Positions 1 to 64,000 of a DNA stretch of 64,000 nt are shown here, piece by piece (positions within the stretch are counted from its first letter, which is position 1; each line of letters begins with the position of its first letter). The notes under the pieces are model-generated. The model saw nothing but the letters and a program-made list of their open reading frames with translations. It made no database searches and was not told the origin of the DNA. This DNA comes from Candidatus Bipolaricaulis sibiricus (GTDB taxonomy: Bacteria; Bipolaricaulota; Bipolaricaulia; Bipolaricaulales; Bipolaricaulaceae). Made by a program: the position numbers and the translations under genes. The stretch covers positions 1,170,153-1,234,152 of the forward strand of contig CP034928.1 in NCBI GenBank assembly GCA_004102645.1. Direction: 5' to 3'.

Positions 1-2304
1 CCACGCGTACGTGTACGGGGTGAGGGGCGGCGTGGCGGGGTCCGTCACCTTCGAGGTGAACGCAACCTCTTGCCCCACAGCAGGACTGTCCGGCGTCAAG
101 GTGAAGTCCACCACCGGTTGTTTGCCGATCACGTCCACCTGGCGCGTCTTCGCGGTGGACAGGCCCCCTTCCCCCGTGACCGTCAGGGTGACCTGGAACG
201 TGCCGCCAAGCGCGAACTTGTGGGTGACGGGGGCCGAGCCCTTGGTCTGGGCCGTCTTCCCGTCGCCGAAGTTCCAGCGGAAGGTGGCGTTGGCGATGTT
301 CCCCGACGGGTCGGCGATCCCCGCCGCCGGGGTGAAGGTGACATCCACCCCTGCCTCCGGCGCAGTGGGCGCCCAACTGAAGTCCACCCCGGTCGGGCGC
401 TGGCCGATCGCCGTGGTGAACACGGCGGGCCCCAGCAAGGCGGTCTTGTGGTGCGTCTGCAGGCCCTCCGAGTGCCACACCACAGTCTCCAGCTGAAGCT
501 TGCGGCCGGCAGGAGCGGTGTCTTTGAGGGTCACCCAGATCTCGATCTCGACCACGGTGTCGTCGGGCACGATGTTGTTGGCGGTCGTTGGCACGCGAAC
601 CCCAGCAAGGCTCAAGCCCACCACAGGATCCGGCGCCTCGCCGAGCAGCGCCCCATCCGATCGCCGTCGGACCTCGATCCGCGCCACGTGCTGATCGGCA
701 AGTGGATCCGTCGCCACATTGCGGATCATGAGCGAGTTGATGATCACATCGTACGGATCGTCATCGCTGTCCCTGAGCTCCAGGCGTTGAGCGAGGAACC
801 GCACTCCCTGGAACACGGTCCGATCGGCGAGCGTCAGCGCCGTCTCCCCTTCGAAGCCCTGGCCGCTGGCGGGTCCGGTGATGAACTCCGGGCCCTCCAG
901 GGGGGTATCGGGAGCCTGAGGCTTGCCAAAGATCTTCGAGTCCTCCGTGTGCCAAACCACGGTCTGCAGCTGCACCTTCCGATCGAGGGGCACGGCCGGA
1001 CCGAGTGTCACCCACAGCTCGATGACCTCACGCGTGTCGTCGGCGACGACGTTGTTCGAGCTGGTGCCAATACGCACTCCCCCCGAGCGAAGCCCCGATG
1101 CGCTCGTTACCGATCCCATCAGCGCGCCGTCGCGGGCGCGGATGACCTCGATGCGAGCGATGTGGTCGTCCGAAAGAGGTGCGTCCGGAGCGATGTTCCA
1201 CACCACAAGCGAGTTGATCGTCACGTCGTACGGATCGAGGTCGTCGTCGCCAACCTCGATGCGCTGAGCCAGGAACCGTTGGTTGGAGAAGACTCGGCCG
1301 CCGGCGAGATCGTGGTTCTCCACCGTCTCGAATCCCGTCGGCTCCTTCACGGTGAACGTAGGAGCTTCGTCATCCGCCGGGATGTCCCTTCCTCCGCACC
1401 GGACATCGGCCGCAAGCTGCAGCTTGTGGCCCATCGGGGCGGTCAGCTTCAGCGTGACCCAGATCTCGAGGTGCAGCGCGCTGTAGGGGCCGGCCTTGGC
1501 GTTCGACGTGGTGATGGTCACGCCCGTCGTGGTGAGTGCCGCAACCTGGCTCGTCGAGCCGAGTTGAGCGTCGTCGCTTGCCCGGCGAACCTCGATCTTG
1601 TCCACGTACGCGCCCGTCAGCTTGGTACCGCCCACCGCCACGTTCTTGAGCACAACCTGGGAGATCGTGGTCTCGAACGGGAGATCGGTCGCGTCCACCA
1701 GGATGCGCCCGGCAAGGAACCGTTGCCCGCGGTACACGTCGGCACCGGGAACGGCGCCATCGAACTTGACCACCGGGAGCCGCACCGTGAAGGTCGCCGC
1801 AGGACCTCCTCCCGGAGGAGCGTAGTTGATCGCCGCACCCGGGGGCGTGATGGTTGTTCCGCCCAACCTGAGCTTCAGGCCCACCGGAACACCGGCCTTC
1901 AGCTTGACGAAGATGTACAACCGATGGGTGCCGGCGGTGAACGTGTTGTTCGCCAATCCTGTGATCGCGATCCCCGCCAGAAGATCGTCTCCTACACCGA
2001 TGGTGTGCTTTTTCAGGACTGGTCCTGTTTCTGTGTTTCTTCGGACTTCAATGTACTCCACATCGGCACTCTTCACGCGGTTGTCGGGGTCGGGCGGCGT
2101 TGGGAGTGGAAGGTCGTTTTTCACGCTCAGAGCGGTAATTGTGACCGTGTTCCCCGTGCCAACTGTGAACTGGACCACCTGGGCCAGGACCACGGCGCCC
2201 GGGGCCACGTTCTCATCGGGCAACCCGATGTTGTTGAACGTCTGGGCTACCACCGCCGGCGCCGCGAGGGCGACCGCCACCGCAAGCAACATGCACCATT
2301 TCAT
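1..2304 (-). CDS. Secreted repeat protein with PKD domains, C-terminus outside window
   Basis: The frame is open from an ATG with a perfect GAGGAGGT ribosome binding site 6 nt upstream and runs off the left edge, giving 768 visible residues. Residues 1-20 form a signal peptide ending near AVVAQ. Four related modules follow at about 45-155, 195-300, 340-450 and 500-610. They share elements such as KIEVRRASD, EIWVTLK and a closing KLQL, and look like tandem beta-sandwich modules. A PKD domain lies at about 640-726 (RWNFGDGKTAQ, then TFQVTLTVTGEGG), and a second begins at 729. PKD domains occur in surface and adhesive proteins and in extracellular enzymes. I therefore infer an exported cell-surface or extracellular protein. 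No catalytic domain is visible. The missing C-terminus could hold an enzyme or an anchor. Confidence 0.85.
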   Translation of the reverse strand, partial: MKWCMLLAVAVALAAPAVVAQTFNNIGLPDENVAPGAVVLAQVVQFTVGTGNTVTITALSVKNDLPLPTPPDPDNRVKSADVEYIEVRRNTETGPVLKKHTIGVGDDLLAGIAITGLANNTFTAGTHRLYIFVKLKAGVPVGLKLRLGGTTITPPGAAINYAPPGGGPAATFTVRLPVVKFDGAVPGADVYRGQRFLAGRILVDATDLPFETTISQVVLKNVAVGGTKLTGAYVDKIEVRRASDDAQLGSTSQVAALTTTGVTITTSNAKAGPYSALHLEIWVTLKLTAPMGHKLQLAADVRCGGRDIPADDEAPTFTVKEPTGFETVENHDLAGGRVFSNQRFLAQRIEVGDDDLDPYDVTINSLVVWNIAPDAPLSDDHIARIEVIRARDGALMGSVTSASGLRSGGVRIGTSSNNVVADDTREVIELWVTLGPAVPLDRKVQLQTVVWHTEDSKIFGKPQAPDTPLEGPEFITGPASGQGFEGETALTLADRTVFQGVRFLAQRLELRDSDDDPYDVIINSLMIRNVATDPLADQHVARIEVRRRSDGALLGEAPDPVVGLSLAGVRVPTTANNIVPDDTVVEIEIWVTLKDTAPAGRKLQLETVVWHSEGLQTHHKTALLGPAVFTTAIGQRPTGVDFSWAPTAPEAGVDVTFTPAAGIADPSGNIANATFRWNFGDGKTAQTKGSAPVTHKFALGGTFQVTLTVTGEGGLSTAKTRQVDVIGKQPVVDFTLTPDSPAVGQEVAFTSKVTDPATPPLTPYTYAW

Positions 2305-3027
2305 CGCACGACCTCCTCGCCCAGCTCGGGCCGGCCGGCATCTGCGCGCCAGGAACCCGTTTCCGTAGGCTTCATCAAGCTCGTCTTCTCCTCAATCGCG
2401 AGGCTTCTCGACACGGTGCCCAGTCTAGGTGACCCACATCACGCTGCGCAGGATCCGGGTTACTCCCACCCCAGGCGTTTGTCCCCACCAGCCTATACCC
2501 GTGTCCGCCGTACCGGGGAGACACACGACAGGCGAGGCCAGCCCTCGGACCCCAATCACCGACGAGACATGCGGACTCCCCACGAAGACCGTTCCCCGTG
2601 GCGTGGCGTCGCGTCGGGTCCGTTCCTGAACGGCGGGGGTCAGCCTCGGGGGCTCAGGGGCTGTTCGTGGTTCCATTGAGCACCGGGTCCGACCCTGGTA
2701 GCTCCGCAACTGCCGAGTCCGCCCGGCGCGCCGAGGACAGCCAGTCCGATCTAGCACCACTGCAGACGCCCAGCGGGACGAAGCTTCTCGCCGGCGGGCT
2801 CGCAGAGGACGCGGAGAAGGTTGGGTCCGGGGTTGAGTTTGGCCCGCGCGGAGGATCACCCAGGAGACGGAGGAGACCACGCTCCATGGGGCCCATCTCC
2901 CGAGACGTTGCCATCTCGTGCCGGTTCCGGCCGACCTTGGTGACCTTCTTGCCGGGTGCCACCGGTGCCGACTCCGACCCGCAGCCACGAACCGGGCCAC
3001 GAAAGGGCCGCCACGGCAGACCTGGTC
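2305..3027. other. Intergenic region, no convincing gene
   Basis: This 720-nt stretch lies upstream of the PKD protein and downstream of the PrcB-like lipoprotein. Its open frames have no homology-like composition, signal peptide or ribosome binding site. A short GC-rich motif near 2801-2818 (CGCAGAGGACGCGGAGAA) resembles arms of the palindromic repeat at 7452-7557. I did not find a clear intrinsic terminator. The promoter of the PKD gene should lie here, but I could not fix it. Confidence 0.5.
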
Positions 3028-3528
3028 CTAGAACTCCAACGTCTCGAACTCGACCGGGAGCTCGGTGCGTGTCACCCTCACGATGTGGAACGGATGGGTC
3101 AGCGCTTGGGACACGACATCGTCCGCGCCAGGCTGGCTCAGCCCCGCGCGCACGACCATGCGATCGCTGCGAAGGAGAATCCGGGTGATCTCCACCGCGT
3201 AGCCCCCCGTCGGCTTCTCCCCGAGGAACACCGCGGCGACGATCTCCTCCGTGAAGTCCACCCCGGGCACCGGTGGCCGGGGATCGGCACCCGTGGTGTG
3301 CTGGTACCACAGCGCGGCCCACGTCTCCGCATCGCGCACCACGACCTGGCGGGGGTCGCGGATCCCGCTGCTCGTGCCCTGATCGACCGTCTCGAAGCTC
3401 AGCTCGACGCGCACCGCCGCTCCCCCGCCCGGGCACGTCGGGCAGCCGGGATCAGTGCGGGGAAGGCACCCCGCGAGAAGGCTGACAGGTCCGAGAAACA
3501 AGACTGCGACGCCGGTCTTCGCTCGCAC
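3028..3528 (-). CDS. Lipoprotein with PrcB-like C-terminal domain
   Basis: A 166-residue protein. I chose the GTG start because AGGAGG lies 8 nt upstream; the open frame extends further but with non-protein-like composition. Residues 1-20 are a lipoprotein signal with lipobox LLAGC at about residue 21, followed by a Cys/Pro/Gly linker (CPTCPGGG). The rest resembles the PrcB C-terminal domain: a region around WAALWYQHTTG, then VDFTEEIVAAVFLGEKPTGGYAVEI and a final beta strand. In spirochaetes PrcB is an accessory subunit of a surface protease complex. No protease partner lies next to this gene, so only outer-surface or periplasmic anchoring and the fold are supported. It may form a small secreted-protein cluster with the gene upstream. 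Confidence 0.75.
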   Translation of the reverse strand: MRAKTGVAVLFLGPVSLLAGCLPRTDPGCPTCPGGGAAVRVELSFETVDQGTSSGIRDPRQVVVRDAETWAALWYQHTTGADPRPPVPGVDFTEEIVAAVFLGEKPTGGYAVEITRILLRSDRMVVRAGLSQPGADDVVSQALTHPFHIVRVTRTELPVEFETLEF

Positions 3529-3577
3529 GGACACCACCTCCTGGGTCTCACGACTCAGTATACCGAACGGAAGCGAA

Positions 3578-3599
3578 GGGCGGCCCCGAAGGGCCGCCC
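3578..3599 (-). terminator. Intrinsic terminator hairpin with UUCG loop
   Basis: A perfect 9-bp stem, GGGCGGCCC pairing with GGGCCGCCC, closes a four-base loop that reads TTCG on the minus strand, a very stable tetraloop. It lies about 20 nt after the stop of the exported protein at 3621. The downstream sequence is only weakly T-rich (TTCGCTTCC). It would separate that gene from the PrcB-like lipoprotein. Confidence 0.75.
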
Positions 3600-3620
3600 G
3601 CCTTGTGTCCGACCCGGTTC

Positions 3621-4481
3621 CTACTGGGAGAGAGTCAGCACGTACGGCATCGCCGGCCCGAGGTCCCACTTGATCACGAGGACGAAGAACAGCGTCCCCG
3701 GCACCGGCGCGTTCCCCCACTGGGTGAACGGCTGGTAGATCGCGGCCCGGTCGAGGGACACGGACAGGGCCCCCGTGAGGGGCGACCACGCGGTGGCCGT
3801 GTTCCAGAAGTTGGGGACCGGAACCACCCACAGCCAGATGAACGCGCCCGGCCGATCGTGGGTCACCGCGACCCGCAACGACCCGGTCGTGCTCACCCAC
3901 AATGCCCGCACCGCAAACCCTGTCGGGAAGGCACCGATCAGGATCGGGTCATCGGCGTCGCTCAGCTTCGGCTGGCTCTCCGAACCCTGTACCTCGACCT
4001 GGGCCCCCGCCGCTTGGAGGGCCGCGATGAGCTGGCTTGGGCTCATCCCCGGCGTGAGGGGCGGCCGCGGCATCCCCGCGGGGAGCTCGGGTTGGGCGCC
4101 GGTCGGGGTCTCGGTGGGCGGTTGCTGGCCTGGCACGGTGAGGGTGAGCGTCCCGCAGGCGAACCTCACGGTCTGGCCCGCCGGAACGGTCACCTCGAAC
4201 GCCTGGCCCTGGGCTGTGCCGCGCACCACCACCGCCGTCGGGGCGGCCGACAGCTGGGCCTCCGAGGTGTACGTCTGTCCCAACCGGACCAGCACCTGCA
4301 AGATCTGCAGCCCAATGACCTGGTCGCCCCGCACCCACACGATCTGGGACAGCTGGACTCCCGCCGAACACGTATCGTTCCGAATCGCAACCGACGCCTG
4401 AACCGGGGCGGTCTGAGAGAGGGCCGGAACGAGGAACGCCGCCAACACCACAACGAGCACACCTGCACGCAACGTCCGCAT
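3621..4481 (-). CDS. Exported protein of unknown function
   Basis: A 286-residue protein with an N-terminal signal peptide (residues 1-22, cleavage near ALSQT). A beta-rich region with two cysteines follows (NDTCSAG, RFACGTL). A Pro/Thr-rich linker at about 115-140 then leads to a C-terminal domain rich in aromatic strands (FIWLWVVPVP, WSPLTGALSVSLDRA). The two cysteines could form a disulfide outside the cell. I do not recognise the family. The C-terminal part looks like a pre-peptidase-type or DOMON-like sandwich, but this is weak. A GGAGGTGG ribosome binding site precedes the ATG, and a near-consensus promoter and a UUCG terminator bracket it, so it is probably monocistronic. Confidence 0.7.
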   Translation of the reverse strand: MRTLRAGVLVVVLAAFLVPALSQTAPVQASVAIRNDTCSAGVQLSQIVWVRGDQVIGLQILQVLVRLGQTYTSEAQLSAAPTAVVVRGTAQGQAFEVTVPAGQTVRFACGTLTLTVPGQQPPTETPTGAQPELPAGMPRPPLTPGMSPSQLIAALQAAGAQVEVQGSESQPKLSDADDPILIGAFPTGFAVRALWVSTTGSLRVAVTHDRPGAFIWLWVVPVPNFWNTATAWSPLTGALSVSLDRAAIYQPFTQWGNAPVPGTLFFVLVIKWDLGPAMPYVLTLSQ

Positions 4482-4513
4482 GGTCCACCTCCATAATCCT
4501 GGATATGTGGACC

Positions 4514-4541
4514 ATCATATCCATACAGTCTCGCCTGTCAA
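4514..4541 (-). promoter_or_regulatory. Sigma-70-type promoter for the exported protein
   Basis: On the minus strand TTGACA is followed after 16 bp by TATGAT, giving a predicted start near 4507 and a 26-nt leader carrying the GGAGGTGG ribosome binding site. This is one of the best promoter matches in the window. It sits immediately after the stop of the upstream peptidase gene. Confidence 0.75.
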
Positions 4542-4549
4542 GGGGGGGT

Positions 4550-6034
4550 CTACAACCCGTAGACCTCCCCGTACCTGTCCCGGATGTAGCGCAGGAACGG
4601 CTCGGCCGACAGGCCACTTCCCGTGACCCGCTTCACGAGATCCTCGGGTAGGTACACCCGTCCATGGCGGTGCACGTTCTCCCGCAGCCACTCGCGAATC
4701 GGGGTGAGCTGGCCGGTCCGCACCTTGTCCCAGAACCCCGGGATCTCCCGCTCCGCCGTCTCCGTGATCTGCGCCCCGTACAGGTTGCCCAGAGCGTAGG
4801 ACGGGAAGTAGCCGAACATCCCGCCCGACCAGTGCACGTCCTGCAGGACGCCGCTCCGGTCGTCGGGAGGGGTCACGCCCAGGTAGTCCGCCATCGCCTG
4901 GTTCCACCGCTCGGGAAGCCCGTCTACGCCCAACCGTCCCTCGATCAGATCCACCTCGATCTCGAACCGGAGGCAGATGTGGAGGTTGTAGGTGACCTCG
5001 TCGGCTTCGACCCGGATGAGCGATGCCTCGGCTCGGTTCACGTGCCGCCACACGTCGTCCGGCGTTGTCCGAGCCAGGTGGGGGAAGTACCGCACGAGCC
5101 GCGGATGGGCGTGGGCCCAGAACGCCCGACTCCGTCCGATCTGGTTCTCCCAGAACCGGGACTGGGACTCGTGGATGCCGAACGAAGCGCCGCCCGCAAG
5201 CCCGGTCCAGGCCAACGCCGGGTCGGTCCCCTGAGCGTACAGGGCGTGTCCCCCCTCGTGGAGTGCGCCGAACAGCCCCGGGAACGGTTCCTCGTCTTGG
5301 TAGCGGTTCGTCACCCGCACATCGCCCACGCCGACGCCGATCGTGAACGGGTGGGCGGAATCATCGAGCCGGCCGGCTCCGAAGTCGTACCCGATCCACC
5401 CCAGCGCCTCGCGGCACATCTCCCGCTGCGCGTCAATCGGGTACGTTCCCGACGGCAACGGCCGGGGCGGCCGTCCGCGGGACAGCTCCCGAAGGAAGGC
5501 GACGAGCTCCGTGCGCAGGCTGGCGAGAAGGGGTCGCAGAGAGGAGACGGTCATCCCCGGCTCGTACTCGTCGAGAAGCGCGTCGTACGGGCTATCCTTG
5601 AACCCAATCAGCTTCGTGATCTCCCGCACGAGGTCCACAACCTCGGCGAGGTGAGGGCGAAACAGACCGAAGTCCGACGCGGCCTTGGCCTTCTCCCACA
5701 CTGACTCGGCTCGGGAGGTGGTCTCGACGAACTTCTGGTACAGGGCGGGCGGGATGGCGCGGTTCCGGGTGTGATCGTGCTTCCAGACGCGGATCAGAGC
5801 GCGATCGACCTCGGAGTGGGCCCCGCTGCGCTCGGCGTCTGCGAGGAGCTCGCCCATGCGGTCGGACACCACCCGCTCGAACGCCATCCGCTCCAGCCGC
5901 CCCAGGACCTTGGCCCGTGCTTCGCCACCCTTCTCCGGCATGTGGGTCCGCTGGTCCCACGCGCACAGCGCCGCCGCGGACTGGATCTCGGTGATCTCCC
6001 GAACGTAGGCTCTCAGTTCCTGAAGGGCGCTCAT
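4550..6034 (-). CDS. Thermostable carboxypeptidase, M32 (Taq) family
   Basis: A 494-residue zinc metallocarboxypeptidase, the usual family length. The ATG follows the stop of the TldE-like gene by 1 nt, and upstream in-frame sequence is not protein-like. Motifs in order are the family's N-terminal CAWDQRTHMP near residue 24, the zinc motif HEGGH at 259-263 with catalytic Glu260, and GIHESQSRFWEN about 25 residues later, which supplies the third zinc ligand. M32 enzymes remove C-terminal residues from peptides in the cytoplasm; no signal peptide is present. The tight linkage to a TldE/PmbA-like peptidase homologue points to a two-gene peptide-turnover operon. Confidence 0.95.
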   Translation of the reverse strand: MSALQELRAYVREITEIQSAAALCAWDQRTHMPEKGGEARAKVLGRLERMAFERVVSDRMGELLADAERSGAHSEVDRALIRVWKHDHTRNRAIPPALYQKFVETTSRAESVWEKAKAASDFGLFRPHLAEVVDLVREITKLIGFKDSPYDALLDEYEPGMTVSSLRPLLASLRTELVAFLRELSRGRPPRPLPSGTYPIDAQREMCREALGWIGYDFGAGRLDDSAHPFTIGVGVGDVRVTNRYQDEEPFPGLFGALHEGGHALYAQGTDPALAWTGLAGGASFGIHESQSRFWENQIGRSRAFWAHAHPRLVRYFPHLARTTPDDVWRHVNRAEASLIRVEADEVTYNLHICLRFEIEVDLIEGRLGVDGLPERWNQAMADYLGVTPPDDRSGVLQDVHWSGGMFGYFPSYALGNLYGAQITETAEREIPGFWDKVRTGQLTPIREWLRENVHRHGRVYLPEDLVKRVTGSGLSAEPFLRYIRDRYGEVYGL

Positions 6035-6035
6035 C

Positions 6036-7373
6036 CTACATCCGCTCCGTGCGCCCAGTGAAGGTGAACTCGGCGATCCGCAGCTTGGGGACGAGGTAGG
6101 CTCCGAAGCCCTCCCCGTGGGTGATGAGCCGCCGGGTGTTGCCCACTGCCTCGACACTCGCAAGGGCGCGGAGCCCGGACTCGGTGACCCGCATGTCCTC
6201 CACCGCTCCGCTCACTACCCCCTCCTCGACCAGGAACACACCGTCGCGGGTCATCATCGTCACCACACCGCGCATGGGATCGACGGGCCGCGCGTAGTGG
6301 AACCGGGTGACGAGGAGCCCCCGCTTCACGCCGGAGATGAGCTCGTCGTCAGTCGCCCCCCCCGGCTCCATCACGAGGTGCGTCGGCATCGGCGACCAGC
6401 CCGCCGCGGGGGGAGGAAGGGCATGCCCCGTCGACCTGGTCTTGAGCAGGGTGGCGGTGCGCGTGTCGTGAACCACAGTGCCCGCCACGCCGTTCCGGAA
6501 GAAGTACACCCGCGTCTTGGGCACACCCTCAAAGTCGAACGGCAGGCGCGTCGTCGCCGGGTGGAGACCATCGTCGTACACGGTCACAAGGTCGGACACC
6601 ATCCGCTGGCCTTCCTTCCCGCCCAGGAAGCTGCGGCGCTCAAGGAGAGAGCGCGCGGAAAACCCCATCATCGACAGCATCCCCAGGAGCGTGGCCACAG
6701 CCGGCTCCTCGAGGACCACCGTGTACGCTCCGGGGTCAAGCGGGATGCGCACCTCCGACAGCTGTGCCTTGGCCAGGGCGCGGCCGGCCGCCTCTTCGGG
6801 CCGGAAGTCGGCGAGCCTCGTCCCCGAGTACTCCGCGTATCCAGAACCGCCGCTCTTCCCCAAGATCACGGTCACGAACCGCACCGACGAGGTCCGGTGG
6901 TGGACGTCCACGCCGCGGGTGCTCCTGATCCACAACTCGGCCCCGCCGGTCGACAGCGCCCCCGACGCGTTGAATCCCGCGCCCGCCGCCCCGTGCACCG
7001 CCCGCGCCACGAGCTCGGCCCGCGCCTGCGGGTCGGCCTCCCACGTCGCCGGATCCCAGTCCTCGACCTCCTGGACCGGGAGCGGGTCGGGCGGGGCGTA
7101 CCCCGCGGGGCGCGTCTGGGCCCGGGCCATCGTCGCTGCGTCGCTGGCGGCCCGAGCAAGTCCGCGCGCGGTGAGCTCGTTCGTCGTCACGACACCCGCC
7201 TTCCCGTCCACCCACGCTCGGACGTGCACGGTCGTGTCCACTGCAGCCACGTTCTGGTGGATCTGGCAGTCCGTGAACCGGGTCAGCTCCTCCCGGCTGC
7301 GAATGACAACCAGCTCCAGCTCATCCGCGATCCGCTTCTTGACCACTCCGTCCAACAGCGTCTGTACGTTCAC
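6036..7373 (-). CDS. TldD/PmbA (TldE-like) family protein
   Basis: About 445 residues, the family size. I place the start at the second of two in-frame GTGs because AAGGGGGAG lies just before it; a GTG 21 nt further upstream is possible. The N-terminal domain has the family's ladder of strands (LELVVIRSREELTRF, VHVRAWVDGKAG). The C-terminal half has the PmbA-like block EPAVATLLGMLSMM and the closing GAVEDMRVTESG and HGEGFG. The HExxxH zinc motif of TldD is absent, so this is the TldE/PmbA type, which in E. coli forms a complex with catalytic TldD. No TldD partner is in the window. It may be non-catalytic or need a distant partner. Confidence 0.9.
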   Translation of the reverse strand: MNVQTLLDGVVKKRIADELELVVIRSREELTRFTDCQIHQNVAAVDTTVHVRAWVDGKAGVVTTNELTARGLARAASDAATMARAQTRPAGYAPPDPLPVQEVEDWDPATWEADPQARAELVARAVHGAAGAGFNASGALSTGGAELWIRSTRGVDVHHRTSSVRFVTVILGKSGGSGYAEYSGTRLADFRPEEAAGRALAKAQLSEVRIPLDPGAYTVVLEEPAVATLLGMLSMMGFSARSLLERRSFLGGKEGQRMVSDLVTVYDDGLHPATTRLPFDFEGVPKTRVYFFRNGVAGTVVHDTRTATLLKTRSTGHALPPPAAGWSPMPTHLVMEPGGATDDELISGVKRGLLVTRFHYARPVDPMRGVVTMMTRDGVFLVEEGVVSGAVEDMRVTESGLRALASVEAVGNTRRLITHGEGFGAYLVPKLRIAEFTFTGRTERM

Positions 7374-7451
7374 TGCTCCCCCTTGTTCGCACACAGCCCT
7401 GTTCCATCCGATCCTTCCGCCACGGAGACCGTTGGAGCTCGTGGTCCGATC

Positions 7452-7557
7452 TTACCGCGGAGACCGCGGACGACGCAGAGAAACGAGATCCAATAGGCTG
7501 AAGCCTGCCCCTCACCGCGGCCGGCCCCTCTGCGATCTCGGCGTCCTCGGCGGTGAA
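7452..7557. repeat. Imperfect inverted repeat, dispersed intergenic type
   Basis: Two arms of about 30 bp face each other. The left arm starts TTACCGCGGAGACCGCGG and ends GCAGAG (7452-7481). The right arm, read on the minus strand, starts TTCACCGCCGAGGACGCC and ends GCAGAG (7528-7557). About 46 bp separates them. Translated, the arms give the familiar spurious 'FTAEDAE' and 'SASSAVSAV' peptides seen around such repeats in many genomes. It fills most of the gap between the NAD kinase and TldE-like genes. A half copy lies at 13299-13326. Confidence 0.7.
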
Positions 7558-7571
7558 CCCGTTCCGCCCCC

Positions 7572-8369
7572 TCATGCGGGCCAGCCAAGCCTGTCCCGAA
7601 GTCGGGCGAACAGCGAGTCGGTGTCAGCCAGACGCACGAGAACCGTGCTCGCGGGAGCGGCGGTCACCTGCACCACCTCTCCCGCTCGGAGCGTGTGGAC
7701 CGCATCGCCATCCGCCAGGACCTGGACCGCTCCGCGCGCGCGAACCGACACCGTCGCCTCCTCGGGGAGCACGATCGGACGAAGCCCGAGATGGTGCGGA
7801 GCAAGCGGTACCACCAGCATCGCGCGGACATCGGGAGCAAGGATCGGCCCGCCCGCAGCGAGGGCATAGGCCGTGCTCCCCGTCGGCGTGGAGACGACCA
7901 CCCCGTCGCCGTCGACCGCCAGTGCCCGCTCCCCGCCGACAGCGATGTCGAGTTCCGTGAACCGCTCGGCCGCGGGCCCAACGAACGCGACCTCGTTGAG
8001 GGCCGTCGAGTTGAACCCCACCCCGCGTGCGGCGATACGCGCTCGGCGCTCGATCCGGAACCCGCCCTGCACCACTCCGGCCAGGGCGTGCTCGATGTGG
8101 CGGGCGTCGCCTGCAGACAGGAACCCCAACCCGCCCGCGTGAACTGCGAGAACGGGGATCTCCCGGGGATACAGAAGCTGCGCTGCTCGGAGCAACGTCC
8201 CGTCGCCACCCACGGCGACAAGGAGGTCCACTCCCGCGGCAAGCGGCGCATCCCCAGCGTGGACCCCTGCTTCGATCCCGTTCCGGTGGCACCACGCCAA
8301 CCCGCGCTCCACGGCCTCGGTCGCCGCCGGGCGCCGGTTGTGGAGGAACTCCACCCGCCTAACCTCCAC
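7572..8369 (-). CDS. nadK: NAD kinase
   Basis: A 265-residue cytoplasmic enzyme that phosphorylates NAD to NADP. Visible motifs are GGDGT at about 54-58 (phosphate-binding and catalytic Asp), the NEV region in NSTALNEVAF, and TPTGSTAY in the C-terminal beta domain. The chosen GTG gives the start VEVRRVEFLHN and overlaps the permease stop by 11 nt. A second GTG 15 nt downstream, preceded by GGAGG, is equally plausible. It is the last gene of an overlapping run with an ABC transporter, which is unusual company for nadK and suggests translational coupling. Confidence 0.93.
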   Translation of the reverse strand: MEVRRVEFLHNRRPAATEAVERGLAWCHRNGIEAGVHAGDAPLAAGVDLLVAVGGDGTLLRAAQLLYPREIPVLAVHAGGLGFLSAGDARHIEHALAGVVQGGFRIERRARIAARGVGFNSTALNEVAFVGPAAERFTELDIAVGGERALAVDGDGVVVSTPTGSTAYALAAGGPILAPDVRAMLVVPLAPHHLGLRPIVLPEEATVSVRARGAVQVLADGDAVHTLRAGEVVQVTAAPASTVLVRLADTDSLFARLRDRLGWPA

Positions 8370-9144
8370 CCCTCGCCCCCACGAACTTCCACCGGCACAG
8401 GACCCGTTCCAGCAGCTCGAGAACGACGTAGAACAGGAGGCCGAGGAGGGCCAACCCAACCACCCCAGCGAGCGAGATGTCCCCCCGGAACGTGTAGTAC
8501 TCGATGAACCGCCCCAGTCCCGCCCCAGGACCGAGGAGGACCCCCAGCTTCGTCTCCGCGATGTAGAGCATGGTGATGCCCAGGCCTACCGATACGCGGG
8601 CTGCCGTGAGGACACTCGGAAGGGTCGCCGGGAGGACGACGTGGCGGTAGATCTGCATTCGGGTCGCCCCCGCCGACCGGACGGCGGTGATGTGAGAGGG
8701 CACGATGTACTTCGCTGCACCCTGGGCGGCAACGACAACTTGGAAGAACAACGCCATCACCACGACCACCAGCCGGACCACCTCGCCCAACCCGAACGCG
8801 AGGTAGAGGAACAGGAGCAGCGCCACGGGCGGCATCGGGTAGAGGAGGTAGATGAGGGGTGACAGATACCGATCGAGTCTGGGTTCGAACCCCACCGCCA
8901 GACCGAGGGGGAGGCCAAGGGCAAACGCCACGATCAGCGCAATCAGGAACCGCAACGCCGAGGTCCCGAACGCACTGGCGAGCGTGCCGAGGTTGTCCGC
9001 CGCCGCGGTGAACGTGACCCACGGTGTGGGCAGGATCTCCCTCCCCCGAACCGTCTCCAGCAGCCACGACACGCCCGCCCACACCAGGACCACGACGGCC
9101 ATCGCCAGTAGGTAGTAGAGCGCCAGTCGCAGTGTCCGCGTCAT
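8359..9144 (-). CDS. ABC transporter permease, SsuC/TauC/ThiX type
   Basis: A 261-residue inner-membrane protein with about six hydrophobic segments, starting with YYLLAMAVVVLVWAGVSWLL. The cytoplasmic EAA-type loop is seen as AAKYIVPSHITAVRSAGATRMQ and HVVLPATLPSVLTAARVSVG, typical of the nitrate/sulfonate/taurine/pyrimidine-precursor permease family. Its start overlaps the ATPase stop (ATGA) and its end overlaps nadK, so it should be translationally coupled on both sides. The substrate cannot be read from the permease. Confidence 0.92.
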   Translation of the reverse strand: MTRTLRLALYYLLAMAVVVLVWAGVSWLLETVRGREILPTPWVTFTAAADNLGTLASAFGTSALRFLIALIVAFALGLPLGLAVGFEPRLDRYLSPLIYLLYPMPPVALLLFLYLAFGLGEVVRLVVVVMALFFQVVVAAQGAAKYIVPSHITAVRSAGATRMQIYRHVVLPATLPSVLTAARVSVGLGITMLYIAETKLGVLLGPGAGLGRFIEYYTFRGDISLAGVVGLALLGLLFYVVLELLERVLCRWKFVGARGGG

Positions 9145-9875
9145 GTGTCGTTCGCCCCCAGCACCTGCCGCAGGTGGGCCACCTGGGCCACGAACTCCGG
9201 CGTCCCACGGTATCCCGGTTCGCCCATCCCTGGGTTCTCGACGACCTCGAGCACCCGCGCCGGGCGCTTGGACAGCACGAGGATCCTCTTCCCGAGGAAC
9301 ACCGCTTCCTCCATGTCATGGGTCACGAGGACCCCGGTGAACCCCATCTCCCACCACAGGCCGAGGATGAGGTTCTGGATGTGCTCCCGGGTGATCGAGT
9401 CGAGGTTGGCAGTGGGCTCGTCCATCAGCATCACCCGTGGCTGGAGGGCCAGCGCGCGAGCGATCCCCACCCTCCGCTTCATCCCCTCCGACAGCTCGCT
9501 CGGGAACCGCCTCTCGAACCCGGCCAACCCGAGGTCAGCGAGCACCTTGGCCGCTGTCTCTTTCCGCCCCTGGATCCGCAAGGACAGCTCGGCATTGGCA
9601 CGTACGGTCTTCCACGGGAGGAGTCCCGCGTCCTGAAGGATGAGCGCCACGTCACGGCGTACCCCCCGCACTTCCTCCCCGTGAATCCGAATCTGACCCG
9701 CAGTCGGGGCCAATAGCCCATCGAGGGCGAACAGGAGGGTCGTCTTCCCGCAGCCCGAGGGTCCCACCACGGACACGAGCTCGTAGCTGTCCACGGCCAT
9801 CGAGAGCCCGGCGACCGCAGGGACGGCGGCACCCCCGCGGCCGTAGATGAGGGTCAGTCCATCGACCTCGATCAT
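9141..9875 (-). CDS. ABC transporter ATP-binding protein, SsuB/TauB/ThiZ type
   Basis: A 244-residue ATPase. Walker A is GPSGCGKTT at 38-46. Then come the Q-loop (LQDAGLLPW), a variant signature LSEGMKRRVGIARAL, Walker B VMLMDEPT and the H-loop VLVTHDMEEA. The start was set at the ATG inside an ATGA overlap with the upstream binding-protein gene, which agrees with the family's usual first residues (MIEVDGLTL). The signature has EGM in place of the usual GGQ-type run, a common variation in this subfamily. It energises the importer formed with its two neighbours. Confidence 0.94.
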   Translation of the reverse strand: MIEVDGLTLIYGRGGAAVPAVAGLSMAVDSYELVSVVGPSGCGKTTLLFALDGLLAPTAGQIRIHGEEVRGVRRDVALILQDAGLLPWKTVRANAELSLRIQGRKETAAKVLADLGLAGFERRFPSELSEGMKRRVGIARALALQPRVMLMDEPTANLDSITREHIQNLILGLWWEMGFTGVLVTHDMEEAVFLGKRILVLSKRPARVLEVVENPGMGEPGYRGTPEFVAQVAHLRQVLGANDT

Positions 9876-10894
9876 CCCGGAGGGGGAACGACGGCCGCCT
9901 CGTAGGGCAGCGGAGAGCGGAGGTACCGCTTGCCGACAGCCCACGTCATGACCCGCTCGTACACGTCCGGATCCAGCGTGCCAGGTTCGGGGAAGGTCGG
10001 GATCACGATCGCCGCGATCCCCTTCTCGATCTCAGCCCGCGCCTGCGGATCCGCCGTCTGGTGGGGCCCGCCACCGGGGAAGAACAGGTCCACGGCCACC
10101 GGAAGGGCGGTCTCCACGATCGCGTCGCGGTCCTCGCTGTTCAGGCGCTCCACGGCGCGACGCAGCGCCCGGAAGAACGCGGCCAAGACCTCGGGTTGGG
10201 ACTCGACCAGTGGACGCCGGGCCACGAGCACCTCGGGGGGGAAGCTCTCCCCTGGTACCCACCGCAAGACCTCAAGCACTGGCTTTCCGGGATAGCTGTA
10301 GGTCAAGATGTAGTCCACGTACGGCCGGGGCAACGCCCCGACCGCTACCATCCCGAACAGCGTCCACGACGAGTTCACGAGGAGATCGTCCTGCCCGATG
10401 TACAGATCTGCCGGGACAGCCACGCCCTCGCTGCGGAACGCCTCGTCGACAACGTACTCGAGGTCCGACTGACGGGGGAGAGCGATCGTCACGCGCCCCC
10501 CGCTCTTGATGCGCAGAAGCAGCTCGTCCCAGGTGGAGATCCGGGAGAACGCGGGAGGAGAGATGAGCGCAAGATGGTCGTCCGTCCCGTTGGGGGCGTA
10601 CGCCGTGCCCACGATCACCGCCTGCCGGGGCACGCTGGCCACGAGGAGGAGCGCTCCCGTGAGATCGGTCAGCATCACGTCGACTTGGCCGGCCTGGAAC
10701 GCGAGCAACCGATCGCGCTGACTGGGGAGGGGAATGAGCTCGATCTCGATCCCCTCCTCGCGGAACAGGTCCCACGCAGAGGCCATGACGACCGGCACTG
10801 CGCCCAGCGCCGGCGGAAGGGACACGCGCAGCGGAGCCCCGCCCGACACAAAGGAAACTGCGGCTACAACCGCAAGTACGGTCAGAGTTCGCAT
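9872..10894 (-). CDS. ABC substrate-binding protein, NMT1/THI5-SsuA-like
   Basis: A 340-residue exported protein. Signal peptide residues 1-20 (LTVLAVVAAVSFVSGGA) lead into a periplasmic-binding fold. SLPPALGAVPVVMASAWDLFREEGIEIEL is the typical first strand-helix-strand of NMT1/SsuA proteins. QAGQVDVMLTDLTGALLL follows, where a binding protein senses its ligand. Family ligands include sulfonates, nitrate and thiamine or riboflavin precursors; I cannot choose. No ribosome binding site precedes the ATG; instead a TACAAT -10 box lies 8 nt upstream, suggesting a leaderless transcript. It heads the operon with ATPase, permease and NAD kinase. Confidence 0.88.
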   Translation of the reverse strand: MRTLTVLAVVAAVSFVSGGAPLRVSLPPALGAVPVVMASAWDLFREEGIEIELIPLPSQRDRLLAFQAGQVDVMLTDLTGALLLVASVPRQAVIVGTAYAPNGTDDHLALISPPAFSRISTWDELLLRIKSGGRVTIALPRQSDLEYVVDEAFRSEGVAVPADLYIGQDDLLVNSSWTLFGMVAVGALPRPYVDYILTYSYPGKPVLEVLRWVPGESFPPEVLVARRPLVESQPEVLAAFFRALRRAVERLNSEDRDAIVETALPVAVDLFFPGGGPHQTADPQARAEIEKGIAAIVIPTFPEPGTLDPDVYERVMTWAVGKRYLRSPLPYEAAVVPPPG

Positions 10895-10902
10895 AGCGTC
10901 GC

Positions 10903-10932
10903 ATTGTACCGCACGCCGCTCCGCGGCGGCAA
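10903..10932 (-). promoter_or_regulatory. Promoter of the ABC transporter-nadK operon, probably leaderless
   Basis: TTGCCG and TACAAT are separated by 18 bp on the minus strand, and TACAAT ends 8 nt before the ATG. Transcription would start at or within a base or two of the start codon, and no Shine-Dalgarno sequence is present. It overlaps the end of the deacetylase-like gene. Confidence 0.5.
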
Positions 10933-10933
10933 T

Positions 10934-11773
10934 CTAGCCGGTGGCCGCGCCACCCTCCTGTAGGCCCTGAACGAGCGCGTCGGCAGCGGGGCCCATGATC
11001 TCCGGAACGTACCCCCCTTCGAGTACGCAGAACACGGGAAGCTTCGTGTCCCCGAGCACGTACCCGATGTCGTAGAACGCCTCGACATCCAGCCCGAGGG
11101 ACGCCAGTGGGTCCTCCTTGTACGTGTCGAACCCCGCCGAGATCGCGAGTTCGGCGTACCCCTGACCAGCCTCGCGCAGCGCCCGCTCGAGGGTCTCCAC
11201 GTAGAGGGTCTTCCCGCACCGCGGCGGCAGGGGGTAGTTCAGGCAGTTGCCCCGTGACACGTGCCCGGTGCCCGGGTAGTTGTAGATGCGGTGGAGTGAC
11301 ACGTAGGTCACGTTCGGATCGCCGTAGAAAATGGACTCGGTTCCATTGCCGTGGTGGCCGTCGATGTCGACGATCAGGGTGCGCACCCCCGCCGCGCGCA
11401 CCGCGACAGCAATGTTGTTGTAGTAGCAGAACCCACCGAGGTAGGACGCCCCAGCGTGATGGCCGGGAGGACGGAGGATCGAGAATCCACGGCGCCGCTG
11501 GGCAAGGATCGCGCCACCCGCAGCCAGGCGTGCGTAGCGGTCGATACCCGGGTACGCCGGGCAATCGGGGTCGTGAAACGCGCCCGTCCCCACCCGTCGG
11601 ATGTGCTCAGGGGTGTGCACAGCCAGAAGCGCCTCGTCAGACGCAGGCGCGGGCTCCACGAACGGGTACCCAAGCCGTGCGAGGTAGTGCTGGAGCATCC
11701 GCACCCGAGCCGGACCCTCGGGATGTCCGATCGCGTGGTACTCCAGGCACTGCTCGCTGAAAATGATGTCCAT
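10934..11773 (-). CDS. Histone deacetylase-family (AcuC/HDAC-like) hydrolase
   Basis: A 279-residue zinc hydrolase of the arginase/deacetylase fold. The catalytic His pair is in RPPGHHAG (105-106). Zinc ligands are in DIDGHHGNGT (Asp138, His140) and in the later SAGFDTYKEDPLASLG. The closing EGGY supplies the conserved tyrosine region. Family members deacetylate acetyl-lysine proteins, acetylpolyamines or other small amides; the bacterial substrate is not predictable here. The protein is shorter than AcuC (about 380 residues), with a compact N-terminus. The ATG lies inside CCATGG and is shared head-to-head with the maf start on the other strand, so neither gene has room for a normal leader. 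Confidence 0.93.
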   Translation of the reverse strand: MDIIFSEQCLEYHAIGHPEGPARVRMLQHYLARLGYPFVEPAPASDEALLAVHTPEHIRRVGTGAFHDPDCPAYPGIDRYARLAAGGAILAQRRRGFSILRPPGHHAGASYLGGFCYYNNIAVAVRAAGVRTLIVDIDGHHGNGTESIFYGDPNVTYVSLHRIYNYPGTGHVSRGNCLNYPLPPRCGKTLYVETLERALREAGQGYAELAISAGFDTYKEDPLASLGLDVEAFYDIGYVLGDTKLPVFCVLEGGYVPEIMGPAADALVQGLQEGGAATG

Positions 11774-12371
11774 GGCCCCGGATTATGGACAGGCGGTCTC
11801 CCCGCGACAACGGCTGATCCTGGCGTCGAGCTCGCCCCGGCGGATCGAGCTCCTGCAGCTTCTCGCCCCGCAGTTCAAGGTCGTGACCCCGGACGTGGAC
11901 GAGGGCACGGTCGCCGTTCCCGAAGACCTCGTCTACGTCGCACGTCGGAAGGCTCACCAGGTACGTGTGGACGAGCCATCGGGCATCGTGATCGCCGCCG
12001 ACACCGGCGTGTTCCGCGACGGTCGGGCGTTCGGAAAGCCGCGCGACGTGGCGGAGGCGTCGGACATCCTGCGCCAACTCAGTGGGGGATGGCACTCCGT
12101 GTTCACCGGACTTGTGGTGGGAGCCTCGACGGGGTGGCGCGAGGCCCTTGTCGAGACGCGCGTCCTGTTCAAGCGTCTCTCCGAAGCAGAGATCCAGCGA
12201 TACCTGGCGTGGGAAGACGTTCTCGACAAGGCAGGTGCCTACGCAATCCAAGGACGGGCGGCCCCCTTCGTGACGCGGATCGAGGGCGAGTACTTCAACG
12301 TGATGGGACTCCCGCTCGCCACCCTCTACTCGTTGCTCCTCGACCTGGGGTGGGACGTCCCCCTCCCCTGA
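11772..12371 (+). CDS. maf: Maf-family nucleotide pyrophosphatase
   Basis: A 199-residue protein of the Maf/YhdE/YceF family, which hydrolyses nucleoside triphosphates (canonical and modified) to monophosphates. The signature LILASSSPRRIELL begins at about residue 18, followed by TPDVDEGT, the catalytic Asp in IVIAADTGV, and the terminal block YAIQGRAAPFV. The ATG in CCATGG gives a 17-residue lead-in longer than usual. ATGs at 11763 and 11766 are also in frame but would overlap the divergent gene further. It ends one base before the radical SAM gene (TGAG-ATG), so the two are probably co-translated. Confidence 0.92.
   Translation: MAPDYGQAVSPRQRLILASSSPRRIELLQLLAPQFKVVTPDVDEGTVAVPEDLVYVARRKAHQVRVDEPSGIVIAADTGVFRDGRAFGKPRDVAEASDILRQLSGGWHSVFTGLVVGASTGWREALVETRVLFKRLSEAEIQRYLAWEDVLDKAGAYAIQGRAAPFVTRIEGEYFNVMGLPLATLYSLLLDLGWDVPLP
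11782..11810 (-). promoter_or_regulatory. Promoter of deacetylase-like gene, probably leaderless
   Basis: TTGTCG and CATAAT are spaced by 17 bp on the minus strand, and the -10 box ends 8 nt before the ATG. No Shine-Dalgarno sequence fits in the gap. The promoter lies inside the 5' part of the maf coding sequence. Confidence 0.6.
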
Positions 12372-12372
12372 G

Positions 12373-13275
12373 ATGGTGCTTCCGCGCTACCTCAACCTCA
12401 CCGCAGCGGAGCTCAGCAAGCGGGCCACACAGCTTCGGGCACTGGCCTCGCCCTGCCGCCTCTGTCCTCGGGCCTGCGGGGTGGAGCGGGACCGAGGTGA
12501 ACGAGGGTTCTGCGGGGCCCCCCTCGTCCCGTGGGTGGCTAGCTTCGGGCCCCACTTCGGGGAGGAGGAAGTCCTGGTCGGCAAGGGAGGCTCGGGGACG
12601 ATCTTCTTCTCCGGGTGCGTGCTGCGGTGCGTGTACTGCCAGAACGCCACGATCTCCCAGCTCGGGGAGGGAACCGCGATCACTGTCCACCAGCTGGCGC
12701 GCATCATGCTCCACCTGCAAGCGAGTGGCTGCGAGAACATCAACCTCGTGACCCCGACCCACCAGGCACCTCCCATCGTCGCCGCGGTCGAGATGGCCCG
12801 GGACAACGGACTCCGTCTTCCCCTGGTGTGGAACTGCGGCGGGTACGAATCGGTCGATGCTCTGCGTCTTCTGGAGGGCATCGTGGACATCTACATGCCC
12901 GACTTCAAGTACGGAGACAACGCTTTCGGTGCTGCTCTGTCGGCCGTGCCGGACTACGTGGACCGCGCACAGGAGGCCCTGCGCGAGATGCACCGCCAGG
13001 TTGGAGACCTCGTCGTTGATGGTGGAATCGCCGTGCGCGGCCTCCTCGTCCGCCACCTCGTCCTTCCCGATGGGCTCGCGGGTTCGGAGGCCGTGCTGTC
13101 ATTCATCGCCCGCGAGATCTCGCCGAACACGTTCGTCAACGTGATGGCCCAGTACCGACCTGCGCACCGGGCCCGCGAACACCCCCTGCTACGCCGCCCG
13201 CTGTCTGGCGCCGAGCACGCGCAGGTCCTCGCCCTCGCCCACCGAATGGGTCTACGCCGCGCAGGCGCGCACTGA
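12373..13275 (+). CDS. Radical SAM protein, pyruvate formate-lyase activase-like (COG1313 type)
   Basis: A 300-residue protein with the radical SAM cluster motif CVLRCVYCQN (Cys82, Cys86, Cys89) binding a [4Fe-4S] cluster and S-adenosylmethionine. An N-terminal cysteine cluster, CRLCPRACGVERDRGERGFC (28-47), is typical of the PflA-like COG1313 group and may bind a further cluster or structural metal. GGYESVD and PDFKYGD are conserved partial-barrel motifs. Targets of this group are unknown, and no glycyl-radical enzyme is next to it. Oxygen-sensitive chemistry fits an anaerobe. It follows maf after a 1-nt gap. Confidence 0.9.
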   Translation: MVLPRYLNLTAAELSKRATQLRALASPCRLCPRACGVERDRGERGFCGAPLVPWVASFGPHFGEEEVLVGKGGSGTIFFSGCVLRCVYCQNATISQLGEGTAITVHQLARIMLHLQASGCENINLVTPTHQAPPIVAAVEMARDNGLRLPLVWNCGGYESVDALRLLEGIVDIYMPDFKYGDNAFGAALSAVPDYVDRAQEALREMHRQVGDLVVDGGIAVRGLLVRHLVLPDGLAGSEAVLSFIAREISPNTFVNVMAQYRPAHRAREHPLLRRPLSGAEHAQVLALAHRMGLRRAGAH

Positions 13276-13608
13276 CTTCAACCCGATCGTCGCGTCGCAC
13301 CGCCGATGACGCCGAGACCGCAGAGACAGCCTGCAGAGGCTACCACAAGGGACACCACGGGCACGAAGCGCGAAGGGGATAACAGAACAACGCTCGTCAG
13401 TCAGAACACCACGATCCGGTGGCGTCTTCATGCCGTCGGTGGTGCTGCGACTCCGGGGTCCCCGTGCGCCCGCCGCGGGTCCGGCGATGGGTGCAGGTTG
13501 GTGGTGAGTTCGCGGCTTCGTGGTTACGTGGCTCGCGCCGTGCCTGGGTTGAACTCCAGTGCAGTTTGGGCAATGATCGCGGGGAGATCACCCACCAAGG
13601 AGGGGTTC
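13276..13608 (+). other. Intergenic region with half repeat and serC promoter
   Basis: It holds a 28-bp element at 13299-13326 (starts ACCGCCGATGACGCCGAG) matching one arm of the inverted repeat at 7452-7557, then GC-rich sequence with no convincing gene. A promoter lies at 13549-13577 and AAGGAGG just before the next gene. I looked for a serine-responsive T-box but saw neither its antiterminator core nor a terminator. Confidence 0.5.
13549..13577 (+). promoter_or_regulatory. Promoter of serC-serA-DUF1015 operon
   Basis: TTGAAC and AATGAT are separated by 17 bp, predicting initiation near 13584 and a leader of about 25 nt that contains AAGGAGG at 13597. Matches are 4 of 6 in each box, so this is plausible rather than certain. 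Confidence 0.45.
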
Positions 13609-14685
13609 ATGCGTAACGCCCACAGCAAGTTGTTCACCCCTGGACCGACCGAGGTCCGCCCGGAGGTCCTGCAGGCCATGGCCGTCCCCCAGATCTACCA
13701 TCGCTCCCCCGAGTTCCGCGAGCTGTACGCGGAGATCCAACCCAAGCTCCAGAAGCTTCTCTACACCCAGCAGCCGGTGTTGTTATTTGCTGCCTCATCG
13801 ACCGGAGTGATGGAGGCTGCTGTTCAAAATTGCGTGGGGAAAAGGTGCCTCAACCTCGTGAACGGGGCGTTCAGCAAGCGCTGGCACGAGATCACCGCTG
13901 CGTGCGGGATCCCCTGTGAGACGCTCGAGGTGCCGTGGAACGTCGCGATCAAGCCGGAGATGGTGGAAGAGAAGCTCCGCAGCGGCGACTACGATGCGGT
14001 GACCCTCGTCCACAACGAGACTTCCACCGGCCTGTTGAACCCGCTGCGGGAGATCGCGGCGGTGGTCCGAAAGTTCCCCGACGTGCTGCTCCTCGTGGAC
14101 TCGGTGTCGGGAATGGGGGGGGTGAAGATCGAGTTCGACGCCCTCGGCATCGATGTCCTGTTGGCTGGAGTGCAGAAGGCCCTCGCTCTGCCCGCTGGCC
14201 TTGCTGTGTGCGCGGTATCCGAGCGCGCCCTGAAGCGAGCACAACAGGTGAAGTCCCGCACCTACTACTTCAGTTTCCCAGTCATGATGAAGTCCCATGC
14301 GAAGAACGAGACCCCGGCGACACCGGCTATCCCTCACCTGTTCGCGCTCAACGTGCAGCTCGACGCGATCCTCGCCGAGGGCCTTGATCGCCGATTCGCC
14401 CGCCATGACGAGATGGCCGCCGTCACCCAGTCGTGGGCCCAGCGCCACTTCGCGATGTACCCGGAGAAGGGATACTGGTCGAAGACCGTGTCGTGCATCT
14501 CCAACACCCGCGAGATCTCGGTGGAGGATCTGAACAAGACTCTCGTGCGCGACCACGGACTCCGGATCTCGAACGGTTATGGCGATCTGAAGGGGAAGAC
14601 GTTCCGCATTGGCCACATGGGGGACCACACCGTGGCCGATGTGCGCGGGTTGCTGGCAACGATCGACGCAGTGCTCGGACTCTAG
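13609..14685 (+). CDS. Class V aminotransferase, probable phosphoserine aminotransferase
   Basis: A 358-residue PLP enzyme of the serine-pyruvate/alanine-glyoxylate/phosphoserine aminotransferase group. LFTPGPTEVRPEVL at the N-terminus is the group's hallmark. VDSVSGMGG carries the pyridine-ring Asp164, and VQKALALPAG carries the Schiff-base lysine, Lys190. The ATG is fixed by AAGGAGG 5 nt upstream. Directly followed by a 3-phosphoglycerate dehydrogenase, it most likely makes phosphoserine from 3-phosphohydroxypyruvate and glutamate. A serine-glyoxylate role is the main alternative. Confidence 0.9.
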   Translation: MRNAHSKLFTPGPTEVRPEVLQAMAVPQIYHRSPEFRELYAEIQPKLQKLLYTQQPVLLFAASSTGVMEAAVQNCVGKRCLNLVNGAFSKRWHEITAACGIPCETLEVPWNVAIKPEMVEEKLRSGDYDAVTLVHNETSTGLLNPLREIAAVVRKFPDVLLLVDSVSGMGGVKIEFDALGIDVLLAGVQKALALPAGLAVCAVSERALKRAQQVKSRTYYFSFPVMMKSHAKNETPATPAIPHLFALNVQLDAILAEGLDRRFARHDEMAAVTQSWAQRHFAMYPEKGYWSKTVSCISNTREISVEDLNKTLVRDHGLRISNGYGDLKGKTFRIGHMGDHTVADVRGLLATIDAVLGL

Positions 14686-14704
14686 CTGACACCAGGAGGG
14701 TAAG

Positions 14705-15613
14705 ATGCGTGTCCTGATCTGCGATCCAGTCGAGGAGAAGGCCCTCGCCCGGCTCCGCGCAGCGGGGGTGGAGGTCGTGGTCCGCACAGGGATGAGTCCC
14801 GAGGACCTCGCAGCGAAACTCGCCCGAGGGTACGAGGCGATCGTCGTCCGCTCGGCGACGAAGGTGCGAAAGCCTGCGCTCGATGCTGCACGGGGCCTGA
14901 AGCTCATTGTCCGCGCCGGGGTCGGGTTGGACAACGTCGACGCTGACCACGCCAGGGCGAAGGGGATCCAGGTCCTCAATACACCGCGGGCAAGCTCGGA
15001 TGCCGTGGCAGAGCTTGCACTGGCCCACATGTTCGCCCTTGCCCGCTCCCTGACTCAGGCAACGCAATCGGTGCGCGACGGCAAGTGGGAGAAGAAGGCG
15101 TTCGTGGGGATCGAGCTCCAAGGGAAGACGCTCGGAGTGGTGGGGATTGGGCGGATCGGCCAGGCCCTCGCCCGGCGAGCCGTAGCCCTGGGGATGCGGG
15201 TCATCGCCTGCGACCCGTTTGTCACGACGTCGCCGATCCCCGAGGTGAAGCTGGTGTCGTTGGAGGATCTCCTGCGGGATAGCCACTTCGTCTCGCTCCA
15301 CATACCCCCCGACCCTGCGGGCCCCGTGATCGGACCGAAGCAGTTCGCCCAGATGAGACAAGGAGCCTACCTCGTCAACTGCGCGCGGGGCGAGGTTGTG
15401 GACGAAGAGGCACTTCTGGAGGCGCTGAACTCGGGCAAGCTCGCCGGCGCAGGGTTGGACGTGTTTGCCGTCGAACCCCCGAGCAACGTGGCCCTCCTCC
15501 GGCACCCCAAGGTCACCCTCACCCCCCACGTCGGCGCCCAGACGGTGGAGGCGCAACAGCGGATCGGCGACGAGGTCGTGGCGCTCCTCCTCGAATACGC
15601 GGGCAAGGGCTGA
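14705..15613 (+). CDS. serA: D-3-phosphoglycerate dehydrogenase, short form without ACT domain
   Basis: A 302-residue D-2-hydroxyacid dehydrogenase oxidising 3-phosphoglycerate with NAD, the first step of serine synthesis. [10 protein letters not shown] (70-79), the nucleotide-binding GIGRIG (147-152), the catalytic Arg in NCARGE (228), the Glu in AVEPP (257) and His275 in TPHVGAQT are present. The protein stops after the catalytic domain, so the C-terminal ACT domain that gives serine feedback in many SerA proteins is missing. An AGGAGG ribosome binding site lies about 8 nt before the ATG. It is 19 nt after serC and 2 nt before the DUF1015 gene. Confidence 0.93.
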
Positions 15614-15615
15614 CG

Positions 15616-16914
15616 ATGGCCGTCATCCACCCGTTCCGCGGCCTCCGCTACAACCCGGCCATCGTGGGTGACCTCTCCCGGGTGGTGACCCAACCCTACG
15701 ACCGGATTGGACCGAGCGAAGAGCGGGTCTACCTCGACCGGTCACCCTACAACTACGTTCGCTTGATCGGGACGAAGTCTCCACCGGCCGACGAGGGAGA
15801 CTACGCCCGGCGGGCGCAGCTTCTCCAGGCATGGATCCGCGACCGAGTCCTCGTGCACGACGAACGGCCGGGGGTCTACCTCTACCGCCAAGCGTTCACC
15901 CACAGCGGGCGGAGTTACGTCCGAACGGGGATCATCGCTCTCCTCGACCTCAGAAAGAGCGGGGCCAAGGCCCACGAGCACACCCTTCGAGGTCCGAAGG
16001 AAGACCGACTGAAGCTGTTCCGGGCCACCGAGGCCCACCTCGAGCACATCTTTCTCCTCTACCGCGACCCCCACCGCGCGGCCACCGCGGCGGCCGAGGA
16101 GGCCGTCGGCACGGGAAGCCCTGATCTCGTGACCACAGACGACTTCGGGAATACCCATGAGCTGTGGCTCATTGCGGACCCCCCCGCGGTACGGGCAGTT
16201 CAGGACGCCCTGCTCCCGCACGAGCTGTACATCGCCGACGGGCACCACCGGTTCGAGACCGCCCAGGCGTACATGCGGGAGTGCCTCGCCCGGGGCTGGA
16301 AGCCAGCGAGCCCGCAGAGCTTCACCGCGCTTCCGGTGACGCTGGTCAACGTTGCCGAGCCGGGATGCGTCATCCGTCCCACCCCTCGGGTCGTGCACAG
16401 CCTGCCCAGCTTTGACGCGCAAGCGTTCCTCGCTGCGGCTGACCGGGAGTTCGCAGTCGAGGCGGTGGACTCGCTCCGCGCGGCGAAGGCCGTTCTCGCG
16501 GCGGCGTTGGGCCAGCGGCACGTGGTGGTCCTGTACGCAGACGGCAAGTTCTGGTCGCTCACCCTCCGTGACGAGAACCGACTCGATCACCTGGTCCCCG
16601 GGCCGCACCCGTCTGCGTGGAAGCGGCTCGACGTGGCGGTCCTCCACAAGGCGATTCTCGAGCCGATCCTCGGGATCGACGACGAGGCCCTGGCCCGCCA
16701 ATCGTACGTGGACTACGCTCACACGGACGAGGAGGCCATCGCCCTCGTCGACGCGGGGAAGGGGCAGGCCGCGTTTCTGCTGAACCCCACTCGGGTCGAA
16801 GAGGTTCTGGCGATCGCCGACCTCGGGGTCTCGATGCCCCAGAAGTCGACCGATTTCTACCCCAAGCTCCTCTCCGGGCTCGTGGCGATGACGATGGACA
16901 TCGCCAAACCGTGA
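15616..16914 (+). CDS. DUF1015 family protein
   Basis: A 432-residue member of DUF1015, beginning with the characteristic FRGLRYNPAIVGDLSRVVTQPYD. Further conserved segments are YNYVRLIG, an invariant-looking IADGHHRFETA (about 208-218) with an Asp and His pair that looks catalytic, and ALVDAGKGQAAFLLNPT near the end. No signal peptide or membrane segment is present. Biochemistry for the family is unknown to me. The position 2 nt behind serA, in an operon that lacks a recognisable phosphoserine phosphatase, makes serine metabolism the natural inference; the phosphatase or kinase role itself is unproven. Confidence 0.9.
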   Translation: MAVIHPFRGLRYNPAIVGDLSRVVTQPYDRIGPSEERVYLDRSPYNYVRLIGTKSPPADEGDYARRAQLLQAWIRDRVLVHDERPGVYLYRQAFTHSGRSYVRTGIIALLDLRKSGAKAHEHTLRGPKEDRLKLFRATEAHLEHIFLLYRDPHRAATAAAEEAVGTGSPDLVTTDDFGNTHELWLIADPPAVRAVQDALLPHELYIADGHHRFETAQAYMRECLARGWKPASPQSFTALPVTLVNVAEPGCVIRPTPRVVHSLPSFDAQAFLAAADREFAVEAVDSLRAAKAVLAAALGQRHVVVLYADGKFWSLTLRDENRLDHLVPGPHPSAWKRLDVAVLHKAILEPILGIDDEALARQSYVDYAHTDEEAIALVDAGKGQAAFLLNPTRVEEVLAIADLGVSMPQKSTDFYPKLLSGLVAMTMDIAKP

Positions 16915-16973
16915 TCCGTGGACCGGTACGCCGTCACGGAACCCGGGCAACGGATCACGGACAACGGCCTAGA

Positions 16974-17198
16974 CTAGATCCGCGTAGCGATCCCCAACAG
17001 GGCGTGAAGGGTCGCCACGAGGAGCGTGGCATACGCCAGGCGGCGGTGAATCTTCACCGGGCGTCGTCTCTTGAGGACCCGGGACATTCCCATCGCTCCC
17101 GCCGTGGACAGGAGGAGGGCGTAGCCGACGAGCCCGAGGTAGAAGATCACCGGGTACGGCCCCACGTAGTGGTAGGCGATGTTGCGGAGCGTGTCCAT
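16974..17198 (-). CDS. Small two-helix membrane protein with histidines
   Basis: A 74-residue protein with two hydrophobic helices (about 15-34 and 52-70). His49/Arg50/Arg51 open the second helix (KIHRRLAYATLLVATLHALLG), with another His at about 64; a similar spacing of His residues binds heme in cytochrome b-like and ferric-reductase-like membrane proteins. Its ATG is 1 nt after the stop of the DOMON-domain gene, so the two are surely co-translated. I infer a membrane partner, perhaps heme-carrying, for the exported DOMON protein. The family is not recognised. Confidence 0.7.
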   Translation of the reverse strand: MDTLRNIAYHYVGPYPVIFYLGLVGYALLLSTAGAMGMSRVLKRRRPVKIHRRLAYATLLVATLHALLGIATRI

Positions 17199-17199
17199 G

Positions 17200-18102
17200 T
17201 CAGTCCTCTAGCTTCATCTGGACCGACCCGCGCGCGCTATGGATCGCGGTGAACGACCCTGAGCTGCGGTGGTAGGCCAGAAGAACAGTGTAGGTCTGCC
17301 CAGGCACAAGCACCTTGTCCTCGGCATCGCCGCTGTCCAGCGGAATGATGAACTCAACGACGGTCTGGCCGTCGACGACTGTGCCCGCCGCCCGGAGCAC
17401 GTCCTCACGCGTGTCGCGACGATGGGATGTCGTGCCCGTTCCGAAGTGGTCTTCGATCACGATCCCCGCCGGGGTCACAGCAGCGATGATGTAGTTGGCA
17501 CCCTGCATTCGGTTCACCGGGTCGAACCCCGCGGACACCCATCCCGTGCCAGGGCTGCGCAGCGCGGCGAACAGGACAACGAGGCCGTTGCGCCAGAACA
17601 GCGTGACCCCGCTCCGAGGATCTTGGGCCGACTGGCGGTACTCCCCATCGCCAATCGCACCGTCCGTGACTGGTACGGGTGACCCGGAGTCGGCCACCAC
17701 GTAGTCGGCGGCGAGGATCTGCCCGTCGGAAGAGAAACGCAGAAACGACTCAACGAGGACTGCTCGTCCGGGAACAACGAACTCCACTGCGCCGTACACC
17801 AGACGGGCCTCGGCCACCGCGCGGACGACGCCCGGCAGCGCGTGCCCCTGCACCGGGAACGCCGCAAAGAACTGGGCCCAAGCCGTCCTCACGTCTGGGC
17901 CATAGTAGAAGCCATCCCACTCTGTACCCAGGAACGCCACGCCACCATTGGCAGCGAATCCGGCGACCGCCGCGTCAACCTTCCCGCTGCCCACGGCTTC
18001 CCAATGGGCGAGGGCCCACTCCACCAGATCGTTGCCCGTCGGTTGACCCACCGCCACCCAGCCCACGGCCACCGCGCACATCGCGATCAAGAGACGTCGC
18101 AT
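17200..18102 (-). CDS. Exported protein: SnoaL/NTF2-like domain plus DOMON-like domain
   Basis: About 300 residues. The ATG 9 nt after AGGAGG was preferred over an ATG abutting it. A signal peptide (about 1-20) is followed by an NTF2/SnoaL-type fold (WALAHWEAVGSGKVDAAVAGFA, then VRTAWAQFFAAFPVQGHALPG) and from about 145 a DOMON-like domain (DGAIGDGEYRQSAQ, LFWRNGLVVLFAALRSPGTGWVSAGF, VEFIIPLDSGD). DOMON domains bind heme or sugars and often act in electron transfer at the cell surface. The downstream two-helix histidine protein strengthens a redox reading. Ligand and partner are inferred. Confidence 0.75.
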   Translation of the reverse strand: MRRLLIAMCAVAVGWVAVGQPTGNDLVEWALAHWEAVGSGKVDAAVAGFAANGGVAFLGTEWDGFYYGPDVRTAWAQFFAAFPVQGHALPGVVRAVAEARLVYGAVEFVVPGRAVLVESFLRFSSDGQILAADYVVADSGSPVPVTDGAIGDGEYRQSAQDPRSGVTLFWRNGLVVLFAALRSPGTGWVSAGFDPVNRMQGANYIIAAVTPAGIVIEDHFGTGTTSHRRDTREDVLRAAGTVVDGQTVVEFIIPLDSGDAEDKVLVPGQTYTVLLAYHRSSGSFTAIHSARGSVQMKLED

Positions 18103-18563
18103 CGAGATCATCCTCCTGGAATCACTGAACGAGTTGACTGTACCTGTTCACCCCATCGGACACCACCGTCTCAATCCAGAACAGGGCAGGAAGAGGGTGG
18201 GGCGGAGGTTGGGACCTCCGCCCCTTGGGTGGGATCGCCGTGGATGTGTGCCACGGCGGGGGTGGCAGACCTTACATTGCCTAGCGAACAGGACTCCACG
18301 CGCACGCGGGGCATGATCGGGGATGACCTCGACCACGCCCAGACAGGTATCCGCTCGCTCTCGCTTGCATCGCACCGTCATGATGGCCCTGTCCCCTGGA
18401 CGTACCGTGCAAAACCTGTGGACTTCCTGTGGAGGCGGGGTTCCCGGCATCCGATCCGGTCTGTCGGCCACCGCGTCCCCTTCTGTTGCCCGAGCGGTGG
18501 CCCGTGCGGTGCTGTTGTCGAGGGGGAGAGGATGAAGCAGGATTGGGTCGGAGGACGAAAGGG
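18103..18563. other. Divergent intergenic region with strong hairpin
   Basis: Between the DOMON gene and carbonic anhydrase. A perfect 10-bp stem (GGGGCGGAGG with CCTCCGCCCC, loop TTGGGA) lies at 18199-18224 with no T-run on either side. Its position between divergent genes makes a terminator role unlikely unless an unrecognised RNA ends there. A 107-codon minus-strand frame across it contains a lone CKVCH but is interrupted in sense by the hairpin and has no start signals. Confidence 0.5.
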
Positions 18564-19154
18564 ATGAACCGCACCCAAGCTCTGCACGCCCTCATCGAGG
18601 GAAACCGTCGCCACGCCCGCGGCGCCCATCACCATCCACACCAAGACCCCGACCGCATCGCCTTCCTCGTCTCGGGCCAAAGCCCGTGGGCCGCCGTTCT
18701 CGGTTGCTCCGATTCGCGCGTTCCCCCGGAGATCGTGTTCGATCAAGGCCTGGGTGACCTGTTCGTCGTGCGCACGGCCGGCCACGTCTGCGACGCCACC
18801 GTCCTGGCCAGCCTGGGGTACGCCGTCCACCACCTCCAGGTCCCCCTCGTGGTCGTCCTGGGGCACACCGGCTGTGGTGCCGTGCGCGCGGCCATCGCCC
18901 ATCGGCCCGACGAGCCCGAGGACTGCCTGTGCGCTGCGCTCCGACCGGCAATCGAGAGGGCACGCCTCTGCGCGGGCGACCTCTGCGACCAGGCCGTGCG
19001 GCTCCACGTGGAGGGGATGGTCGCGTACCTCCGGCAGGCCCTGTCCGGACCAGAGGGCCCGGACGTGGTGGGCGCGGTGTACCACCTGGGCTCAGGGCGT
19101 GTCGAGTTCCTCACCCCAGGTGAGCTTACCCCTGGGCCGGGGCGGCCCGGCTGA
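18564..19154 (+). CDS. Beta-class carbonic anhydrase
   Basis: A 196-residue zinc enzyme interconverting CO2 and bicarbonate in the cytoplasm. Zinc ligands Cys48 (GCSDSR, with the catalytic Asp50-Arg52 dyad), His101 and Cys104 (GHTGCGAV) are all present. GGAGG precedes the ATG. A histidine-rich tract (AHHHPH) lies near residue 21, before the catalytic domain. It ends about 75 nt before the promoter of the citrate-cleavage operon; supply of bicarbonate or CO2 to carboxylating steps is a reasonable but unproven link. Confidence 0.93.
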   Translation: MNRTQALHALIEGNRRHARGAHHHPHQDPDRIAFLVSGQSPWAAVLGCSDSRVPPEIVFDQGLGDLFVVRTAGHVCDATVLASLGYAVHHLQVPLVVVLGHTGCGAVRAAIAHRPDEPEDCLCAALRPAIERARLCAGDLCDQAVRLHVEGMVAYLRQALSGPEGPDVVGAVYHLGSGRVEFLTPGELTPGPGRPG

Positions 19155-19230
19155 GGTCCTGGTTCGGCTCCTGCGCGGTGTGTGAGCCGGTCCGACCCCA
19201 CGGCGCACGATCGGGCGGCCTCGACGCCCT

Positions 19231-19258
19231 TTGACTTGTCCGCCCGCCGGGATAGGAT
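19231..19258 (+). promoter_or_regulatory. Promoter of the aconitase/ATP-citrate lyase operon
   Basis: TTGACT and TAGGAT are separated by 16 bp, predicting a start near 19265. It is the only good promoter seen in front of the five-gene run. The IclR regulator encoded second in the run is an obvious candidate to act here, but I see no clear palindromic operator. Confidence 0.55.
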
Positions 19259-19324
19259 GCGCCGCGGAGTGGGACGATGTCTCACATTCTGAGACACGCC
19301 GCCCTCCCCACCGAGGTGATCCGT

Positions 19325-21217
19325 GTGGCGAAAACGTTGACGGAGAAGATCCTCGCCGAGCACATCGTGGAGGGTACGCTCGACAAGGGACACGAGGTGG
19401 GCATCCGGATCGATCAGTGTCTGACCCAGGATTCCACGGGAACGATGGCGTGGCTGGAGTTCGAATCCCTCGGCCTGGACAAGGTCCAGGCGGAATTGGT
19501 CGTGTCGTACAGCGACCATACGTCGCTGGGGTTCAAGGGTGAGTCCACCGACGATCACCTGTTCCTCCAATCGATCGCCTCGCACTACAGCGCCAAGTTC
19601 TCCAAGAACGGGAACGGGGTCTGCCACCAGGTGCACTACGAGCGGTTTGGGATCCCCGGAAAGACGCTCCTCGGCTCGGACTCCCACACCCCCACGGCTG
19701 GCGGATTGGGGATGCTCGGGATCGGGGCCGGCGGCGCCGACGTGGCCGTGGCGATGGGCGGGGGGGTGTTCTACCTCACCGTGCCCAAGGTGCTGCGCGT
19801 GGTCCTCACCGGAAAGCTTCCGTGGGGCGTCACCGCGAAGGACGTCGCCCTGGAGATCCTCCACCGGATCTCGGTGAAGGGCGGCGTGGGCCACTTCATC
19901 GAGTTCGCCGGGCCCGGCGTGAAGACCCTGTCCGTACCCGAGCGGGCGACGATCACGAACATGTGCACCGAGACCGGCGCCACGTCGTCGATCTTCCCCT
20001 CGGATGCGGTGACAAGGAAGTTCCTGGAGATGCAGGGTCGGGGCGCGGACTGGCGCCCACTCGCAGCAGACGCGGGGGGGCAGTACGACGCGACGCTGGA
20101 GATCGATCTCTCGTCCCTCGTCCCCCTCGTCGCGATGCCCGGGAGCCCGGACAACGTGGTCCCGGTGACGGACGTCGCCGGCACGAAGATCGACCAGGTC
20201 TTCATCGGTTCGTGCACGAACGGATCGTACCGCGACATCAAGGTCGTGGCGAAGATCCTCGAGGGCAAGCACGTCGCTCCGGAGATCGACGTCGTGGTGT
20301 CGCCGGCCTCCCGCCAAGCGTGGGAGATGCTCGTCAAGGACGGAAGCTTCCTCGCCCTGACCCGCGCTGGAGTCCGGCTCATCGAGCCTGGCTGCAACGC
20401 GTGCATCGGGATCGGGTTTGTTCCCGGCACGAACTCCCTCTCGCTCCGCACGGTGAACCGGAACTGGAAGGGGCGCGGGGGAAACGAGCTCGGAAAGCTC
20501 GCCCTCACCAGCCCCGAGGTGGCCGCGGCGTCGGCCCTGACGGGGGCGATTGCCGACCCGCGCGAGCTCCCACCGGTCACGGTGCGGGTCGCCAAGCTCG
20601 TTGTCGATGACGTGATGATCGTCGAGCCGCAGGGCCCGTCCGTTCCCATCCGGCGGGCCCCGAACATCGTGAAGATGGCCCCCCCACGTCCCCTGCCGTC
20701 CGTGCTTGGGGGCGAGGTCCTGCTCAAGGTCGGGGACGGGGTCTCCACGGATGCGATCCTCCCTGCCGGCCCGCTCACCCAGCACCTGCGCTCGAACCTG
20801 CCCGAGATCGCCACGTTCACGTTCCACTACGAGGACAAGACGTTCGCGGCCCGCGCGGCGGAGAAGGGCGGGGGGTTCATCGTGGGCGGCGAGAACTACG
20901 GTCAAGGCTCATCCCGCGAGCACGCGGCGCTCGCCCCGTGGCAGCTCGGGATCAAGGCCGTCATCGCCAAGAGCTTTGCCCGAATCCACAAGGCAAACCT
21001 GATCAACGTGGGGATCCTTCCCCTCGTGGGCGACACCGCGGGCCTCGACACCGGCGACAAGCTGGAGATCGACGTCTCCGACCTCCGCCGCCCGCTTGTC
21101 GTGCGCAACGTCACCAAGGCAACGACGATCCCGGTCGTGGCCGAGCTCTCCGATCGCGACATCCGCATGATCCGGGTGGGGGGGCTCCTGGCGATGGCCC
21201 TCGCCGGCAGAAGGTAG
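19325..21217 (+). CDS. acn: Aconitate hydratase, single-chain bacterial (Aquifex-like) type
   Basis: About 630 residues, isomerising citrate and isocitrate through an [4Fe-4S] cluster. Cluster cysteines are in GSCTNGS (about 297) and GCNACIG (about 357 and 360). The substrate motif GSDSHTPTAGG lies near 118, and the C-terminal swivel domain carries GENYGQGSSREHAAL. I favour the GTG with GAGGTG 6 nt upstream, because the protein then opens with AKTLTEKIL as homologues do. An in-frame ATG at 19277 is the alternative. It is the first gene of the run leading to ATP-citrate lyase, so in the reductive direction it would convert isocitrate to citrate. Confidence 0.95.
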   Translation: MAKTLTEKILAEHIVEGTLDKGHEVGIRIDQCLTQDSTGTMAWLEFESLGLDKVQAELVVSYSDHTSLGFKGESTDDHLFLQSIASHYSAKFSKNGNGVCHQVHYERFGIPGKTLLGSDSHTPTAGGLGMLGIGAGGADVAVAMGGGVFYLTVPKVLRVVLTGKLPWGVTAKDVALEILHRISVKGGVGHFIEFAGPGVKTLSVPERATITNMCTETGATSSIFPSDAVTRKFLEMQGRGADWRPLAADAGGQYDATLEIDLSSLVPLVAMPGSPDNVVPVTDVAGTKIDQVFIGSCTNGSYRDIKVVAKILEGKHVAPEIDVVVSPASRQAWEMLVKDGSFLALTRAGVRLIEPGCNACIGIGFVPGTNSLSLRTVNRNWKGRGGNELGKLALTSPEVAAASALTGAIADPRELPPVTVRVAKLVVDDVMIVEPQGPSVPIRRAPNIVKMAPPRPLPSVLGGEVLLKVGDGVSTDAILPAGPLTQHLRSNLPEIATFTFHYEDKTFAARAAEKGGGFIVGGENYGQGSSREHAALAPWQLGIKAVIAKSFARIHKANLINVGILPLVGDTAGLDTGDKLEIDVSDLRRPLVVRNVTKATTIPVVAELSDRDIRMIRVGGLLAMALAGRR

Positions 21218-21236
21218 CCGGGGGGGCACGAGCCGC

Positions 21237-21986
21237 GTGAACACCCTCGAAAAGGGCCTGCGGATCCTCACCCTCCTGGGCGAGGGTCAGTCCGAGCTGA
21301 GCGCGGCCGACATCGCCCGCGCCCTCGGCCTTCCCCGAAGCACGGCCTACCGGTACGTCGCCGCCCTCAGGTCGCACGGCCTGATCGAGGAGGACCCCCA
21401 CACGGGCCTGCTCCGGCTGGGGCCACGGCTCCTTCAGCTCGCGGGAAGCGTGCGGCGGAAGGGGCTCATCGAGATCGCCTTGCCACGGATGGAGCGTCTG
21501 GTGGCGGCAACCGGCGAGACGGTCATCCTGGCAGGTCTCCACGAGACGAGCGGGATCTGCCTCGAGCGGGTGGAGGGACACCACGCCCTGCGTGTGTCAC
21601 ACGAACGGGGGGCGGTGTTTCCCCTCCACGCCGGGGCAACGGGCAAGGTGCTCCTCGCGTACCTGCCCAAGGACGATCAGGAGAGGATCATCGCCCAAGG
21701 CCTGCCCCGGTTCACCGCGACCACGATCACCGATCCCACCGCGTTGAGGGTTGAACTCGACCGCATCCGGAGTGTCGGGTACGCCGAGAGCGATGGAGAA
21801 GTGATCCCCCACACGTACGGCCTTGCCGTACCGATCTTGAGCGGAGCGGGTCGGATTCTCGCTGCGCTGGGGGCCTCAGCTCCCAGCACACGGTTGGGGG
21901 CGCGAACCAAGAAACCTGTACTGAATGAACTCTCCACCACAGCGCAGGCCATCGCGCGCGAGCTGGAGATCTACAACAGGAGCTAG
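21237..21986 (+). CDS. IclR-family transcriptional regulator
   Basis: A 249-residue regulator. The N-terminal winged helix-turn-helix (LSAADIARALGLPRSTAYRYVAAL, about 21-45) is followed by the IclR effector domain (GETVILAGLHETSGICLERV, FPLHAGATGKVLLAYLP, and near the end AVPILSGAGRILAALGASAP). The start is GTG. It lies in the same direction 19 nt after aconitase and 21 nt before isocitrate dehydrogenase, embedded in the pathway operon. IclR proteins bind small organic acids such as glyoxylate and aromatic acids; an organic-acid signal controlling this operon is the simplest inference. Confidence 0.92.
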   Translation: MNTLEKGLRILTLLGEGQSELSAADIARALGLPRSTAYRYVAALRSHGLIEEDPHTGLLRLGPRLLQLAGSVRRKGLIEIALPRMERLVAATGETVILAGLHETSGICLERVEGHHALRVSHERGAVFPLHAGATGKVLLAYLPKDDQERIIAQGLPRFTATTITDPTALRVELDRIRSVGYAESDGEVIPHTYGLAVPILSGAGRILAALGASAPSTRLGARTKKPVLNELSTTAQAIARELEIYNRS

Positions 21987-22007
21987 GAGATCTGAAGGAG
22001 GTTTGTC

Positions 22008-23307
22008 GTGAGCAAGGGTGCACGTGTTCCCGAGAATGGACAACCCATCACCATGACGCCCGCCGGGCTGAAGGTGCCCGATCGGCCCATCATCCCCTAC
22101 ATCCGCGGCGACGGGACCGGGGTGGACATCACGCCGGTGATGCTTCGCGTCGTGGACGCGGCGGTGGAGAAGGCGTACGGAGGGAAGAGGAAGATCGCCT
22201 GGATGAAGGTCTACGCCGGGGATGAAGCGATCGAGCACTTCCACCCGGGGCTATCCGAGGATCAGATCAAGGCCATCCCCCCCGACGAGCGGCAGAAGCT
22301 GTACCTCCCCGAGGAGACGGCCCAGGCGATCCAGAAGTACCTCGTTGCCATCAAGGGCCCGCTCACCACGCCGGTCGGGGGCGGGATCCGCAGCCTCAAC
22401 GTCACCCTCCGCCAGGTGCTCGACCTCTACGCGTGCGTGCGGCCGGTGAAGCACATTGGAACCCCCGCTCCGGTTCGCGAGCCGGAGAAGGTGGACATGG
22501 TCTTCTTCCGGGAGAACACGGAGGACGTCTACGCGGGGATCGAGTGGAAGGCCGGCTCGCCCGAGGCCGACAGAGTCATCGCCTGGCTGCGGCGCGAGAT
22601 GAAGGTGACGTCGATCCGGTTTCCCGAGCGCTGCGGCATCGGTGTGAAGCCGATCAGCGAAGAGGGCTCGAAGCGCCTCGTCAAGGCGGCGATCGAGTAC
22701 GCCATCGCCGACAAGCGCCCGAAGGTCACCCTCGTGCACAAGGGGAACATCATGAAGTTCACCGAGGGTGCGTTCCGCGACTGGGGGTACGAGGTCGGGA
22801 AGACGTACCCGCAGATCGTGACCGAGGAAGAGGTCACCACAACCTACGGCGGAAGGGTTCCGGCCGGCAAGATCGTTCTCAACGACCGCATCGCCGACCA
22901 GTTCTTCCAGCAGATGCTGCTACGGCCCGACGAGTACTCCGTTGTCGCGACGACGAACCTCAAACGGCGACTACATGACCGATGCGGCGGCGGCCCAGGT
23001 CGGTGGTCTCGGCGTGGCTCCCGGAGCGAACATCAACTACCACACCGGCCACGCCGTGTTCGAGGCCACCCACGGCACGGCCCCCAAGTACGCCGGCCAG
23101 GACAAGGTGAACCCGGGAAGCCTCATCCTCTCCGCCGTGGAGATGCTCAAGTACCTGGGCTGGCGCGAGCCCGCCGAGGCCATCCTCCGCGCAATGAGTG
23201 CCGCCATTGCCTCCAAGCACGTGACGTACGACCTCGAGCGGCTGATGCCGGGGGCGACCCTCGTCTCCTGCTCCCAGTTCGGCGACGAGATCGTGAAGCG
23301 CCTGTAG
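22008..23307 (+). CDS. icd: NADP-type isocitrate dehydrogenase, frameshifted as given
   Basis: Homodimeric-type isocitrate dehydrogenase, E. coli-like. The GTG start has AAGGAGG 6 nt upstream. [17 protein letters not shown] opens the substrate domain. [12 protein letters not shown], the phosphate/isocitrate region around SLNVTLRQ and the catalytic [15 protein letters not shown] are intact. After VATTNL the frame is lost: the expected [17 protein letters not shown] continues in the next frame to a stop at 23307. One extra A in CAAACGGCGAC near 22962-22964 accounts for it. Without the indel the protein would be about 432 residues. Sequencing or assembly error is likelier than a dead gene, since both halves are well conserved. 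Confidence 0.88.
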
Positions 23308-23317
23308 GGAGAGAGAG

Positions 23318-24601
23318 ATGGCCCAGAAAGGAATCCGGGAGTACGACGCCAAGCGGCTGCTCGCCCAGGCGATCGGGAAGTACTCCGGCGGCCGGTTCGC
23401 GTTCGACGATCGTCTCGTCCTCGTCACGCCGGAGACGGACCTGGCGAGGTTGGGGAAGGACCACCCCTGGCTCCGGACGGAGAAGCTCGTCGTGAAGCCC
23501 GACCAGCTGTTCGGGAAGCGGGGAAAGAACAAGCTCCTCCTCCTCGACGCCGACCTCCAGGCCGCGGTGGCGTGGATCGGCGAGCGGATGGGGAAGGAGG
23601 TGACGATCGAGGGTGCGGGCGGGAAGACGACCGGCGTCCTCACCCACTTCCTCATCGAGCCATTCGCCCCCCACGACGCGGAGTACTACCTCGCGTTCAC
23701 GAGCTCTCGTGACGCCGACACGATCCACTTCTCCCCGCAGGGTGGGGTGGACATCGAGTCGGTGTGGAACACGGTGGTCTCGATCGAGGTCCCGGTACTG
23801 ACGGACCCAGCAAAGGTCGAGGTCCTGGCGAAGCTCCCGAACGTCCCCCACAAGGAAACCGTGGCCGCGTTCGTCCAGGCCCTGTACGGGATCTACGTCG
23901 ACTACCACTTCACCTACCTTGAGTTCAACCCGATCGCGTTCTCCCACGGGAGGCTGCTCCCGTTGGACACCGTGGCCAAGCTCGACGACACCGCGGCGTT
24001 CCAGTGCGCGGACAAGTGGGGACCGATCGAGTTTCCTCGTCCCTTTGGCCGGCCGATGACGCCGGAGGAAGCGTACGTGGAGTCGCTCGACGCCAAGACC
24101 GGGGCGTCGCTCAAGCTCACCCTTCTCAATCCGGACGGACGGGTGTGGCTCCTCGTCGCCGGCGGCGGGGCGAGCGTGATCTACGCCGACACGGTGGTCG
24201 ATCTGGGGTTGGGAAGGGGACTCGCGAACTACGGCGAGTACTCCGGCGATCCGTCGACCGAGCTCACCTACGAGTACACGAAGACCCTCCTCGACCTCAT
24301 GACCCGGAAGCCGGATCCCCACGGGCGCCCCAAGTACCTCCTCATCGGGGGCGGAATCGCCAACTTCACCGATGTCGCGAAGACGTTCACCGGGATCATC
24401 CAGGCCCTCGAGGAGCACAAGGACAAGCTCCGGAAGAACCACGTCAAGATCTACGTCCGCCGCGGGGGGCCCAACTACAAGGAGGGCTTGGAGAACATGC
24501 GGAGGCTGGGGGAGCGAATCGGCGTCCCGCTCGAGGTGTACGGGCCGGAGACCCACATGACGCGGATCGTGTCCCTCGCCCTCGAGGAGGCCCAGCGATG
24601 A
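23318..24601 (+). CDS. aclA: ATP-citrate lyase, AclA-type (small) subunit
   Basis: A 427-residue subunit matching plant AclA in length and order: [12 protein letters not shown] at the N-terminus, [16 protein letters not shown] in the ATP-grasp region, [14 protein letters not shown], and the citrate/CoA-ligase block [15 protein letters not shown]. With AclB it converts citrate, CoA and ATP to acetyl-CoA, oxaloacetate, ADP and phosphate. A GGGAGAGAG ribosome binding site precedes the ATG, and its stop overlaps the aclB start (ATGA), giving coupled synthesis of the two subunits. The arrangement resembles the plant, fungal and green-sulfur two-gene forms rather than the fused animal enzyme. Confidence 0.95.
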
Positions 24602-26448
24602 GAGCTGACTACGAGCTCTTCACAGTAGACACCCAGGCGTTCATCTACGGGGAGCAGCTGCGCGCGGCGCAGCGGATGCTCGACTTCGACTACCTGTGCC
24701 GACGGGCGAAGCCATCGGTGGTAGCCCTTGTCACCCCTGAGCGCGGTGGGTTCGAGAAGCTGTTCTGGGGAACGAAGGAGATCCGTATCCCACGGATCAC
24801 GAACCTCACCGAGGCCGCGGCCCGGTTCCCCGAGGCCGACGTCCTCGTCAACTTCGCCAGCCAGCGCTCGGCGTACGACGTGACGGTGGAAGCCCTCGAG
24901 ATCCCCACGATCCGTACGATCGCCGTGATCGCGGAGGGGATCCCCGAGCGGCAGTCGCGGCGAATGGCCGCCCTCGCCAAGGCGAACGGGAAGTGGATCA
25001 TCGGTCCCGCCACCGTCGGCGGGGTCAAGGCGGGGTGCTTCAAGATCGGGAACGCCGCGGGCACGATGGACAACATCCGTGAGGCCAAGCTGTTCCGCCC
25101 CGGTTCAGTGGGATTCGTGTCCGTGTCCGGCGGGTTGTCCAACGAGGCGTACAACATCGTCGCCCGAGCGACAGACGGCCTGAACGAGGGGATCGCGATC
25201 GGCGGCGATGCCTTCCCCGGGTCGACCCTCCTCGAGCACCTCCTCCGGTTCGAGCAGAACCCCGCGATCAAACTTCTGGTGAGCCTGGGCGAGGTCGGGG
25301 GGACCAAGGAGTACGAGATCGCCGAGGCCGTGAAGGCCGGGAAGATCACCAGACCCCTCGTGATGTGGGTGTCCGGAACGTGCGCCAAGGTCCTTCCCGG
25401 CCAGGTCCAGTTCGGCCACGCCGGGGCCAGGGCCGACAGTGCGGCGGAGACCGCCGACGCCAAGAACGCCGCCCTTCGTGAGGCGGGCGTCATCGTTCCC
25501 AAGTCGTTCGACGACTACGGGCTCCGGATCAAGGAAACCTATGACCGGCTGGTGGAGGCGGGACCGATTGTCCCCGCCGCCGACGTGACGCCGCCCAGCA
25601 TCCCCCTCGACTACGCCCAGGCGCGGGCCGAAGGGCTTGTGCGGAGACCCACGAACTTCGTCTCCACGATCTGCGACGAGCGGGGCGACGTCCACACCTA
25701 CTGCGGGGTCCCCATCAACCGTGTGATCGAGGAGAGGTACGGGATTGGGGGGGTGATCGGGCTCCTGTGGTTCAAGAAGGACATCCCGCCCTACGCCCGC
25801 GAGTTCATCGACATCGTCCTCCAGATCATCGCTGACCATGGCCCGGCCGTGTCCGGGGCCCACAACACGATCGTCGCCGCCCGGGCGGGCAAGGATCTCA
25901 TCAGCTCGCTCGTGTCGGGGATCCTCACCATCGGTCCCCGGTTCGGCGGGGCGGTCAATGGCGCGGCGGAGCACTTCCTGCACGGGCTGCGCAGCGGCCT
26001 TGCCCCACGCCAGTTCGTGGACGAGATGAGGAAGCGCAACGTGCGGATCCAGGGGATCGGCCACCGCCTGCATTCCCTGGAGAACCCCGACGCGCGGGTC
26101 GAGCTGATGAAGGCGTTCGCCCGGAAGCACTTCCGGGGGACCCCCCTCCTCGACTACGCCCTCGCTGTGGAGCAGGTCACGACCCAGAAGAAGGGGAACC
26201 TGATCCTGAACGTAGATGGTTGCATCGGGGTCCTGTTGGTTGATCTCCTCGTCGAGCTCCGGTTCAGCGACGAGGAGATCGACGAGATGATCCGCGCCGG
26301 GCTGTTCAACGCGTTCTTCGTGCTCGGGCGCTCGGTCGGGCTCATCGGCCACTACTTCGACCAGGTACGGCTCGAGCAAGATCTGTACCGCCATCCACTC
26401 GACGACATCCTGTACGACGTCCCCCAGGCCCCGGAGAAGGTGGGATAG
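24598..26448 (+). CDS. aclB: ATP-citrate lyase, AclB-type (large) subunit
   Basis: A 616-residue subunit with two parts. The first 330 residues are succinyl-CoA-synthetase-like, including the CoA-binding region GPATVGGVKAGCFKIGN and the phosphorylated histidine His274 in FGHAGARADS. The C-terminal citrate-synthase-like lyase domain has GAHNTIVAARAGKDL, GPRFGGAVNGAAE and GIGHRLHSLENPDARV with its catalytic histidine. All key residues I can place are present. The ATG lies in the aclA stop. It is the last gene of the operon and is followed by a strong hairpin. Confidence 0.95.
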   Translation: MRADYELFTVDTQAFIYGEQLRAAQRMLDFDYLCRRAKPSVVALVTPERGGFEKLFWGTKEIRIPRITNLTEAAARFPEADVLVNFASQRSAYDVTVEALEIPTIRTIAVIAEGIPERQSRRMAALAKANGKWIIGPATVGGVKAGCFKIGNAAGTMDNIREAKLFRPGSVGFVSVSGGLSNEAYNIVARATDGLNEGIAIGGDAFPGSTLLEHLLRFEQNPAIKLLVSLGEVGGTKEYEIAEAVKAGKITRPLVMWVSGTCAKVLPGQVQFGHAGARADSAAETADAKNAALREAGVIVPKSFDDYGLRIKETYDRLVEAGPIVPAADVTPPSIPLDYAQARAEGLVRRPTNFVSTICDERGDVHTYCGVPINRVIEERYGIGGVIGLLWFKKDIPPYAREFIDIVLQIIADHGPAVSGAHNTIVAARAGKDLISSLVSGILTIGPRFGGAVNGAAEHFLHGLRSGLAPRQFVDEMRKRNVRIQGIGHRLHSLENPDARVELMKAFARKHFRGTPLLDYALAVEQVTTQKKGNLILNVDGCIGVLLVDLLVELRFSDEEIDEMIRAGLFNAFFVLGRSVGLIGHYFDQVRLEQDLYRHPLDDILYDVPQAPEKVG

Positions 26449-26462
26449 ACGGCACCAGCCAA

Positions 26463-26493
26463 GCCCCCCGGCTGGCCCACACCAGCCGGGGGC
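26463..26493 (+). terminator. Hairpin after aclB
   Basis: An 11-bp stem (CCCCCGGCTGG with CCAGCCGGGGG) closes a 6-nt loop 16 nt after the aclB stop. There is no T-run, so it may act as a GC-rich terminator or as a 3'-end stabiliser. Confidence 0.65.
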
Positions 26494-26566
26494 CCCTGGG
26501 CCTTGGGAGATCGGCTGGGATCATCCCGGCGGTCAACCCGGTCTTGGCTGGCCGATTGTCCGATCA

Positions 26567-27814
26567 GTGCGCAACCCACAGGATCCAGTATCCTTGGCGG
26601 TCGTGCTGGCTACGTTCGTTCCGTTGTTCCTGGCCGTTGCCATTGCCATGATGGGGATGGGGATCATCTCCCCCATCATGCCCCTCTACGTGCGCTCGTT
26701 CGGCGCCGGAGGCCTGGGCGTGGGGATCGTGTTCGCCGCGTTCTCGGTCTCGCGGTTCGCCCTGGGCCCGGTGGTCGGCATGCTGTCCGACCGCATCGGG
26801 CGGAAGCGGCTCATCGTGTGGGGACTGGGGGCCTACGCCGTGGTGTCCGTGCTGTACGTCGTGGCCCAGAGCCTGTGGCAGATGGGCGTGTTCCGGCTCC
26901 TCCACGGGGTGGGCTCGATCATGGTCACCCCGATCGCCCAAGCCTACGTCGGCGACCTCACCCCCGTCGGCCGCGAAGGGCGGGTCACGAACATGTTCTA
27001 CGCCTCGATGTTCGCGGGGATGGCCCTGGGACCGTTGTTCGGCGGGTACCTCGTGGAGGGGTGGTCGTTCGAGGCACCGTTCTACGCCATGGGAATCCTG
27101 TCGCTCCTGGCGCTGATCGGGGTCGCATGGTGGGTCCCTGACGACGCCAAGGCCCGGGCGCCCGACGCGCCGCGGGTAAGGCCCAATCTGCGCCTGGCAC
27201 TACGCGCGCCGGCCGTGGTGGGGATCATCGTCTACTTCGCCAGCCGGGGCCTCTGGCGGCAGTCCTTCAACTCGTTCTGGCCGCTTCTCGCCGACCACTA
27301 CGGCCACAGCGAGGCCGCGATCGGCTTGGTCCTCACCGGCTACCTCGTGGGTGAAGGCCTGTTCCAAATCCCCTTCGGGTACCTTGCCGATCGGTTCCGC
27401 CGCCTGCCCCAGATCGCCGTGGGCGGGCTGGTGGCGCCGCTTCCGGTCTTCGTCGTTCCGTTCGTGCGCGATCTGTGGGGCGTGGTGGCGCTGTCCGTGT
27501 TCATGGGGATCGCCAGCGCGCTCGGGCGGGCGTCCGTCCTGGCGATCCGCACCGAGGTCGGCCGCTCCCACGGGATGGGAACGCTTGCCGGCATCCAGAA
27601 CTCGGCGTTCGCGGTGGGCCAGATGGCCGGGCCGATCGCGGCGGGGGCGGTGTTCGACCTGTTCGGGATGGCAGCGCCGATGTATCTCGGCGGGGCGCTG
27701 GGAGTCGGCGGGGCCGTCCTGTCGCTGGTCTTCCTCGCCGAGGGCGCCCCCACCTGGCGGCGTCGGTTCCGCGTCCCCCGGCGCCGCCGCGTGCGCATCG
27801 ACTCTGAGCCCTGA
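26567..27814 (+). CDS. Major facilitator superfamily transporter
   Basis: A 415-residue inner-membrane protein with about 12 hydrophobic segments. The MFS loop 2-3 signature is seen as GMLSDRIGRKRLIVWG and its second-half echo as GYLADRFRRLPQIAVG. No substrate can be assigned, although the order and PIMPLYVRSFGAG resemble drug-efflux-type members. The GTG used has no ribosome binding site. An in-frame GTG at 26603, 8 nt after a TATCCT box, would fit a leaderless start and remove 12 residues. The C-terminus is a basic tail. Confidence 0.88.
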   Translation: MRNPQDPVSLAVVLATFVPLFLAVAIAMMGMGIISPIMPLYVRSFGAGGLGVGIVFAAFSVSRFALGPVVGMLSDRIGRKRLIVWGLGAYAVVSVLYVVAQSLWQMGVFRLLHGVGSIMVTPIAQAYVGDLTPVGREGRVTNMFYASMFAGMALGPLFGGYLVEGWSFEAPFYAMGILSLLALIGVAWWVPDDAKARAPDAPRVRPNLRLALRAPAVVGIIVYFASRGLWRQSFNSFWPLLADHYGHSEAAIGLVLTGYLVGEGLFQIPFGYLADRFRRLPQIAVGGLVAPLPVFVVPFVRDLWGVVALSVFMGIASALGRASVLAIRTEVGRSHGMGTLAGIQNSAFAVGQMAGPIAAGAVFDLFGMAAPMYLGGALGVGGAVLSLVFLAEGAPTWRRRFRVPRRRRVRIDSEP

Positions 27815-27826
27815 ACCCTGTCAACC

Positions 27827-28624
27827 GTGCGAAATGACCCCTCACAGGAAAGGGACACCACGACACACCGGCGGGTGACGGCCGTTCTGTCCGAGCTGGC
27901 GTCCATGGGAAGCGAGGTGAGCCGGGCGGGGATGGCGCGGTACGGGATCAACGTTGAACAGGCGTTCGACGTGTCGGTCTACGAGCTCAGGAAGCTCGCC
28001 AAACGCCTCGGCACCGATCACGACCTCGCCCTCGCCCTATGGGAGACGGGAAACCACGAGGCACGGCTTCTCGCCGTGTTCGTGGACGACCCGGCCCAGG
28101 TCACCCCCGAGCAGATGGAAGCGTGGGCCGCGGACTTCGACTCGTGGGACGTCTGCGATCAGGCGACGACGAGCCTGTTCGACCTCACACCCCACGTCTG
28201 GGGCAAGACCGCCGAGTGGGTGCGCCGGGACGAGGAGTGGGTTAAGCGCGCCGGGTTCGCGCTCATGGCAGGACTCGCCGTCCACGACAAGGGCGCACCG
28301 GACGAGGCGTTCGTCGAACTCCTCCCCCTGATCGAGGATGGGGCGTTCGACCCCCGCCCGTACGTGAAGAAGGCCGCCAACTGGGCGCTGCGGAACATCG
28401 GCAAGCGGAACCGGGCCCTCCACGCGGCCGCGGTCGCCTGCGCCGAGCGGATCCGGGCCGACGCGAACCGACGCGCGGGAGGAGACCGCGGTGGGGACCC
28501 CGGGGCCCGCGCCGCGCGCTGGGTGGCCTCCGACGCCCTCCGCGAGCTCACGTCGGAGCGCGTCCTCAGTCGGTTCCGCGACAAGGAAGCCAAGCCCTAC
28601 CCTCGTTCCACCCGCCCCCGGTAG
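27827..28624 (+). CDS. AlkD-like DNA alkylation repair family protein
   Basis: About 265 residues of helical HEAT-like repeats. VYELRKLAKRLGTDHDLALALWETGNHEARLLA opens the repeat region, DFDSWDVCDQATTSLF follows, and VKKAANWALRNIGKRN is the family's late motif. Members include the AlkD glycosylase that removes bulky alkylated bases, although many relatives have no known activity. The start is uncertain: the GTG used has no ribosome binding site, and a GTG at 27875 would trim 16 residues of low-complexity sequence. It follows the MFS gene by 12 nt and precedes a convergent kinase-like gene. Confidence 0.82.
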   Translation: MRNDPSQERDTTTHRRVTAVLSELASMGSEVSRAGMARYGINVEQAFDVSVYELRKLAKRLGTDHDLALALWETGNHEARLLAVFVDDPAQVTPEQMEAWAADFDSWDVCDQATTSLFDLTPHVWGKTAEWVRRDEEWVKRAGFALMAGLAVHDKGAPDEAFVELLPLIEDGAFDPRPYVKKAANWALRNIGKRNRALHAAAVACAERIRADANRRAGGDRGGDPGARAARWVASDALRELTSERVLSRFRDKEAKPYPRSTRPR

Positions 28625-28641
28625 GCAGAGGATCGGTGGGC

Positions 28642-28658
28642 TCGGGCTTCAGGCCCGA
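28642..28658. terminator. Short hairpin between convergent genes
   Basis: TCGGGC pairs with GCCCGA across a 5-nt loop in the gap between the AlkD-like and P-loop genes. It is small and lacks a T-run, so a bidirectional terminator role is only suggestive. Confidence 0.3.
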
Positions 28659-28700
28659 CGGCCCCCGAACGGCCGAGGCCGCCGCAGACAGGCTGCGACG

Positions 28701-29291
28701 CTACGCCGTCCGATCTCGCGAGGGACTCGGGCCGACAAGCGCGGTCAGCCCGTCGAGCCAGCGGCGGGTCTCCACGGGAGAGCGGAGGCGGATCACCCTG
28801 AGGTGGGCGTGCTCGGGGCGGCCGAGGAGTGCCGGGTACTCCCGCTTGCGCCATCGATGCGTCCGAACCGCCCACAGCAGGATCGACTCGCGGGAGAAGA
28901 ACGACATCCGCAGCGACTCGCGGTTCCCGTTCCACAGCTCCTCCCGCCGGAGAGCGCGGCGCAGCGTGCGCTTCAAGAGCTGGCCGAACACGCGCCGGAA
29001 CGGGTAGTCGAGCCACACCACCGTGTCCGCCCGTCCCCACACGAGATCGCGCACCTCACTCCGGTTCCCGTCCACCACCCACGCTGGGCCGCGCGTCCGC
29101 TCGTCCACGAGCTCCTGCAGCTCAGCCAGGGGGCGGTTCGTCCACGCGGGGAGCCACGCCAGCGCGTCGAGCTCGACGAACGGGATCCCCAACCGATCGG
29201 CGATCGCCCGCCCGACGGTCGTCTTCCCCGAGCCGCTCGTCCCGACCACGTTGATCCGCTGCCCGGGCATCGGGGATAGGTCGCTCTTCAT
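28701..29291 (-). CDS. Small P-loop kinase, adenylate-kinase/FlaR-like
   Basis: A 196-residue ATP-binding protein. Walker A is VVGTSGSGKTTVG near residues 15-24. ELDALAWLPAWTNRP follows, then WVVDGN and a lid-like basic region (FGQLLKRTLRRALRREELWNGNRESL). This layout is that of the 'DNA topology modulation protein FlaR'-type AAA_18 kinases, whose substrate is unknown. I start it at the ATG before KSDLSPMPGQ; the next ATG 21 nt downstream is possible. Its 5' end lies 66 bp from an insertion sequence, so its promoter region may have been changed by the insertion. Confidence 0.8.
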   Translation of the reverse strand: MKSDLSPMPGQRINVVGTSGSGKTTVGRAIADRLGIPFVELDALAWLPAWTNRPLAELQELVDERTRGPAWVVDGNRSEVRDLVWGRADTVVWLDYPFRRVFGQLLKRTLRRALRREELWNGNRESLRMSFFSRESILLWAVRTHRWRKREYPALLGRPEHAHLRVIRLRSPVETRRWLDGLTALVGPSPSRDRTA

Positions 29292-29349
29292 CCCGCCGTC
29301 TTCCATCTCCCTGGAGGGGGCAGCGCCTATGGTTGCCGCCCTCAACGCA

Positions 29350-29357
29350 GCCTAGAA
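29350..29357. repeat. 8-bp target-site duplication, left copy
   Basis: GCCTAGAA directly abuts the left end of the insertion sequence and is repeated exactly at 30495-30502 on the right. The site is centred on CTAG. Confidence 0.8.
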
Positions 29358-30494
29358 TGTTCGGTTTCACAGTAGTGTTGACAGGTGGAGGTACACGGAG
29401 GGGGTAGCAGGAGCGAGGGTCACCGTGGCAAGCTCACCAGGGATCCGACAAGAAACCTGGGAGGTGGCCCGATGACCCTCGAGGACAAGGTACACGGTTT
29501 TCGGCTCCATGCACTCCGCCGAGCGGAGGAGCTGGGCAACGTGAGCGCGGCGTGTCGAGAACTCGACATCTCGCGCACGGTGTTCTACCGGTGGAAGAAG
29601 CGCCTCCGGGCGTACGGGGCGGATGCTCTTCATCCCCGACGAACGTCCGCTCGTCCCGGACGACCACCGCTGCTGGGGCCCGTGGAGGAGCGTGCGATCG
29701 TAGCGACGGCGCTGGCGTGGCCGACGTGGGGACCGAACCGGGTGTCCTTGCAGCTTGCACGACAAGGGGTCCACGTCTCCCCAAGCACGGTGTGGCGGGC
29801 GTTGCGGCGGATGGGGCTGGGACGTCGTGAGGCGCGGCTCCTGGCCGTGGAGGGGCATGTAGCGAAGACCGCGGGGCTCCTCACCGAGCGCACGCGACGG
29901 AACCTCCGGCGGACCCGGCACGTAGCTGTCGACGAACCCGGGGAGCTGGTGTGCCTGGACACGTTCTTCATCGGCAAGCTCAAGGGCGTGGGGCAGATGT
30001 GGCAGATCACGGCGTGCGATGCGGCGAGCTCCTACGCCTGGGCGAAGGTGATCCCGGCCCGCAACGCGGTGGAGGCCGCACGGTTCCTGGCTGAGGTGCT
30101 CGTTCCCCAGTTCGCCAAGGCGGGGTGGAAGCTCCGCCGTGTGCTCACAGACCGGGGGAGCGAGTTCAAGGGCGAGTTCGACCAAGCCTGCCGGGACCTG
30201 AGGATCACCCACTCGCGGACGAAGCCTCGGCACGCCTGGACGAACGGGTTCGTGGAGCGACTACAGGGGACAATCCTCCACGAGCACTGGCGGGTGGCGT
30301 TCCGACGAAGGTACTTCACCCGCGCTCACCAACTGCAGCTGTCCCTTGCAGGGTTCCTGCGGTTCTACACGAGGAGCGACCGCACCACGGGTACCGGACC
30401 CAGGGACGCACTCCGGCCGAGGTGTTCTGGGGAGCGGCGGCTCACGCGTCAGACAAGGAGGCCTAACGTGTCAACAGCATTGCGGTACTGGACA
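29358..30494 (+). mobile_element. Insertion sequence, IS481/IS3-like DDE type, 1137 bp
   Basis: The ends are 28-bp imperfect inverted repeats. The left end reads TGTTCGGTTTCACAGTAGTG then TTGACAGG. The right end, inverted, reads TGTCCAGTACCGCAATGCTG then TTGACACG. They share TG at the tips and an inner TGTTGACA. An exact 8-bp direct repeat flanks it. One transposase gene fills the element. A second, decayed copy with matching ends lies at 34145-34996. The element sits immediately after the stop codon of the PNPOx-like gene, leaving that gene intact. Confidence 0.88.
29472..30466 (+). pseudogene. IS transposase (DDE integrase core), frameshifted near the end
   Basis: The ATG follows GGGAGGTGG. 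A helix-turn-helix (AACRELDISRTVFYRWKKRL, about 26-46) precedes the integrase core with catalytic Asp163 (CLDTFFIG), Asp227 (LTDRGSEF) and Glu262 (NGFVERLQ), a D-E spacing of 35 as in IS3/IS481 families. After FLRFY the frame should continue as NEERPHHGYRTQGRTPAEVF but moves to another frame because one base is missing around 30368-30370. Restored, the protein ends at 30466 and has about 331 residues. All catalytic residues lie before the shift, but loss of the C-terminus may inactivate it. Confidence 0.85.
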
Positions 30495-30502
30495 GCCTAG
30501 AA
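30495..30502. repeat. 8-bp target-site duplication, right copy
   Basis: An exact copy of GCCTAGAA at the right boundary of the insertion sequence. It contains the TAG stop of the PNPOx-like gene on the minus strand. Confidence 0.8.
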
Positions 30503-30916
30503 CTCCGCGACCTCCATCGGGGCCGCCCCCTGCGCGGCGCGCCACACGATCGAGGTCCCCTTGGCGAGGCGGAACAGGGAGAGAACGTCGTACCCGAACT
30601 GCTCCACGACCGGCTGGAGGAACGTGAACACGTCGTTCACGATCCGCTTCTTGAGGTCGAGGTCGTCGAGGTGCTCCATCTCCCCCCGCACGCGGACCTG
30701 AACGCCGGTCTTCGGGTCCCAGTAGGCAAGCTCGACCGATGGGTTCGCCACGAGCTGTCGGTGGACGTCCTTGTTCACACCGGTGCAGAACGTGAGCCCC
30801 ACGGGCTCGATGAGCGCGGTGTGCATCGCGCGCACGCGCGGCTCACCGCCGTCCACGGTGGCCATGAACGACGCGGGGTGAGCCTTCACGAACTCCAGAA
30901 CTTGGTCGCGGGTCAT
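30497..30916 (-). CDS. Pyridoxamine 5'-phosphate oxidase-family flavin-binding protein
   Basis: A 139-residue split-barrel protein. FVKAHPASFMATVDGGEPRVRAM is the opening strand-turn of the PNPOx-like family, followed by LTFCTGVNKDVHRQLVANPSVELAYWDPKTG. Members bind FMN (or sometimes heme or F420) and act as small oxidoreductases. The ATG has AGGATGG just upstream; longer upstream sequence in frame is not protein-like. The insertion sequence is joined at its stop codon. It may form an operon with the membrane protein and hydrolase upstream, after an 85-nt gap. Confidence 0.88.
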   Translation of the reverse strand: MTRDQVLEFVKAHPASFMATVDGGEPRVRAMHTALIEPVGLTFCTGVNKDVHRQLVANPSVELAYWDPKTGVQVRVRGEMEHLDDLDLKKRIVNDVFTFLQPVVEQFGYDVLSLFRLAKGTSIVWRAAQGAAPMEVAEF

Positions 30917-31001
30917 ACGCCATCCTACAGGCCAACCCAGCCAGGCACAACGAGGCCACCCAAGCCGCTGCTCCCCGGTCAAACACAGGCCGATTGCGCG
31001 T

Positions 31002-31604
31002 CTACCTCGCGACCTGGGCCTGTCCGGCTCGCCCCCTCCGCTCCGCCCGGAGCATGAGGAGCAAAAGGAAGCCCGTGCAAACGATCGCCCGCACCGCGTA
31101 CACCGTGGCCAGCACGCCCTGGCTCGACAGGAGCGAGAAGGCGGGCGCAACCATGAGGCCGATCCACATCGTGAACGACTCGGTGTTCCGCTCCGCCCGC
31201 CACAGCCGCCGCACGACTGGAAAGTAGGCGATCACGAGGATCGCCTGAATCGCGCTGTGCGCGACCACGTGCTCTCGGGTGACCGCCCACGCGATCACGA
31301 TCGCCGTGACCGCGGCCAGGCACCCCACGTCGAACCGGGTGAACCGCGTGCTCCGGTCGCCGTACAGCGCGATCCACACCGCCACGGTCCCCACGAGCAG
31401 GATGTCGGCCGTGTTGAGGATGTTGTCGAGCGGGCTGTAGCGGCCCTCGCCGAGGTAGGCGAGGAGGCTCCCCACGGTGGCGACGGTGAAGAACACCCAC
31501 ATCGCGAGTGCGGGGCTGATCCGACCCCGCCGGATGAGCCAGCAGTAGCGGACGCCGATTACGAGGTTGATCGCGCACACGGCGACGATGGAAAGCGTTC
31601 TCAT
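31002..31604 (-). CDS. Polytopic membrane protein, unknown
   Basis: A 200-residue protein with six or seven hydrophobic helices (for example LSIVAVCAINLVIGVRYCWL at the start, ALAMWVFFTVATVGSLLAYL and FDVGCLAAVTAIVIAWAVT). No transporter or enzyme motif is visible; His residues occur in TREHVVAHSA. It starts 18 nt after the stop of the exported hydrolase and lacks a clear ribosome binding site, so coupling is likely. The family is not recognised. Confidence 0.75.
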   Translation of the reverse strand: MRTLSIVAVCAINLVIGVRYCWLIRRGRISPALAMWVFFTVATVGSLLAYLGEGRYSPLDNILNTADILLVGTVAVWIALYGDRSTRFTRFDVGCLAAVTAIVIAWAVTREHVVAHSAIQAILVIAYFPVVRRLWRAERNTESFTMWIGLMVAPAFSLLSSQGVLATVYAVRAIVCTGFLLLLMLRAERRGRAGQAQVAR

Positions 31605-31622
31605 CGGACCGGCCTGCGCACT

Positions 31623-32657
31623 CTACCGCCGACCTTCGTACGTCGTGTGCGGGTCGGCGTCGAGCCAGCGGACGAAGTGGCCCCACGCGGCGGCGTCGCC
31701 ATAGAGGTGGAACGCGAGCCACGGAAGGAGGTACGCCACGGTAAGCGCGTTCTGCAGCTCCGGCCCCAGCGCGGGACCCCGCGGGCCGAGGAGCGGCAGC
31801 CCGGCCGTGCACGCGGCTCTCTCGGCGGCGGCGCAGATCCCCTGGCCCGGCCCGCGGGCGTCGGAGAACCCGCAGTGGTCGCCTTGGAGGACGGTCACGC
31901 GGTAGCTCGGGGAGGGGAGGTTTGAGTAGATCGCCCCGCTGTGGGCCCACGCCGGGGTGACGCAGTCCTCGCCGGCGTCGAGGATCAAGACAGGGGCGCA
32001 CACGTCCCGCGCCGCAACGGTCGGGCTCGTCCCGACGACCGGGGTGAGGAGGAGGTTCCCGAGCGGTGCCAGCGCGACCACGGTCGTCACACCGTCGCTG
32101 TGCGACGCGGCAACGAGGGCGGCCGCGCCACCGGTGGAGTGGCCGACCAGCGCCGTCTCATCGGCAATCCGGCCGAAGTAGCGGCTCGCCGGAACGCCCG
32201 CCAGGGCCCGCATCGCCGCCGCCACGAACAGGAGGTCCCGGGCGTAGGCGTCGATCCCGATCACCGGGCTCGCCGACAGCCTGTCGGGAAGGGCAAGGAT
32301 GTACCCGTGCGGAACGAGGGCCTCCCAGATGTAGGCGTAGTCAGCGAACGACTGCTGGTAGCCGTGCCCGAACACGATGAGCGGGAAGGCGCCGTCGGCC
32401 ACGGCTCCATCCGGGGAGCCCGGGTAGCGGACCTCGACGGGCAGCCCCGCGCGCCCGTACGGTGAGCCGTCGAACACGATCCGCTCCGCCTGCACGGAAC
32501 ACGTGCCGCCCTGGCAGAGTCCCGCGTCCGCCCGCGGGTTCGAGCCAAGCTCCGCCCCCCCCACCACGGCCACCGGACCCAGAACGAGGCACCCCGAAAG
32601 CAGCGCCCGCCCGAGCGAGGACAGGAACCGTGTCCGAGGCGATCGCAGTTCTCCCAT
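31623..32657 (-). CDS. Exported alpha/beta hydrolase, chlorophyllase/PETase-like
   Basis: A 344-residue protein with an N-terminal signal (hydrophobic SLGRALLSGCLVLGPVAVVGG). The fold is seen as PLIVFGHGYQQSFADYAYI (oxyanion region), the nucleophile elbow GHSTGGAAAL (Ser in GxSxG), an Asp in LILDAGEDCVTPA and a His in LQGDHCGFSD, a complete Ser-Asp-His triad in order. Two late cysteines (CAAAERAAC) may form a disulfide, as in secreted esterases. The substrate is probably an ester, but unknown. A TACGAT box lies 8 nt before the ATG. Confidence 0.88.
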   Translation of the reverse strand: MGELRSPRTRFLSSLGRALLSGCLVLGPVAVVGGAELGSNPRADAGLCQGGTCSVQAERIVFDGSPYGRAGLPVEVRYPGSPDGAVADGAFPLIVFGHGYQQSFADYAYIWEALVPHGYILALPDRLSASPVIGIDAYARDLLFVAAAMRALAGVPASRYFGRIADETALVGHSTGGAAALVAASHSDGVTTVVALAPLGNLLLTPVVGTSPTVAARDVCAPVLILDAGEDCVTPAWAHSGAIYSNLPSPSYRVTVLQGDHCGFSDARGPGQGICAAAERAACTAGLPLLGPRGPALGPELQNALTVAYLLPWLAFHLYGDAAAWGHFVRWLDADPHTTYEGRR

Positions 32658-33130
32658 GCTTGACGATCGTACACCGGCCTGGCCTGCCCTGCCCGGCTGC
32701 AGCGTGCCAGGCCCGCGGGGTAGACGTGGCCGCCCCTCCGGAGCGCGTCGGCGTCCCCCTCACTGTGCCCTCTACCCTCAGTGGGGGAGAGGAGAAAGAG
32801 AGGGAGGCGCCGGCCGCGGGGAGACCGCCCATTAGAGGTTGGCTTCGCCCGATCCGAGCGGGGCGACCGGCGTTCTCCCGCGAGCCGCTGCTGCCGACCC
32901 CGTCCTCGAACACTCGGCGCCCTCGGCTCATCGTGCCCACGGACCTGGAACTAGGAACAGAATCCACTGCGCTCCTCGCTTCGTTGCTGCCAAGCTCTCC
33001 CAGAACGAGCGCCATCGTCGCGCCTGAGCCCAGTGGCCATCTCCTCGTGCACCAGGGGGGAGTGCCTTTTCAGTCCGCGTGCTCCCAGCTATACTCGTTT
33101 CCCCTAGCTTCTACCGTAAGGAGGTGGGCC
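32658..33130. other. Divergent intergenic region
   Basis: About 470 nt between the exported hydrolase and an exported unknown on the other strand. Apart from the promoter at 33068-33095 and an AAGGAGG just before 33131, I see only GC-rich sequence with no credible reading frame. Confidence 0.5.
33068..33095 (+). promoter_or_regulatory. Promoter of exported protein at 33131
   Basis: TTTCAG and TATACT are separated by 16 bp, with the predicted start near 33102 and a leader of about 29 nt carrying AAGGAGG. The -10 box is strong and the -35 box is weak. Confidence 0.45.
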
Positions 33131-34069
33131 ATGCGCTGGGGATGGACGATCGGGGTGGCGCTTGTGGCAGTGGTTGGGGCCGGAACACCGGGGGACATCT
33201 ACCAATGGACGTACGACCAACTGGCCCTCGGCCCAGGGTGGACGGGTCACGTGTTCGCCAACCGCACGGGCGGAGACGTGCTGGGGTTGGAGCTGCTTTT
33301 CATGGACCCAGGACAGGCTCAGGTGCTGGTGGTGGGCGGGCGGTTGACGCGGGACGACGGAGGGGTTGCGGGAGTCCGATTCGCGGGCCGGATTGTCCCC
33401 GGAGGTGTGGTCACCGTGGCCCTGCCCACAGACACCATGCCTCATCAGGCTCTGTGGATCACCTCGGCAGGGCTGGTTCCGATTGACCTCGACCTCCCCA
33501 TCCCGCGGCTCAGCGTCGAGGAGATCTGGCCCGAGCTGATCATTTCCACCGCAGGAGAAGATGGACAGGACGACGGCACTGACGAGTTCTGGGGATCAAA
33601 GGAGCTATCCCCAGGATGGGACGAAGGCTCCGACGAGGGAGGCGAGCTCAGCAAGGGCGGCGGGGTGACCGTGCTCGGGTTCAGCTGGCCCCACGATCTC
33701 GACCCAGAGCTCCTGCGGGATTGGCAAGGCTACGTCTGGCTCGTCCGCCTCGACGGCCGGCGCTCGTTCAGCCCTCTGGGCGAGGAGATCATCTCCTGGA
33801 AGTGGTTCTGGGAGGATGGCCTCGGTCAGCAGGGCCCGGTCGTCGTCCGCGGGTTTGCCTCCCCCGGCGCCTACCGAGTGCGGCTCGTGGTCACCGACGG
33901 TGCGGGCCGGGAACAGATTCTGACCCGGTTTGTGGAGGCGCGGGACTGGGCGGCAATCGCAGAGGTCCTGGGGGACCACGGCACCACCACGCCCGTCGTC
34001 AAGGAACCGCCCCCAGGTATTCCGGAGGCCCAGGAGGAGCGGACGAAGGACCCAAAAACCCTGAACTGA
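33131..34069 (+). CDS. Exported protein of unknown function, acidic linker
   Basis: A 312-residue protein starting after AAGGAGG. Signal peptide about 1-18 (IGVALVAVVGAGTP). A beta-rich N-terminal part (GHVFANRTGGDVLGLELLFM, VAGVRFAGRIVPGGVVTVAL) is followed by a very acidic linker at about 140-175 (repeated ED/DEG residues) and a PKD-like C-terminal domain (ISWKWFWEDGLG, PGAYRVRLVVTDGAGRE). It shares the theme of PKD-type exported proteins with the gene at the left edge. Function unknown. It ends 75 nt before a decayed insertion sequence. Confidence 0.75.
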   Translation: MRWGWTIGVALVAVVGAGTPGDIYQWTYDQLALGPGWTGHVFANRTGGDVLGLELLFMDPGQAQVLVVGGRLTRDDGGVAGVRFAGRIVPGGVVTVALPTDTMPHQALWITSAGLVPIDLDLPIPRLSVEEIWPELIISTAGEDGQDDGTDEFWGSKELSPGWDEGSDEGGELSKGGGVTVLGFSWPHDLDPELLRDWQGYVWLVRLDGRRSFSPLGEEIISWKWFWEDGLGQQGPVVVRGFASPGAYRVRLVVTDGAGREQILTRFVEARDWAAIAEVLGDHGTTTPVVKEPPPGIPEAQEERTKDPKTLN

Positions 34070-34123
34070 AACGAGCTGCCGGGCAGGCGCGGGGAGTGAG
34101 CGGAGGGACATCGACCCTGTAGG

Positions 34124-34139
34124 GCCTCCCCGTGGAGGC
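34124..34139 (+). terminator. Hairpin after the exported protein
   Basis: GCCTCC pairs with GGAGGC around a CCGT loop between the exported-protein gene and the insertion-sequence relic. There is no T-run, so the assignment is weak. Confidence 0.35.
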
Positions 34140-34144
34140 TGGCC

Positions 34145-34996
34145 TGCCCAGTACTGCAACGGTGTTCACACGTCAGGCCTCCTGAGCTGACGCGTGAGCC
34201 GCGATGCCCCAGGACAGCTGCGCCGAGGGCGGCCCCCCTGGGTCTGGCACCCGGGGTGTGGCCGCTCCTCGTTGCCGGACGGCAGGAGCCCCGCAAGTCA
34301 CGTCTGGAGCTGGCGCGCGGGTGAAACGCCTCCGTCAGAACGCCCCCCGCCCGTGCTTGTGGAGGATCGTCCCCTCGGAGCCGCTCCACGAACCCGTTCG
34401 TCCGTGCGTGCCGCGGGTTCGTCAGCCAGTGGGTGATCCCGGGGTCCGATGCGCTTCGTCGAACCCGCCCTTGTACGGGCCTCCCCGATCCGTGAGCACA
34501 CGGCGGAGCTTCCACCCCGCCTGGGCGAACACAGGGACAAGGACATCGGTGAGGAGGCGTGCCGTTGCCTCGGCGTTGCGGCTGGGATCACCTTCGCCCA
34601 GGCGTAAGAGCTCCCTGCATCGCACGCCGTGATCTGCCCCACGCACGTGAGGTTGCCGATGCAGAACGTCTCCTGACACACCAGCTCCGCGAGTTCGTCG
34701 GCGGTAACATGCCGGGCCCGCCGGAGCGCCCCGCGGCGCCTGCCCCACCGTGCCCGGGAAGACGTGGATGCCCCGGCGGGCAAGCGGTACGGACACCGGG
34801 TTCGGTCCCCGCGTGGGCCCGTTCCTCCGCCCGGCGGAGCGGCATGGAGCCCAAACCGTGTACCTTGTCCTCGAGAGTCAGCGGGCCACCTCCCAGAGTT
34901 TCTTGTCGAATCCCTGGTGAGCCTGCCCCGCTGGACCTCGCCTCTGCTCCCCCCTCCCCACACCTCCACCTGTCAGCACTACTCTGAAACCGAACA
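34145..34996 (-). mobile_element. Decayed second copy of the insertion sequence, 852 bp
   Basis: The ends match the intact element: minus-strand TGTTCGGTTTCAGAGTAGTG at 34996 and, at the other boundary, plus-strand TGCCCAGTACTGCAACGGTG. The flanks GGCTGGCC (left) and GGCTAGGCC (right) look like a target duplication that has since lost or gained one A. It is about 285 bp shorter than the intact copy. It is in the opposite orientation to that copy. Confidence 0.85.
34170..34890 (-). pseudogene. Degenerate IS transposase
   Basis: Segments of the transposase at 29472 can be followed in three different frames: a helix-turn-helix remnant is largely deleted, then ITACDAGSSYAWAKVIP, KLRRVLTDRG, and NGFVERLRGDDPP near the end. 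Multiple frameshifts and deletions mean no functional protein. The first catalytic Asp region reads VCQETFCIG, so that Asp is also lost. Confidence 0.8.
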
Positions 34997-35031
34997 GGCT
35001 AGGCCAGGGCGGGCGCTACAATCAGGGGGCG

Positions 35032-35061
35032 ATGGCTCGCCCCAGAGAGAGGATCCTGTGA
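35032..35061 (+). CDS. Possible nine-codon leader ORF coupled to the lyase gene
   Basis: An ATG 9 nt after a TACAAT box opens a frame encoding MARPRERIL that stops at TGA, overlapping the GTG start of the lyase as GTGA. It could be a short leader peptide that couples translation. Alternatively, it could be the true N-terminus of the lyase separated by an indel. The promoter box lies just outside the insertion-sequence relic. Confidence 0.3.
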   Translation: MARPRERIL

Positions 35062-36494
35062 CCTGGCACGAGGCGTACCGCCGGCATGTTCTGGACCCGT
35101 ACTACACGCACAGCGCGGCGTACCTAGGTGGCTACCTCCTCGATGCGATGATCGCCCACGTCCTGGCCGTCCGAAACCTACCCCTAGCCGCGGCCCCCGA
35201 GGCACAGGCTGACATCCGCCGCCTCCTCGGCGCGCTGGAGCGCCTGCGCACCACCCCTCTGGCGCACGCGCCTGCCACGCCGGATCTGTACACGACCTAC
35301 GTCCACGCGCTGGAGTGCGAGGCGGGACCGCGTGCGGCGAGCTACCTCCGCCTCGGCCTGAGCCGGAACGACCTCGACATGACCGCCTACCGGATGCACG
35401 CGCGGGAGCTCGTCCTCTCCCTGGCGAAGGACCTGGTCCGCCTCCGGACGGCCCTCCTCGCTCACGCCGGTCGCCACGTGTGCACGGTGTTCGTCGCCCA
35501 GACCCACCACCGACCCGCCCAGCCAACGACGCTCGCCCACTACCTGGCCGCGGTGGACGCGATGATCGAGCGCGACCTGAGGCGCTTGCTCCAGGCCTTG
35601 CGCCGGCTGAACGAGTGCCCGCTCGGCGCCGCCGCTCTGGGTGGAACAAGCTACGGGCTCGACCGAACCCTCACCGCCCGCCTCCTCGGATTCGGCCGCC
35701 CCGTGGCGAACACGCTCGACGCCGTGGCCGCCTCAGACTGGGAGCTTGAGCTGTCTGGAATCCTGTCCACAGTCGCGGTTGGGCTGTCGCGGCTCGTGGC
35801 TGATCTCATCTCCTGGGCCGCCGGCGACGCGTTTGTCTTGCCTCCCACGCTGTGCGAGGGATCGAGCATCATGCCCCACAAGCGGAATCCGGTGGCGCTG
35901 GAGCACGTCCGGGCGACGCTGGCGCGGGTACCAGCCCACGCCCAGGCCGCCGTGTTCTCCAGCCACAACATCCCGTTCTCGGACCACAACGACTTCGGAC
36001 CGGACGTACAGGATGCCCTGACCCGGAGCTTCGCCGAGCTGCGGGGTGCAGCCGAGCTGCTGACGGTCTGCCTGGAGGAGGGAACGTTCGACGCCCGGCA
36101 GCTGGCTCCGGAAGACGCGGACGCAGCGTCCACCGAGCTCGCTGACCATCTCACACGCTGCTATGCAGTCCCGTTTGGGGATGCGCACCGGCTGGTCGGC
36201 GCACTCGGGGATCGGCTACGATGTGGTGGCCGAGGCCTGGCCGAGGCGTCTCCCGACGACCTGACGGCCGTTGGGGGGCCACCCGTCCCTGCCGAGGAGA
36301 TCCGGGCGGCACTGAACGCGAGGGAATTCGTCCGCCGAAGGTGCGAACTGGGCGGACCGGAACAGGGGGTGATGGAGGACCACATCCGCAGAGCTACCCG
36401 GCGGCTCCACGCCTGGCAGGAGCGCCTGGGCCAGATCGAAGCGGCCCTCAGGCACTACCGAGATTCACTGCGGCATCACAAGGAGGCTCCATGA
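35058..36494 (+). CDS. Fumarase/argininosuccinate lyase-superfamily enzyme, ArgH-like
   Basis: A 478-residue lyase. GLSRNDLDMTAYRMHARELVL (N-terminal substrate region), FVAQTHHRPAQPTTLAHYL (catalytic His region) and the superfamily signature GSSIMPHKRNP at about 270 with the flexible Ser loop are all present. The superfamily cleaves C-N or C-O bonds to release fumarate (argininosuccinate, adenylosuccinate, aspartate). Its place at the head of an ABC-importer/amidohydrolase operon, not among arginine genes, argues for a catabolic substrate instead of arginine synthesis. GTG start with GAGAGGA upstream. Its stop overlaps the next gene (ATGA). Confidence 0.88.
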   Translation: MTWHEAYRRHVLDPYYTHSAAYLGGYLLDAMIAHVLAVRNLPLAAAPEAQADIRRLLGALERLRTTPLAHAPATPDLYTTYVHALECEAGPRAASYLRLGLSRNDLDMTAYRMHARELVLSLAKDLVRLRTALLAHAGRHVCTVFVAQTHHRPAQPTTLAHYLAAVDAMIERDLRRLLQALRRLNECPLGAAALGGTSYGLDRTLTARLLGFGRPVANTLDAVAASDWELELSGILSTVAVGLSRLVADLISWAAGDAFVLPPTLCEGSSIMPHKRNPVALEHVRATLARVPAHAQAAVFSSHNIPFSDHNDFGPDVQDALTRSFAELRGAAELLTVCLEEGTFDARQLAPEDADAASTELADHLTRCYAVPFGDAHRLVGALGDRLRCGGRGLAEASPDDLTAVGGPPVPAEEIRAALNAREFVRRRCELGGPEQGVMEDHIRRATRRLHAWQERLGQIEAALRHYRDSLRHHKEAP

Positions 36495-37762
36495 AGATGA
36501 GAACGTGGTTTGGTCTGTTGGCGTTGGCCTTTGGCCTCGTCGCGGTGACGGCGGGCGCCCAGATCGTCACGATCACGTACTGGCAGTACGAGTTCGCCAG
36601 CAAGGTGCAGATGATCGACGAGCTGATCGCCGAGTTCGAGGCGCAGAACCCGGGGATCAAGGTCCGCCATGAGACGTTCCCCTATGCCGTGTTTGCGGAG
36701 AAGGTGGCCACATCGGTACCAGCAGGCGTGGGACCGCACATCGTGAACCTCTACTACGGCTGGCTGCCGGCTTGGCAGCGAGCGGGGTACCTTCAGCCGC
36801 TTCCCGAGGATACTTTCCCCACGGACTCCATCGAGTCTGAGTTCGCGCCGCTTGTCCGGGCCGCCAAGATCGACGGCCGATACTGGGGGCTCCCCACCGC
36901 AGTCCGCACGCTGGCCCTGTTCTACAACGTCGACCTGTTCGAGGAGAACGGGATCAGCGGCCCGCCCGAGACGTGGGACGAGCTCATCTCCATCGCCCAG
37001 AAGCTCACCACCTACCGGGGAGGCAGGTTCGTGCGAGCCGGGTTTGGGATGGCACCCGATGGGCAGGACCACCATTTGGTGCGGGAGATCCTTCTCCGGC
37101 AGTTCGGCGGGGCTCCGTACAGCGACGACAGCCGCACCGTGACCTACAACACCCCGGAAGGGGAGGCGGCGCTCAAGTTCTACACCGACTTCCGGCTCGT
37201 CCACCAGATCGGAGAGCCCGACTTCCCGTTCCCAGGCGTGGCCGGTTACTACCGGGATGGCTTCATCGCTGGGCTGATCGGGATGATCGTTGACGGGTCG
37301 TTTGCCATCGGCGCGATCACGCGCAACGCCCCGCACCGGTGGGCAGTGGCGGAGTTGCCGCGCCTCACCCCGGACGGGGAGCGCCACAACTTCGCGTCGT
37401 TTTGGATGCACGGCCTGACCCCTCTCGCCCAGGGCGCGGAGCTGGAGGCGGCAGTGAGGTTCCTCCAGTTCATCACCTCCGAGCAGGCGATGAAGCGATG
37501 GGTGGCCTGGGTCGGTGAGCTGCCGGCGCGGTTGTCGCTCGTCGACAACCCCGAGCTGGTGGCAGACCCGATCCTCGGACCGTTCGTAGCGGCACTACCC
37601 TACTCGCACGCCACGTTCTTCGTGGATGAGGCCGCTCAACGCGCGGTGATGATCGACGCCGTGTTGCGGGTGATCCGCGACGGGATGGACCCCGCGGAGT
37701 CGCTGCGCCGGGCGGCGACCGAGGAACAGGCGATCCTCGACCGGTTCTGGCAAGCGAGGTAA
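36491..37762 (+). CDS. ABC transporter substrate-binding protein, family 1 (sugar type)
   Basis: A 423-residue exported solute-binding protein with AAGGAGG before the ATG. Signal peptide 1-22 (GLLALAFGLVAVTAGAQ). TITYWQYEFASKVQMIDELIAEFEAQNPGIKV is the classical start of the carbohydrate-type extracellular binding proteins, followed by GWLPAWQRAGYLQPLP and LPTAVRTLALFYNVDLFEENG. No lipobox cysteine, so it is probably free in the periplasm. Ligands are usually sugars or glycerol phosphates, but family members also bind other polar compounds. Its ATG overlaps the lyase stop. Confidence 0.93.
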   Translation: MKMRTWFGLLALAFGLVAVTAGAQIVTITYWQYEFASKVQMIDELIAEFEAQNPGIKVRHETFPYAVFAEKVATSVPAGVGPHIVNLYYGWLPAWQRAGYLQPLPEDTFPTDSIESEFAPLVRAAKIDGRYWGLPTAVRTLALFYNVDLFEENGISGPPETWDELISIAQKLTTYRGGRFVRAGFGMAPDGQDHHLVREILLRQFGGAPYSDDSRTVTYNTPEGEAALKFYTDFRLVHQIGEPDFPFPGVAGYYRDGFIAGLIGMIVDGSFAIGAITRNAPHRWAVAELPRLTPDGERHNFASFWMHGLTPLAQGAELEAAVRFLQFITSEQAMKRWVAWVGELPARLSLVDNPELVADPILGPFVAALPYSHATFFVDEAAQRAVMIDAVLRVIRDGMDPAESLRRAATEEQAILDRFWQAR

Positions 37763-37836
37763 GTGAACTCGGGACCGGGGCCGGCCAGTGGCCGGCTCCG
37801 GTCTGCCCCTGACCACGGTCAAGGAGAGGAGAGCGC

Positions 37837-38769
37837 GTGGGGACTTCCCGTCACAGGTCGCCGGTCGTCGGCCTGACCCTCCGCCGGCGGCGGATCCTCT
37901 GGGCGTACGCGTTCCTCGCCGTTCCGCTTCTCTTCTTCGTCGCCATCCGCATCTGGCCGATGCTCCAGGCATTCCAACTCTCCGTGACGCAATGGCACGT
38001 GGATCCCGCGCAGCGGGTGTTCGTGGGCCTTCACCACTTCCAGCGGATGTGGAGCGATGCGAAGTTCCTGCAAGCGCTTCGCAACACGGCCCTCTACGCG
38101 GCGATCGGCGTGCCGGCCCAGGTGTTCCTCGGGCTGGGGATCGCGCTCCTCCTGAACAACATCCGTCGCCTGCGGGGTCTGTTCCGGGCGATCTACTTCG
38201 CGCCCTATGTCACCCCGGCGGTGGCGGTGGCGTGGGCGTGGAGCTACATGCTGTCCCCCCACCTCGGCGTGGTGAACACCCTCCTCGGGTACGTGGGGAT
38301 CCCGCCTCAGCCGTTTCTCACCTCGCCCGCCCAGGCCCTGCCCACGGTGGCCGCGGTGGTGGTGTGGCAGTTCGTGGGTTTCCACGTGGTGATCTTCCTC
38401 GTTGCCCTGAACAGCATTCCGCGCGAGATCTACGAAGCAGCGCGGGTGGATGGGGCTGCGGGGTGGTCCCTGTTTCGCCGGATCACCTTCCCTCTCCTCA
38501 ACCCGAGCCTCGTTCTGTCCGTGATCATGGCCACCGCGTCCCCGTCGATCGGGATCCTCCAGCTGTTCACCCAGGTGATGAACCTGCGCATGTACGACCC
38601 CGGGGGGCCGCTCGGGAGCACGAGCACCGTCGTCCTGTATATGTATCAGATGGCGTTCCGGCGGTTCGACTTCGGGTACGCGGCGGCGATCATCGTCGTC
38701 CTGTTCGCGATCATCCTCACGACAAGCCTGCTCCAGCTGCGCGTGTTGCGCCGGAGGTTCGAGTACTGA
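37837..38769 (+). CDS. ABC transporter permease, MalF/UgpA-like
   Basis: A 310-residue inner-membrane permease with six helices. WAYAFLAVPLLFFVAIRIWPML is the first helix and QALRNTALYAAIGVPAQVFLG opens the permease core. The EAA motif is EIYEAARVDGAAGWSLFRRITFPLL, which docks the ATPase. GTG start after a purine-rich GGAGAGGAG. Its stop overlaps the next permease by one base (TGATG). No ATP-binding gene lies in this operon. Confidence 0.93.
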   Translation: MGTSRHRSPVVGLTLRRRRILWAYAFLAVPLLFFVAIRIWPMLQAFQLSVTQWHVDPAQRVFVGLHHFQRMWSDAKFLQALRNTALYAAIGVPAQVFLGLGIALLLNNIRRLRGLFRAIYFAPYVTPAVAVAWAWSYMLSPHLGVVNTLLGYVGIPPQPFLTSPAQALPTVAAVVVWQFVGFHVVIFLVALNSIPREIYEAARVDGAAGWSLFRRITFPLLNPSLVLSVIMATASPSIGILQLFTQVMNLRMYDPGGPLGSTSTVVLYMYQMAFRRFDFGYAAAIIVVLFAIILTTSLLQLRVLRRRFEY

Positions 38770-39590
38770 TGCGCCACCGCGTGTTGCCGGTCCGGATCCT
38801 GAGCTACCTCGTTCTCACCGCCGGGGCGGCGATCATGATCTTCCCGTTCGTCTGGATGCTTCTCACCTCGCTGAAGCCCCTGCCGGAGATCTACTCCCTC
38901 TCGTGGCTGCCGCGTCAGCCGACGCTGCAGAACTACGTGACGATTCTCTTCCGGTACCAGTTCGGCCGGTGGTTTCTCAACAGCCTGTTCGTCGGCACCG
39001 CCACGACCCTGTCCATGGTGGTGTTCTGCTCGCTGACGGGATACACGCTCACCAAGCTCGACTTCCCGGGGAAGGGATTCGTGTTCGTCCTTATCCTCGC
39101 CACGCTGTTCGTCCCCACCGAGATGCTCGTGCTCCCGTGGTACGCCGCGTCCGTCCGGTTTGGGTGGGTGGACACGTACTGGGGGATCATGTTCCCAGGG
39201 ATGATCCACGCGTTCGGGGTGTTCCTCATGCGCCAGTTTTTCCAGAGCCTGCCCAACGATCTCCTCGATGCAGCCCGCGTGGACGGGCTCTCCGAGCTAG
39301 GGGTGTTCTGGCGTGTCGCCCTGCCCCTGATGAGGTCGCCCCTCGCTGCCCTGGCCATCCTCGCGTTCTTGGGCAACTGGAACGCGTTCATCTGGCCCCT
39401 CATCGTTACCCACCGCTCCGAGGTGTTCACCTTGCCAGTGGGGCTGGCGATGTTCTCCGGGGAGGCCGGTGCCCAATGGAACCTGATCACCGCCGGGGCG
39501 ACCCTGTCGGTGTTCCCGGTTCTTCTCGTGTTCGCCATCTTTCAGCGCCACATCATCGAGAGCGTCGCCTCGTCGGGGGTGAAGGGATGA
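38769..39590 (+). CDS. ABC transporter permease, MalG/UgpE-like
   Basis: A 273-residue permease pairing with the previous one. FPFVWMLLTSLKPLPEIY is the typical first helix and loop. The EAA motif is DLLDAARVDGLSELGVFWRVALPLM, and NWNAFIWPLIVT is a conserved late segment. It starts within the TGATG overlap and ends in an ATGA overlap with the amidohydrolase, so the whole segment is translationally chained. The ATPase must come from elsewhere, as with shared MsmK-type subunits. Confidence 0.93.
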   Translation: MRHRVLPVRILSYLVLTAGAAIMIFPFVWMLLTSLKPLPEIYSLSWLPRQPTLQNYVTILFRYQFGRWFLNSLFVGTATTLSMVVFCSLTGYTLTKLDFPGKGFVFVLILATLFVPTEMLVLPWYAASVRFGWVDTYWGIMFPGMIHAFGVFLMRQFFQSLPNDLLDAARVDGLSELGVFWRVALPLMRSPLAALAILAFLGNWNAFIWPLIVTHRSEVFTLPVGLAMFSGEAGAQWNLITAGATLSVFPVLLVFAIFQRHIIESVASSGVKG

Positions 39591-40540
39591 GCGAGTCCCT
39601 CGGGTTGCCGATCTTCGACGTCCACTGCCACCTTCCCGCACCGGGAAGGTTGGCGTGGGGCGCATGGGGAGAGGCGTTCGCCCGTCGTTACGGGGAGGCC
39701 AAGCTCACCACGTGGATCGAGCGCAACCGCCAGGCCCAGCACCGGTCGCGCGACACCCTTGGCTTCCCGGTCCCCGAGGTTCCGCAGCCGTCGCCAGACG
39801 AGAGCGCACGGCGCTACGCCGCAGAGATCGAGCGCTACGGCCTCCGGGGGATCTGCCTTGTCACCGGCGGCGGCAACGATGTCCTTGCCGCCGCCATCCG
39901 CCCTCACCCCAAGCTGCTGGGGTTCGCCCACCACGACCCGTTCTCCCCCGGCGCCGCCGACGAACTGGTCCGCGCGGTGCGCGACCTGCGCTTGGTGGGG
40001 TACAAGGTGATCGCCCCGGCACTCCCCGGCCCTCTCGCCGACTCCACACTGGACCCGGTGTGGGAAACCTGTTCGTACCTCGGTATCCCCGTCCTGGTCC
40101 ACTTCGGACCGCTGGGAGGTGGGTCGGGGGTCGCCGCGGGACAGAACATCAGCCCCCTCGCCCTCCACGACGTGGCGAAGGGATTCCCCGACACCCCGTT
40201 CATCGTCCCCCACTTCGGGACCGGCTACCTGCGGGAGCTCCTCCATCTGATGTGGGCGTGCGACAACGTGTTCGTGGACACGTCAGGGAGCAACGGATGG
40301 CGGCGCTTCCTGTGGCCGCAGCCGGAGCTGGCCGATCTGTTCCGCCTGTTTCACCGACAGTTCGGAGCCGAGCGGATTCTGTTCGGAACCGACAGCTCGT
40401 ACTTCCCCCGTGGATGGGCCTCCCGCTACGCTGAAGAACAACTCCGCGCTGCCGCAGCAGCCGGAATCCAGGAACGCGACGTGGAGAAGATCTTCGCTAC
40501 GAATGCCCCTGCGTTGCTCCGCGTCGAGACCCCGGAATGA
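39587..40540 (+). CDS. Amidohydrolase_2-type metal-dependent hydrolase
   Basis: A 317-residue TIM-barrel enzyme. FDVHCHLPA near residue 10 is the HxH metal motif on strand 1, IPVLVHFGPLGGG and FIVPHFGTGYLRELLHLM carry the later histidines, and FGTDSSYFPRG carries the strand-8 Asp. The family includes decarboxylases, lactonases and amidases. Coming last in the lyase-importer operon, it should act on the imported compound or on the lyase product. Substrate unknown. Confidence 0.88.
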   Translation: MSESLGLPIFDVHCHLPAPGRLAWGAWGEAFARRYGEAKLTTWIERNRQAQHRSRDTLGFPVPEVPQPSPDESARRYAAEIERYGLRGICLVTGGGNDVLAAAIRPHPKLLGFAHHDPFSPGAADELVRAVRDLRLVGYKVIAPALPGPLADSTLDPVWETCSYLGIPVLVHFGPLGGGSGVAAGQNISPLALHDVAKGFPDTPFIVPHFGTGYLRELLHLMWACDNVFVDTSGSNGWRRFLWPQPELADLFRLFHRQFGAERILFGTDSSYFPRGWASRYAEEQLRAAAAAGIQERDVEKIFATNAPALLRVETPE

Positions 40541-40624
40541 CAGCGCGCTGCGACCCTACACCGTGCGGGACCGTAGAACCGTGCGCCCGTCTCCAGCAGA
40601 TCATCCCACCGGGGGCGCGCGCGA

Positions 40625-41911
40625 CTACAGGGGCACGGTGGGCCCGGGGCGCGCCCGGGGACAGGTGCGGCCACCGATCGGCCCCAAGCGCCAGCTGAGG
40701 ACATGGCCGACGAAGACCAGCCCCAGGGTCAGGGCGAGGAGGGTTGCGTAGGACGTCCGGGCGAGGAGCCAACCGCCGAGTAGCGGAGGGAGCACAGTGA
40801 GCCCGCTCAGGGTGCTGAACAAGCCGATGTACACTCCCCGCTCGCCGGGTGGGGCGAGTTCGACCGCACCGTTGGCGAACCCGATGAAGTTCGCACTGAG
40901 CGACAGTCCAATCGCCGCAAACACCCATGGGTACAGGTACGCAAGCGGGTGCCCGGCGTCGAGCCTCAGGACGAGGAACAGGAGCGCCACCAGCGGCGCG
41001 GTCAGGCTGGCCGCGGTGCCAACCTGGATCACTCGATGGATCCCCGCCCGCTCCCCCAGGAGACCCAGCCCGAGTCCGGCCACGATCCCCCCCACCGTCT
41101 GCACGGCGGCGAACACGCCGACGTACGCGGGCGAGAACCCTAGCCCCTGCGTTCCAAGCAGGGTGTAGAACCCCAGCGCCAGCCCCTCGAAACCCGACAC
41201 AAGCCGGACGACAACGAGCGAGCGGAACGTCCGGTCTTCCCGCAGGACGGCGGCCAGGCGTGCAGAGTAGACCCGCAGGGGCGGCCTGGCCACGGGCTCT
41301 TCCTCCGGCTCGACGACAAGGCTCCACGACCCGAGCGACAGGAGGAGGAGGACCCCCGTCAGGGAAAACAGGGCGGCGTAGGCGGAGGGGTAGCCCGGTC
41401 CCGTGTCCCCGAGGAGCCAGCTGATGAGCGCGCCAGCGCCCACAGCGAGAACGCCTCGCGCCGCCGTACTCGCCCCAAGCACCCGCCCGCGGCGGTTCGG
41501 CGGCACAGCCTTGGCAAGCACATCCCACCACACGAGGTGATCCACGGACAAGAACACGAACATCAACCCATGGAGGGCGAGAAAGAGCACGAGGGCAGAC
41601 CCCGAACGCGCGCCGAGACCGAGCCACAGGGCCACGCCAAGCACGAGGTACGCGGGCCGAGACAGAAGGCCGGCACAGGTGAGCCATGGTTTCTTCCGCC
41701 GCGCGGGCAGCAGCAGCCACGCCACCGCAAGCTGGGGCAGACGCCACCCCGCCTCGGCAAGGGCGATCACAACCCCCACGAGGACCGCGCTCCCCGTGAG
41801 CTCGCTCACGAACTGGGGAAGCACGGTGGTGAACCCGATGAACGTCATCCCCACTCCAAACAGGGTCGCCTCACCGAAGAAGGCCAATGCGTTCCGACGC
41901 CCGACGTCCAT
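40625..41911 (-). CDS. Major facilitator superfamily protein
   Basis: About 428 residues with 12 hydrophobic segments, beginning NALAFFGEATLFGVGMTFIGF. RRGRVLGASTAARGVLAVGAG and GLGFSPAYVGVFAAVQTVGGIVAGLGLGLLGERAGIHRVI are MFS-like helices and loops. Substrate unknown. I use the ATG 7 nt after a TAGACT box (leaderless-type); an upstream ATG at 41947 would add 12 residues. It is convergent with the amidohydrolase and ends 84 nt from it. Confidence 0.85.
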   Translation of the reverse strand: MDVGRRNALAFFGEATLFGVGMTFIGFTTVLPQFVSELTGSAVLVGVVIALAEAGWRLPQLAVAWLLLPARRKKPWLTCAGLLSRPAYLVLGVALWLGLGARSGSALVLFLALHGLMFVFLSVDHLVWWDVLAKAVPPNRRGRVLGASTAARGVLAVGAGALISWLLGDTGPGYPSAYAALFSLTGVLLLLSLGSWSLVVEPEEEPVARPPLRVYSARLAAVLREDRTFRSLVVVRLVSGFEGLALGFYTLLGTQGLGFSPAYVGVFAAVQTVGGIVAGLGLGLLGERAGIHRVIQVGTAASLTAPLVALLFLVLRLDAGHPLAYLYPWVFAAIGLSLSANFIGFANGAVELAPPGERGVYIGLFSTLSGLTVLPPLLGGWLLARTSYATLLALTLGLVFVGHVLSWRLGPIGGRTCPRARPGPTVPL

Positions 41912-42004
41912 GGCCGGGAGTCTACGCCGTAGATGCCCTCCAGCCACGGGGATCCGGTCCTGTCCACGTGGCCAGGGGTCGTCGGACCGCTCGAATCCCG
42001 GATT

Positions 42005-42931
42005 CTACAGCTTGCTTAGCATCTGAATTTCCAGGGGTTCTCCCCTCTCCGGAGCGCGGACGAGGTTCAGCGCACCCGACGGGCAGTGTGCCACGCACAC
42101 TCCGCATCCCATGCAGGCTTCGAAATCCACGATCGGATTCCCGTTCGTGGACGCGACCGCACCAAACGGGCACCGGGCCGCACACGCTCCGCAGCCCCGG
42201 CACAGCGCGGCGTCGAGGACGGCCACGTAGCCGGAGGAAGCGAGCATCGGCGTCCCGTGCTTCCAGGCCTGCATCGCCCCGCAGCAGCACGGGCAGCAGT
42301 TGCAGATCGCGTAGAACCGGCTGAGCATCGCGTCCTTGAAGAACGCGTGGTGGACGTGGCCGCGGTCCCGCTCCGCCCGCAGAATCGCCACCGCCTCGTC
42401 CGGGGTGATCCACCGGGCGCGCTGCGGGTGTTGGTCGGCGACGAAGCTCGCGAACGGCTCCCCGACGATGAGGCAGACGTCGAGGGGAAGACACGGCTCG
42501 TCGCGGGCGACCCGGCACGGGCACTCCAGGGCGACGATCCGGTCCGGGCCGCGGAGGACGATGTCGCGCGCGGTCGCGTAGGGGATCACCTTCTCCAGGT
42601 TCCGCAGGTCCACATCCACACGAAGGGTGACGAGCTGCTCGGCCGCCGGGGTGGGGAGAACCTTGCCATGGTACGTGTCCGCGAGGCGCCGCCCAGCATC
42701 CGACCCGCGCTCCGCGCGAAGGAACAGGCGCCCCACACAGCGGTGGACGGCCCGCAGGGGGCGGGGGAGGGTCTCCGGTCGCGTCGCACCACGAATGTAG
42801 AGGTACGGCCACCGCGCGTAGACGTACCCGTGGAGAAAGTCGCGCAGCCGGTAGCCGGGCAAGCGCAGCCCTTCGCGGGCGAACGCGCGCGTCGCGTAAC
42901 GAACAGGCCATCCCAGACGTCGTCGGTCCAT
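42005..42931 (-). CDS. Cysteine-rich ferredoxin-type iron-sulfur protein
   Basis: A 308-residue protein with GGGGGGAAG before the ATG. The C-terminus has two ferredoxin motifs, CRGCGACAARC (244-254) and CMGCGVCVAHC (273-283), binding two [4Fe-4S] clusters. Ahead of them are CPC (137-139), Cys147, Cys153 and the striking run CNCCPCCC (210-217), enough for at least one more metal site. No signal peptide or transmembrane helix. It probably passes electrons in an anaerobic redox reaction. The N-terminal 130 residues match nothing I know. It is divergent from the cyclase gene. Confidence 0.88.
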   Translation of the reverse strand: MDRRRLGWPVRYATRAFAREGLRLPGYRLRDFLHGYVYARWPYLYIRGATRPETLPRPLRAVHRCVGRLFLRAERGSDAGRRLADTYHGKVLPTPAAEQLVTLRVDVDLRNLEKVIPYATARDIVLRGPDRIVALECPCRVARDEPCLPLDVCLIVGEPFASFVADQHPQRARWITPDEAVAILRAERDRGHVHHAFFKDAMLSRFYAICNCCPCCCGAMQAWKHGTPMLASSGYVAVLDAALCRGCGACAARCPFGAVASTNGNPIVDFEACMGCGVCVAHCPSGALNLVRAPERGEPLEIQMLSKL

Positions 42932-43029
42932 CTTCCCCCCCAGTCGCACTCCAGTGTAGATCGCACGGCGCCACCGTGCTACTCGGCGGCGTCGGGCGTC
43001 TGCACTCCCTGGACCGTGGCTGCTCGCCT

Positions 43030-44049
43030 GTGCACACTCTGACCGTGAAGATCGGCGGTCTCGACGACGCAGCGGATCTGTCGGCTGCCCCGCAGATCGT
43101 GTCACCGACCGCCGAACGTGGACCGGGCCCTGCCGCCCGCGGCCGGGCCATCCTGTTCGCCGACATCCGCGGGTTCACCTCGTACGCCCGCGCGCGGGGA
43201 GACGCGCAGGCCTACCGCCTCGCCAAGGCGTTCACCTCTATCGCCGAGCGCTGCGTGGCGGGGAACCGCGGCCGGGTCGTAAAGACGCTCGGCGACGGGG
43301 TCATGGCGGCCTTCGCCGACGCGTACAACAGCGTGGTGTGCGCGAAAGAGATCCAGGAACAGGTCGCCCGCCACAACGCCTCCCATCCCGCCGACCCCCT
43401 GGCGAGCGGGATCGGGATCGCGTGGGGCACGCCGATCGAGGAGGACGACGACCTGTTCGGGTCGGTCGTCAACCTCGCCCAGCGCCTGGCCGACCGCGCG
43501 CGGGGTGGGCAGATCCTCGTCTCCCCCCCCGTGGTGGAGAGGACCGCCCAGGCCGGGATTCGCTACCTCGACCTCGGGACGCACGACCTCAAGGGCCTCG
43601 GCCCCCAGCGGATCTACGAGCTCGTGTGGCGAGACGAGGTCGCCCACATCGCCACGAAGGACGGCCGTCTCAACCTCATCCTCACCCGCGACGCCCTGGT
43701 CGTGGAGCTCGGCAAGGCAGTTCAAGAGCAGGTGCAGCTCGTCCGGGAGCTACTGTCCGAACGGGCTGGGCGCAGGCGCGGCATCCGCGGGTTCCTCCTC
43801 AACGCGACGATCGGGATCCTCGAGCGCCGCGTCCCCCAGATCGTGGATCGAGCTTTGTTCCAGCGCGGGTTCGGGCTCGAGCACCCCCTCGCCGAGGTGA
43901 CGGCCTCGTTCCGCCGAAACACGCTCACGGTGAGGATCCGCGGGCACCGCGGGATCCAACTGGGGCCGAAGGACGTGGACCCCGAGCTCGCTGCCGAGTT
44001 CGTGGCCAAGCTCGACCAGCTGAAGCGCGAAGTTCTCACCCATTCCTAG
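43030..44049 (+). CDS. Class III adenylate/guanylate cyclase with unknown C-terminal domain
   Basis: About 339 residues. The cyclase domain (about 35-215) has the metal-binding FADIRGFTSY, TLGDGVMAAF, and the transition-state segment DLFGSVVNLAQRLADRA with the conserved Asn and Arg. These residues indicate an active homodimeric nucleotide cyclase; ATP versus GTP is not certain. No membrane segment is present. The C-terminal 120 residues (about 225-339: LVVELGKAVQEQVQLVRELL onward) are not recognised. Two GTG starts, 43030 and 43045, are possible and neither has a clear ribosome binding site. Confidence 0.87.
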   Translation: MHTLTVKIGGLDDAADLSAAPQIVSPTAERGPGPAARGRAILFADIRGFTSYARARGDAQAYRLAKAFTSIAERCVAGNRGRVVKTLGDGVMAAFADAYNSVVCAKEIQEQVARHNASHPADPLASGIGIAWGTPIEEDDDLFGSVVNLAQRLADRARGGQILVSPPVVERTAQAGIRYLDLGTHDLKGLGPQRIYELVWRDEVAHIATKDGRLNLILTRDALVVELGKAVQEQVQLVRELLSERAGRRRGIRGFLLNATIGILERRVPQIVDRALFQRGFGLEHPLAEVTASFRRNTLTVRIRGHRGIQLGPKDVDPELAAEFVAKLDQLKREVLTHS

Positions 44050-44420
44050 ATAGCTCTGCAGCACGTGGTCCATTGGGGAGCGGAGACTGGGGCAACCCCG
44101 CTCGGCGGGCCGTGCCACCGGACGAGGCCTCCATTCCCGATCGGCACGGCCCCACCCAACGGCAGGGATCGCGGCGAAAAGGCCCCTCGGGTGGGGCCTC
44201 GTCGGTTCGGTCTGTCTTCTGAGGATGGTAGGGAAGCGGGCCAGGCACCCTACGCACGCCAGCATGTTGCCCCCGGCCGGTAGAGGGCCCGCGGACGTCC
44301 GATGGAGGATCGGTGGATAACTGGATAACGCCGATCCAGAGCGTTGTGGCACAGGCCGGACCGCCCAAGGAGGGGACATCCCCAGAACACTCCCGCTCCG
44401 CCTGCACCCCCGGGCGTTCC
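44050..44420. other. Intergenic region downstream of tRNA-Pro and cyclase
   Basis: It contains a minus-strand terminator at 44177-44199. The stretch from 44200 to 44420 could be part of the tRNA precursor; I searched both strands for SRP RNA and RNase P RNA cores and found none. No convincing protein gene. Confidence 0.5.
44177..44199 (-). terminator. Intrinsic terminator downstream of tRNA-Pro
   Basis: On the minus strand AGGCCCC pairs with GGGGCCT across a 6-nt loop and is followed by TTTCG, so it would end transcripts from the tRNA-Pro gene. It is about 220 nt after the tRNA. Confidence 0.6.
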
Positions 44421-44497
<77 letters not shown>

Positions 44498-44626
44498 ATG
44501 GCGGCGGTAACCCCGTCGCAGACAGAACTCTACCGCGACGGGCCTCGCGGTCAAGGCCGGCCCGCGCCCCCCCGCGCCCCGATCGCCTTGTCCCGGCTGG
44601 ACCAGCCCCGTACCCTTCCAAGGGCC

Positions 44627-45505
44627 ATGATCCCCCACCTCTACGTCGGACCGGGAGCGCGTGCGGCCGCCCTTGCCGAGGCGGCAAAGGCTCTCGACGC
44701 TGCTCCCAGCGGGCACCCTGATGCTCGGGTGGAGGTCGCGCAGACGGGAGACGTGGGGATCGACCGGGTTCGGGAGCTTGTTCTGTGGGCACGGTACGGC
44801 CCGGTGCGCGCCCTGCGCAAGGTGGCCGTGCTCGGTCCCGCCGAGCGCCTGACCCGCGAGGCGGCGAACGCGCTGCTCAAGCTCCTGGAGGAACTGCCCT
44901 CGCACCTCGCGGTTGTCCTGTTCGCCGAGGCGTTGGACCAGGTACTCCCGACGGTGCGGTCGCGGTGCGCGCTCCTCTGGTGCTCCGGCGCGCACGATCA
45001 AATCGAGGCCGCGCTGCGCGCTGTGGGGTACAGTGATGACGAGGTCGCGTCGATCGCGTCCGTTCTCGATGATCGGGTAGAGGAGGCAGCCGCGTTCCTC
45101 GCCGAACGCCGTGCCCCCCTGCGGGAGTGGCACGAGGCGTGTGCCGAGGCCCAGGGCCGTTCGGTCCTCGAATTGGCAGCGGGTTTCGCATCCCGCGCCA
45201 CGGATCCCCTGCAACGAAGAGCGTGGGGGCGGGCACTTGCCGCATCGCTACGCCGGGCTGGCACAGACGAGGTTCTCGCCGCGGTCGAGCGTCTCGCGAA
45301 GACCGGGAAGGACCCTGTGTACGCGTTTCTCGCTGAGCTGGCGCGGTTCCTCGTCACCGAGGCCCCCGCCGCTTGGCCAGACCTCGCACCGGCCACCCGT
45401 CTGGCGTGGGCGAGCAAGGCATCCCTGGCCCGAGGGGAACTCGACGACAACGCGAACCCGAGGTTGCTGGCGGAGGTGGTGGCGCTGTGGCCGCGGAGCA
45501 CCTAG
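44627..45505 (+). CDS. holB: DNA polymerase III delta-prime-type clamp-loader subunit
   Basis: A 292-residue protein. VGIDRVRELVLWARYGPVRALRKVAVLGPAERLTREAANALLKLLEELPSHLAVVLFAE is the characteristic AAA+ central block with the SRC motif following (TVRSRCALLW). The N-terminus begins at the ATG before IPHLYVGPG and lacks a Walker A lysine, as is usual in delta-prime-like subunits. The C-terminal helical region (about 200-292) is divergent. Overlap with ricT downstream matches the holB-yaaT order known from Firmicutes and supports the call. A TTGTCC-17-TACCCT promoter lies about 10 nt upstream of the ATG. Confidence 0.87.
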   Translation: MIPHLYVGPGARAAALAEAAKALDAAPSGHPDARVEVAQTGDVGIDRVRELVLWARYGPVRALRKVAVLGPAERLTREAANALLKLLEELPSHLAVVLFAEALDQVLPTVRSRCALLWCSGAHDQIEAALRAVGYSDDEVASIASVLDDRVEEAAAFLAERRAPLREWHEACAEAQGRSVLELAAGFASRATDPLQRRAWGRALAASLRRAGTDEVLAAVERLAKTGKDPVYAFLAELARFLVTEAPAAWPDLAPATRLAWASKASLARGELDDNANPRLLAEVVALWPRST

Positions 45506-46302
45506 GGGCGATCGTCCGGCGCCTCGGTCCGCTGTGCGACGTTCACGTCGCGGCGTGGGACGGACCGGTGGGAGACCCGGGACGGACCTGGGTCGAAGAA
45601 GAGGGGCGAACCACGTGGCTTGTGCGGGTTCTCAAGTCGCCTGTCTACAACCCGACCAACCCCAGGGCCCGTCTCGTCCGCGCCGCCTCATCGACAGACC
45701 TCGAGGCGTTCGAGTCTCGTGCAGCAGAGGCCGAACAGCTGCGGCGCTCCGCCCAGGAACAGGCGTCCCGCCTGTCGCTCCCGATGCGCTTCCTGGGAGC
45801 GGAGCTCGACCTGGAACGAACGTTCCTGCGCCTCCATTTCACCGCCCCAAACCGAGTCGACTTCCGGGAGTTCCTTCGCGAACTCGGCGCCGCGTTCAAG
45901 ATCCGACTCGAACTGCATCAAGTGGGTCCACGGGACGCGGCGCGGATCCTGGGAGAGGTCGGCCCCTGCGGCCGTCCTCTGTGCTGTCGCACGTTTCTCA
46001 CCAAGCTCCGCCCGGTCCCGCTGGAGCTTGCCTTCGAGCAGCAGTTGTTCCTGAGCCCGGAGCGGTTGACGGGCGTCTGCGGTCGGCTCATGTGCTGCCT
46101 CGCGTATGAACACGAGCAGTACCGCGAGGCCCTCGAGGGTCTGCCGAAGATGGGCGCTCGCGTCGACATCGAGGGACGGACGGGGAAGGTCGTCGCACTC
46201 AACGTCTTCCAGAGGACGTTCACCGTGCAGTGGCCGGATGGAACGCGCTCGGAAGTCAATGGCCACCGCCTGCAGAGCGCAGCTGATTCCGAAGTGGAGT
46301 AG
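45487..46302 (+). CDS. ricT: PSP1/RicT (YaaT)-family iron-sulfur protein
   Basis: A 271-residue protein of the PSP1 family. The GTG start has GGAGGTGG upstream and overlaps holB. The core is LHFTAPNRVDFREFLRELGAAFKIRLELHQVGPRDAARILGEVG, followed by the conserved cysteines CGRPLCC and VCGRLMCCLAYE. In Bacillus RicT forms a complex with RicA and RicF carrying [4Fe-4S] clusters and stimulates RNase Y processing. Partners RicA/RicF are not in this window. Order holB-ricT is conserved in many bacteria. Confidence 0.9.
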   Translation: MAAEHLGAIVRRLGPLCDVHVAAWDGPVGDPGRTWVEEEGRTTWLVRVLKSPVYNPTNPRARLVRAASSTDLEAFESRAAEAEQLRRSAQEQASRLSLPMRFLGAELDLERTFLRLHFTAPNRVDFREFLRELGAAFKIRLELHQVGPRDAARILGEVGPCGRPLCCRTFLTKLRPVPLELAFEQQLFLSPERLTGVCGRLMCCLAYEHEQYREALEGLPKMGARVDIEGRTGKVVALNVFQRTFTVQWPDGTRSEVNGHRLQSAADSEVE

Positions 46303-46424
46303 GCCACCCGGCAAGTGGCAGCCTTCGCTGGCGCGGGCCACGCCGACCGAGGTCCAAGGTCCAGACCGCAGTTGCCGCCGCGGCGCTCCCGAAACCCGGT
46401 ACCTGACTCGTGATCCGGCCGCGG

Positions 46425-47141
46425 CTACCGGACCGGCGTGAGCCCTTCGGGAAGCATCTCCTTGAGGTAGAACACGAGCCCCGCGCTTGGCCAGGTCATC
46501 GCCAGCAACAGCTCGCCCTGGCCGTACAGCGTCAACTCCTGGTCCCCCACGCGCACGATCATCCGCTCTGCCGGAAGCAGACGCCCCCCGACGGCGAGCT
46601 CCACGGCGTCCGCCGGCTGCCCGACCAAGGGGCCAACCGCCCGCTGGGCGGGGAAGACGGCGGTGACCTCGGCCTGCCCGGCACGGGTCTGCGCCTGGAG
46701 GTATCGATAGGCAGCGAACCACGGACCTACGACCTCTCCCCCCACGATGGCATAGGGCGGGAAGGCCGTCAACACCGTCTCGCTCTTGAATAGCCCCGTC
46801 CCCCGCGTGATCACCGGCCTCCCTCCCGCAACACGCACGGAGACCTGTCCCTTGCTCCTCTCGACGTAGTAGATCGGGTTCCAGCCCGTATCGAGAACAA
46901 GAACCGCCTCGACCACCTGTCCGCCCACCCGGGTCGCGGTCGCCACCCTGTACCCTGCCTCGACACGCCACACGGAGAAGGTCTCCTCAATCGCCTGCTG
47001 CCCTGCCCGCTCCACAACGTACGTGCCACCCTCGATCTCCTCTCCGCCGATGAGCCCAGGGACCTCTTCGGCCCCAGGCAAGAGGAACAGCACCACGCCC
47101 ACGACAACCGCTCCGATCAGCAGGATCCTCCAAAGGTCCAT
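46425..47141 (-). CDS. Membrane-anchored exported protein, unknown
   Basis: A 238-residue protein with GAGGAGGGG before the ATG. A single N-terminal helix (RILLIGAVVVGVVLFLLPGAE) anchors a beta-rich extracytoplasmic domain (GGTYVVERAGQQAIEETFSVWRVE, VLVLDTGWNPIYYVER, ELAVGGRLLPAERMIVRVG). The repeated strands are like a lipid- or hydrolase-inhibitor-type barrel, but I do not recognise the family. It lies downstream of fusA on the same strand with a 180-nt gap and may be separate. Confidence 0.75.
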   Translation of the reverse strand: MDLWRILLIGAVVVGVVLFLLPGAEEVPGLIGGEEIEGGTYVVERAGQQAIEETFSVWRVEAGYRVATATRVGGQVVEAVLVLDTGWNPIYYVERSKGQVSVRVAGGRPVITRGTGLFKSETVLTAFPPYAIVGGEVVGPWFAAYRYLQAQTRAGQAEVTAVFPAQRAVGPLVGQPADAVELAVGGRLLPAERMIVRVGDQELTLYGQGELLLAMTWPSAGLVFYLKEMLPEGLTPVR

Positions 47142-47321
47142 CTTCGCCCCTCCTCGAGTCCATCGTACTGGGACAGTCACGCCCTGACGATCCCTATCGT
47201 CGGGTCGAGCCACGCTGGCTCGGACAGACGTTGCCTCCCGGCGTCCGAGAGGTCAAGCCGACCCCAACCGCCACACCGCGCCGTTCACGCAACACGTGGG
47301 CGAACTGCAGCGCGTCCGGCC

Positions 47322-49406
47322 TCAGCTCGATGCCCGGGCGTTCCGTTGAGCAACGACCTCCTCAGCGATCGCGTGGGGAACTGCCTCGTACCGCGCGAAC
47401 TGCATCGTGAACTCTCCCCGGCCGCTGGTAAGACCGCGAAGCTCTGTTGTGTAGCCGAACATTGCCGCCAGCGGAACCTCGGCGTGGACGATCTGAACGC
47501 GGCCCTTGGGTTCAAGGGCCACGATCCGACCGCGCCGGGCAGCCAGACTCCCGAGAACGGCACCCACGTCTGCTTCGGGAACGGTGACCTCGACCTCCAT
47601 CATCGGCTCGAGGAGTCGAATCCCCGCCTTGCGGCACGCCTCGCGAAACGCAGTGGCGGCACAGGTTCGAAACGCCTGTTCCGATGAGTCTACCTCGTGT
47701 GCCGAGCCATCGAGAAGCGCGACGTGGATGTCGACCATCGGGAAGCGCGCATAGGGCCCTTCCGCCATCGCCTCAACGATCCCCCGCTCCACGGCCGGAA
47801 TGTACTCGCGCGGGACCCGCCCCCCGACGACGCGGCTCGTGAACTCGAACCCCCCGCCCGACCCTGCAGGCTCAACGAGAAGGACGACGTGCGCGTACTG
47901 GCCGTGGCCACCGGTCTGCTTGACCAGCTTCCCCTCGTGCTCAACCGTGCCGATCACGGTCTCCCGGTACGCCACCTGCGGCTGGCCGGTGACCACCTCT
48001 ACCCCGAACTCGCGGCGCAGACGATCCACGATGATCTCCAAATGGAGCTCGCCCATCCCCGAGATGACCACATCGCCCGTTTCGGCGTTCGGACGCACCA
48101 CGAACGTCGGATCCTCCGCCGCGAGGTCGGACAGACCGCGACCGAGCTTGTCGCTGTCCGTCCGGCGTGCCGGAGCAATCGCAAGGTCCACCACAGGAGC
48201 GGGGAACTCGATGGGAGCCAGGACGATCGGCCGCTCCTCGCTCGCCAGCGTGTCGCCGGTATAGCTATCTCCGAGGCCCACCGCCGCACCGACCTCGCCT
48301 GCTCGGAGTTCGTCCACCGGTTCGCGGTGGTCGGCGTGCATCCGGAACAGGCGACCGATGCGCTGCCGCTTGTCCCGACCCGTGTTCAGGACGAACTGCC
48401 CGCCCCTCAGGACACCTGAGTAGACCCGAACGTAGGTGAGCTTGCCGACGTGCCGATCGGCCTGCACCTTGAACGCAAGGGCCGACAGCGGTTCCTGATC
48501 CAGGGGCTGCCGTACCTCCTCCACCCCGTTCCACGTCCCACGCACCGCGGGGAGGTCCGCCGGTGAGGGGAGGAAGTCCACCACGGCATCGAGAAGGCGC
48601 CGAATCCCCTTGTTGCGGAACGCCGCTCCCGCCAACACGGGGATCAGTCTGCCCGCCACGGTGGCCTTCCGCAGTGCGCGCACAACCTCGTCGGTCGTCG
48701 GTTCCTCCCCAGCGAGAAACTTCCCCAGCAGGTGATCGTCCATCTCTGTCGCTCGTTCAAGAAGGGCGTCGCGCGCCATCTGCGCTTCCTCGATGAGCTG
48801 TGCCGGCACCGGCGCCACCTCGATCCCCGGCTCGCCGTTCGTGTCGCGATAGTAGATCGCCTCCATCCGCAGGAGATCGACAAGTCCCGCGAACCCCTCC
48901 TCGGCGCCGATCGGAATCACAACCGGAACCGCACTCGCGCCGAGCTGGTCGCGGATCTCGCGAACGACGCCCCAGAAGTCGGCACCGGTACGGTCCATCT
49001 TGTTGATGAACGCCACCCGCGGCACGTGGTATTTCTCCGCCTGTCTCCACACGGCCTCTGACTGGGGTTGAACGCCGCCCACTGCGCAAAACAAGGCGAC
49101 CATTCCATCCACCACCCGCAGACAGCGCTCGACCTCCGCCGTGAAGTCCACGTGCCCCGGCGTGTCGATGATGTTGATCCGATGGCCCTTCCAGTGCGCG
49201 GTGGTGGCCGCAGCGGTGATCGTGATCCCGCGCTCCCGCTCCTGGGGCATCCAGTCCATCGTCGCCTGGCCTTCGTGGACTTCGCCCACGCGATGCACGC
49301 GGCCCGTGAAGTACAGAATGCGCTCGGTGACCGTGGTCTTCCCCGCGTCGATATGCGCAGCGATCCCGATGTTGCGAACCTTCGTGATGTCGTGCCCCAA
49401 GTTCAT
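47322..49406 (-). CDS. fusA: Translation elongation factor G
   Basis: A 694-residue GTPase driving ribosome translocation. GTP-binding motifs: AHIDAGKTT (about 17-25), the switch region [19 protein letters not shown] and NKMD. Domains II to V follow at normal length, with the domain IV loop GGHGQYAHV and [25 protein letters not shown] precedes the ATG. It stands alone and is not next to rpsL, rpsG or tuf, so it is either a second copy or a relocated gene. It has its own promoter and a roughly 125-nt leader with a hairpin. Confidence 0.96.
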
Positions 49407-49435
49407 CGGCTCCTCCGTCGTCTGCCCAAGTCAGA

Positions 49436-49461
49436 CTCCCCCAGGCCCACGCCAGGGGGAG
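49436..49461 (-). promoter_or_regulatory. Hairpin in the fusA leader
   Basis: CTCCCCC and GGGGGAG pair around a mismatch and an inner GGC/GCC closing a 4-nt loop, 30 nt before the fusA start. It could modulate translation or expression, but may simply be a stable leader structure. Not followed by a T-run. Confidence 0.35.
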
Positions 49462-49539
49462 AGGACTTGTTCGTCCCATGATCCTCAGGATGGATTGCGG
49501 ATAACCCGCAGAGAGGCAAGGGAGAACTGCAGGAGCCTT

Positions 49540-49567
49540 AGGATAGACGATCCCGTTCTCAAGTCAA
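49540..49567 (-). promoter_or_regulatory. Promoter of fusA
   Basis: TTGACT and TATCCT are separated by 16 bp on the minus strand, with initiation expected near 49533, giving a leader of about 127 nt. The -35 matches 5 of 6. Confidence 0.6.
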
Positions 49568-49635
49568 CCTCGTGCCCCAGAGGCCGGCGATCGGGGTGAC
49601 CGCGCCCCTGTGCTCGTGCTGGCCGGCTCCCGATT

Positions 49636-50136
49636 CTAGTACAGCCAGCCGTGGTCGAGACCGATGCGGGTCAGGTTCTTGACGCGCTCCTCCTGCACGG
49701 GGCAACGGGGGTTCGGCGCGATCACGCCCAACCCCGCCGCCACGGCCCCCAGAGCGATGATGAAGTTCCCTGCCTCATAGCCCTGAATGCCGAGCCAGTA
49801 CCCCCCTCCCACAAAGGCCAGTCCGCCGAGGATGAGTCCGTACCGGGCTGAGCGGCACGAAACAAGCTCGCGCTGAGCTCGACCGACCGCCTTGCGCCAC
49901 TCCGCCTCGGACACCCGCGGGACCACCGTCGGGTCCACCCCGAACTCGATGCGCGCTACGTCCGCAAGCGGGAACTTCGCCTGAAGGCCCCCCACCGTGC
50001 ACCAGGCCACGGAGTCTGCAGTCACACCGCACAGTTCCCCTGACACCTTCTGTCCCGTCTTGAGGTGCAGGGTGTCGGCGCACGCCGTGACGCCCACGAG
50101 GACCGCAAGAACTGCCCACATCCACCGTCGTATCAT
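49636..50136 (-). CDS. Small exported/membrane protein, unknown
   Basis: A 166-residue protein starting after GGGAGG. A signal peptide (WAVLAVLVGVTACADT) with a Cys that may be a lipidation site, then LHLKTGQKVSGELCGVTADSVAWCTV, an SH3-like beta barrel often seen after signal peptides. Two hydrophobic helices follow (LILGGLAFVGGGYWL, IIALGAVAAGLGVIA). The N-terminal module resembles the small exported domains that bind envelope polymers. No recognised function. Confidence 0.7.
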   Translation of the reverse strand: MIRRWMWAVLAVLVGVTACADTLHLKTGQKVSGELCGVTADSVAWCTVGGLQAKFPLADVARIEFGVDPTVVPRVSEAEWRKAVGRAQRELVSCRSARYGLILGGLAFVGGGYWLGIQGYEAGNFIIALGAVAAGLGVIAPNPRCPVQEERVKNLTRIGLDHGWLY

Positions 50137-50232
50137 CGACGAACCTCCCTGGGGATCCCCCACCCACTTATAGAAGGCGTGACCCGACACCCTGAGGTCG
50201 CAAGACCCGCCCTGACGTCCTCTCTGTCCCCC

Positions 50233-50787
50233 TCACCCCGAGGCGGACATCCCGCGGAACACCCGCCGACCTCGCCAGAAGTACTCCACGCCCGAGACGA
50301 TGGCCAGCGCCACGGCAAGGTACAGAAAGGCGTCCTTCAACCCGTGCCCCCACGGCCCGAGCCCGAAGTAGCGGGTGGAGAGGATGAACAGCACCAGGCC
50401 GATGTGCGACAGTGTCTTCAGCTTGCCGAGGATGCTCGCCCGAATCGTGATCCCCTCTCCGATCGCAAGCACGCGCAGGCCAGTGACGAGGAACTCCCGC
50501 GCCAGAATCGCTACCACAGGGGGAGCCGTGAGCTCGCGTAGCTCAACGAGCGAGACAAAGGCCGCGGTCACGAGGAGCTTGTCGGCGATCGGATCGGCGA
50601 ACACCCCGAACCTCGTCTCCTGGCGGAGCGCCCGTGCCAAGTACCCGTCCACCGCATCGGAGATCGCGGCGAGGGCGAAGATGGCGAGGGCGAGGATCTT
50701 GAACGCTGTGCCCTCCGCGTAGAGGAAGAACATGAACAGGGGTGTGGCGAGGATCCGGGCGAGCGTGATCTGATTGGGAATCGTCAC
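50233..50787 (-). CDS. pgsA: CDP-diacylglycerol-glycerol-3-phosphate 3-phosphatidyltransferase
   Basis: A 184-residue membrane enzyme that makes phosphatidylglycerophosphate. The CDP-alcohol phosphotransferase motif is complete: Asp44, Asp47-Gly48, Ala51-Arg52, Gly61, Asp65 and Asp69. About five hydrophobic segments flank it, with the N-terminus IPNQITLARILATPLFMF typical of PgsA. The GTG is chosen because the TACGTT box lies 6 nt upstream and homologues begin around TIPN. It is encoded by an apparently leaderless transcript. Confidence 0.92.
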   Translation of the reverse strand: MTIPNQITLARILATPLFMFFLYAEGTAFKILALAIFALAAISDAVDGYLARALRQETRFGVFADPIADKLLVTAAFVSLVELRELTAPPVVAILAREFLVTGLRVLAIGEGITIRASILGKLKTLSHIGLVLFILSTRYFGLGPWGHGLKDAFLYLAVALAIVSGVEYFWRGRRVFRGMSASG

Positions 50788-50793
50788 GCCCGC

Positions 50794-50822
50794 AACGTAG
50801 CGCGCCGCTCGAGGGTTGTCAA
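50794..50822 (-). promoter_or_regulatory. Promoter of pgsA, probably leaderless
   Basis: A perfect TTGACA and TACGTT are separated by 17 bp, and the -10 box ends 6 nt before the GTG start. Initiation would fall at the start codon. No Shine-Dalgarno sequence is present. Confidence 0.65.
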
Positions 50823-50856
50823 TCCCGCGCCCGGCGCGGGGCAAACAGCAGGGTCC

Positions 50857-52023
50857 CTACCGCCCCTCTACCCAATCCAGGGCCCGGTAGAACCCAGCCT
50901 CGGCCACCCACGCCAGGTACCGCCCCTGGCCGCCCGGCCCGGGTTCCGGGTCGAGCATGAACCCCTCCTCGGCCAGGAACCGGTTCGCCTCGGCAAAGAT
51001 GAAGTGCCAGATGTGGTTGAGAATGTGGCCGCGGTCCACCCCAAGCCGGACCGGGGTCAGGCCAGGCAAGACCTCCCCCAGCCTGGGGACGGTCCGCTCC
51101 GCCCACTGGGCTACGGCTTGGGCCACAGCAGCGACAGTCTCGCGAACGGGGCCCACCGTGGCGGCGGTGAACACGGGAACGAGGGGCGCTCCGTCCGCCA
51201 GGTAGCCCAGGCGCGCCAGGAACTCCCGGCACGGGCCGGTGGCCGGTCGTCCGCCGGCCATCATCGCCCCCAGCTCGTCGTACAGCTTCTTCTGACCGTG
51301 GGCGACCACCGCCGTCACGGCGGCCGCCAGTTCGGGCGGCCACTCCGCCTTCCCCACCGCCCACTCCACCCGGAAGAACAGGTCGGGAAGGCAATACCGC
51401 GGACCACTGTGGTCCCCGAAGCTCGTGAACACGTACCGGTCCCCGCACCCGGTGTGGCTCCCGCAGTAGTCCTTGGCCCGCACCACCTCTCGGCGTTCCT
51501 CGGCGATCAGCACGTACCTCCCCCCATCGGGATACTCCCGCCCGGGGCTCACGTACCCCAAGCGCTGGAGGGTGGCGATCCCACCCCAGTCGAGCCCTGC
51601 GCAGCCCACGGTGGCGAACGTGTACTGTGCCCGCCGGACGGGAGACTCCGCGCCCGGAAGGCGGTCCAGTGCGGCGTGGATCGCCTCTCCCCTTTCCAGC
51701 ACATGCTCCGCAAGCCCCCGTCCCAACGACGGGGCGACCTCGTCCACCACCCGGAGGTCGTCGGCCGTGAGAAGCGAGAAGTCGAGCGCCAGGCGACCGT
51801 CTTCCTCCGCGCGAACCGCGCGCAGCGCCTGAAGCTGGGCGAGGACCTTCTCCAGGTCCGCCTCGCCGCACTGCAGCTCGCGGGCAACCTCCCGTGGTGA
51901 CCGCGGTCCAACCGTCAGGGCGAGAACAACGCCCTCGGCCAGCTCTGAGGAGAACACCGTTCGGGGCCAATACCGGGGCTCGGGACCGGCGGTGCCAATG
52001 ATGGACACGCTCAGCCGCGACAT
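50857..52023 (-). CDS. Protein with winged-helix N-terminus, unknown
   Basis: A 388-residue protein after AAAGGAGGG. Residues about 35-80 look like a winged helix-turn-helix (SPREVARELQCGEADLEKVLAQLQALRAVRAEEDGRLAL). The remainder has conserved-looking CGSHTGCGDRYVFTSFGD, with three cysteines, plus RGHILNHIWHFIFAEANRFLAEEG, and no enzyme motif. A DNA-binding regulator sensing a metal or small molecule via the cysteines is the best reading. A TCACG-N6-CGTGA inverted repeat lies at its own start site, which would suit autoregulation. Confidence 0.75.
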   Translation of the reverse strand: MSRLSVSIIGTAGPEPRYWPRTVFSSELAEGVVLALTVGPRSPREVARELQCGEADLEKVLAQLQALRAVRAEEDGRLALDFSLLTADDLRVVDEVAPSLGRGLAEHVLERGEAIHAALDRLPGAESPVRRAQYTFATVGCAGLDWGGIATLQRLGYVSPGREYPDGGRYVLIAEERREVVRAKDYCGSHTGCGDRYVFTSFGDHSGPRYCLPDLFFRVEWAVGKAEWPPELAAAVTAVVAHGQKKLYDELGAMMAGGRPATGPCREFLARLGYLADGAPLVPVFTAATVGPVRETVAAVAQAVAQWAERTVPRLGEVLPGLTPVRLGVDRGHILNHIWHFIFAEANRFLAEEGFMLDPEPGPGGQGRYLAWVAEAGFYRALDWVEGR

Positions 52024-52039
52024 GCCTGCCCTCCTTTCA

Positions 52040-52055
52040 TCACGTGAGCTCGTGA
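52040..52055. promoter_or_regulatory. Inverted repeat at promoter, candidate operator
   Basis: TCACG and CGTGA flank a 6-bp spacer. It overlaps the predicted transcription start of the winged-helix gene, where a bound protein would block initiation. It is a single site, so only the position and symmetry support it. Confidence 0.4.
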
Positions 52056-52058
52056 CGG

Positions 52059-52087
52059 AGTGTAACAGTGTGTTGGCCACGTGTCCA
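52059..52087 (-). promoter_or_regulatory. Promoter of winged-helix gene
   Basis: TGGACA and TACACT are separated by 17 bp, with initiation near 52052 and a leader of about 29 nt carrying AAAGGAGGG. Both boxes are good. Confidence 0.6.
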
Positions 52088-52112
52088 CGAGCGCCCGTCC
52101 TCCCAGCCGGAC

Positions 52113-52142
52113 TTGGCTTCGCCGCACCCCCCTGGGTACAGT
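52113..52142 (+). promoter_or_regulatory. Promoter of DUF4438 gene, probably leaderless
   Basis: TTGGCT and TACAGT are separated by 18 bp and the -10 box ends 6 nt before the ATG. No Shine-Dalgarno sequence. It is divergent from the promoter at 52059-52087 and overlaps its upstream side. Confidence 0.5.
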
Positions 52143-52148
52143 TGCGGT

Positions 52149-53069
52149 ATGCGCACCAATTCCGATCGGCTCATCATGCTATCGGTCGTGGGCGAGGTCA
52201 CGAACCCGTCCATGCGCGGGTACCGGATCAGCCACGACGGGCGCCCCATCGTCTTGCCCGGGGTGGGCGGGATCACGTACAACCTGCGCGTGGGGGACCC
52301 GGCGACGGGGTGGGTGGCAGACCACGTCGAGCCCGGGGTGTCGATCCGCAACCTAACGAAGGACCGGGAAGGCCTTCCCCCCACGAACGATGGGCTCAAC
52401 TTCCTCGCCTGCGTGGGGAACGAGGCGACTGTCCTCTCCGGCGACGCCAAGGGCGCCAAGGGCACCGTCACGGGCAAGCACGGGGGGATCGAGCACGTGC
52501 TCGTCGACTTCGCGCCCGAAATCTTGGAGGTGCTCCAGATCGGGGACAAGATCGGGATCAAGGCGTTCGGGACCGGCCTCGCCCTCCTCGACCACCCTGC
52601 GGTGACGGTGATGAACCTCGACCCGCGGATCCTCCCCAGGATGCCCGTCGCGGAGAAGAAAGGAGCGTTCGTCGTCGGGGTCACGCATGCCGTGCCCGCG
52701 GCCCTGATGGGGTCGGGCTTGGGCGCCGACACGTGTTACCGGGGGGACTACGACATCCAGCTCTTCGACGCGAGGACGGTGGAGGAGTACGGCCTGTCCG
52801 ACCTGCGGCTGGGGGACCTCGTGGCGATCCTCGACACCGAGCACGCCTACGGCCGGGTCTACAAGTCGGGGGCGCTCTCGATCGGGATCGTCGTCCACTC
52901 CGACTGCGTGGTGAGCGGCCACGGGCCGGGGGTGACGACCCTGTTCACGAGCGCGGACTCCCGTGCCCTGCAGTACAGGCTCGACGCGAAGGCGAACCTC
53001 GCCGACTTCCTGGGGCTACGGAAGGAGAGAGCCCGGAAGACCACCCCTCGGAACGGCAGCCGCCGCTAG
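52149..53069 (+). CDS. DUF4438 family protein
   Basis: A 306-residue protein of the DUF4438 family, recognised by GYRISHDGRPIVLPGVGGITYNL near the N-terminus and by GADTCYRGDYDIQLFD and LSIGIVVHSDCVVSGHGPGVTTLFTS. It has no signal peptide or helices. The biochemical function is unknown. It shares a palindromic CTAG with tpiA: both stop codons are TAG and overlap by two bases. It is likely a leaderless transcript. Confidence 0.87.
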   Translation: MRTNSDRLIMLSVVGEVTNPSMRGYRISHDGRPIVLPGVGGITYNLRVGDPATGWVADHVEPGVSIRNLTKDREGLPPTNDGLNFLACVGNEATVLSGDAKGAKGTVTGKHGGIEHVLVDFAPEILEVLQIGDKIGIKAFGTGLALLDHPAVTVMNLDPRILPRMPVAEKKGAFVVGVTHAVPAALMGSGLGADTCYRGDYDIQLFDARTVEEYGLSDLRLGDLVAILDTEHAYGRVYKSGALSIGIVVHSDCVVSGHGPGVTTLFTSADSRALQYRLDAKANLADFLGLRKERARKTTPRNGSRR

Positions 53070-53818
53070 CGACGGGCGGACTGGACGATCGCCCAGAACG
53101 CGTCGGGGTCGAGGGACGCTCCCCCGACGAGTGCTCCGTCCAGATCGGGGAGGCTGAGGAACTCCCCGGCGTTGTCGGGCTTGACGGATCCGCCGTACTG
53201 GATGCAGATCCCCTCGCCGGCAGATCCAAAACGATCGCGAAGCCAACCGCGGATCCGCGCTGCCATCTCCTGGGCGTCGGCGGGCTGGGCCGCGACGCCC
53301 GTCCCGATCGCCCACACCGGCTCGTAGGCGATCACGAGCCCGTCCGGGTCATTGCCCACGGAGGCCAACCCGAGGTCCAACTGCCGCTCCACGACCTCCC
53401 ACACGCGCCCCGCGGTCCGCTCCTCCAGGGTCTCCCCCACGCACAGAATCGGCATCATCCCGTGGTCCGCCACGGCCTGGACCTTCCGGCCGACGAGCGT
53501 GTCGTGCTCGCCGAAGAGCTGCCTTCGCTCAGAGTGGCCGCACAGAACGTACCGCACCCCGAGGTCGGCGAGCTGGCTCACCGACACCTCGCCCGTGAAG
53601 GCGCCCGACTTCTCGGGGTGGGCGTTCTGCGCCCCGAGCGCGATCGGTGCCCCTCGCAGAACCTCCCCCGCCGCGGACAGAGCGGTGAACGACGGCAGCA
53701 CTACCACCTCCACCTCGAGGTCCGCCCCAACCAGTTCGATCAGCCGCTCGAGGTACACACGCGCCTCGGAGAGCGTCTTGTGCATCTTCCAGTTCGCGGC
53801 GACGATCGGTCTGCGCAT
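53066..53818 (-). CDS. tpiA: Triosephosphate isomerase
   Basis: A 250-residue glycolytic/gluconeogenic enzyme. Catalytic Lys11 (ANWKMHK), His95 (LCGHSERR) and Glu166 (YEPVWAIGTG) are all present, as is the phosphate-binding GGSVKPDN region. AAGGGGGAAGG precedes the ATG. It ends on the DUF4438 stop. It is divergent from the slipin gene, whose promoter lies in the 71-nt gap. Confidence 0.97.
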   Translation of the reverse strand: MRRPIVAANWKMHKTLSEARVYLERLIELVGADLEVEVVVLPSFTALSAAGEVLRGAPIALGAQNAHPEKSGAFTGEVSVSQLADLGVRYVLCGHSERRQLFGEHDTLVGRKVQAVADHGMMPILCVGETLEERTAGRVWEVVERQLDLGLASVGNDPDGLVIAYEPVWAIGTGVAAQPADAQEMAARIRGWLRDRFGSAGEGICIQYGGSVKPDNAGEFLSLPDLDGALVGGASLDPDAFWAIVQSARR

Positions 53819-53834
53819 CCTTCCCCCTTTTCGA

Positions 53835-53864
53835 TTGACAGACCCCATCCTAAGCGCCTATCAT
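53835..53864 (+). promoter_or_regulatory. Promoter of slipin gene
   Basis: A perfect TTGACA and TATCAT are separated by 18 bp, predicting a start near 53871 and a 19-nt leader with AAGGAGG. Confidence 0.65.
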
Positions 53865-53889
53865 GCACAGGACAACCAAGGAGGCAACG

Positions 53890-54636
53890 ATGCTGACATT
53901 CGTTGTGATCGCAGCGTTGGTGTTGCTGTTCTTGTCCAGCGCGATCAAGGTCGTTCGGGAGTACGAGCGAGGCGTGATCTTCCGGCTCGGCCGCCTCGTT
54001 GGGGCCCGCGGGCCGGGGTTGTTCCTCATCATTCCGCTCGTCGACAAAATGGTGAAGGTGGACCTGCGCACGATCACCCTCGACGTGCCTCCCCAGGAGG
54101 TCATCACCCGTGACAACGTCCCCGTCAACGTGAACGCCGTCGTCTACTTCCGCGTGGTCGACCCCCAGGCGTCGGTTGTCGAGGTGCTTGACTACATCGA
54201 GGCCACGCGCCAGATCTCGATGACCACGCTCCGCTCCGTGTTGGGCCGCGTGGAGCTCGATGACATCCTCTCCGAGCGGGACAAGCTGAACCGTGAGCTC
54301 CAGCAGATCATCGACGACCACACCGATCCTTGGGGAATCAAGGTCAGCACGGTCGAGATCAAGGACGTGAAGATCCCGACCGAGATGCAGCGTGCGATTG
54401 CCCGCCAGGCGGAGGCCGAGCGCGAGCGGCGCAGCAAGATCATCAACGCGGAGGGGGAGTTCCAGGCCGCGGAGCGGCTGCGCGAGGCCGCGGCGATCAT
54501 GCACGAGGCGCCAGGGGCGCTCCAGCTCCGCTACCTCCAGACCCTCTCGGAGATCTCCACCGAGAACGCGACGACGATCGTGTTCCCGGTCCCGATCGAA
54601 CTGCTCGACGCGCTGCGGCCACGCGGTCAGGGTTGA
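53890..54636 (+). CDS. Slipin/stomatin-like SPFH protein
   Basis: A 248-residue protein. A short N-terminal membrane helix ([18 protein letters not shown]) precedes the SPFH domain: [23 protein letters not shown], then [23 protein letters not shown] and [36 protein letters not shown], a coiled coil used in oligomerisation. Slipins form membrane scaffolds. Usually a nodulation-type NfeD protease partner lies nearby; here the neighbour is a YycJ-like hydrolase instead. AAGGAGG start. Confidence 0.93.
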
Positions 54637-55367
54637 GGATCTGCGCGCTGGGCAGCGGCTCGTCGGGGAATGCCCTTCTCGTCGAAGGGCCTCGTGGAGT
54701 CTTCCTGGTCGACGCGGGGCTTCCCTGGCGCGAGATCGAATCCCGAGCCGTCCAGGCCGGGCTGAGCCTAGCCGGGCTGGAGTGGGTCGTCCTCACGCAC
54801 GAGCACACGGACCACGTTCGGGGCCTGGACCGGCTGCGCCGGCGCGGGGTGAGGGTGGCAGCGAGTGCGGGGACCCTTCGCGCCCTCGCCATCGAGGGAA
54901 CCGTGCTCGAGCCGGGTATGGAGATCGCCGGGGTGCGGGTATTCGCGTTCCCGATCCCCCACGACGCGCGGCAGCCTGTGGGATTCCGCTTCGAGGCCAA
55001 CGGGACGCGGATGGGGATCGCCACAGATCTCGGGCGGATCACAGACGACGTGCTGACTGCGCTCACTCCCTGCCAAACGGTTGTGTTGGAGGCGAACCAC
55101 GATGTGTCGATGCTCCTGTCCGGGCCCTACCCGTGGCCACTCAAGCTGAGAATCCTTGGCCCCGACGGGCACCTCGCCAACGAGGAGACGGGCCGCGCGG
55201 TTCGGCGGCTGGGGAGCGAGCTCCGGCAGGTCCTCCTCGCACACCTCTCGGACGAAAACAACACGCCCGCGCTGGCCCTGGAGACGGTGGCGCAAGCCGT
55301 CGACGGCTGGCGTGGACGCCTGTACCTTACCTACCCGGACCGACCAAGCGTGGTGGTCGGAGCGTAG
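54633..55367 (+). CDS. Metallo-beta-lactamase-fold protein, YycJ/WalJ type
   Basis: A 244-residue MBL-fold hydrolase. [23 protein letters not shown] is the family's opening, and the zinc motif is HEHTDHVRG. Later His and Asp are in [12 protein letters not shown] and [10 protein letters not shown]. YycJ-type proteins are implicated as nucleases or in cell-wall/DNA handling. It appears to start at TTG in a TTGA overlap with the slipin stop. Its end overlaps the ftsI 3' end by 37 bp in a convergent arrangement. Confidence 0.88.
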
Positions 55368-57004
55368 GGGCGCACGATCCCAAGCTGAGCCATTCCGCGC
55401 ACGATCTCCCCCACGCTCGGCACAGCGGTGGACCCGCTCCAGAACTCCGGGTTGGTCGACGTTTGGTACACGGCGAGAATCACGAACTGCGGCTCCTCCC
55501 ACGGGAAGAACGCGGCCATCCCCGTTGTCACGTGATCGGCCACGTACCCCCGTCCGGGAATCGCCATCTCCGCAGTTCCGGACTTCCCGCCGACGTTGAA
55601 CCCGGGAACGGCCGCCGGGGTGCCTGTTCCCACGTTCACGGTGTACCCGAGAACCTCCCGCATGGTCCGGCAGGCGGCGGCGGATGCGATCTGCCCGCGC
55701 ACCTCGGCCGGTCCCGGCAACAGGCGAGGGCGAACGAGCGTCCCCCCGTTCGCCAGCGCCGCGAACGCTGCCCCAAGCTGGATCCCGGTCACGGCGACTC
55801 CCTGTCCGAACGAGGTCACAGCGAGGTCGAGCGCGGTCCACCTTTCCCGCGGGTTGACGATCCCGTTCACCTCACCGGGGAGTTCGATCCCCGTCCTTTG
55901 GCCAAATCCCATGCGGGTCACGTAGGCGTACGTTCGCTCGATCCCAAGACGCTCTGCCACCTGCACGAGCACCGTGTTCACCGACTCCGCCATCGCCCGA
56001 CGGAACGTGACCGTGCCGTAGCTCCTGCCCCGCGCGTTCTTGACTTGTACTCCGCCTACAAGGATCGGTGAGTCGCCGGAGAACACGTCATCCGGCGTGA
56101 CCAGTCCCTGGTCGAACGCCGCGAGGCCCACGAGGGCCTTGAACAGGGAACCGGGCTCGAACACGTGCGTAACGGACCACGGGTGGAGCAGCGCCGGGTC
56201 GGGGCGCCCCGGGTCCACGGCCGGGCCGTGGGCGAGCCCCAGGACCTCTCCCGTGTGGGGGTCCATCACCAGAGCGAACCCCCGCTCAGCTCCCGCGTAG
56301 GTTTGCAGACCGCGCGCGATCTCTCGCTCGCACACCCACTGGATGCGGACGTCCAGCGTGAGCTGCAGCGGCTGGCCAGGCGCACCGGGGTCCTCCTCCC
56401 ACAGGTCGAGGATCTGCCCCCCCGGTCCTCGCAGCAGGCGGACCCGCCGCGGTCGCCCGGCAAGGTGCTCGTCGAACAGAAGTTCCATCCCTGCCAGACC
56501 GACCCCATCCACTCCCACCACCCCCAGCACAGGCAAGGCAAGGGAGCCCTGGGGATAGGCTCGCTTCCAGGACTCAAAGAACAGCAACCCCCGAATTCCC
56601 AGGCTCTGCGCCTGGGCGCGGATTCGCTGCCCAACGCTGTAGTCTACCGCTCGGGATAACCAGGTGAAGTACGACGTGCGGTACACCCGATCGGACGCCT
56701 CGCTTCGGGACATGCCCAGCTCGCGCACGAGGAGATCCACCAACAGTTCAGGCTTGGTAAGGAGGTAGTTGTCCAGCGCAATTGCGTACGCGGGGACATC
56801 GTAGGCGAGCGGGACTCCGTTCCGATCGTAGATCGCTCCTCTCCGTGCCGGAAGCTCAACAACGTCCTCCTGGATGGACTGGGCCACTGCCGACCACCGG
56901 CGGTGCTCGACAACCTGAAGTTGGACGAGCCGGCCCACCACGACCAAACCCCCCAATGCCAGCACCGAGAACGCCACGATCGCGCGGCTAATGGTTCCCT
57001 CCAC
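55331..57004 (-). CDS. ftsI: Penicillin-binding protein, FtsI/PBP3-like
   Basis: A 557-residue septal peptidoglycan transpeptidase. The N-terminal helix (AIVAFSVLALGGLVVVGRL) anchors it. The dimerisation region (GAIYDRNGVPLA) leads to the catalytic domain with SxxK Ser286-Lys289 (PGSLFKA), SVN at 341-343 and KSGT at 474-477. The GTG start overlaps the ftsL-like gene by 17 nt. It is the last gene of a short division cluster and is convergent with yycJ-like; no murE or murF follows here. Confidence 0.93.
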   Translation of the reverse strand: MEGTISRAIVAFSVLALGGLVVVGRLVQLQVVEHRRWSAVAQSIQEDVVELPARRGAIYDRNGVPLAYDVPAYAIALDNYLLTKPELLVDLLVRELGMSRSEASDRVYRTSYFTWLSRAVDYSVGQRIRAQAQSLGIRGLLFFESWKRAYPQGSLALPVLGVVGVDGVGLAGMELLFDEHLAGRPRRVRLLRGPGGQILDLWEEDPGAPGQPLQLTLDVRIQWVCEREIARGLQTYAGAERGFALVMDPHTGEVLGLAHGPAVDPGRPDPALLHPWSVTHVFEPGSLFKALVGLAAFDQGLVTPDDVFSGDSPILVGGVQVKNARGRSYGTVTFRRAMAESVNTVLVQVAERLGIERTYAYVTRMGFGQRTGIELPGEVNGIVNPRERWTALDLAVTSFGQGVAVTGIQLGAAFAALANGGTLVRPRLLPGPAEVRGQIASAAACRTMREVLGYTVNVGTGTPAAVPGFNVGGKSGTAEMAIPGRGYVADHVTTGMAAFFPWEEPQFVILAVYQTSTNPEFWSGSTAVPSVGEIVRGMAQLGIVRPYAPTTTLGRSG

Positions 57005-57329
57005 CGAGCACGAGGTACCGGGTACGCTTCTCGTCGAACGGGACCATCCCCAGCGCACGCGCCCGCAGGGCGACCTCCTCCAGGGAGTACGCCCGATCGA
57101 CCTTATAGACCAGGTCTAGCCTGACCCGATCAAGGTCCTGCAGCGAAAGCAAGGCCCGCGCTCGTTCCGCGCGGAGGGTCGACAGAACGCTCCCTTGCCA
57201 CAGGTAGAGGAAGACAAGTCCCGCCACCACAGCGCCCGCAGCGATCCATAGGGCGACACCTCCCCCTAAGGCATGGTCACGGCGCCCCCGCTCCGGCCGG
57301 GGTCTCTCTCCCGCGCTCAACCCACGCAC
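56988..57329 (-). CDS. FtsL-like small division protein
   Basis: A 113-residue protein with one helix (GGVALWIAAGAVVAGLVFLYLW) after a basic N-terminus, then a coiled-coil segment (LRAERARALLSLQDLDRVRLDLVYKVD) and a closing EVALRARALGMVPFDE. Size, topology, and the position between rsmH and ftsI mark it as FtsL-like. The GTG start lies 6 nt after a TATCCT box with no good ribosome binding site, so it could be leaderless. FtsL sequences are poorly conserved, so position counts heavily here. Confidence 0.8.
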   Translation of the reverse strand: MRGLSAGERPRPERGRRDHALGGGVALWIAAGAVVAGLVFLYLWQGSVLSTLRAERARALLSLQDLDRVRLDLVYKVDRAYSLEEVALRARALGMVPFDEKRTRYLVLGGGNH

Positions 57330-57354
57330 GCCCCCAGGATAGGACGGGAAGACC

Positions 57355-58248
57355 TCACGATCGCGGACAACTGGCCGGGGGCAGACCGACCTCGGACACC
57401 CGCGCCGCCCGGAGCTTCGCCGATCGGGCTCGTGGATTGCGGGCAAGCTCCTCCTCAGCCGGGGTGATCGGCTTCTTCGTGAGGACCTCGAGCCGGCCAG
57501 CGAGGGCTCCCTCCCGCAAGAAGTGCTTCACGATCCGGTCCTCAAGCGAGTGAAACGAGATCACACACAGGACGCCTCCCGAAGCGAGAAGGGACACAGC
57601 GGCGGGAAGCGCCTCGCGGAGAGCCCCCAACTCGTCGTTCACCGCGATCCGCAAGGCCTGGAACGTCCGTGTGGCGGGGTGGATGCGGTGACGGCCCGGA
57701 GGGTAGGCCCGCGAGACCAGGGAGGCAAGCTCGCCCGTCGTGTGGAGCGGTCGGGCCCGCACGATGGCCCGCGCGATCCGCCTCCCGTACCGCTCCTCAC
57801 CGTACTCCCACAGCAAGCGCGCCAAGTCGGGCTCAGGGAGTCCGTTCACGAGGTCGGCGGCAGTGGTGGGGGCGTCGGGGTCCATCCGCATGTCGAGGGG
57901 CCCCTCGGCTCGGAAGGAGAACCCGCGGTCCGGGGCGTCGAACTGGAGGGACGACGCCCCGAGGTCAAGGAGAATCCCGTCCAGAGCGGGGAGGCCCAGT
58001 GGGGCGAGAAGCGCACGGAGGTCCCGGAAGTTCCCCCGCACGAGGGTTACGCGATCGCCGAACGGGGATAGCCGCTCGCGAGCGAGGGCCAGCGCGTAGG
58101 GGTCCTGGTCGACGCCGACGACGAACGCACCGCGAGCAAGGAGCGCCGCGGTGTGGCCTCCCGCACCCACCGTCGCGTCGACGTACCTCTTCCCCGGGCC
58201 GGGGTCAAGGAACCCGACGACCTCTGTCGGGAGGACCGGTTCGTGCAC
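57355..58248 (-). CDS. rsmH: 16S rRNA (cytosine-1402-N4)-methyltransferase
   Basis: A 297-residue SAM-dependent enzyme. [11 protein letters not shown] opens, and [30 protein letters not shown] is the SAM-binding region. [12 protein letters not shown], the [24 protein letters not shown] block and [18 protein letters not shown] are conserved. The start is GTG, with no strong ribosome binding site. It follows the propeller lipoprotein by 11 nt and precedes the FtsL-like gene by 25 nt. Confidence 0.95.
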
Positions 58249-58259
58249 GCTCGACCCCG

Positions 58260-59300
58260 CTACCGCTGTCGGGAAAGGAGGTCTGCCGCCTCCCCGTCGA
58301 CCAGGCGAACAAGCCGTGGCTGATCGCCCTCGATCGCGGCGAGGAGCCCGTTCTTCCCCCACCGCACCCACAGGGCACCCTCGCTCCCGGGGACGGGGGC
58401 AATCTCCCTGGTCGCGAGGTCACAGACAAACACCCCCTGCACCGGCCGATCCAACGCCTGAGCCACAAAGGCTACCCTCTCCCCATCGGGCGCGAACACC
58501 GGTGAGATGGCCGGCGTCGCGATCCGTGTCACCCGCCCTTCCTCAAGGTCCACCAGGTACAGGGTCGGCACGGGCTCAGCCTGGGGCTCGACGACCGCCG
58601 GCTCGTCGTCGAGGGAGATCGCGAGGTACCGCCCTGCCGGATCGAGGGCCAACGAGACAGAGGAGAAGAACAGAAAGGTTGCCTCGCGCTCGTTCCCCAC
58701 CGCGATCCGGACCGGGAGCCTTCCCTCCCCGAGCCAGGAGAAGGTACCGTCAGCGCTCAGAACGGCCGTCCGGTCTCCGGCCGCCCGGAACGCGAGGACG
58801 CCGCTCTCGAACCGATCTGCCTCCCCCGTCTCTCGATCGACACCCCACAAGGCGACCGACTCGCCCTCCGCCCGGAGGAAGAGGACCCTCTTATCCCCCG
58901 CATAGCGCGGGGAGAAGAGAAGATCCGGGCACGCGAACACCTCCCGCACCGCTCGGCCCGGGGACCATTCCAGGAGACGGCTTGCGACCGGGAGCCCGTA
59001 TTCGTCCGTGTCCACGACGAGCAGCAGCCACCCCTCGAGCGACGCATCGCATACCTGGACGACCTGAGCCTCCTCCGGGACGAAGGGCTCCCCAGCAGGG
59101 TTCCCCACGGGGTCGAGAACCCACACCACACCTGGGCCGAAGAAGTCGTACTCGCCCGACGAGGAGAGCACGACGGCGATCGATCCGTCCGGCCCCTCCA
59201 CCGGAAGGTTGGGGAACACGCTGCACCCAGCGAGGGCCAACATCAGAACGAGCCCGAGCTCCCACGCTCCGCGTCGTCGCAGGTCGGTGTCTGCACTCAT
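58260..59300 (-). CDS. Lipoprotein with beta-propeller (TolB/WD40-like) repeats
   Basis: A 346-residue lipoprotein, lipobox LALAGC near residue 22, then a beta-propeller with repeated blades (for example [47 protein letters not shown]). These resemble TolB/DPP-IV-type propellers that bind partners in the periplasm. The ATG lies 6 nt after TACACT, suggesting a leaderless start. It heads the cluster in the position where mraZ would often lie; it may link envelope sensing to division. Confidence 0.82.
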
Positions 59301-59869
59301 GGTCGGAGTGTACTGCCACGCCGGCCCGGTGTCGGTCCAGGAGGCAGACCTTGAACCTCCTGTGCTGCTCCAAGGCCTCCAACCTGTGTGCAGCGCGGTC
59401 CCTGCAACCGACACCGATCGCCACCACCCACTGCCGCGCCCGTCGAGACCGGGGGGGAGCCTGGCAGGAAGGCTGGTTGGGACTCCGAGTCGCCCACGGG
59501 CGCGGCTCGGGCCCTCTCGGGCCACCCCGCAGACCGGGTGGACGAGGACGCACGCCCCGTGGGAAGCGGACCCGCTCGGCACGGCCCCCCTCCGCGCTGC
59601 CTTGTCACCCAGCCTGCGACGCGCATGCCCGGCGCAAGACGATCCTCGCGATGCGTCTCCCTTGCCGCTGCACGGAATCCCGAGCTCCCGTGGGAGGGCC
59701 TAACGGCCCCGTCCTGACTTCCGGAAGGATGCATGCCCCAGCCCAGTCGGCGAGCACCCGTGACCCGATGGTTCGCCCTGCGCGACCAGGTCGCGCCACG
59801 TGACGCGCGATTGGCTTGTGAGAGGAGACAGCTCCGTCGCGGGACCGGCCGCGGACACCCCGCACCCCG
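59301..59869. other. Intergenic region, no gene recognised
   Basis: About 570 nt between the lipoprotein and the exported hydrolase. I examined both strands for RNase P, SRP or tmRNA cores and a protein gene and found none that fit. GC-rich inverted segments occur, for example CGGGCCCTCTCGGGCC near 59508, but no clear terminator. The lipoprotein promoter lies at the right-hand edge of its gene. Confidence 0.45.
59307..59335 (-). promoter_or_regulatory. Promoter of propeller lipoprotein, probably leaderless
   Basis: CCGACA and TACACT are separated by 17 bp on the minus strand, and TACACT ends 6 nt before the ATG. The -35 box is partial. Confidence 0.45.
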
Positions 59870-61224
59870 TCATCTTCGCACAAGGACGGCCCCCACGTCC
59901 GCTTCCCAGCGGCCGAGGGACGTCCGATCAGCAAGCTCCAGCACTGCCGCAAGCTGCAAGATTCGGTCGGGGATGGACTCCGGGGCGAGAAGCCCCCGGA
60001 TGTTGTCGTAGTTCACTTCGAGGTTCACAGCGTTGTCGGGCGGGGCGCTCGCTGCTGGAAGGAGCGCCTGGACGTAGGCCGCGTCGGGATTGAGGCGAAT
60101 CCAGAGAAGGCCCGCGTTTCGCCACCCATCGTACTGAAGGACGATGTGAGGGTAGTCGGGGGTGTTCTGCACATGGTCTTGGACCGATCCGATCACGATC
60201 ACGCGCAGATCAGGATTCCCGGCAACTGCGGCCCCGTAGTAACGGCTCATATCGCGGACACCCCAGAACGCGCGAGCCTCGTCGACGGTCGCCACGTCCG
60301 CTGGCCACGGCGCCAGAGCTCCCCACGCTTCCGCCGCCTCCAGTGCCGAGACGGAGTAGACCCGCTTCTCGACATCTCCGAACGTGCCCATGTAGGCACC
60401 CAAAGCATAATCGCCCCGGTCGTAGCGGCCGTTCGCATTGAGGTCGTGGTAGAGGACCCCCGGTTCGACGCTCCCCCGCGGGCCGGCCTCCCCAGACCGC
60501 GCCGCGGGATCCCAGCGCAGACTGCTCCCGTCCACCCCACACCGCGCCCCCTCGGATGTAAGCCCGCACGACCCCGGCACGTAGGCAGGGTTGGGCGCGT
60601 CCCGACCGCCAAGATCCACCGTCGTGAACTGAACTCCCGCCGGATTCTCCCAACCCACGTACCAGTCGACCCCCATCTCCTGCCCGAACAACCCAAGGGC
60701 GACGGTAGCCGTGTTCCCACCGTTGGAAACCCCGATCAGTCCGACCTGAACGACCGGATAGGGCAACAGGTCGGCCAGTGCGCACCCCGTTGTGGTACGG
60801 CCTTCCCCCTGCAGGAACCGGACCACGTCCCGCAGAGCACGCAACGAGTCGAGTCCCCGGTGATCGTAGGTCCCACCCGAGGCGAGGGGCGGCCGACCTC
60901 CCCCGGGAAACGCAAACTGCACTCGAATCAGCCCCTGGCCCACGTACGGATCAAGGCCGACACCGGCCGGGAGGTCCACCGAACCGGGCGAGTCCGCCCC
61001 AGGAACCTCGACGACCGCCGCGGTTCCTCCCTCGTACCGCGGCCGCTCGGGGTACGTGAGGCGAACGACGACCCCGCCTCCGCTGCGGCTTGAGACGAGA
61101 CCCACACCACGACCGTCCACCCTCCGGGAACCCTCTCCCGGGCCACCAACGGACAGCTTGCTGCCCCGGTCAGACCCGAGACCGCCATGGCAAGAGCGAG
61201 TCCGATCCGCCACCCAAGCGCCAC
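59870..61224 (-). CDS. Exported alpha/beta hydrolase, frameshifted as given
   Basis: A signal peptide (GWRIGLALAMAVSGLTGAA) follows a GTG with AAGGAGG 6 nt upstream. The mature part lies in a different frame: VVVRLTYPERPRYEGG onward, the nucleophile GVSNGGNTATV, then WYVGWENPAGVQF and a late DHVQNTPDYPH that supplies a possible His. One G missing in a G-run near 61080 joins the two frames. With it restored the protein would be about 450 residues. It could be an esterase or peptidase; the family is not certain. Confidence 0.75.
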
Positions 61225-61245
61225 CGGGAACCTCCTTCCGAGTCC

Positions 61246-62568
61246 CTACGCTGAGCTTCCCTTGGTGGCAGCGGCGAACGCCTCCCCCAACACGGACAAG
61301 CCCTCGCGCAGCGCGTCATCCGGAATGGTGAGAGGGACAAGGAACCGAACCACGTTTCCGTACACGCCCGCTGTTGGGAAGATCACCCCGCGCCGTAGAG
61401 CCTCGAGCTGCACGCGCTTTGTGGTCTCGGGGTCCGGCTCGCGGGACTTCCGGTCGCGGACCAGCTCCAACCCAACCATCGCTCCCAGGCCGCGCACGTC
61501 ACCGATCACCGCGTAGGTCCGCTCCAGGGCCCGCAGCTCGCGCACCAGGATCTCGCCGATGTGGTCAGCGCGGGCGAGGAGCCCCTCCTCCCGAATGATG
61601 TCGAGCACGGCGAGAGCAGCCGCGCAGGCCACCGGATTTCCCCCGTAGGTGGATCCGATTGCGCCGGGGATGGGCGCATCCATGACCTCGGCCCGTCCGA
61701 TCACCGCCGACAGAGGCAGTCCCCCGGCGATCGATTTCGCGACGCAGATGATGTCGGGCTCGATGCCGGCGTGTTCACAGGCGAAGAACCTCCCCGTCCG
61801 CCCGACTCCGCACTGCACCTCGTCCGCCACCAGCAGGAACCCGTGCCGGTCGGCGAGGTCTCGGAGGAAGGGGAGGAACTCGGGCGGCGGAACGATGAAC
61901 CCTCCCTCACCGATCACTGGCTCGACCACTACGCACGCCACCTCGCGCGGGTCGACCAGCGACAACATGCGCCGCTCGATCCCCGCCATCGGGATCGGAT
62001 ACCGGTAGGGATAGGGATAGGGCAATCGATACACGTCCGGCGCGTACGGCCCGAACCCAGCCTTGTACGGGACCGCCTTGTGGGTCATTGTCATCGTGAG
62101 CAAGGTCCGTCCGTGAAAGGCGTTGTCGAATACCAGCACGGCCTTCCGCCCGGTTGCCACGCGTGAGATCTTGACCGCGTTCTCCACCGCCTCCGCCCCC
62201 GAGTTGAAGAACGCGCACTTCTTGGGCGTGGGTCCCGGAGCGAGCTCGGCCAAACGCTCCGCCAAGTCTACGTAGGGCTCATAGGGCACGGCCGTGAAGT
62301 CCGTATGGAGGCTCAGCTCAGCCTGCTCCCGAACCGCAGCAACGACCTTGGGATGGTTGTGGCCAACGTTCATCACTCCCCATCCGCCAGAGAAGTCGAG
62401 GAAGCGGTTTCCATCAAGATCTTCGACCACGGACCCCTCGGCGCGGGCGGCGCAGAACGGCGACAGCGGGGCCAGGGGCTTGGCGATGTATCGCTCCTTC
62501 CGAAACAGCGCCGCCCTCGACCTCGGCCCGGGAATCTCGGTGGCCAACCGGATGTACTTGCGTGCCAT
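61246..62568 (-). CDS. Class III PLP aminotransferase, 4-aminobutyrate/ornithine type
   Basis: A 440-residue aminotransferase with AAGGAGGA before the ATG. FLDFSGGWGVMNVGHNHPKVVAAV, FFNSGAEAVENAVKISR (phosphate site), FHGRTLLTMTMT, LVADEVQCGVGRTG (Asp for the pyridine nitrogen) and the Schiff-base lysine in VAKSIAGGLPLSAVIG are present. Members act on 4-aminobutyrate, ornithine, acetylornithine or other omega-amino acids. Without neighbours of known pathway, the substrate is open; a GabT-like activity is most likely. It is the first gene after the RNase Z-like gene on this strand. Confidence 0.92.
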   Translation of the reverse strand: MARKYIRLATEIPGPRSRAALFRKERYIAKPLAPLSPFCAARAEGSVVEDLDGNRFLDFSGGWGVMNVGHNHPKVVAAVREQAELSLHTDFTAVPYEPYVDLAERLAELAPGPTPKKCAFFNSGAEAVENAVKISRVATGRKAVLVFDNAFHGRTLLTMTMTHKAVPYKAGFGPYAPDVYRLPYPYPYRYPIPMAGIERRMLSLVDPREVACVVVEPVIGEGGFIVPPPEFLPFLRDLADRHGFLLVADEVQCGVGRTGRFFACEHAGIEPDIICVAKSIAGGLPLSAVIGRAEVMDAPIPGAIGSTYGGNPVACAAALAVLDIIREEGLLARADHIGEILVRELRALERTYAVIGDVRGLGAMVGLELVRDRKSREPDPETTKRVQLEALRRGVIFPTAGVYGNVVRFLVPLTIPDDALREGLSVLGEAFAAATKGSSA

Positions 62569-62578
62569 GCATCCTCCT

Positions 62579-63424
62579 TCACTCGATCTCAACCACCTCT
62601 CCCGGCGGGATCAGACGAACCCTGAACGGGAGGTTCATCTTCTCGATCTCGCGGGCGACGGCCGTGAGCTCTCCTCGGTAGCGGCTGGAGAGGTGGAACA
62701 CGATGAGCTCCTTCTCGATCCCCGCCTCCCGGGCGACCTCAACGGCCTCCCAGAGGGTGCTGTGTTTGTACTCCTTCCTGTCCTCTTCGGCAAGGAACGT
62801 TGCCTCGTGGAACAGAACCTCGGTCCCGCGGATCGCTGCCGGGTTGAGGGGAACGGAATCCCCCCCGAACGAAACGAGATACTGCGTGTACTCCTCGGAG
62901 ATGTCGTCCTTCTTCCCTTCGCGGACCAGCGCAACGATGTCCTCCTGACGGAGCTCGCGGTACTCGGGCCGAAGTCGGCGGCGGACCTCGCACACGTTGT
63001 ACCCAAGCGAGGGCTCTCCCCGCGCGTGGATCGTCCCGAACGCCTCGATGTAGCGCGGCATTCGGCCTGCGAGCAGGACCACCCGATCACCCGCCTGGAG
63101 CGGGATCCACTCGAGATCGTACTGAAGGTTGCGGTTCGTGCGGGAGAAGTAGTGAATGAGCTCCGAGACGAAGTGGCTCCCCGCTGGGTAGTGAATGCGC
63201 AACTCCTTCTCGTGATCCCCCATCGCGTTGTTGCGGATGTTGATGAGTCCCATCAGACCCGAGATGTGATCCGCATGTCCGTGGGACAGGAACACGTGTT
63301 TGACGGCAAAGACCCGGTTCTCGAGACACGAGCTCACCCCCTCGCCGCAGTCGAACAGAATGCGATCCGGACCGTAGTAGATCCAGGTGGAGTAGAGCGC
63401 CTTCGAGTAGAGGACCGCCTTCAT
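62579..63424 (-). CDS. RNase Z-like metallo-beta-lactamase-fold protein
   Basis: A 281-residue MBL-fold protein with the RNase Z zinc signature (FLSHGHADHISGLMGLI; HxHxDH) and late FHLSSRY. It is shorter than some RNase Z proteins and has no exosite arm that I can see clearly. It may process tRNA 3' ends or be a related hydrolase. It ends 10 nt before the aminotransferase start. Confidence 0.85.
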   Translation of the reverse strand: MKAVLYSKALYSTWIYYGPDRILFDCGEGVSSCLENRVFAVKHVFLSHGHADHISGLMGLINIRNNAMGDHEKELRIHYPAGSHFVSELIHYFSRTNRNLQYDLEWIPLQAGDRVVLLAGRMPRYIEAFGTIHARGEPSLGYNVCEVRRRLRPEYRELRQEDIVALVREGKKDDISEEYTQYLVSFGGDSVPLNPAAIRGTEVLFHEATFLAEEDRKEYKHSTLWEAVEVAREAGIEKELIVFHLSSRYRGELTAVAREIEKMNLPFRVRLIPPGEVVEIE

Positions 63425-63547
63425 GTCCGTCTCCGATGGTACAGCACAACTGAACGCAGATCACAACACGATGTGCCCTCCGCGGCATCCGGAGCGTCCC
63501 CGCGCGCGATGAACCGCCTTCTCGCCGGGAGTACACTCGTCCCCGCC

Positions 63548-64000
63548 ATGCTCGACCTACGAGAGATCCGCACCGACCCCGCAGGCACGTTGGCCCGCCT
63601 CCGGCGGCGTGATCCAACGCTTGACCTCGCGCCGTTGCTTGCTCTTGACGAGGAGCGGCGCCTGCTGACCCAGAAGGTGGACGACCTGCGTCGCCAGCAG
63701 AACGAAGCCTCGGAGCGCATCGCGATCCTGGGGCGGGAGAGCCGGCACGCGGACAAGGAACCGCTGCTGGCGCAGATGCGTGACGTCGCTGCAGAGCGGA
63801 AGGAGGCGGAGGCCCGCCTCCAGGTGGTCGAGCGAGAGCTCGAGTCCCAGGTCCTCGCCCTTCCCAACATCCCCCATGACTCGGTCCCCGACGGAACGAA
63901 GGAGGAGAAGGTCATCCTCCGAACGCACGGGGACAAGCCCCGGTTCGCGTTCCCGCCGCAGCACCACGTCGCTCTGGCCCAGAATCTGGGTCTCCTTGAT
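63548..64000 (+). CDS. serS: Seryl-tRNA synthetase, N-terminal part
   Basis: The first 151 residues are visible. MLDLREIRTDPAGTLARLRRRD is the standard opening, followed by the long antiparallel coiled-coil arm that binds tRNA-Ser (LDEERRLLTQKVDDLRRQQNEAS, ERKEAEARLQVVERELESQ) and LALPNIPHDSVPDG, then the start of the catalytic domain. The catalytic motifs 1-3 lie beyond the window. It is on the opposite strand to the RNase Z-like gene. Confidence 0.95.
   Translation, partial: MLDLREIRTDPAGTLARLRRRDPTLDLAPLLALDEERRLLTQKVDDLRRQQNEASERIAILGRESRHADKEPLLAQMRDVAAERKEAEARLQVVERELESQVLALPNIPHDSVPDGTKEEKVILRTHGDKPRFAFPPQHHVALAQNLGLLD

Follow-up and report, generated by a model that had tools for sequence, protein, structure and literature searches.

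Organization of the locus

The window, a stretch of 64,000 nucleotides, comes from a complete Bipolaricaulota genome of 1.70 Mb. Five intact genes on the forward strand (35058-40540) form a cassette encoding a lyase, a binding protein, two permeases and an amidohydrolase. The first gene (35058-36494, GTG start) encodes an ArgH-like lyase of 478 amino acids with the PF00206 and ASL_C2 domains (Pfam 133 bits). It is followed by the gene of a CUT1-type extracellular solute-binding protein (36491-37762; SBP_bac_1/8 by Pfam), whose PDB relatives are sugar-binding proteins and whose N-terminus, judged by eye, resembles a signal peptide. Domain profiles identify the next two products as sugar ABC permeases of the BPD_transp_1 family, one of the MalF/UgpA type (37837-38769, GTG start) and one of the MalG/UgpE type (38769-39590). 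The last gene (39587-40540) encodes a TIM-barrel metal hydrolase of the Amidohydro_2 family (PF04909; Pfam 120 bits). The original prediction of an operon combining a lyase, an importer without its ATPase and an amidohydrolase is borne out, with all genes intact and no ATPase gene inside the cassette.

Overlaps occur at three of the four junctions; the earlier count of four overlaps in five junctions was a mistake, since five genes give four junctions. The lyase and binding protein genes share ATGA (4-nt overlap), the two permease genes meet at TGATG (1-nt overlap) and the second permease and amidohydrolase genes again overlap by ATGA. The only junction without overlap is the predicted 74-nt gap between the binding protein and the first permease (37762 to 37837). 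It contains a strong RNA hairpin (37772-37804, forward strand), and the 91-nt stretch around the gap folds at -46.6 kcal/mol (z = -2.65). Hairpins are commonplace between the gene of a binding protein and those of its permeases.

The lyase and argininosuccinate lyase

The window lyase has the fold of the PF00206 superfamily and its catalytic motifs, TH and the SSxMPxKxN loop. Enzymes of this superfamily yield fumarate from malate- or aspartate-type substrates, and in the alignment the residues on the fumarate side (SRND, TH and SSIMPxKxNP) are kept in the cassette lyases, as in ArgH. The cassette lyases lack the N-terminal NAS..D pair, EDVH, the Q after SRND, NPD and YNKDxQEDK. Of these, the N-terminal S and D, the Q after SRND, YNKDxQEDK and NPD contact arginine in ArgH; they are missing from all cassette lyases shown and found in nearly all the genuine ArgH rows. 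Most cassette lyases instead carry HN[I/T]PFxDxND and NPVxLEH (NPVxxEH). The loop had been described as a retained GSSIMPHKRNP; the GSSIMP part is kept in the window lyase, where the loop reads CEGSSIMPHKRNPVALEH, but it ends in NPV where genuine ArgH mostly has NPD.

The window lyase scores 238.5 bits against the argH equivalog model TIGR00838, below the curated cut-off of 279.5 bits, which a few of its relatives barely exceed (280-307 bits). The model PRK06705 fits the alphaproteobacterial lyase better than the argH model does. Two PF00206 genes are present in the window genome, the cassette lyase and one read from its sequence as PurB, and the profile search with PF00206 found no second argH. 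No arginine gene is found among the neighbours of the cassette, as had been stated, and argG (PF00764) is missing from the whole genome as well as from two congeneric genomes (G008 and G013), while present in 14 of 14 control genomes. Without argG there is no argininosuccinate to cleave. All eight Deinococcota tested (Trueperaceae and Thermaceae) have both a genuine argH (587-647 bits) and a lyase of the cassette type (226-283 bits); each also has argG, which the genuine argH adjoins.

The phylogenetic tree of 66 rows places the cassette lyases in a clade of 23 rows with support 100/100, which the alphaproteobacterial cassette lyases join with support 94/88. Genuine ArgH and its relatives form a separate group of 31 rows (99/98). 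The original prediction named as evidence against itself a lyase grouping with ArgH in a genome without another argH; the other argH is missing, yet the lyase lies outside the ArgH clade. The window lyase nests within a mostly Trueperaceae subclade (100/99), and this position inside a Deinococcota clade suggests that it was probably acquired from there.

The predicted model of the lyase (pLDDT 87.4) has EDDS lyase (6g3d) as its best PDB match, and EDDS lyase and ArgH are the top matches. With the lyase family profile, EDDS lyase is the second-best distinct PDB enzyme. This catabolic ArgH-like enzyme from Chelativorans (6g3d-6g3i) has a C-terminal pattern in common with the cassette lyase in the profile alignment, whereas its 280s-loop and HNIPF regions are unlike those of the cassette lyase. 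In the 66-row tree, where it is represented by a long partial row, it falls outside the cassette clade. We know of no sugar genes around EDDS lyase.

Distribution of the cassette

The survey consisted of a scan of genome contigs and of plasmid searches. The two congeneric genomes keep all five genes in order, with 95-97% identity in G008 and 70-90% in G013, and a different phylum has the set at 41-62% identity. A gene set kept in these three places is not a chance arrangement. The cassette was found in Bipolaricaulota, Trueperaceae, Deinococcus and Alphaproteobacteria, members of at least three bacterial phyla. The lyase together with the same binding protein and the permeases is found in Bipolaricaulota, Trueperaceae and Deinococcus, and binding-protein orthologues in other cassettes have 46-96% identity.

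The full order in Trueperaceae is ROK regulator, amidohydrolase, lyase, binding protein, two permeases and PfkB kinase. The Deinococcus plasmids have ROK, lyase, binding protein, permeases, a small PIG-L protein and PfkB kinase, with a large PIG-L protein after the lyase in three of them. In Alphaproteobacteria, PIG-L and ROK genes are divergent from a series of binding protein, permeases, lyase, UgpC and PfkB or ROK kinase. The lyase was found in 11 of 385 sampled alphaproteobacterial genomes and adjoins the binding protein in eight; in three of the 11, lyase and PIG-L occur with a different importer, for which an SBP_bac_5 binding protein was confirmed in one. In one further Bipolaricaulota genome (G022), genes for ROK, binding protein, permeases and amidohydrolase precede that of an AglA-like GH4 glycosidase, and the searches of this genome found no lyase. 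Orphan components also occur: a binding protein with permeases on a plasmid of Thermus oshimai and a binding protein alone in Deinococcus AJ005, neither with any further clue to an enzyme.

That the lyase is not ArgH, and that the cassette is conserved and catabolic, is well supported.

The importer and its ATPase

A search for an orphan MsmK-type ATPase, proposed together with the original prediction, found one distant candidate. It is the single gene in the window genome with an OB_MalK domain, scores 476 bits to UgpC (over the cut-off), and is flanked by genes seemingly unrelated to sugar use. A lone unlinked UgpC gene is what is expected of a shared ATPase of the MsmK type. The alphaproteobacterial cassettes include their own UgpC. 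The importer has the composition of the CUT1 family, with an SBP_bac_1 protein, two MalF/MalG-type permeases and an unlinked MalK/UgpC-type ATPase. CUT1 importers that rely on a common ATPase, MalEFG or Ugp together with MsmK/UgpC, have the same arrangement of SBP_bac_1, two BPD_transp_1 proteins and unlinked ATPase, but they have glycosidases in the operon where this one has a lyase and an amidohydrolase.

The amidohydrolase and PIG-L proteins

The metal-ligand set HxH, K/E, H, H, D is present in the amidohydrolase, with H13, H15, K140, H172, H209 and D269 invariant among 16 sequences. The search with its predicted fold (pLDDT 84.6) gave an assignment at superfamily level only, and among known structures the enzyme most resembles decarboxylases, lactonases and hydratases. 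We know of no Amidohydro_2 enzyme that hydrolyses an N-acyl-glucosamine.

PIG-L genes adjoin the lyase in four of seven Deinococcus loci and in eight of the 11 alphaproteobacterial loci. No cassette surveyed has both amidohydrolase and PIG-L, and the plasmid search with the amidohydrolase gave zero matches. This pattern suggests that Amidohydro_2 and PIG-L may stand in for each other, though the groups that carry them are also taxonomically separate. The PIG-L/LmbE enzymes known up to a 2014 review have N-acyl-glucosamine cores as substrates (PMC4101496). The small Deinococcus PIG-L is nearer to MshB (145 bits) than to BshB (81 and 64 bits). In D. ficus the large PIG-L protein includes NEW3 and CBM9 domains and seems to have a signal peptide. 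A PIG-L gene is also present in the window genome, with a divergent ROK gene at a distance of 274 nt; the PIG-L product looks membrane-anchored and is at most a candidate partner of the cassette.

Amino-sugar genes around the lyase

In relatives the lyase is adjoined by ROK regulators, the CUT1 importer and PfkB or ROK kinases. NagB, the glucosamine-6-phosphate deaminase, is a neighbour in Bipolaricaulota JdFR-48, Loktanella and Paroceanicella, and in the latter its gene overlaps the kinase gene within the operon. A Roseomonas locus has NagB-II, which is of the SIS type and unrelated to NagB, and in another locus (G334) a NagK-type kinase accompanies a SIS gene. Genes for amino-sugar use that are linked with the lyase comprise NagB or NagB-II types in five loci, sugar kinases and PIG-L. 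A cysteine dioxygenase gene adjoins one cassette and the bacilliredoxin gene BrxC lies near one other, each a single case. The gene-neighbourhood survey that had been proposed for the lyase homologues gave recurrent importer and hydrolase cassettes that point to an amino-sugar conjugate, and an amino sugar is the probable substrate class as judged from gene content. Should the GH4 enzyme of G022 replace the lyase, the cleaved bond would be a glycosidic one. The window's own cassette has no sugar kinase, and the search with PF01182 found no NagB in the window genome, which weakens the glucosamine step there.

Proposed pathway

Bacillithiol is Cys-GlcN-alpha-O-L-malate, with glucosaminyl-malate as its core. 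The choice of malate as aglycone follows from the need for a glucosamine conjugate able to yield fumarate. On the gene content of the relatives, we see an even chance that the cassette imports and dismantles a glucosamine-malate conjugate, for which bacillithiol or its GlcN(Ac)-malate core is the natural candidate. Bacillithiol as the exact substrate is a more specific and tentative suggestion. The fuller proposal is tentative and somewhat short of an even chance: an undescribed bacillithiol-degrading pathway in at least three phyla, made up of an ArgH-derived glucosaminyl-malate lyase, a PIG-L or Amidohydro_2 amidase, the importer and an amino-sugar kinase and deaminase. The relatives support the original suggestion of a catabolic route that combines uptake, hydrolysis and a fumarate-releasing lyase, a suggestion that had named no substrate class.

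Uptake would be by the binding protein and the two permeases, probably driven by the lone distant UgpC/MalK ATPase, as their families suggest. The Amidohydro_2 enzyme here, and PIG-L in Deinococcus and Alphaproteobacteria, would strip the amino sugar of its acyl or cysteinyl group; in bacillithiol a PIG-L-type enzyme would cut the amide and release cysteine. The lyase would abstract the malyl C3 proton, upon which the sugar would leave to give fumarate and free glucosamine, as the retained fumarate-side residues and the gene context suggest. The sugar would, in relatives, enter glycolysis through a kinase (PfkB, ROK or BadF-type) and a glucosamine-6-phosphate deaminase. To our knowledge, the characterised ArgH-like lyases expel nitrogen, and for the expulsion of a sugar oxygen fumarase is the only precedent.

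The proposed pathway has PIG-L proteins acting on N-acyl-glucosamine and an L-malate aglycone in common with bacillithiol metabolism (BshA/B/C, Bca). The bacillithiol enzymes known to us make or recycle GlcN-malate, and we know of none described as cleaving the bond between sugar and malate. The Deinococcota tested also carry BshC. Where BshC is present an unregulated GlcN-malate lyase would consume the cell's own bacillithiol precursor, so in Deinococcota the lyase would need regulation or would serve the turnover of the cell's own thiol. No literature was found on a breakdown of bacillithiol of this kind or on such a cluster.

Three other substrates or systems were rejected. In GlcNAc-asparagine the sugar is on the side-chain amide, from which elimination to fumarate is chemically impossible, and the inositol aglycone of mycothiol is unable to give fumarate. 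The S-(2-succino) lyase pathway has a similar logic, with an importer, amide hydrolysis and a fumarate-releasing class I lyase salvaging a succinyl adduct, but the importer and gene set differ: its substrate is N-acetyl-S-(2-succino)cysteine, and it has the YxeMNO importer, an acetyltransferase, the YxeP deacetylase and no sugar genes (PMC9706529).

Alternative explanations

The default reaction of ArgH is C-N cleavage, and the lyase could be a C-N lyase for an N-substituted aspartate, similar to EDDS or iminodisuccinate lyase. A sugar-aspartate Amadori product, for example, would be split into fumarate and an amino compound, and the amino sugar freed in this way would be phosphorylated by the kinase. 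The place of EDDS lyase at the top of the structural matches and second among distinct PDB enzymes by profile agrees with this, as do the weak matches of the cassette kinases to fructoselysine 6-kinase and the asparaginase, MmgE/PrpD and SIS genes that adjoin ArgH-like lyases on other plasmids. However, EDDS lyase and the Cereibacter and Cupriavidus lyases all fall outside the cassette clade; a cluster of the fructose-asparagine/iminodisuccinate type, present on the Cereibacter plasmids, was rejected for that position. Since C-N cleavage also leaves unexplained the PIG-L proteins, the NagB-type deaminases and the GH4 enzyme in the variant without lyase, it is considered unlikely, though with a real share of the probability.

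The two hydrolase families of the cassettes also supply the 4-oxalomesaconate hydratases of the PDB (LigJ, 6dwv, in Amidohydro_2; 5cgz in PIG-L). The hydrolase might accordingly be a LigJ/GalB-like hydratase or lactonase acting on a carboxylated intermediate, in a pathway degrading an acidic or aromatic-derived compound. This is improbable: the cassette PIG-L matches the sugar deacetylase MshB (6e-25) far better than it matches 5cgz (2.5e-4), and the ROK proteins, CUT1 importer, sugar kinases and glucosamine-6-phosphate deaminases favour an amino sugar. A divergent but genuine argininosuccinate lyase in arginine synthesis, as the family assignment and the few relatives just passing the argH cut-off could imply, is very improbable indeed. 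ArgH has fold, superfamily motifs and fumarate-side residues in common with the cassette lyase, but ArgH has argG as partner, whereas the cassette lyase is in a genome without argG and has a fixed linkage to a sugar importer in its operon. The arginine-side residues are lost, the clade is separate, and Deinococcota hold a second, genuine argH beside argG.

Implications

If the glucosaminyl-malate pathway is true, it would be the first known breakdown route for a major bacterial thiol, and cleavage of a glycoside by elimination, with release of fumarate, would add a new mechanism for breaking the bond between a sugar and an acid. An uncultured phylum would gain a specific candidate food source. 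Many plasmid-borne and chromosomal genes of Alphaproteobacteria and Deinococcota that are annotated as argininosuccinate lyase would need correcting, and genome-scale models would no longer take such genes as a sign of arginine synthesis.

Lyase relatives and amino-sugar genes

The lyase of the alphaproteobacterial cassette (L115) scored 336 bits against the NCBIfam model NF005218 (PRK06705) and 307 bits against argH. The model carries the label 'argininosuccinate lyase', and PRK06705 is a lyase of the Bacillus cereus group. Bacteria of this group make bacillithiol.

In Bipolaricaulota JdFR-48 the roughly 12 kb upstream of the cassette contain three NagB-family genes, and this stretch (G033:C4 4117-16512) is an amino-sugar region. 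The genome of Ca. B. sibiricus has a single PIG-L gene; a ROK gene is divergent to it, with 274 nt between the two (G000:C1:638652-640274; L153, L157). The PIG-L protein is apparently membrane-anchored, and the pair is also found in the two same-genus genomes G008 and G013.

Related lyases occur without the importer genes in Meiothermus and Calidithermus (L062-L071), and in several Meiothermus the lyase gene adjoins one of RelA/SpoT type and one for a DUF92 protein. On a Cereibacter plasmid (L105, 6391-10366) an ArgH-like lyase, placed outside the cassette clade, is found with an MmgE/PrpD protein, an SIS protein and an asparaginase; this cluster resembles a pathway for iminodisuccinate or for an Asn conjugate.

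Genes flanking the operon

Downstream of the operon, inspection by eye indicated a gene whose product appears to contain an adenylate/guanylate cyclase domain (window 42976-44049) and, beside it, a divergent ferredoxin-like gene (42005-43105). Upstream, the ORF list, also read by eye, contains an integrase-type transposase ORF on the plus strand (29385-30500) and an apparent broken copy of it on the minus strand (about 33871-34969), immediately upstream of the lyase and on the opposite strand to it. Together these two are a possible trace of the route by which the operon arrived.
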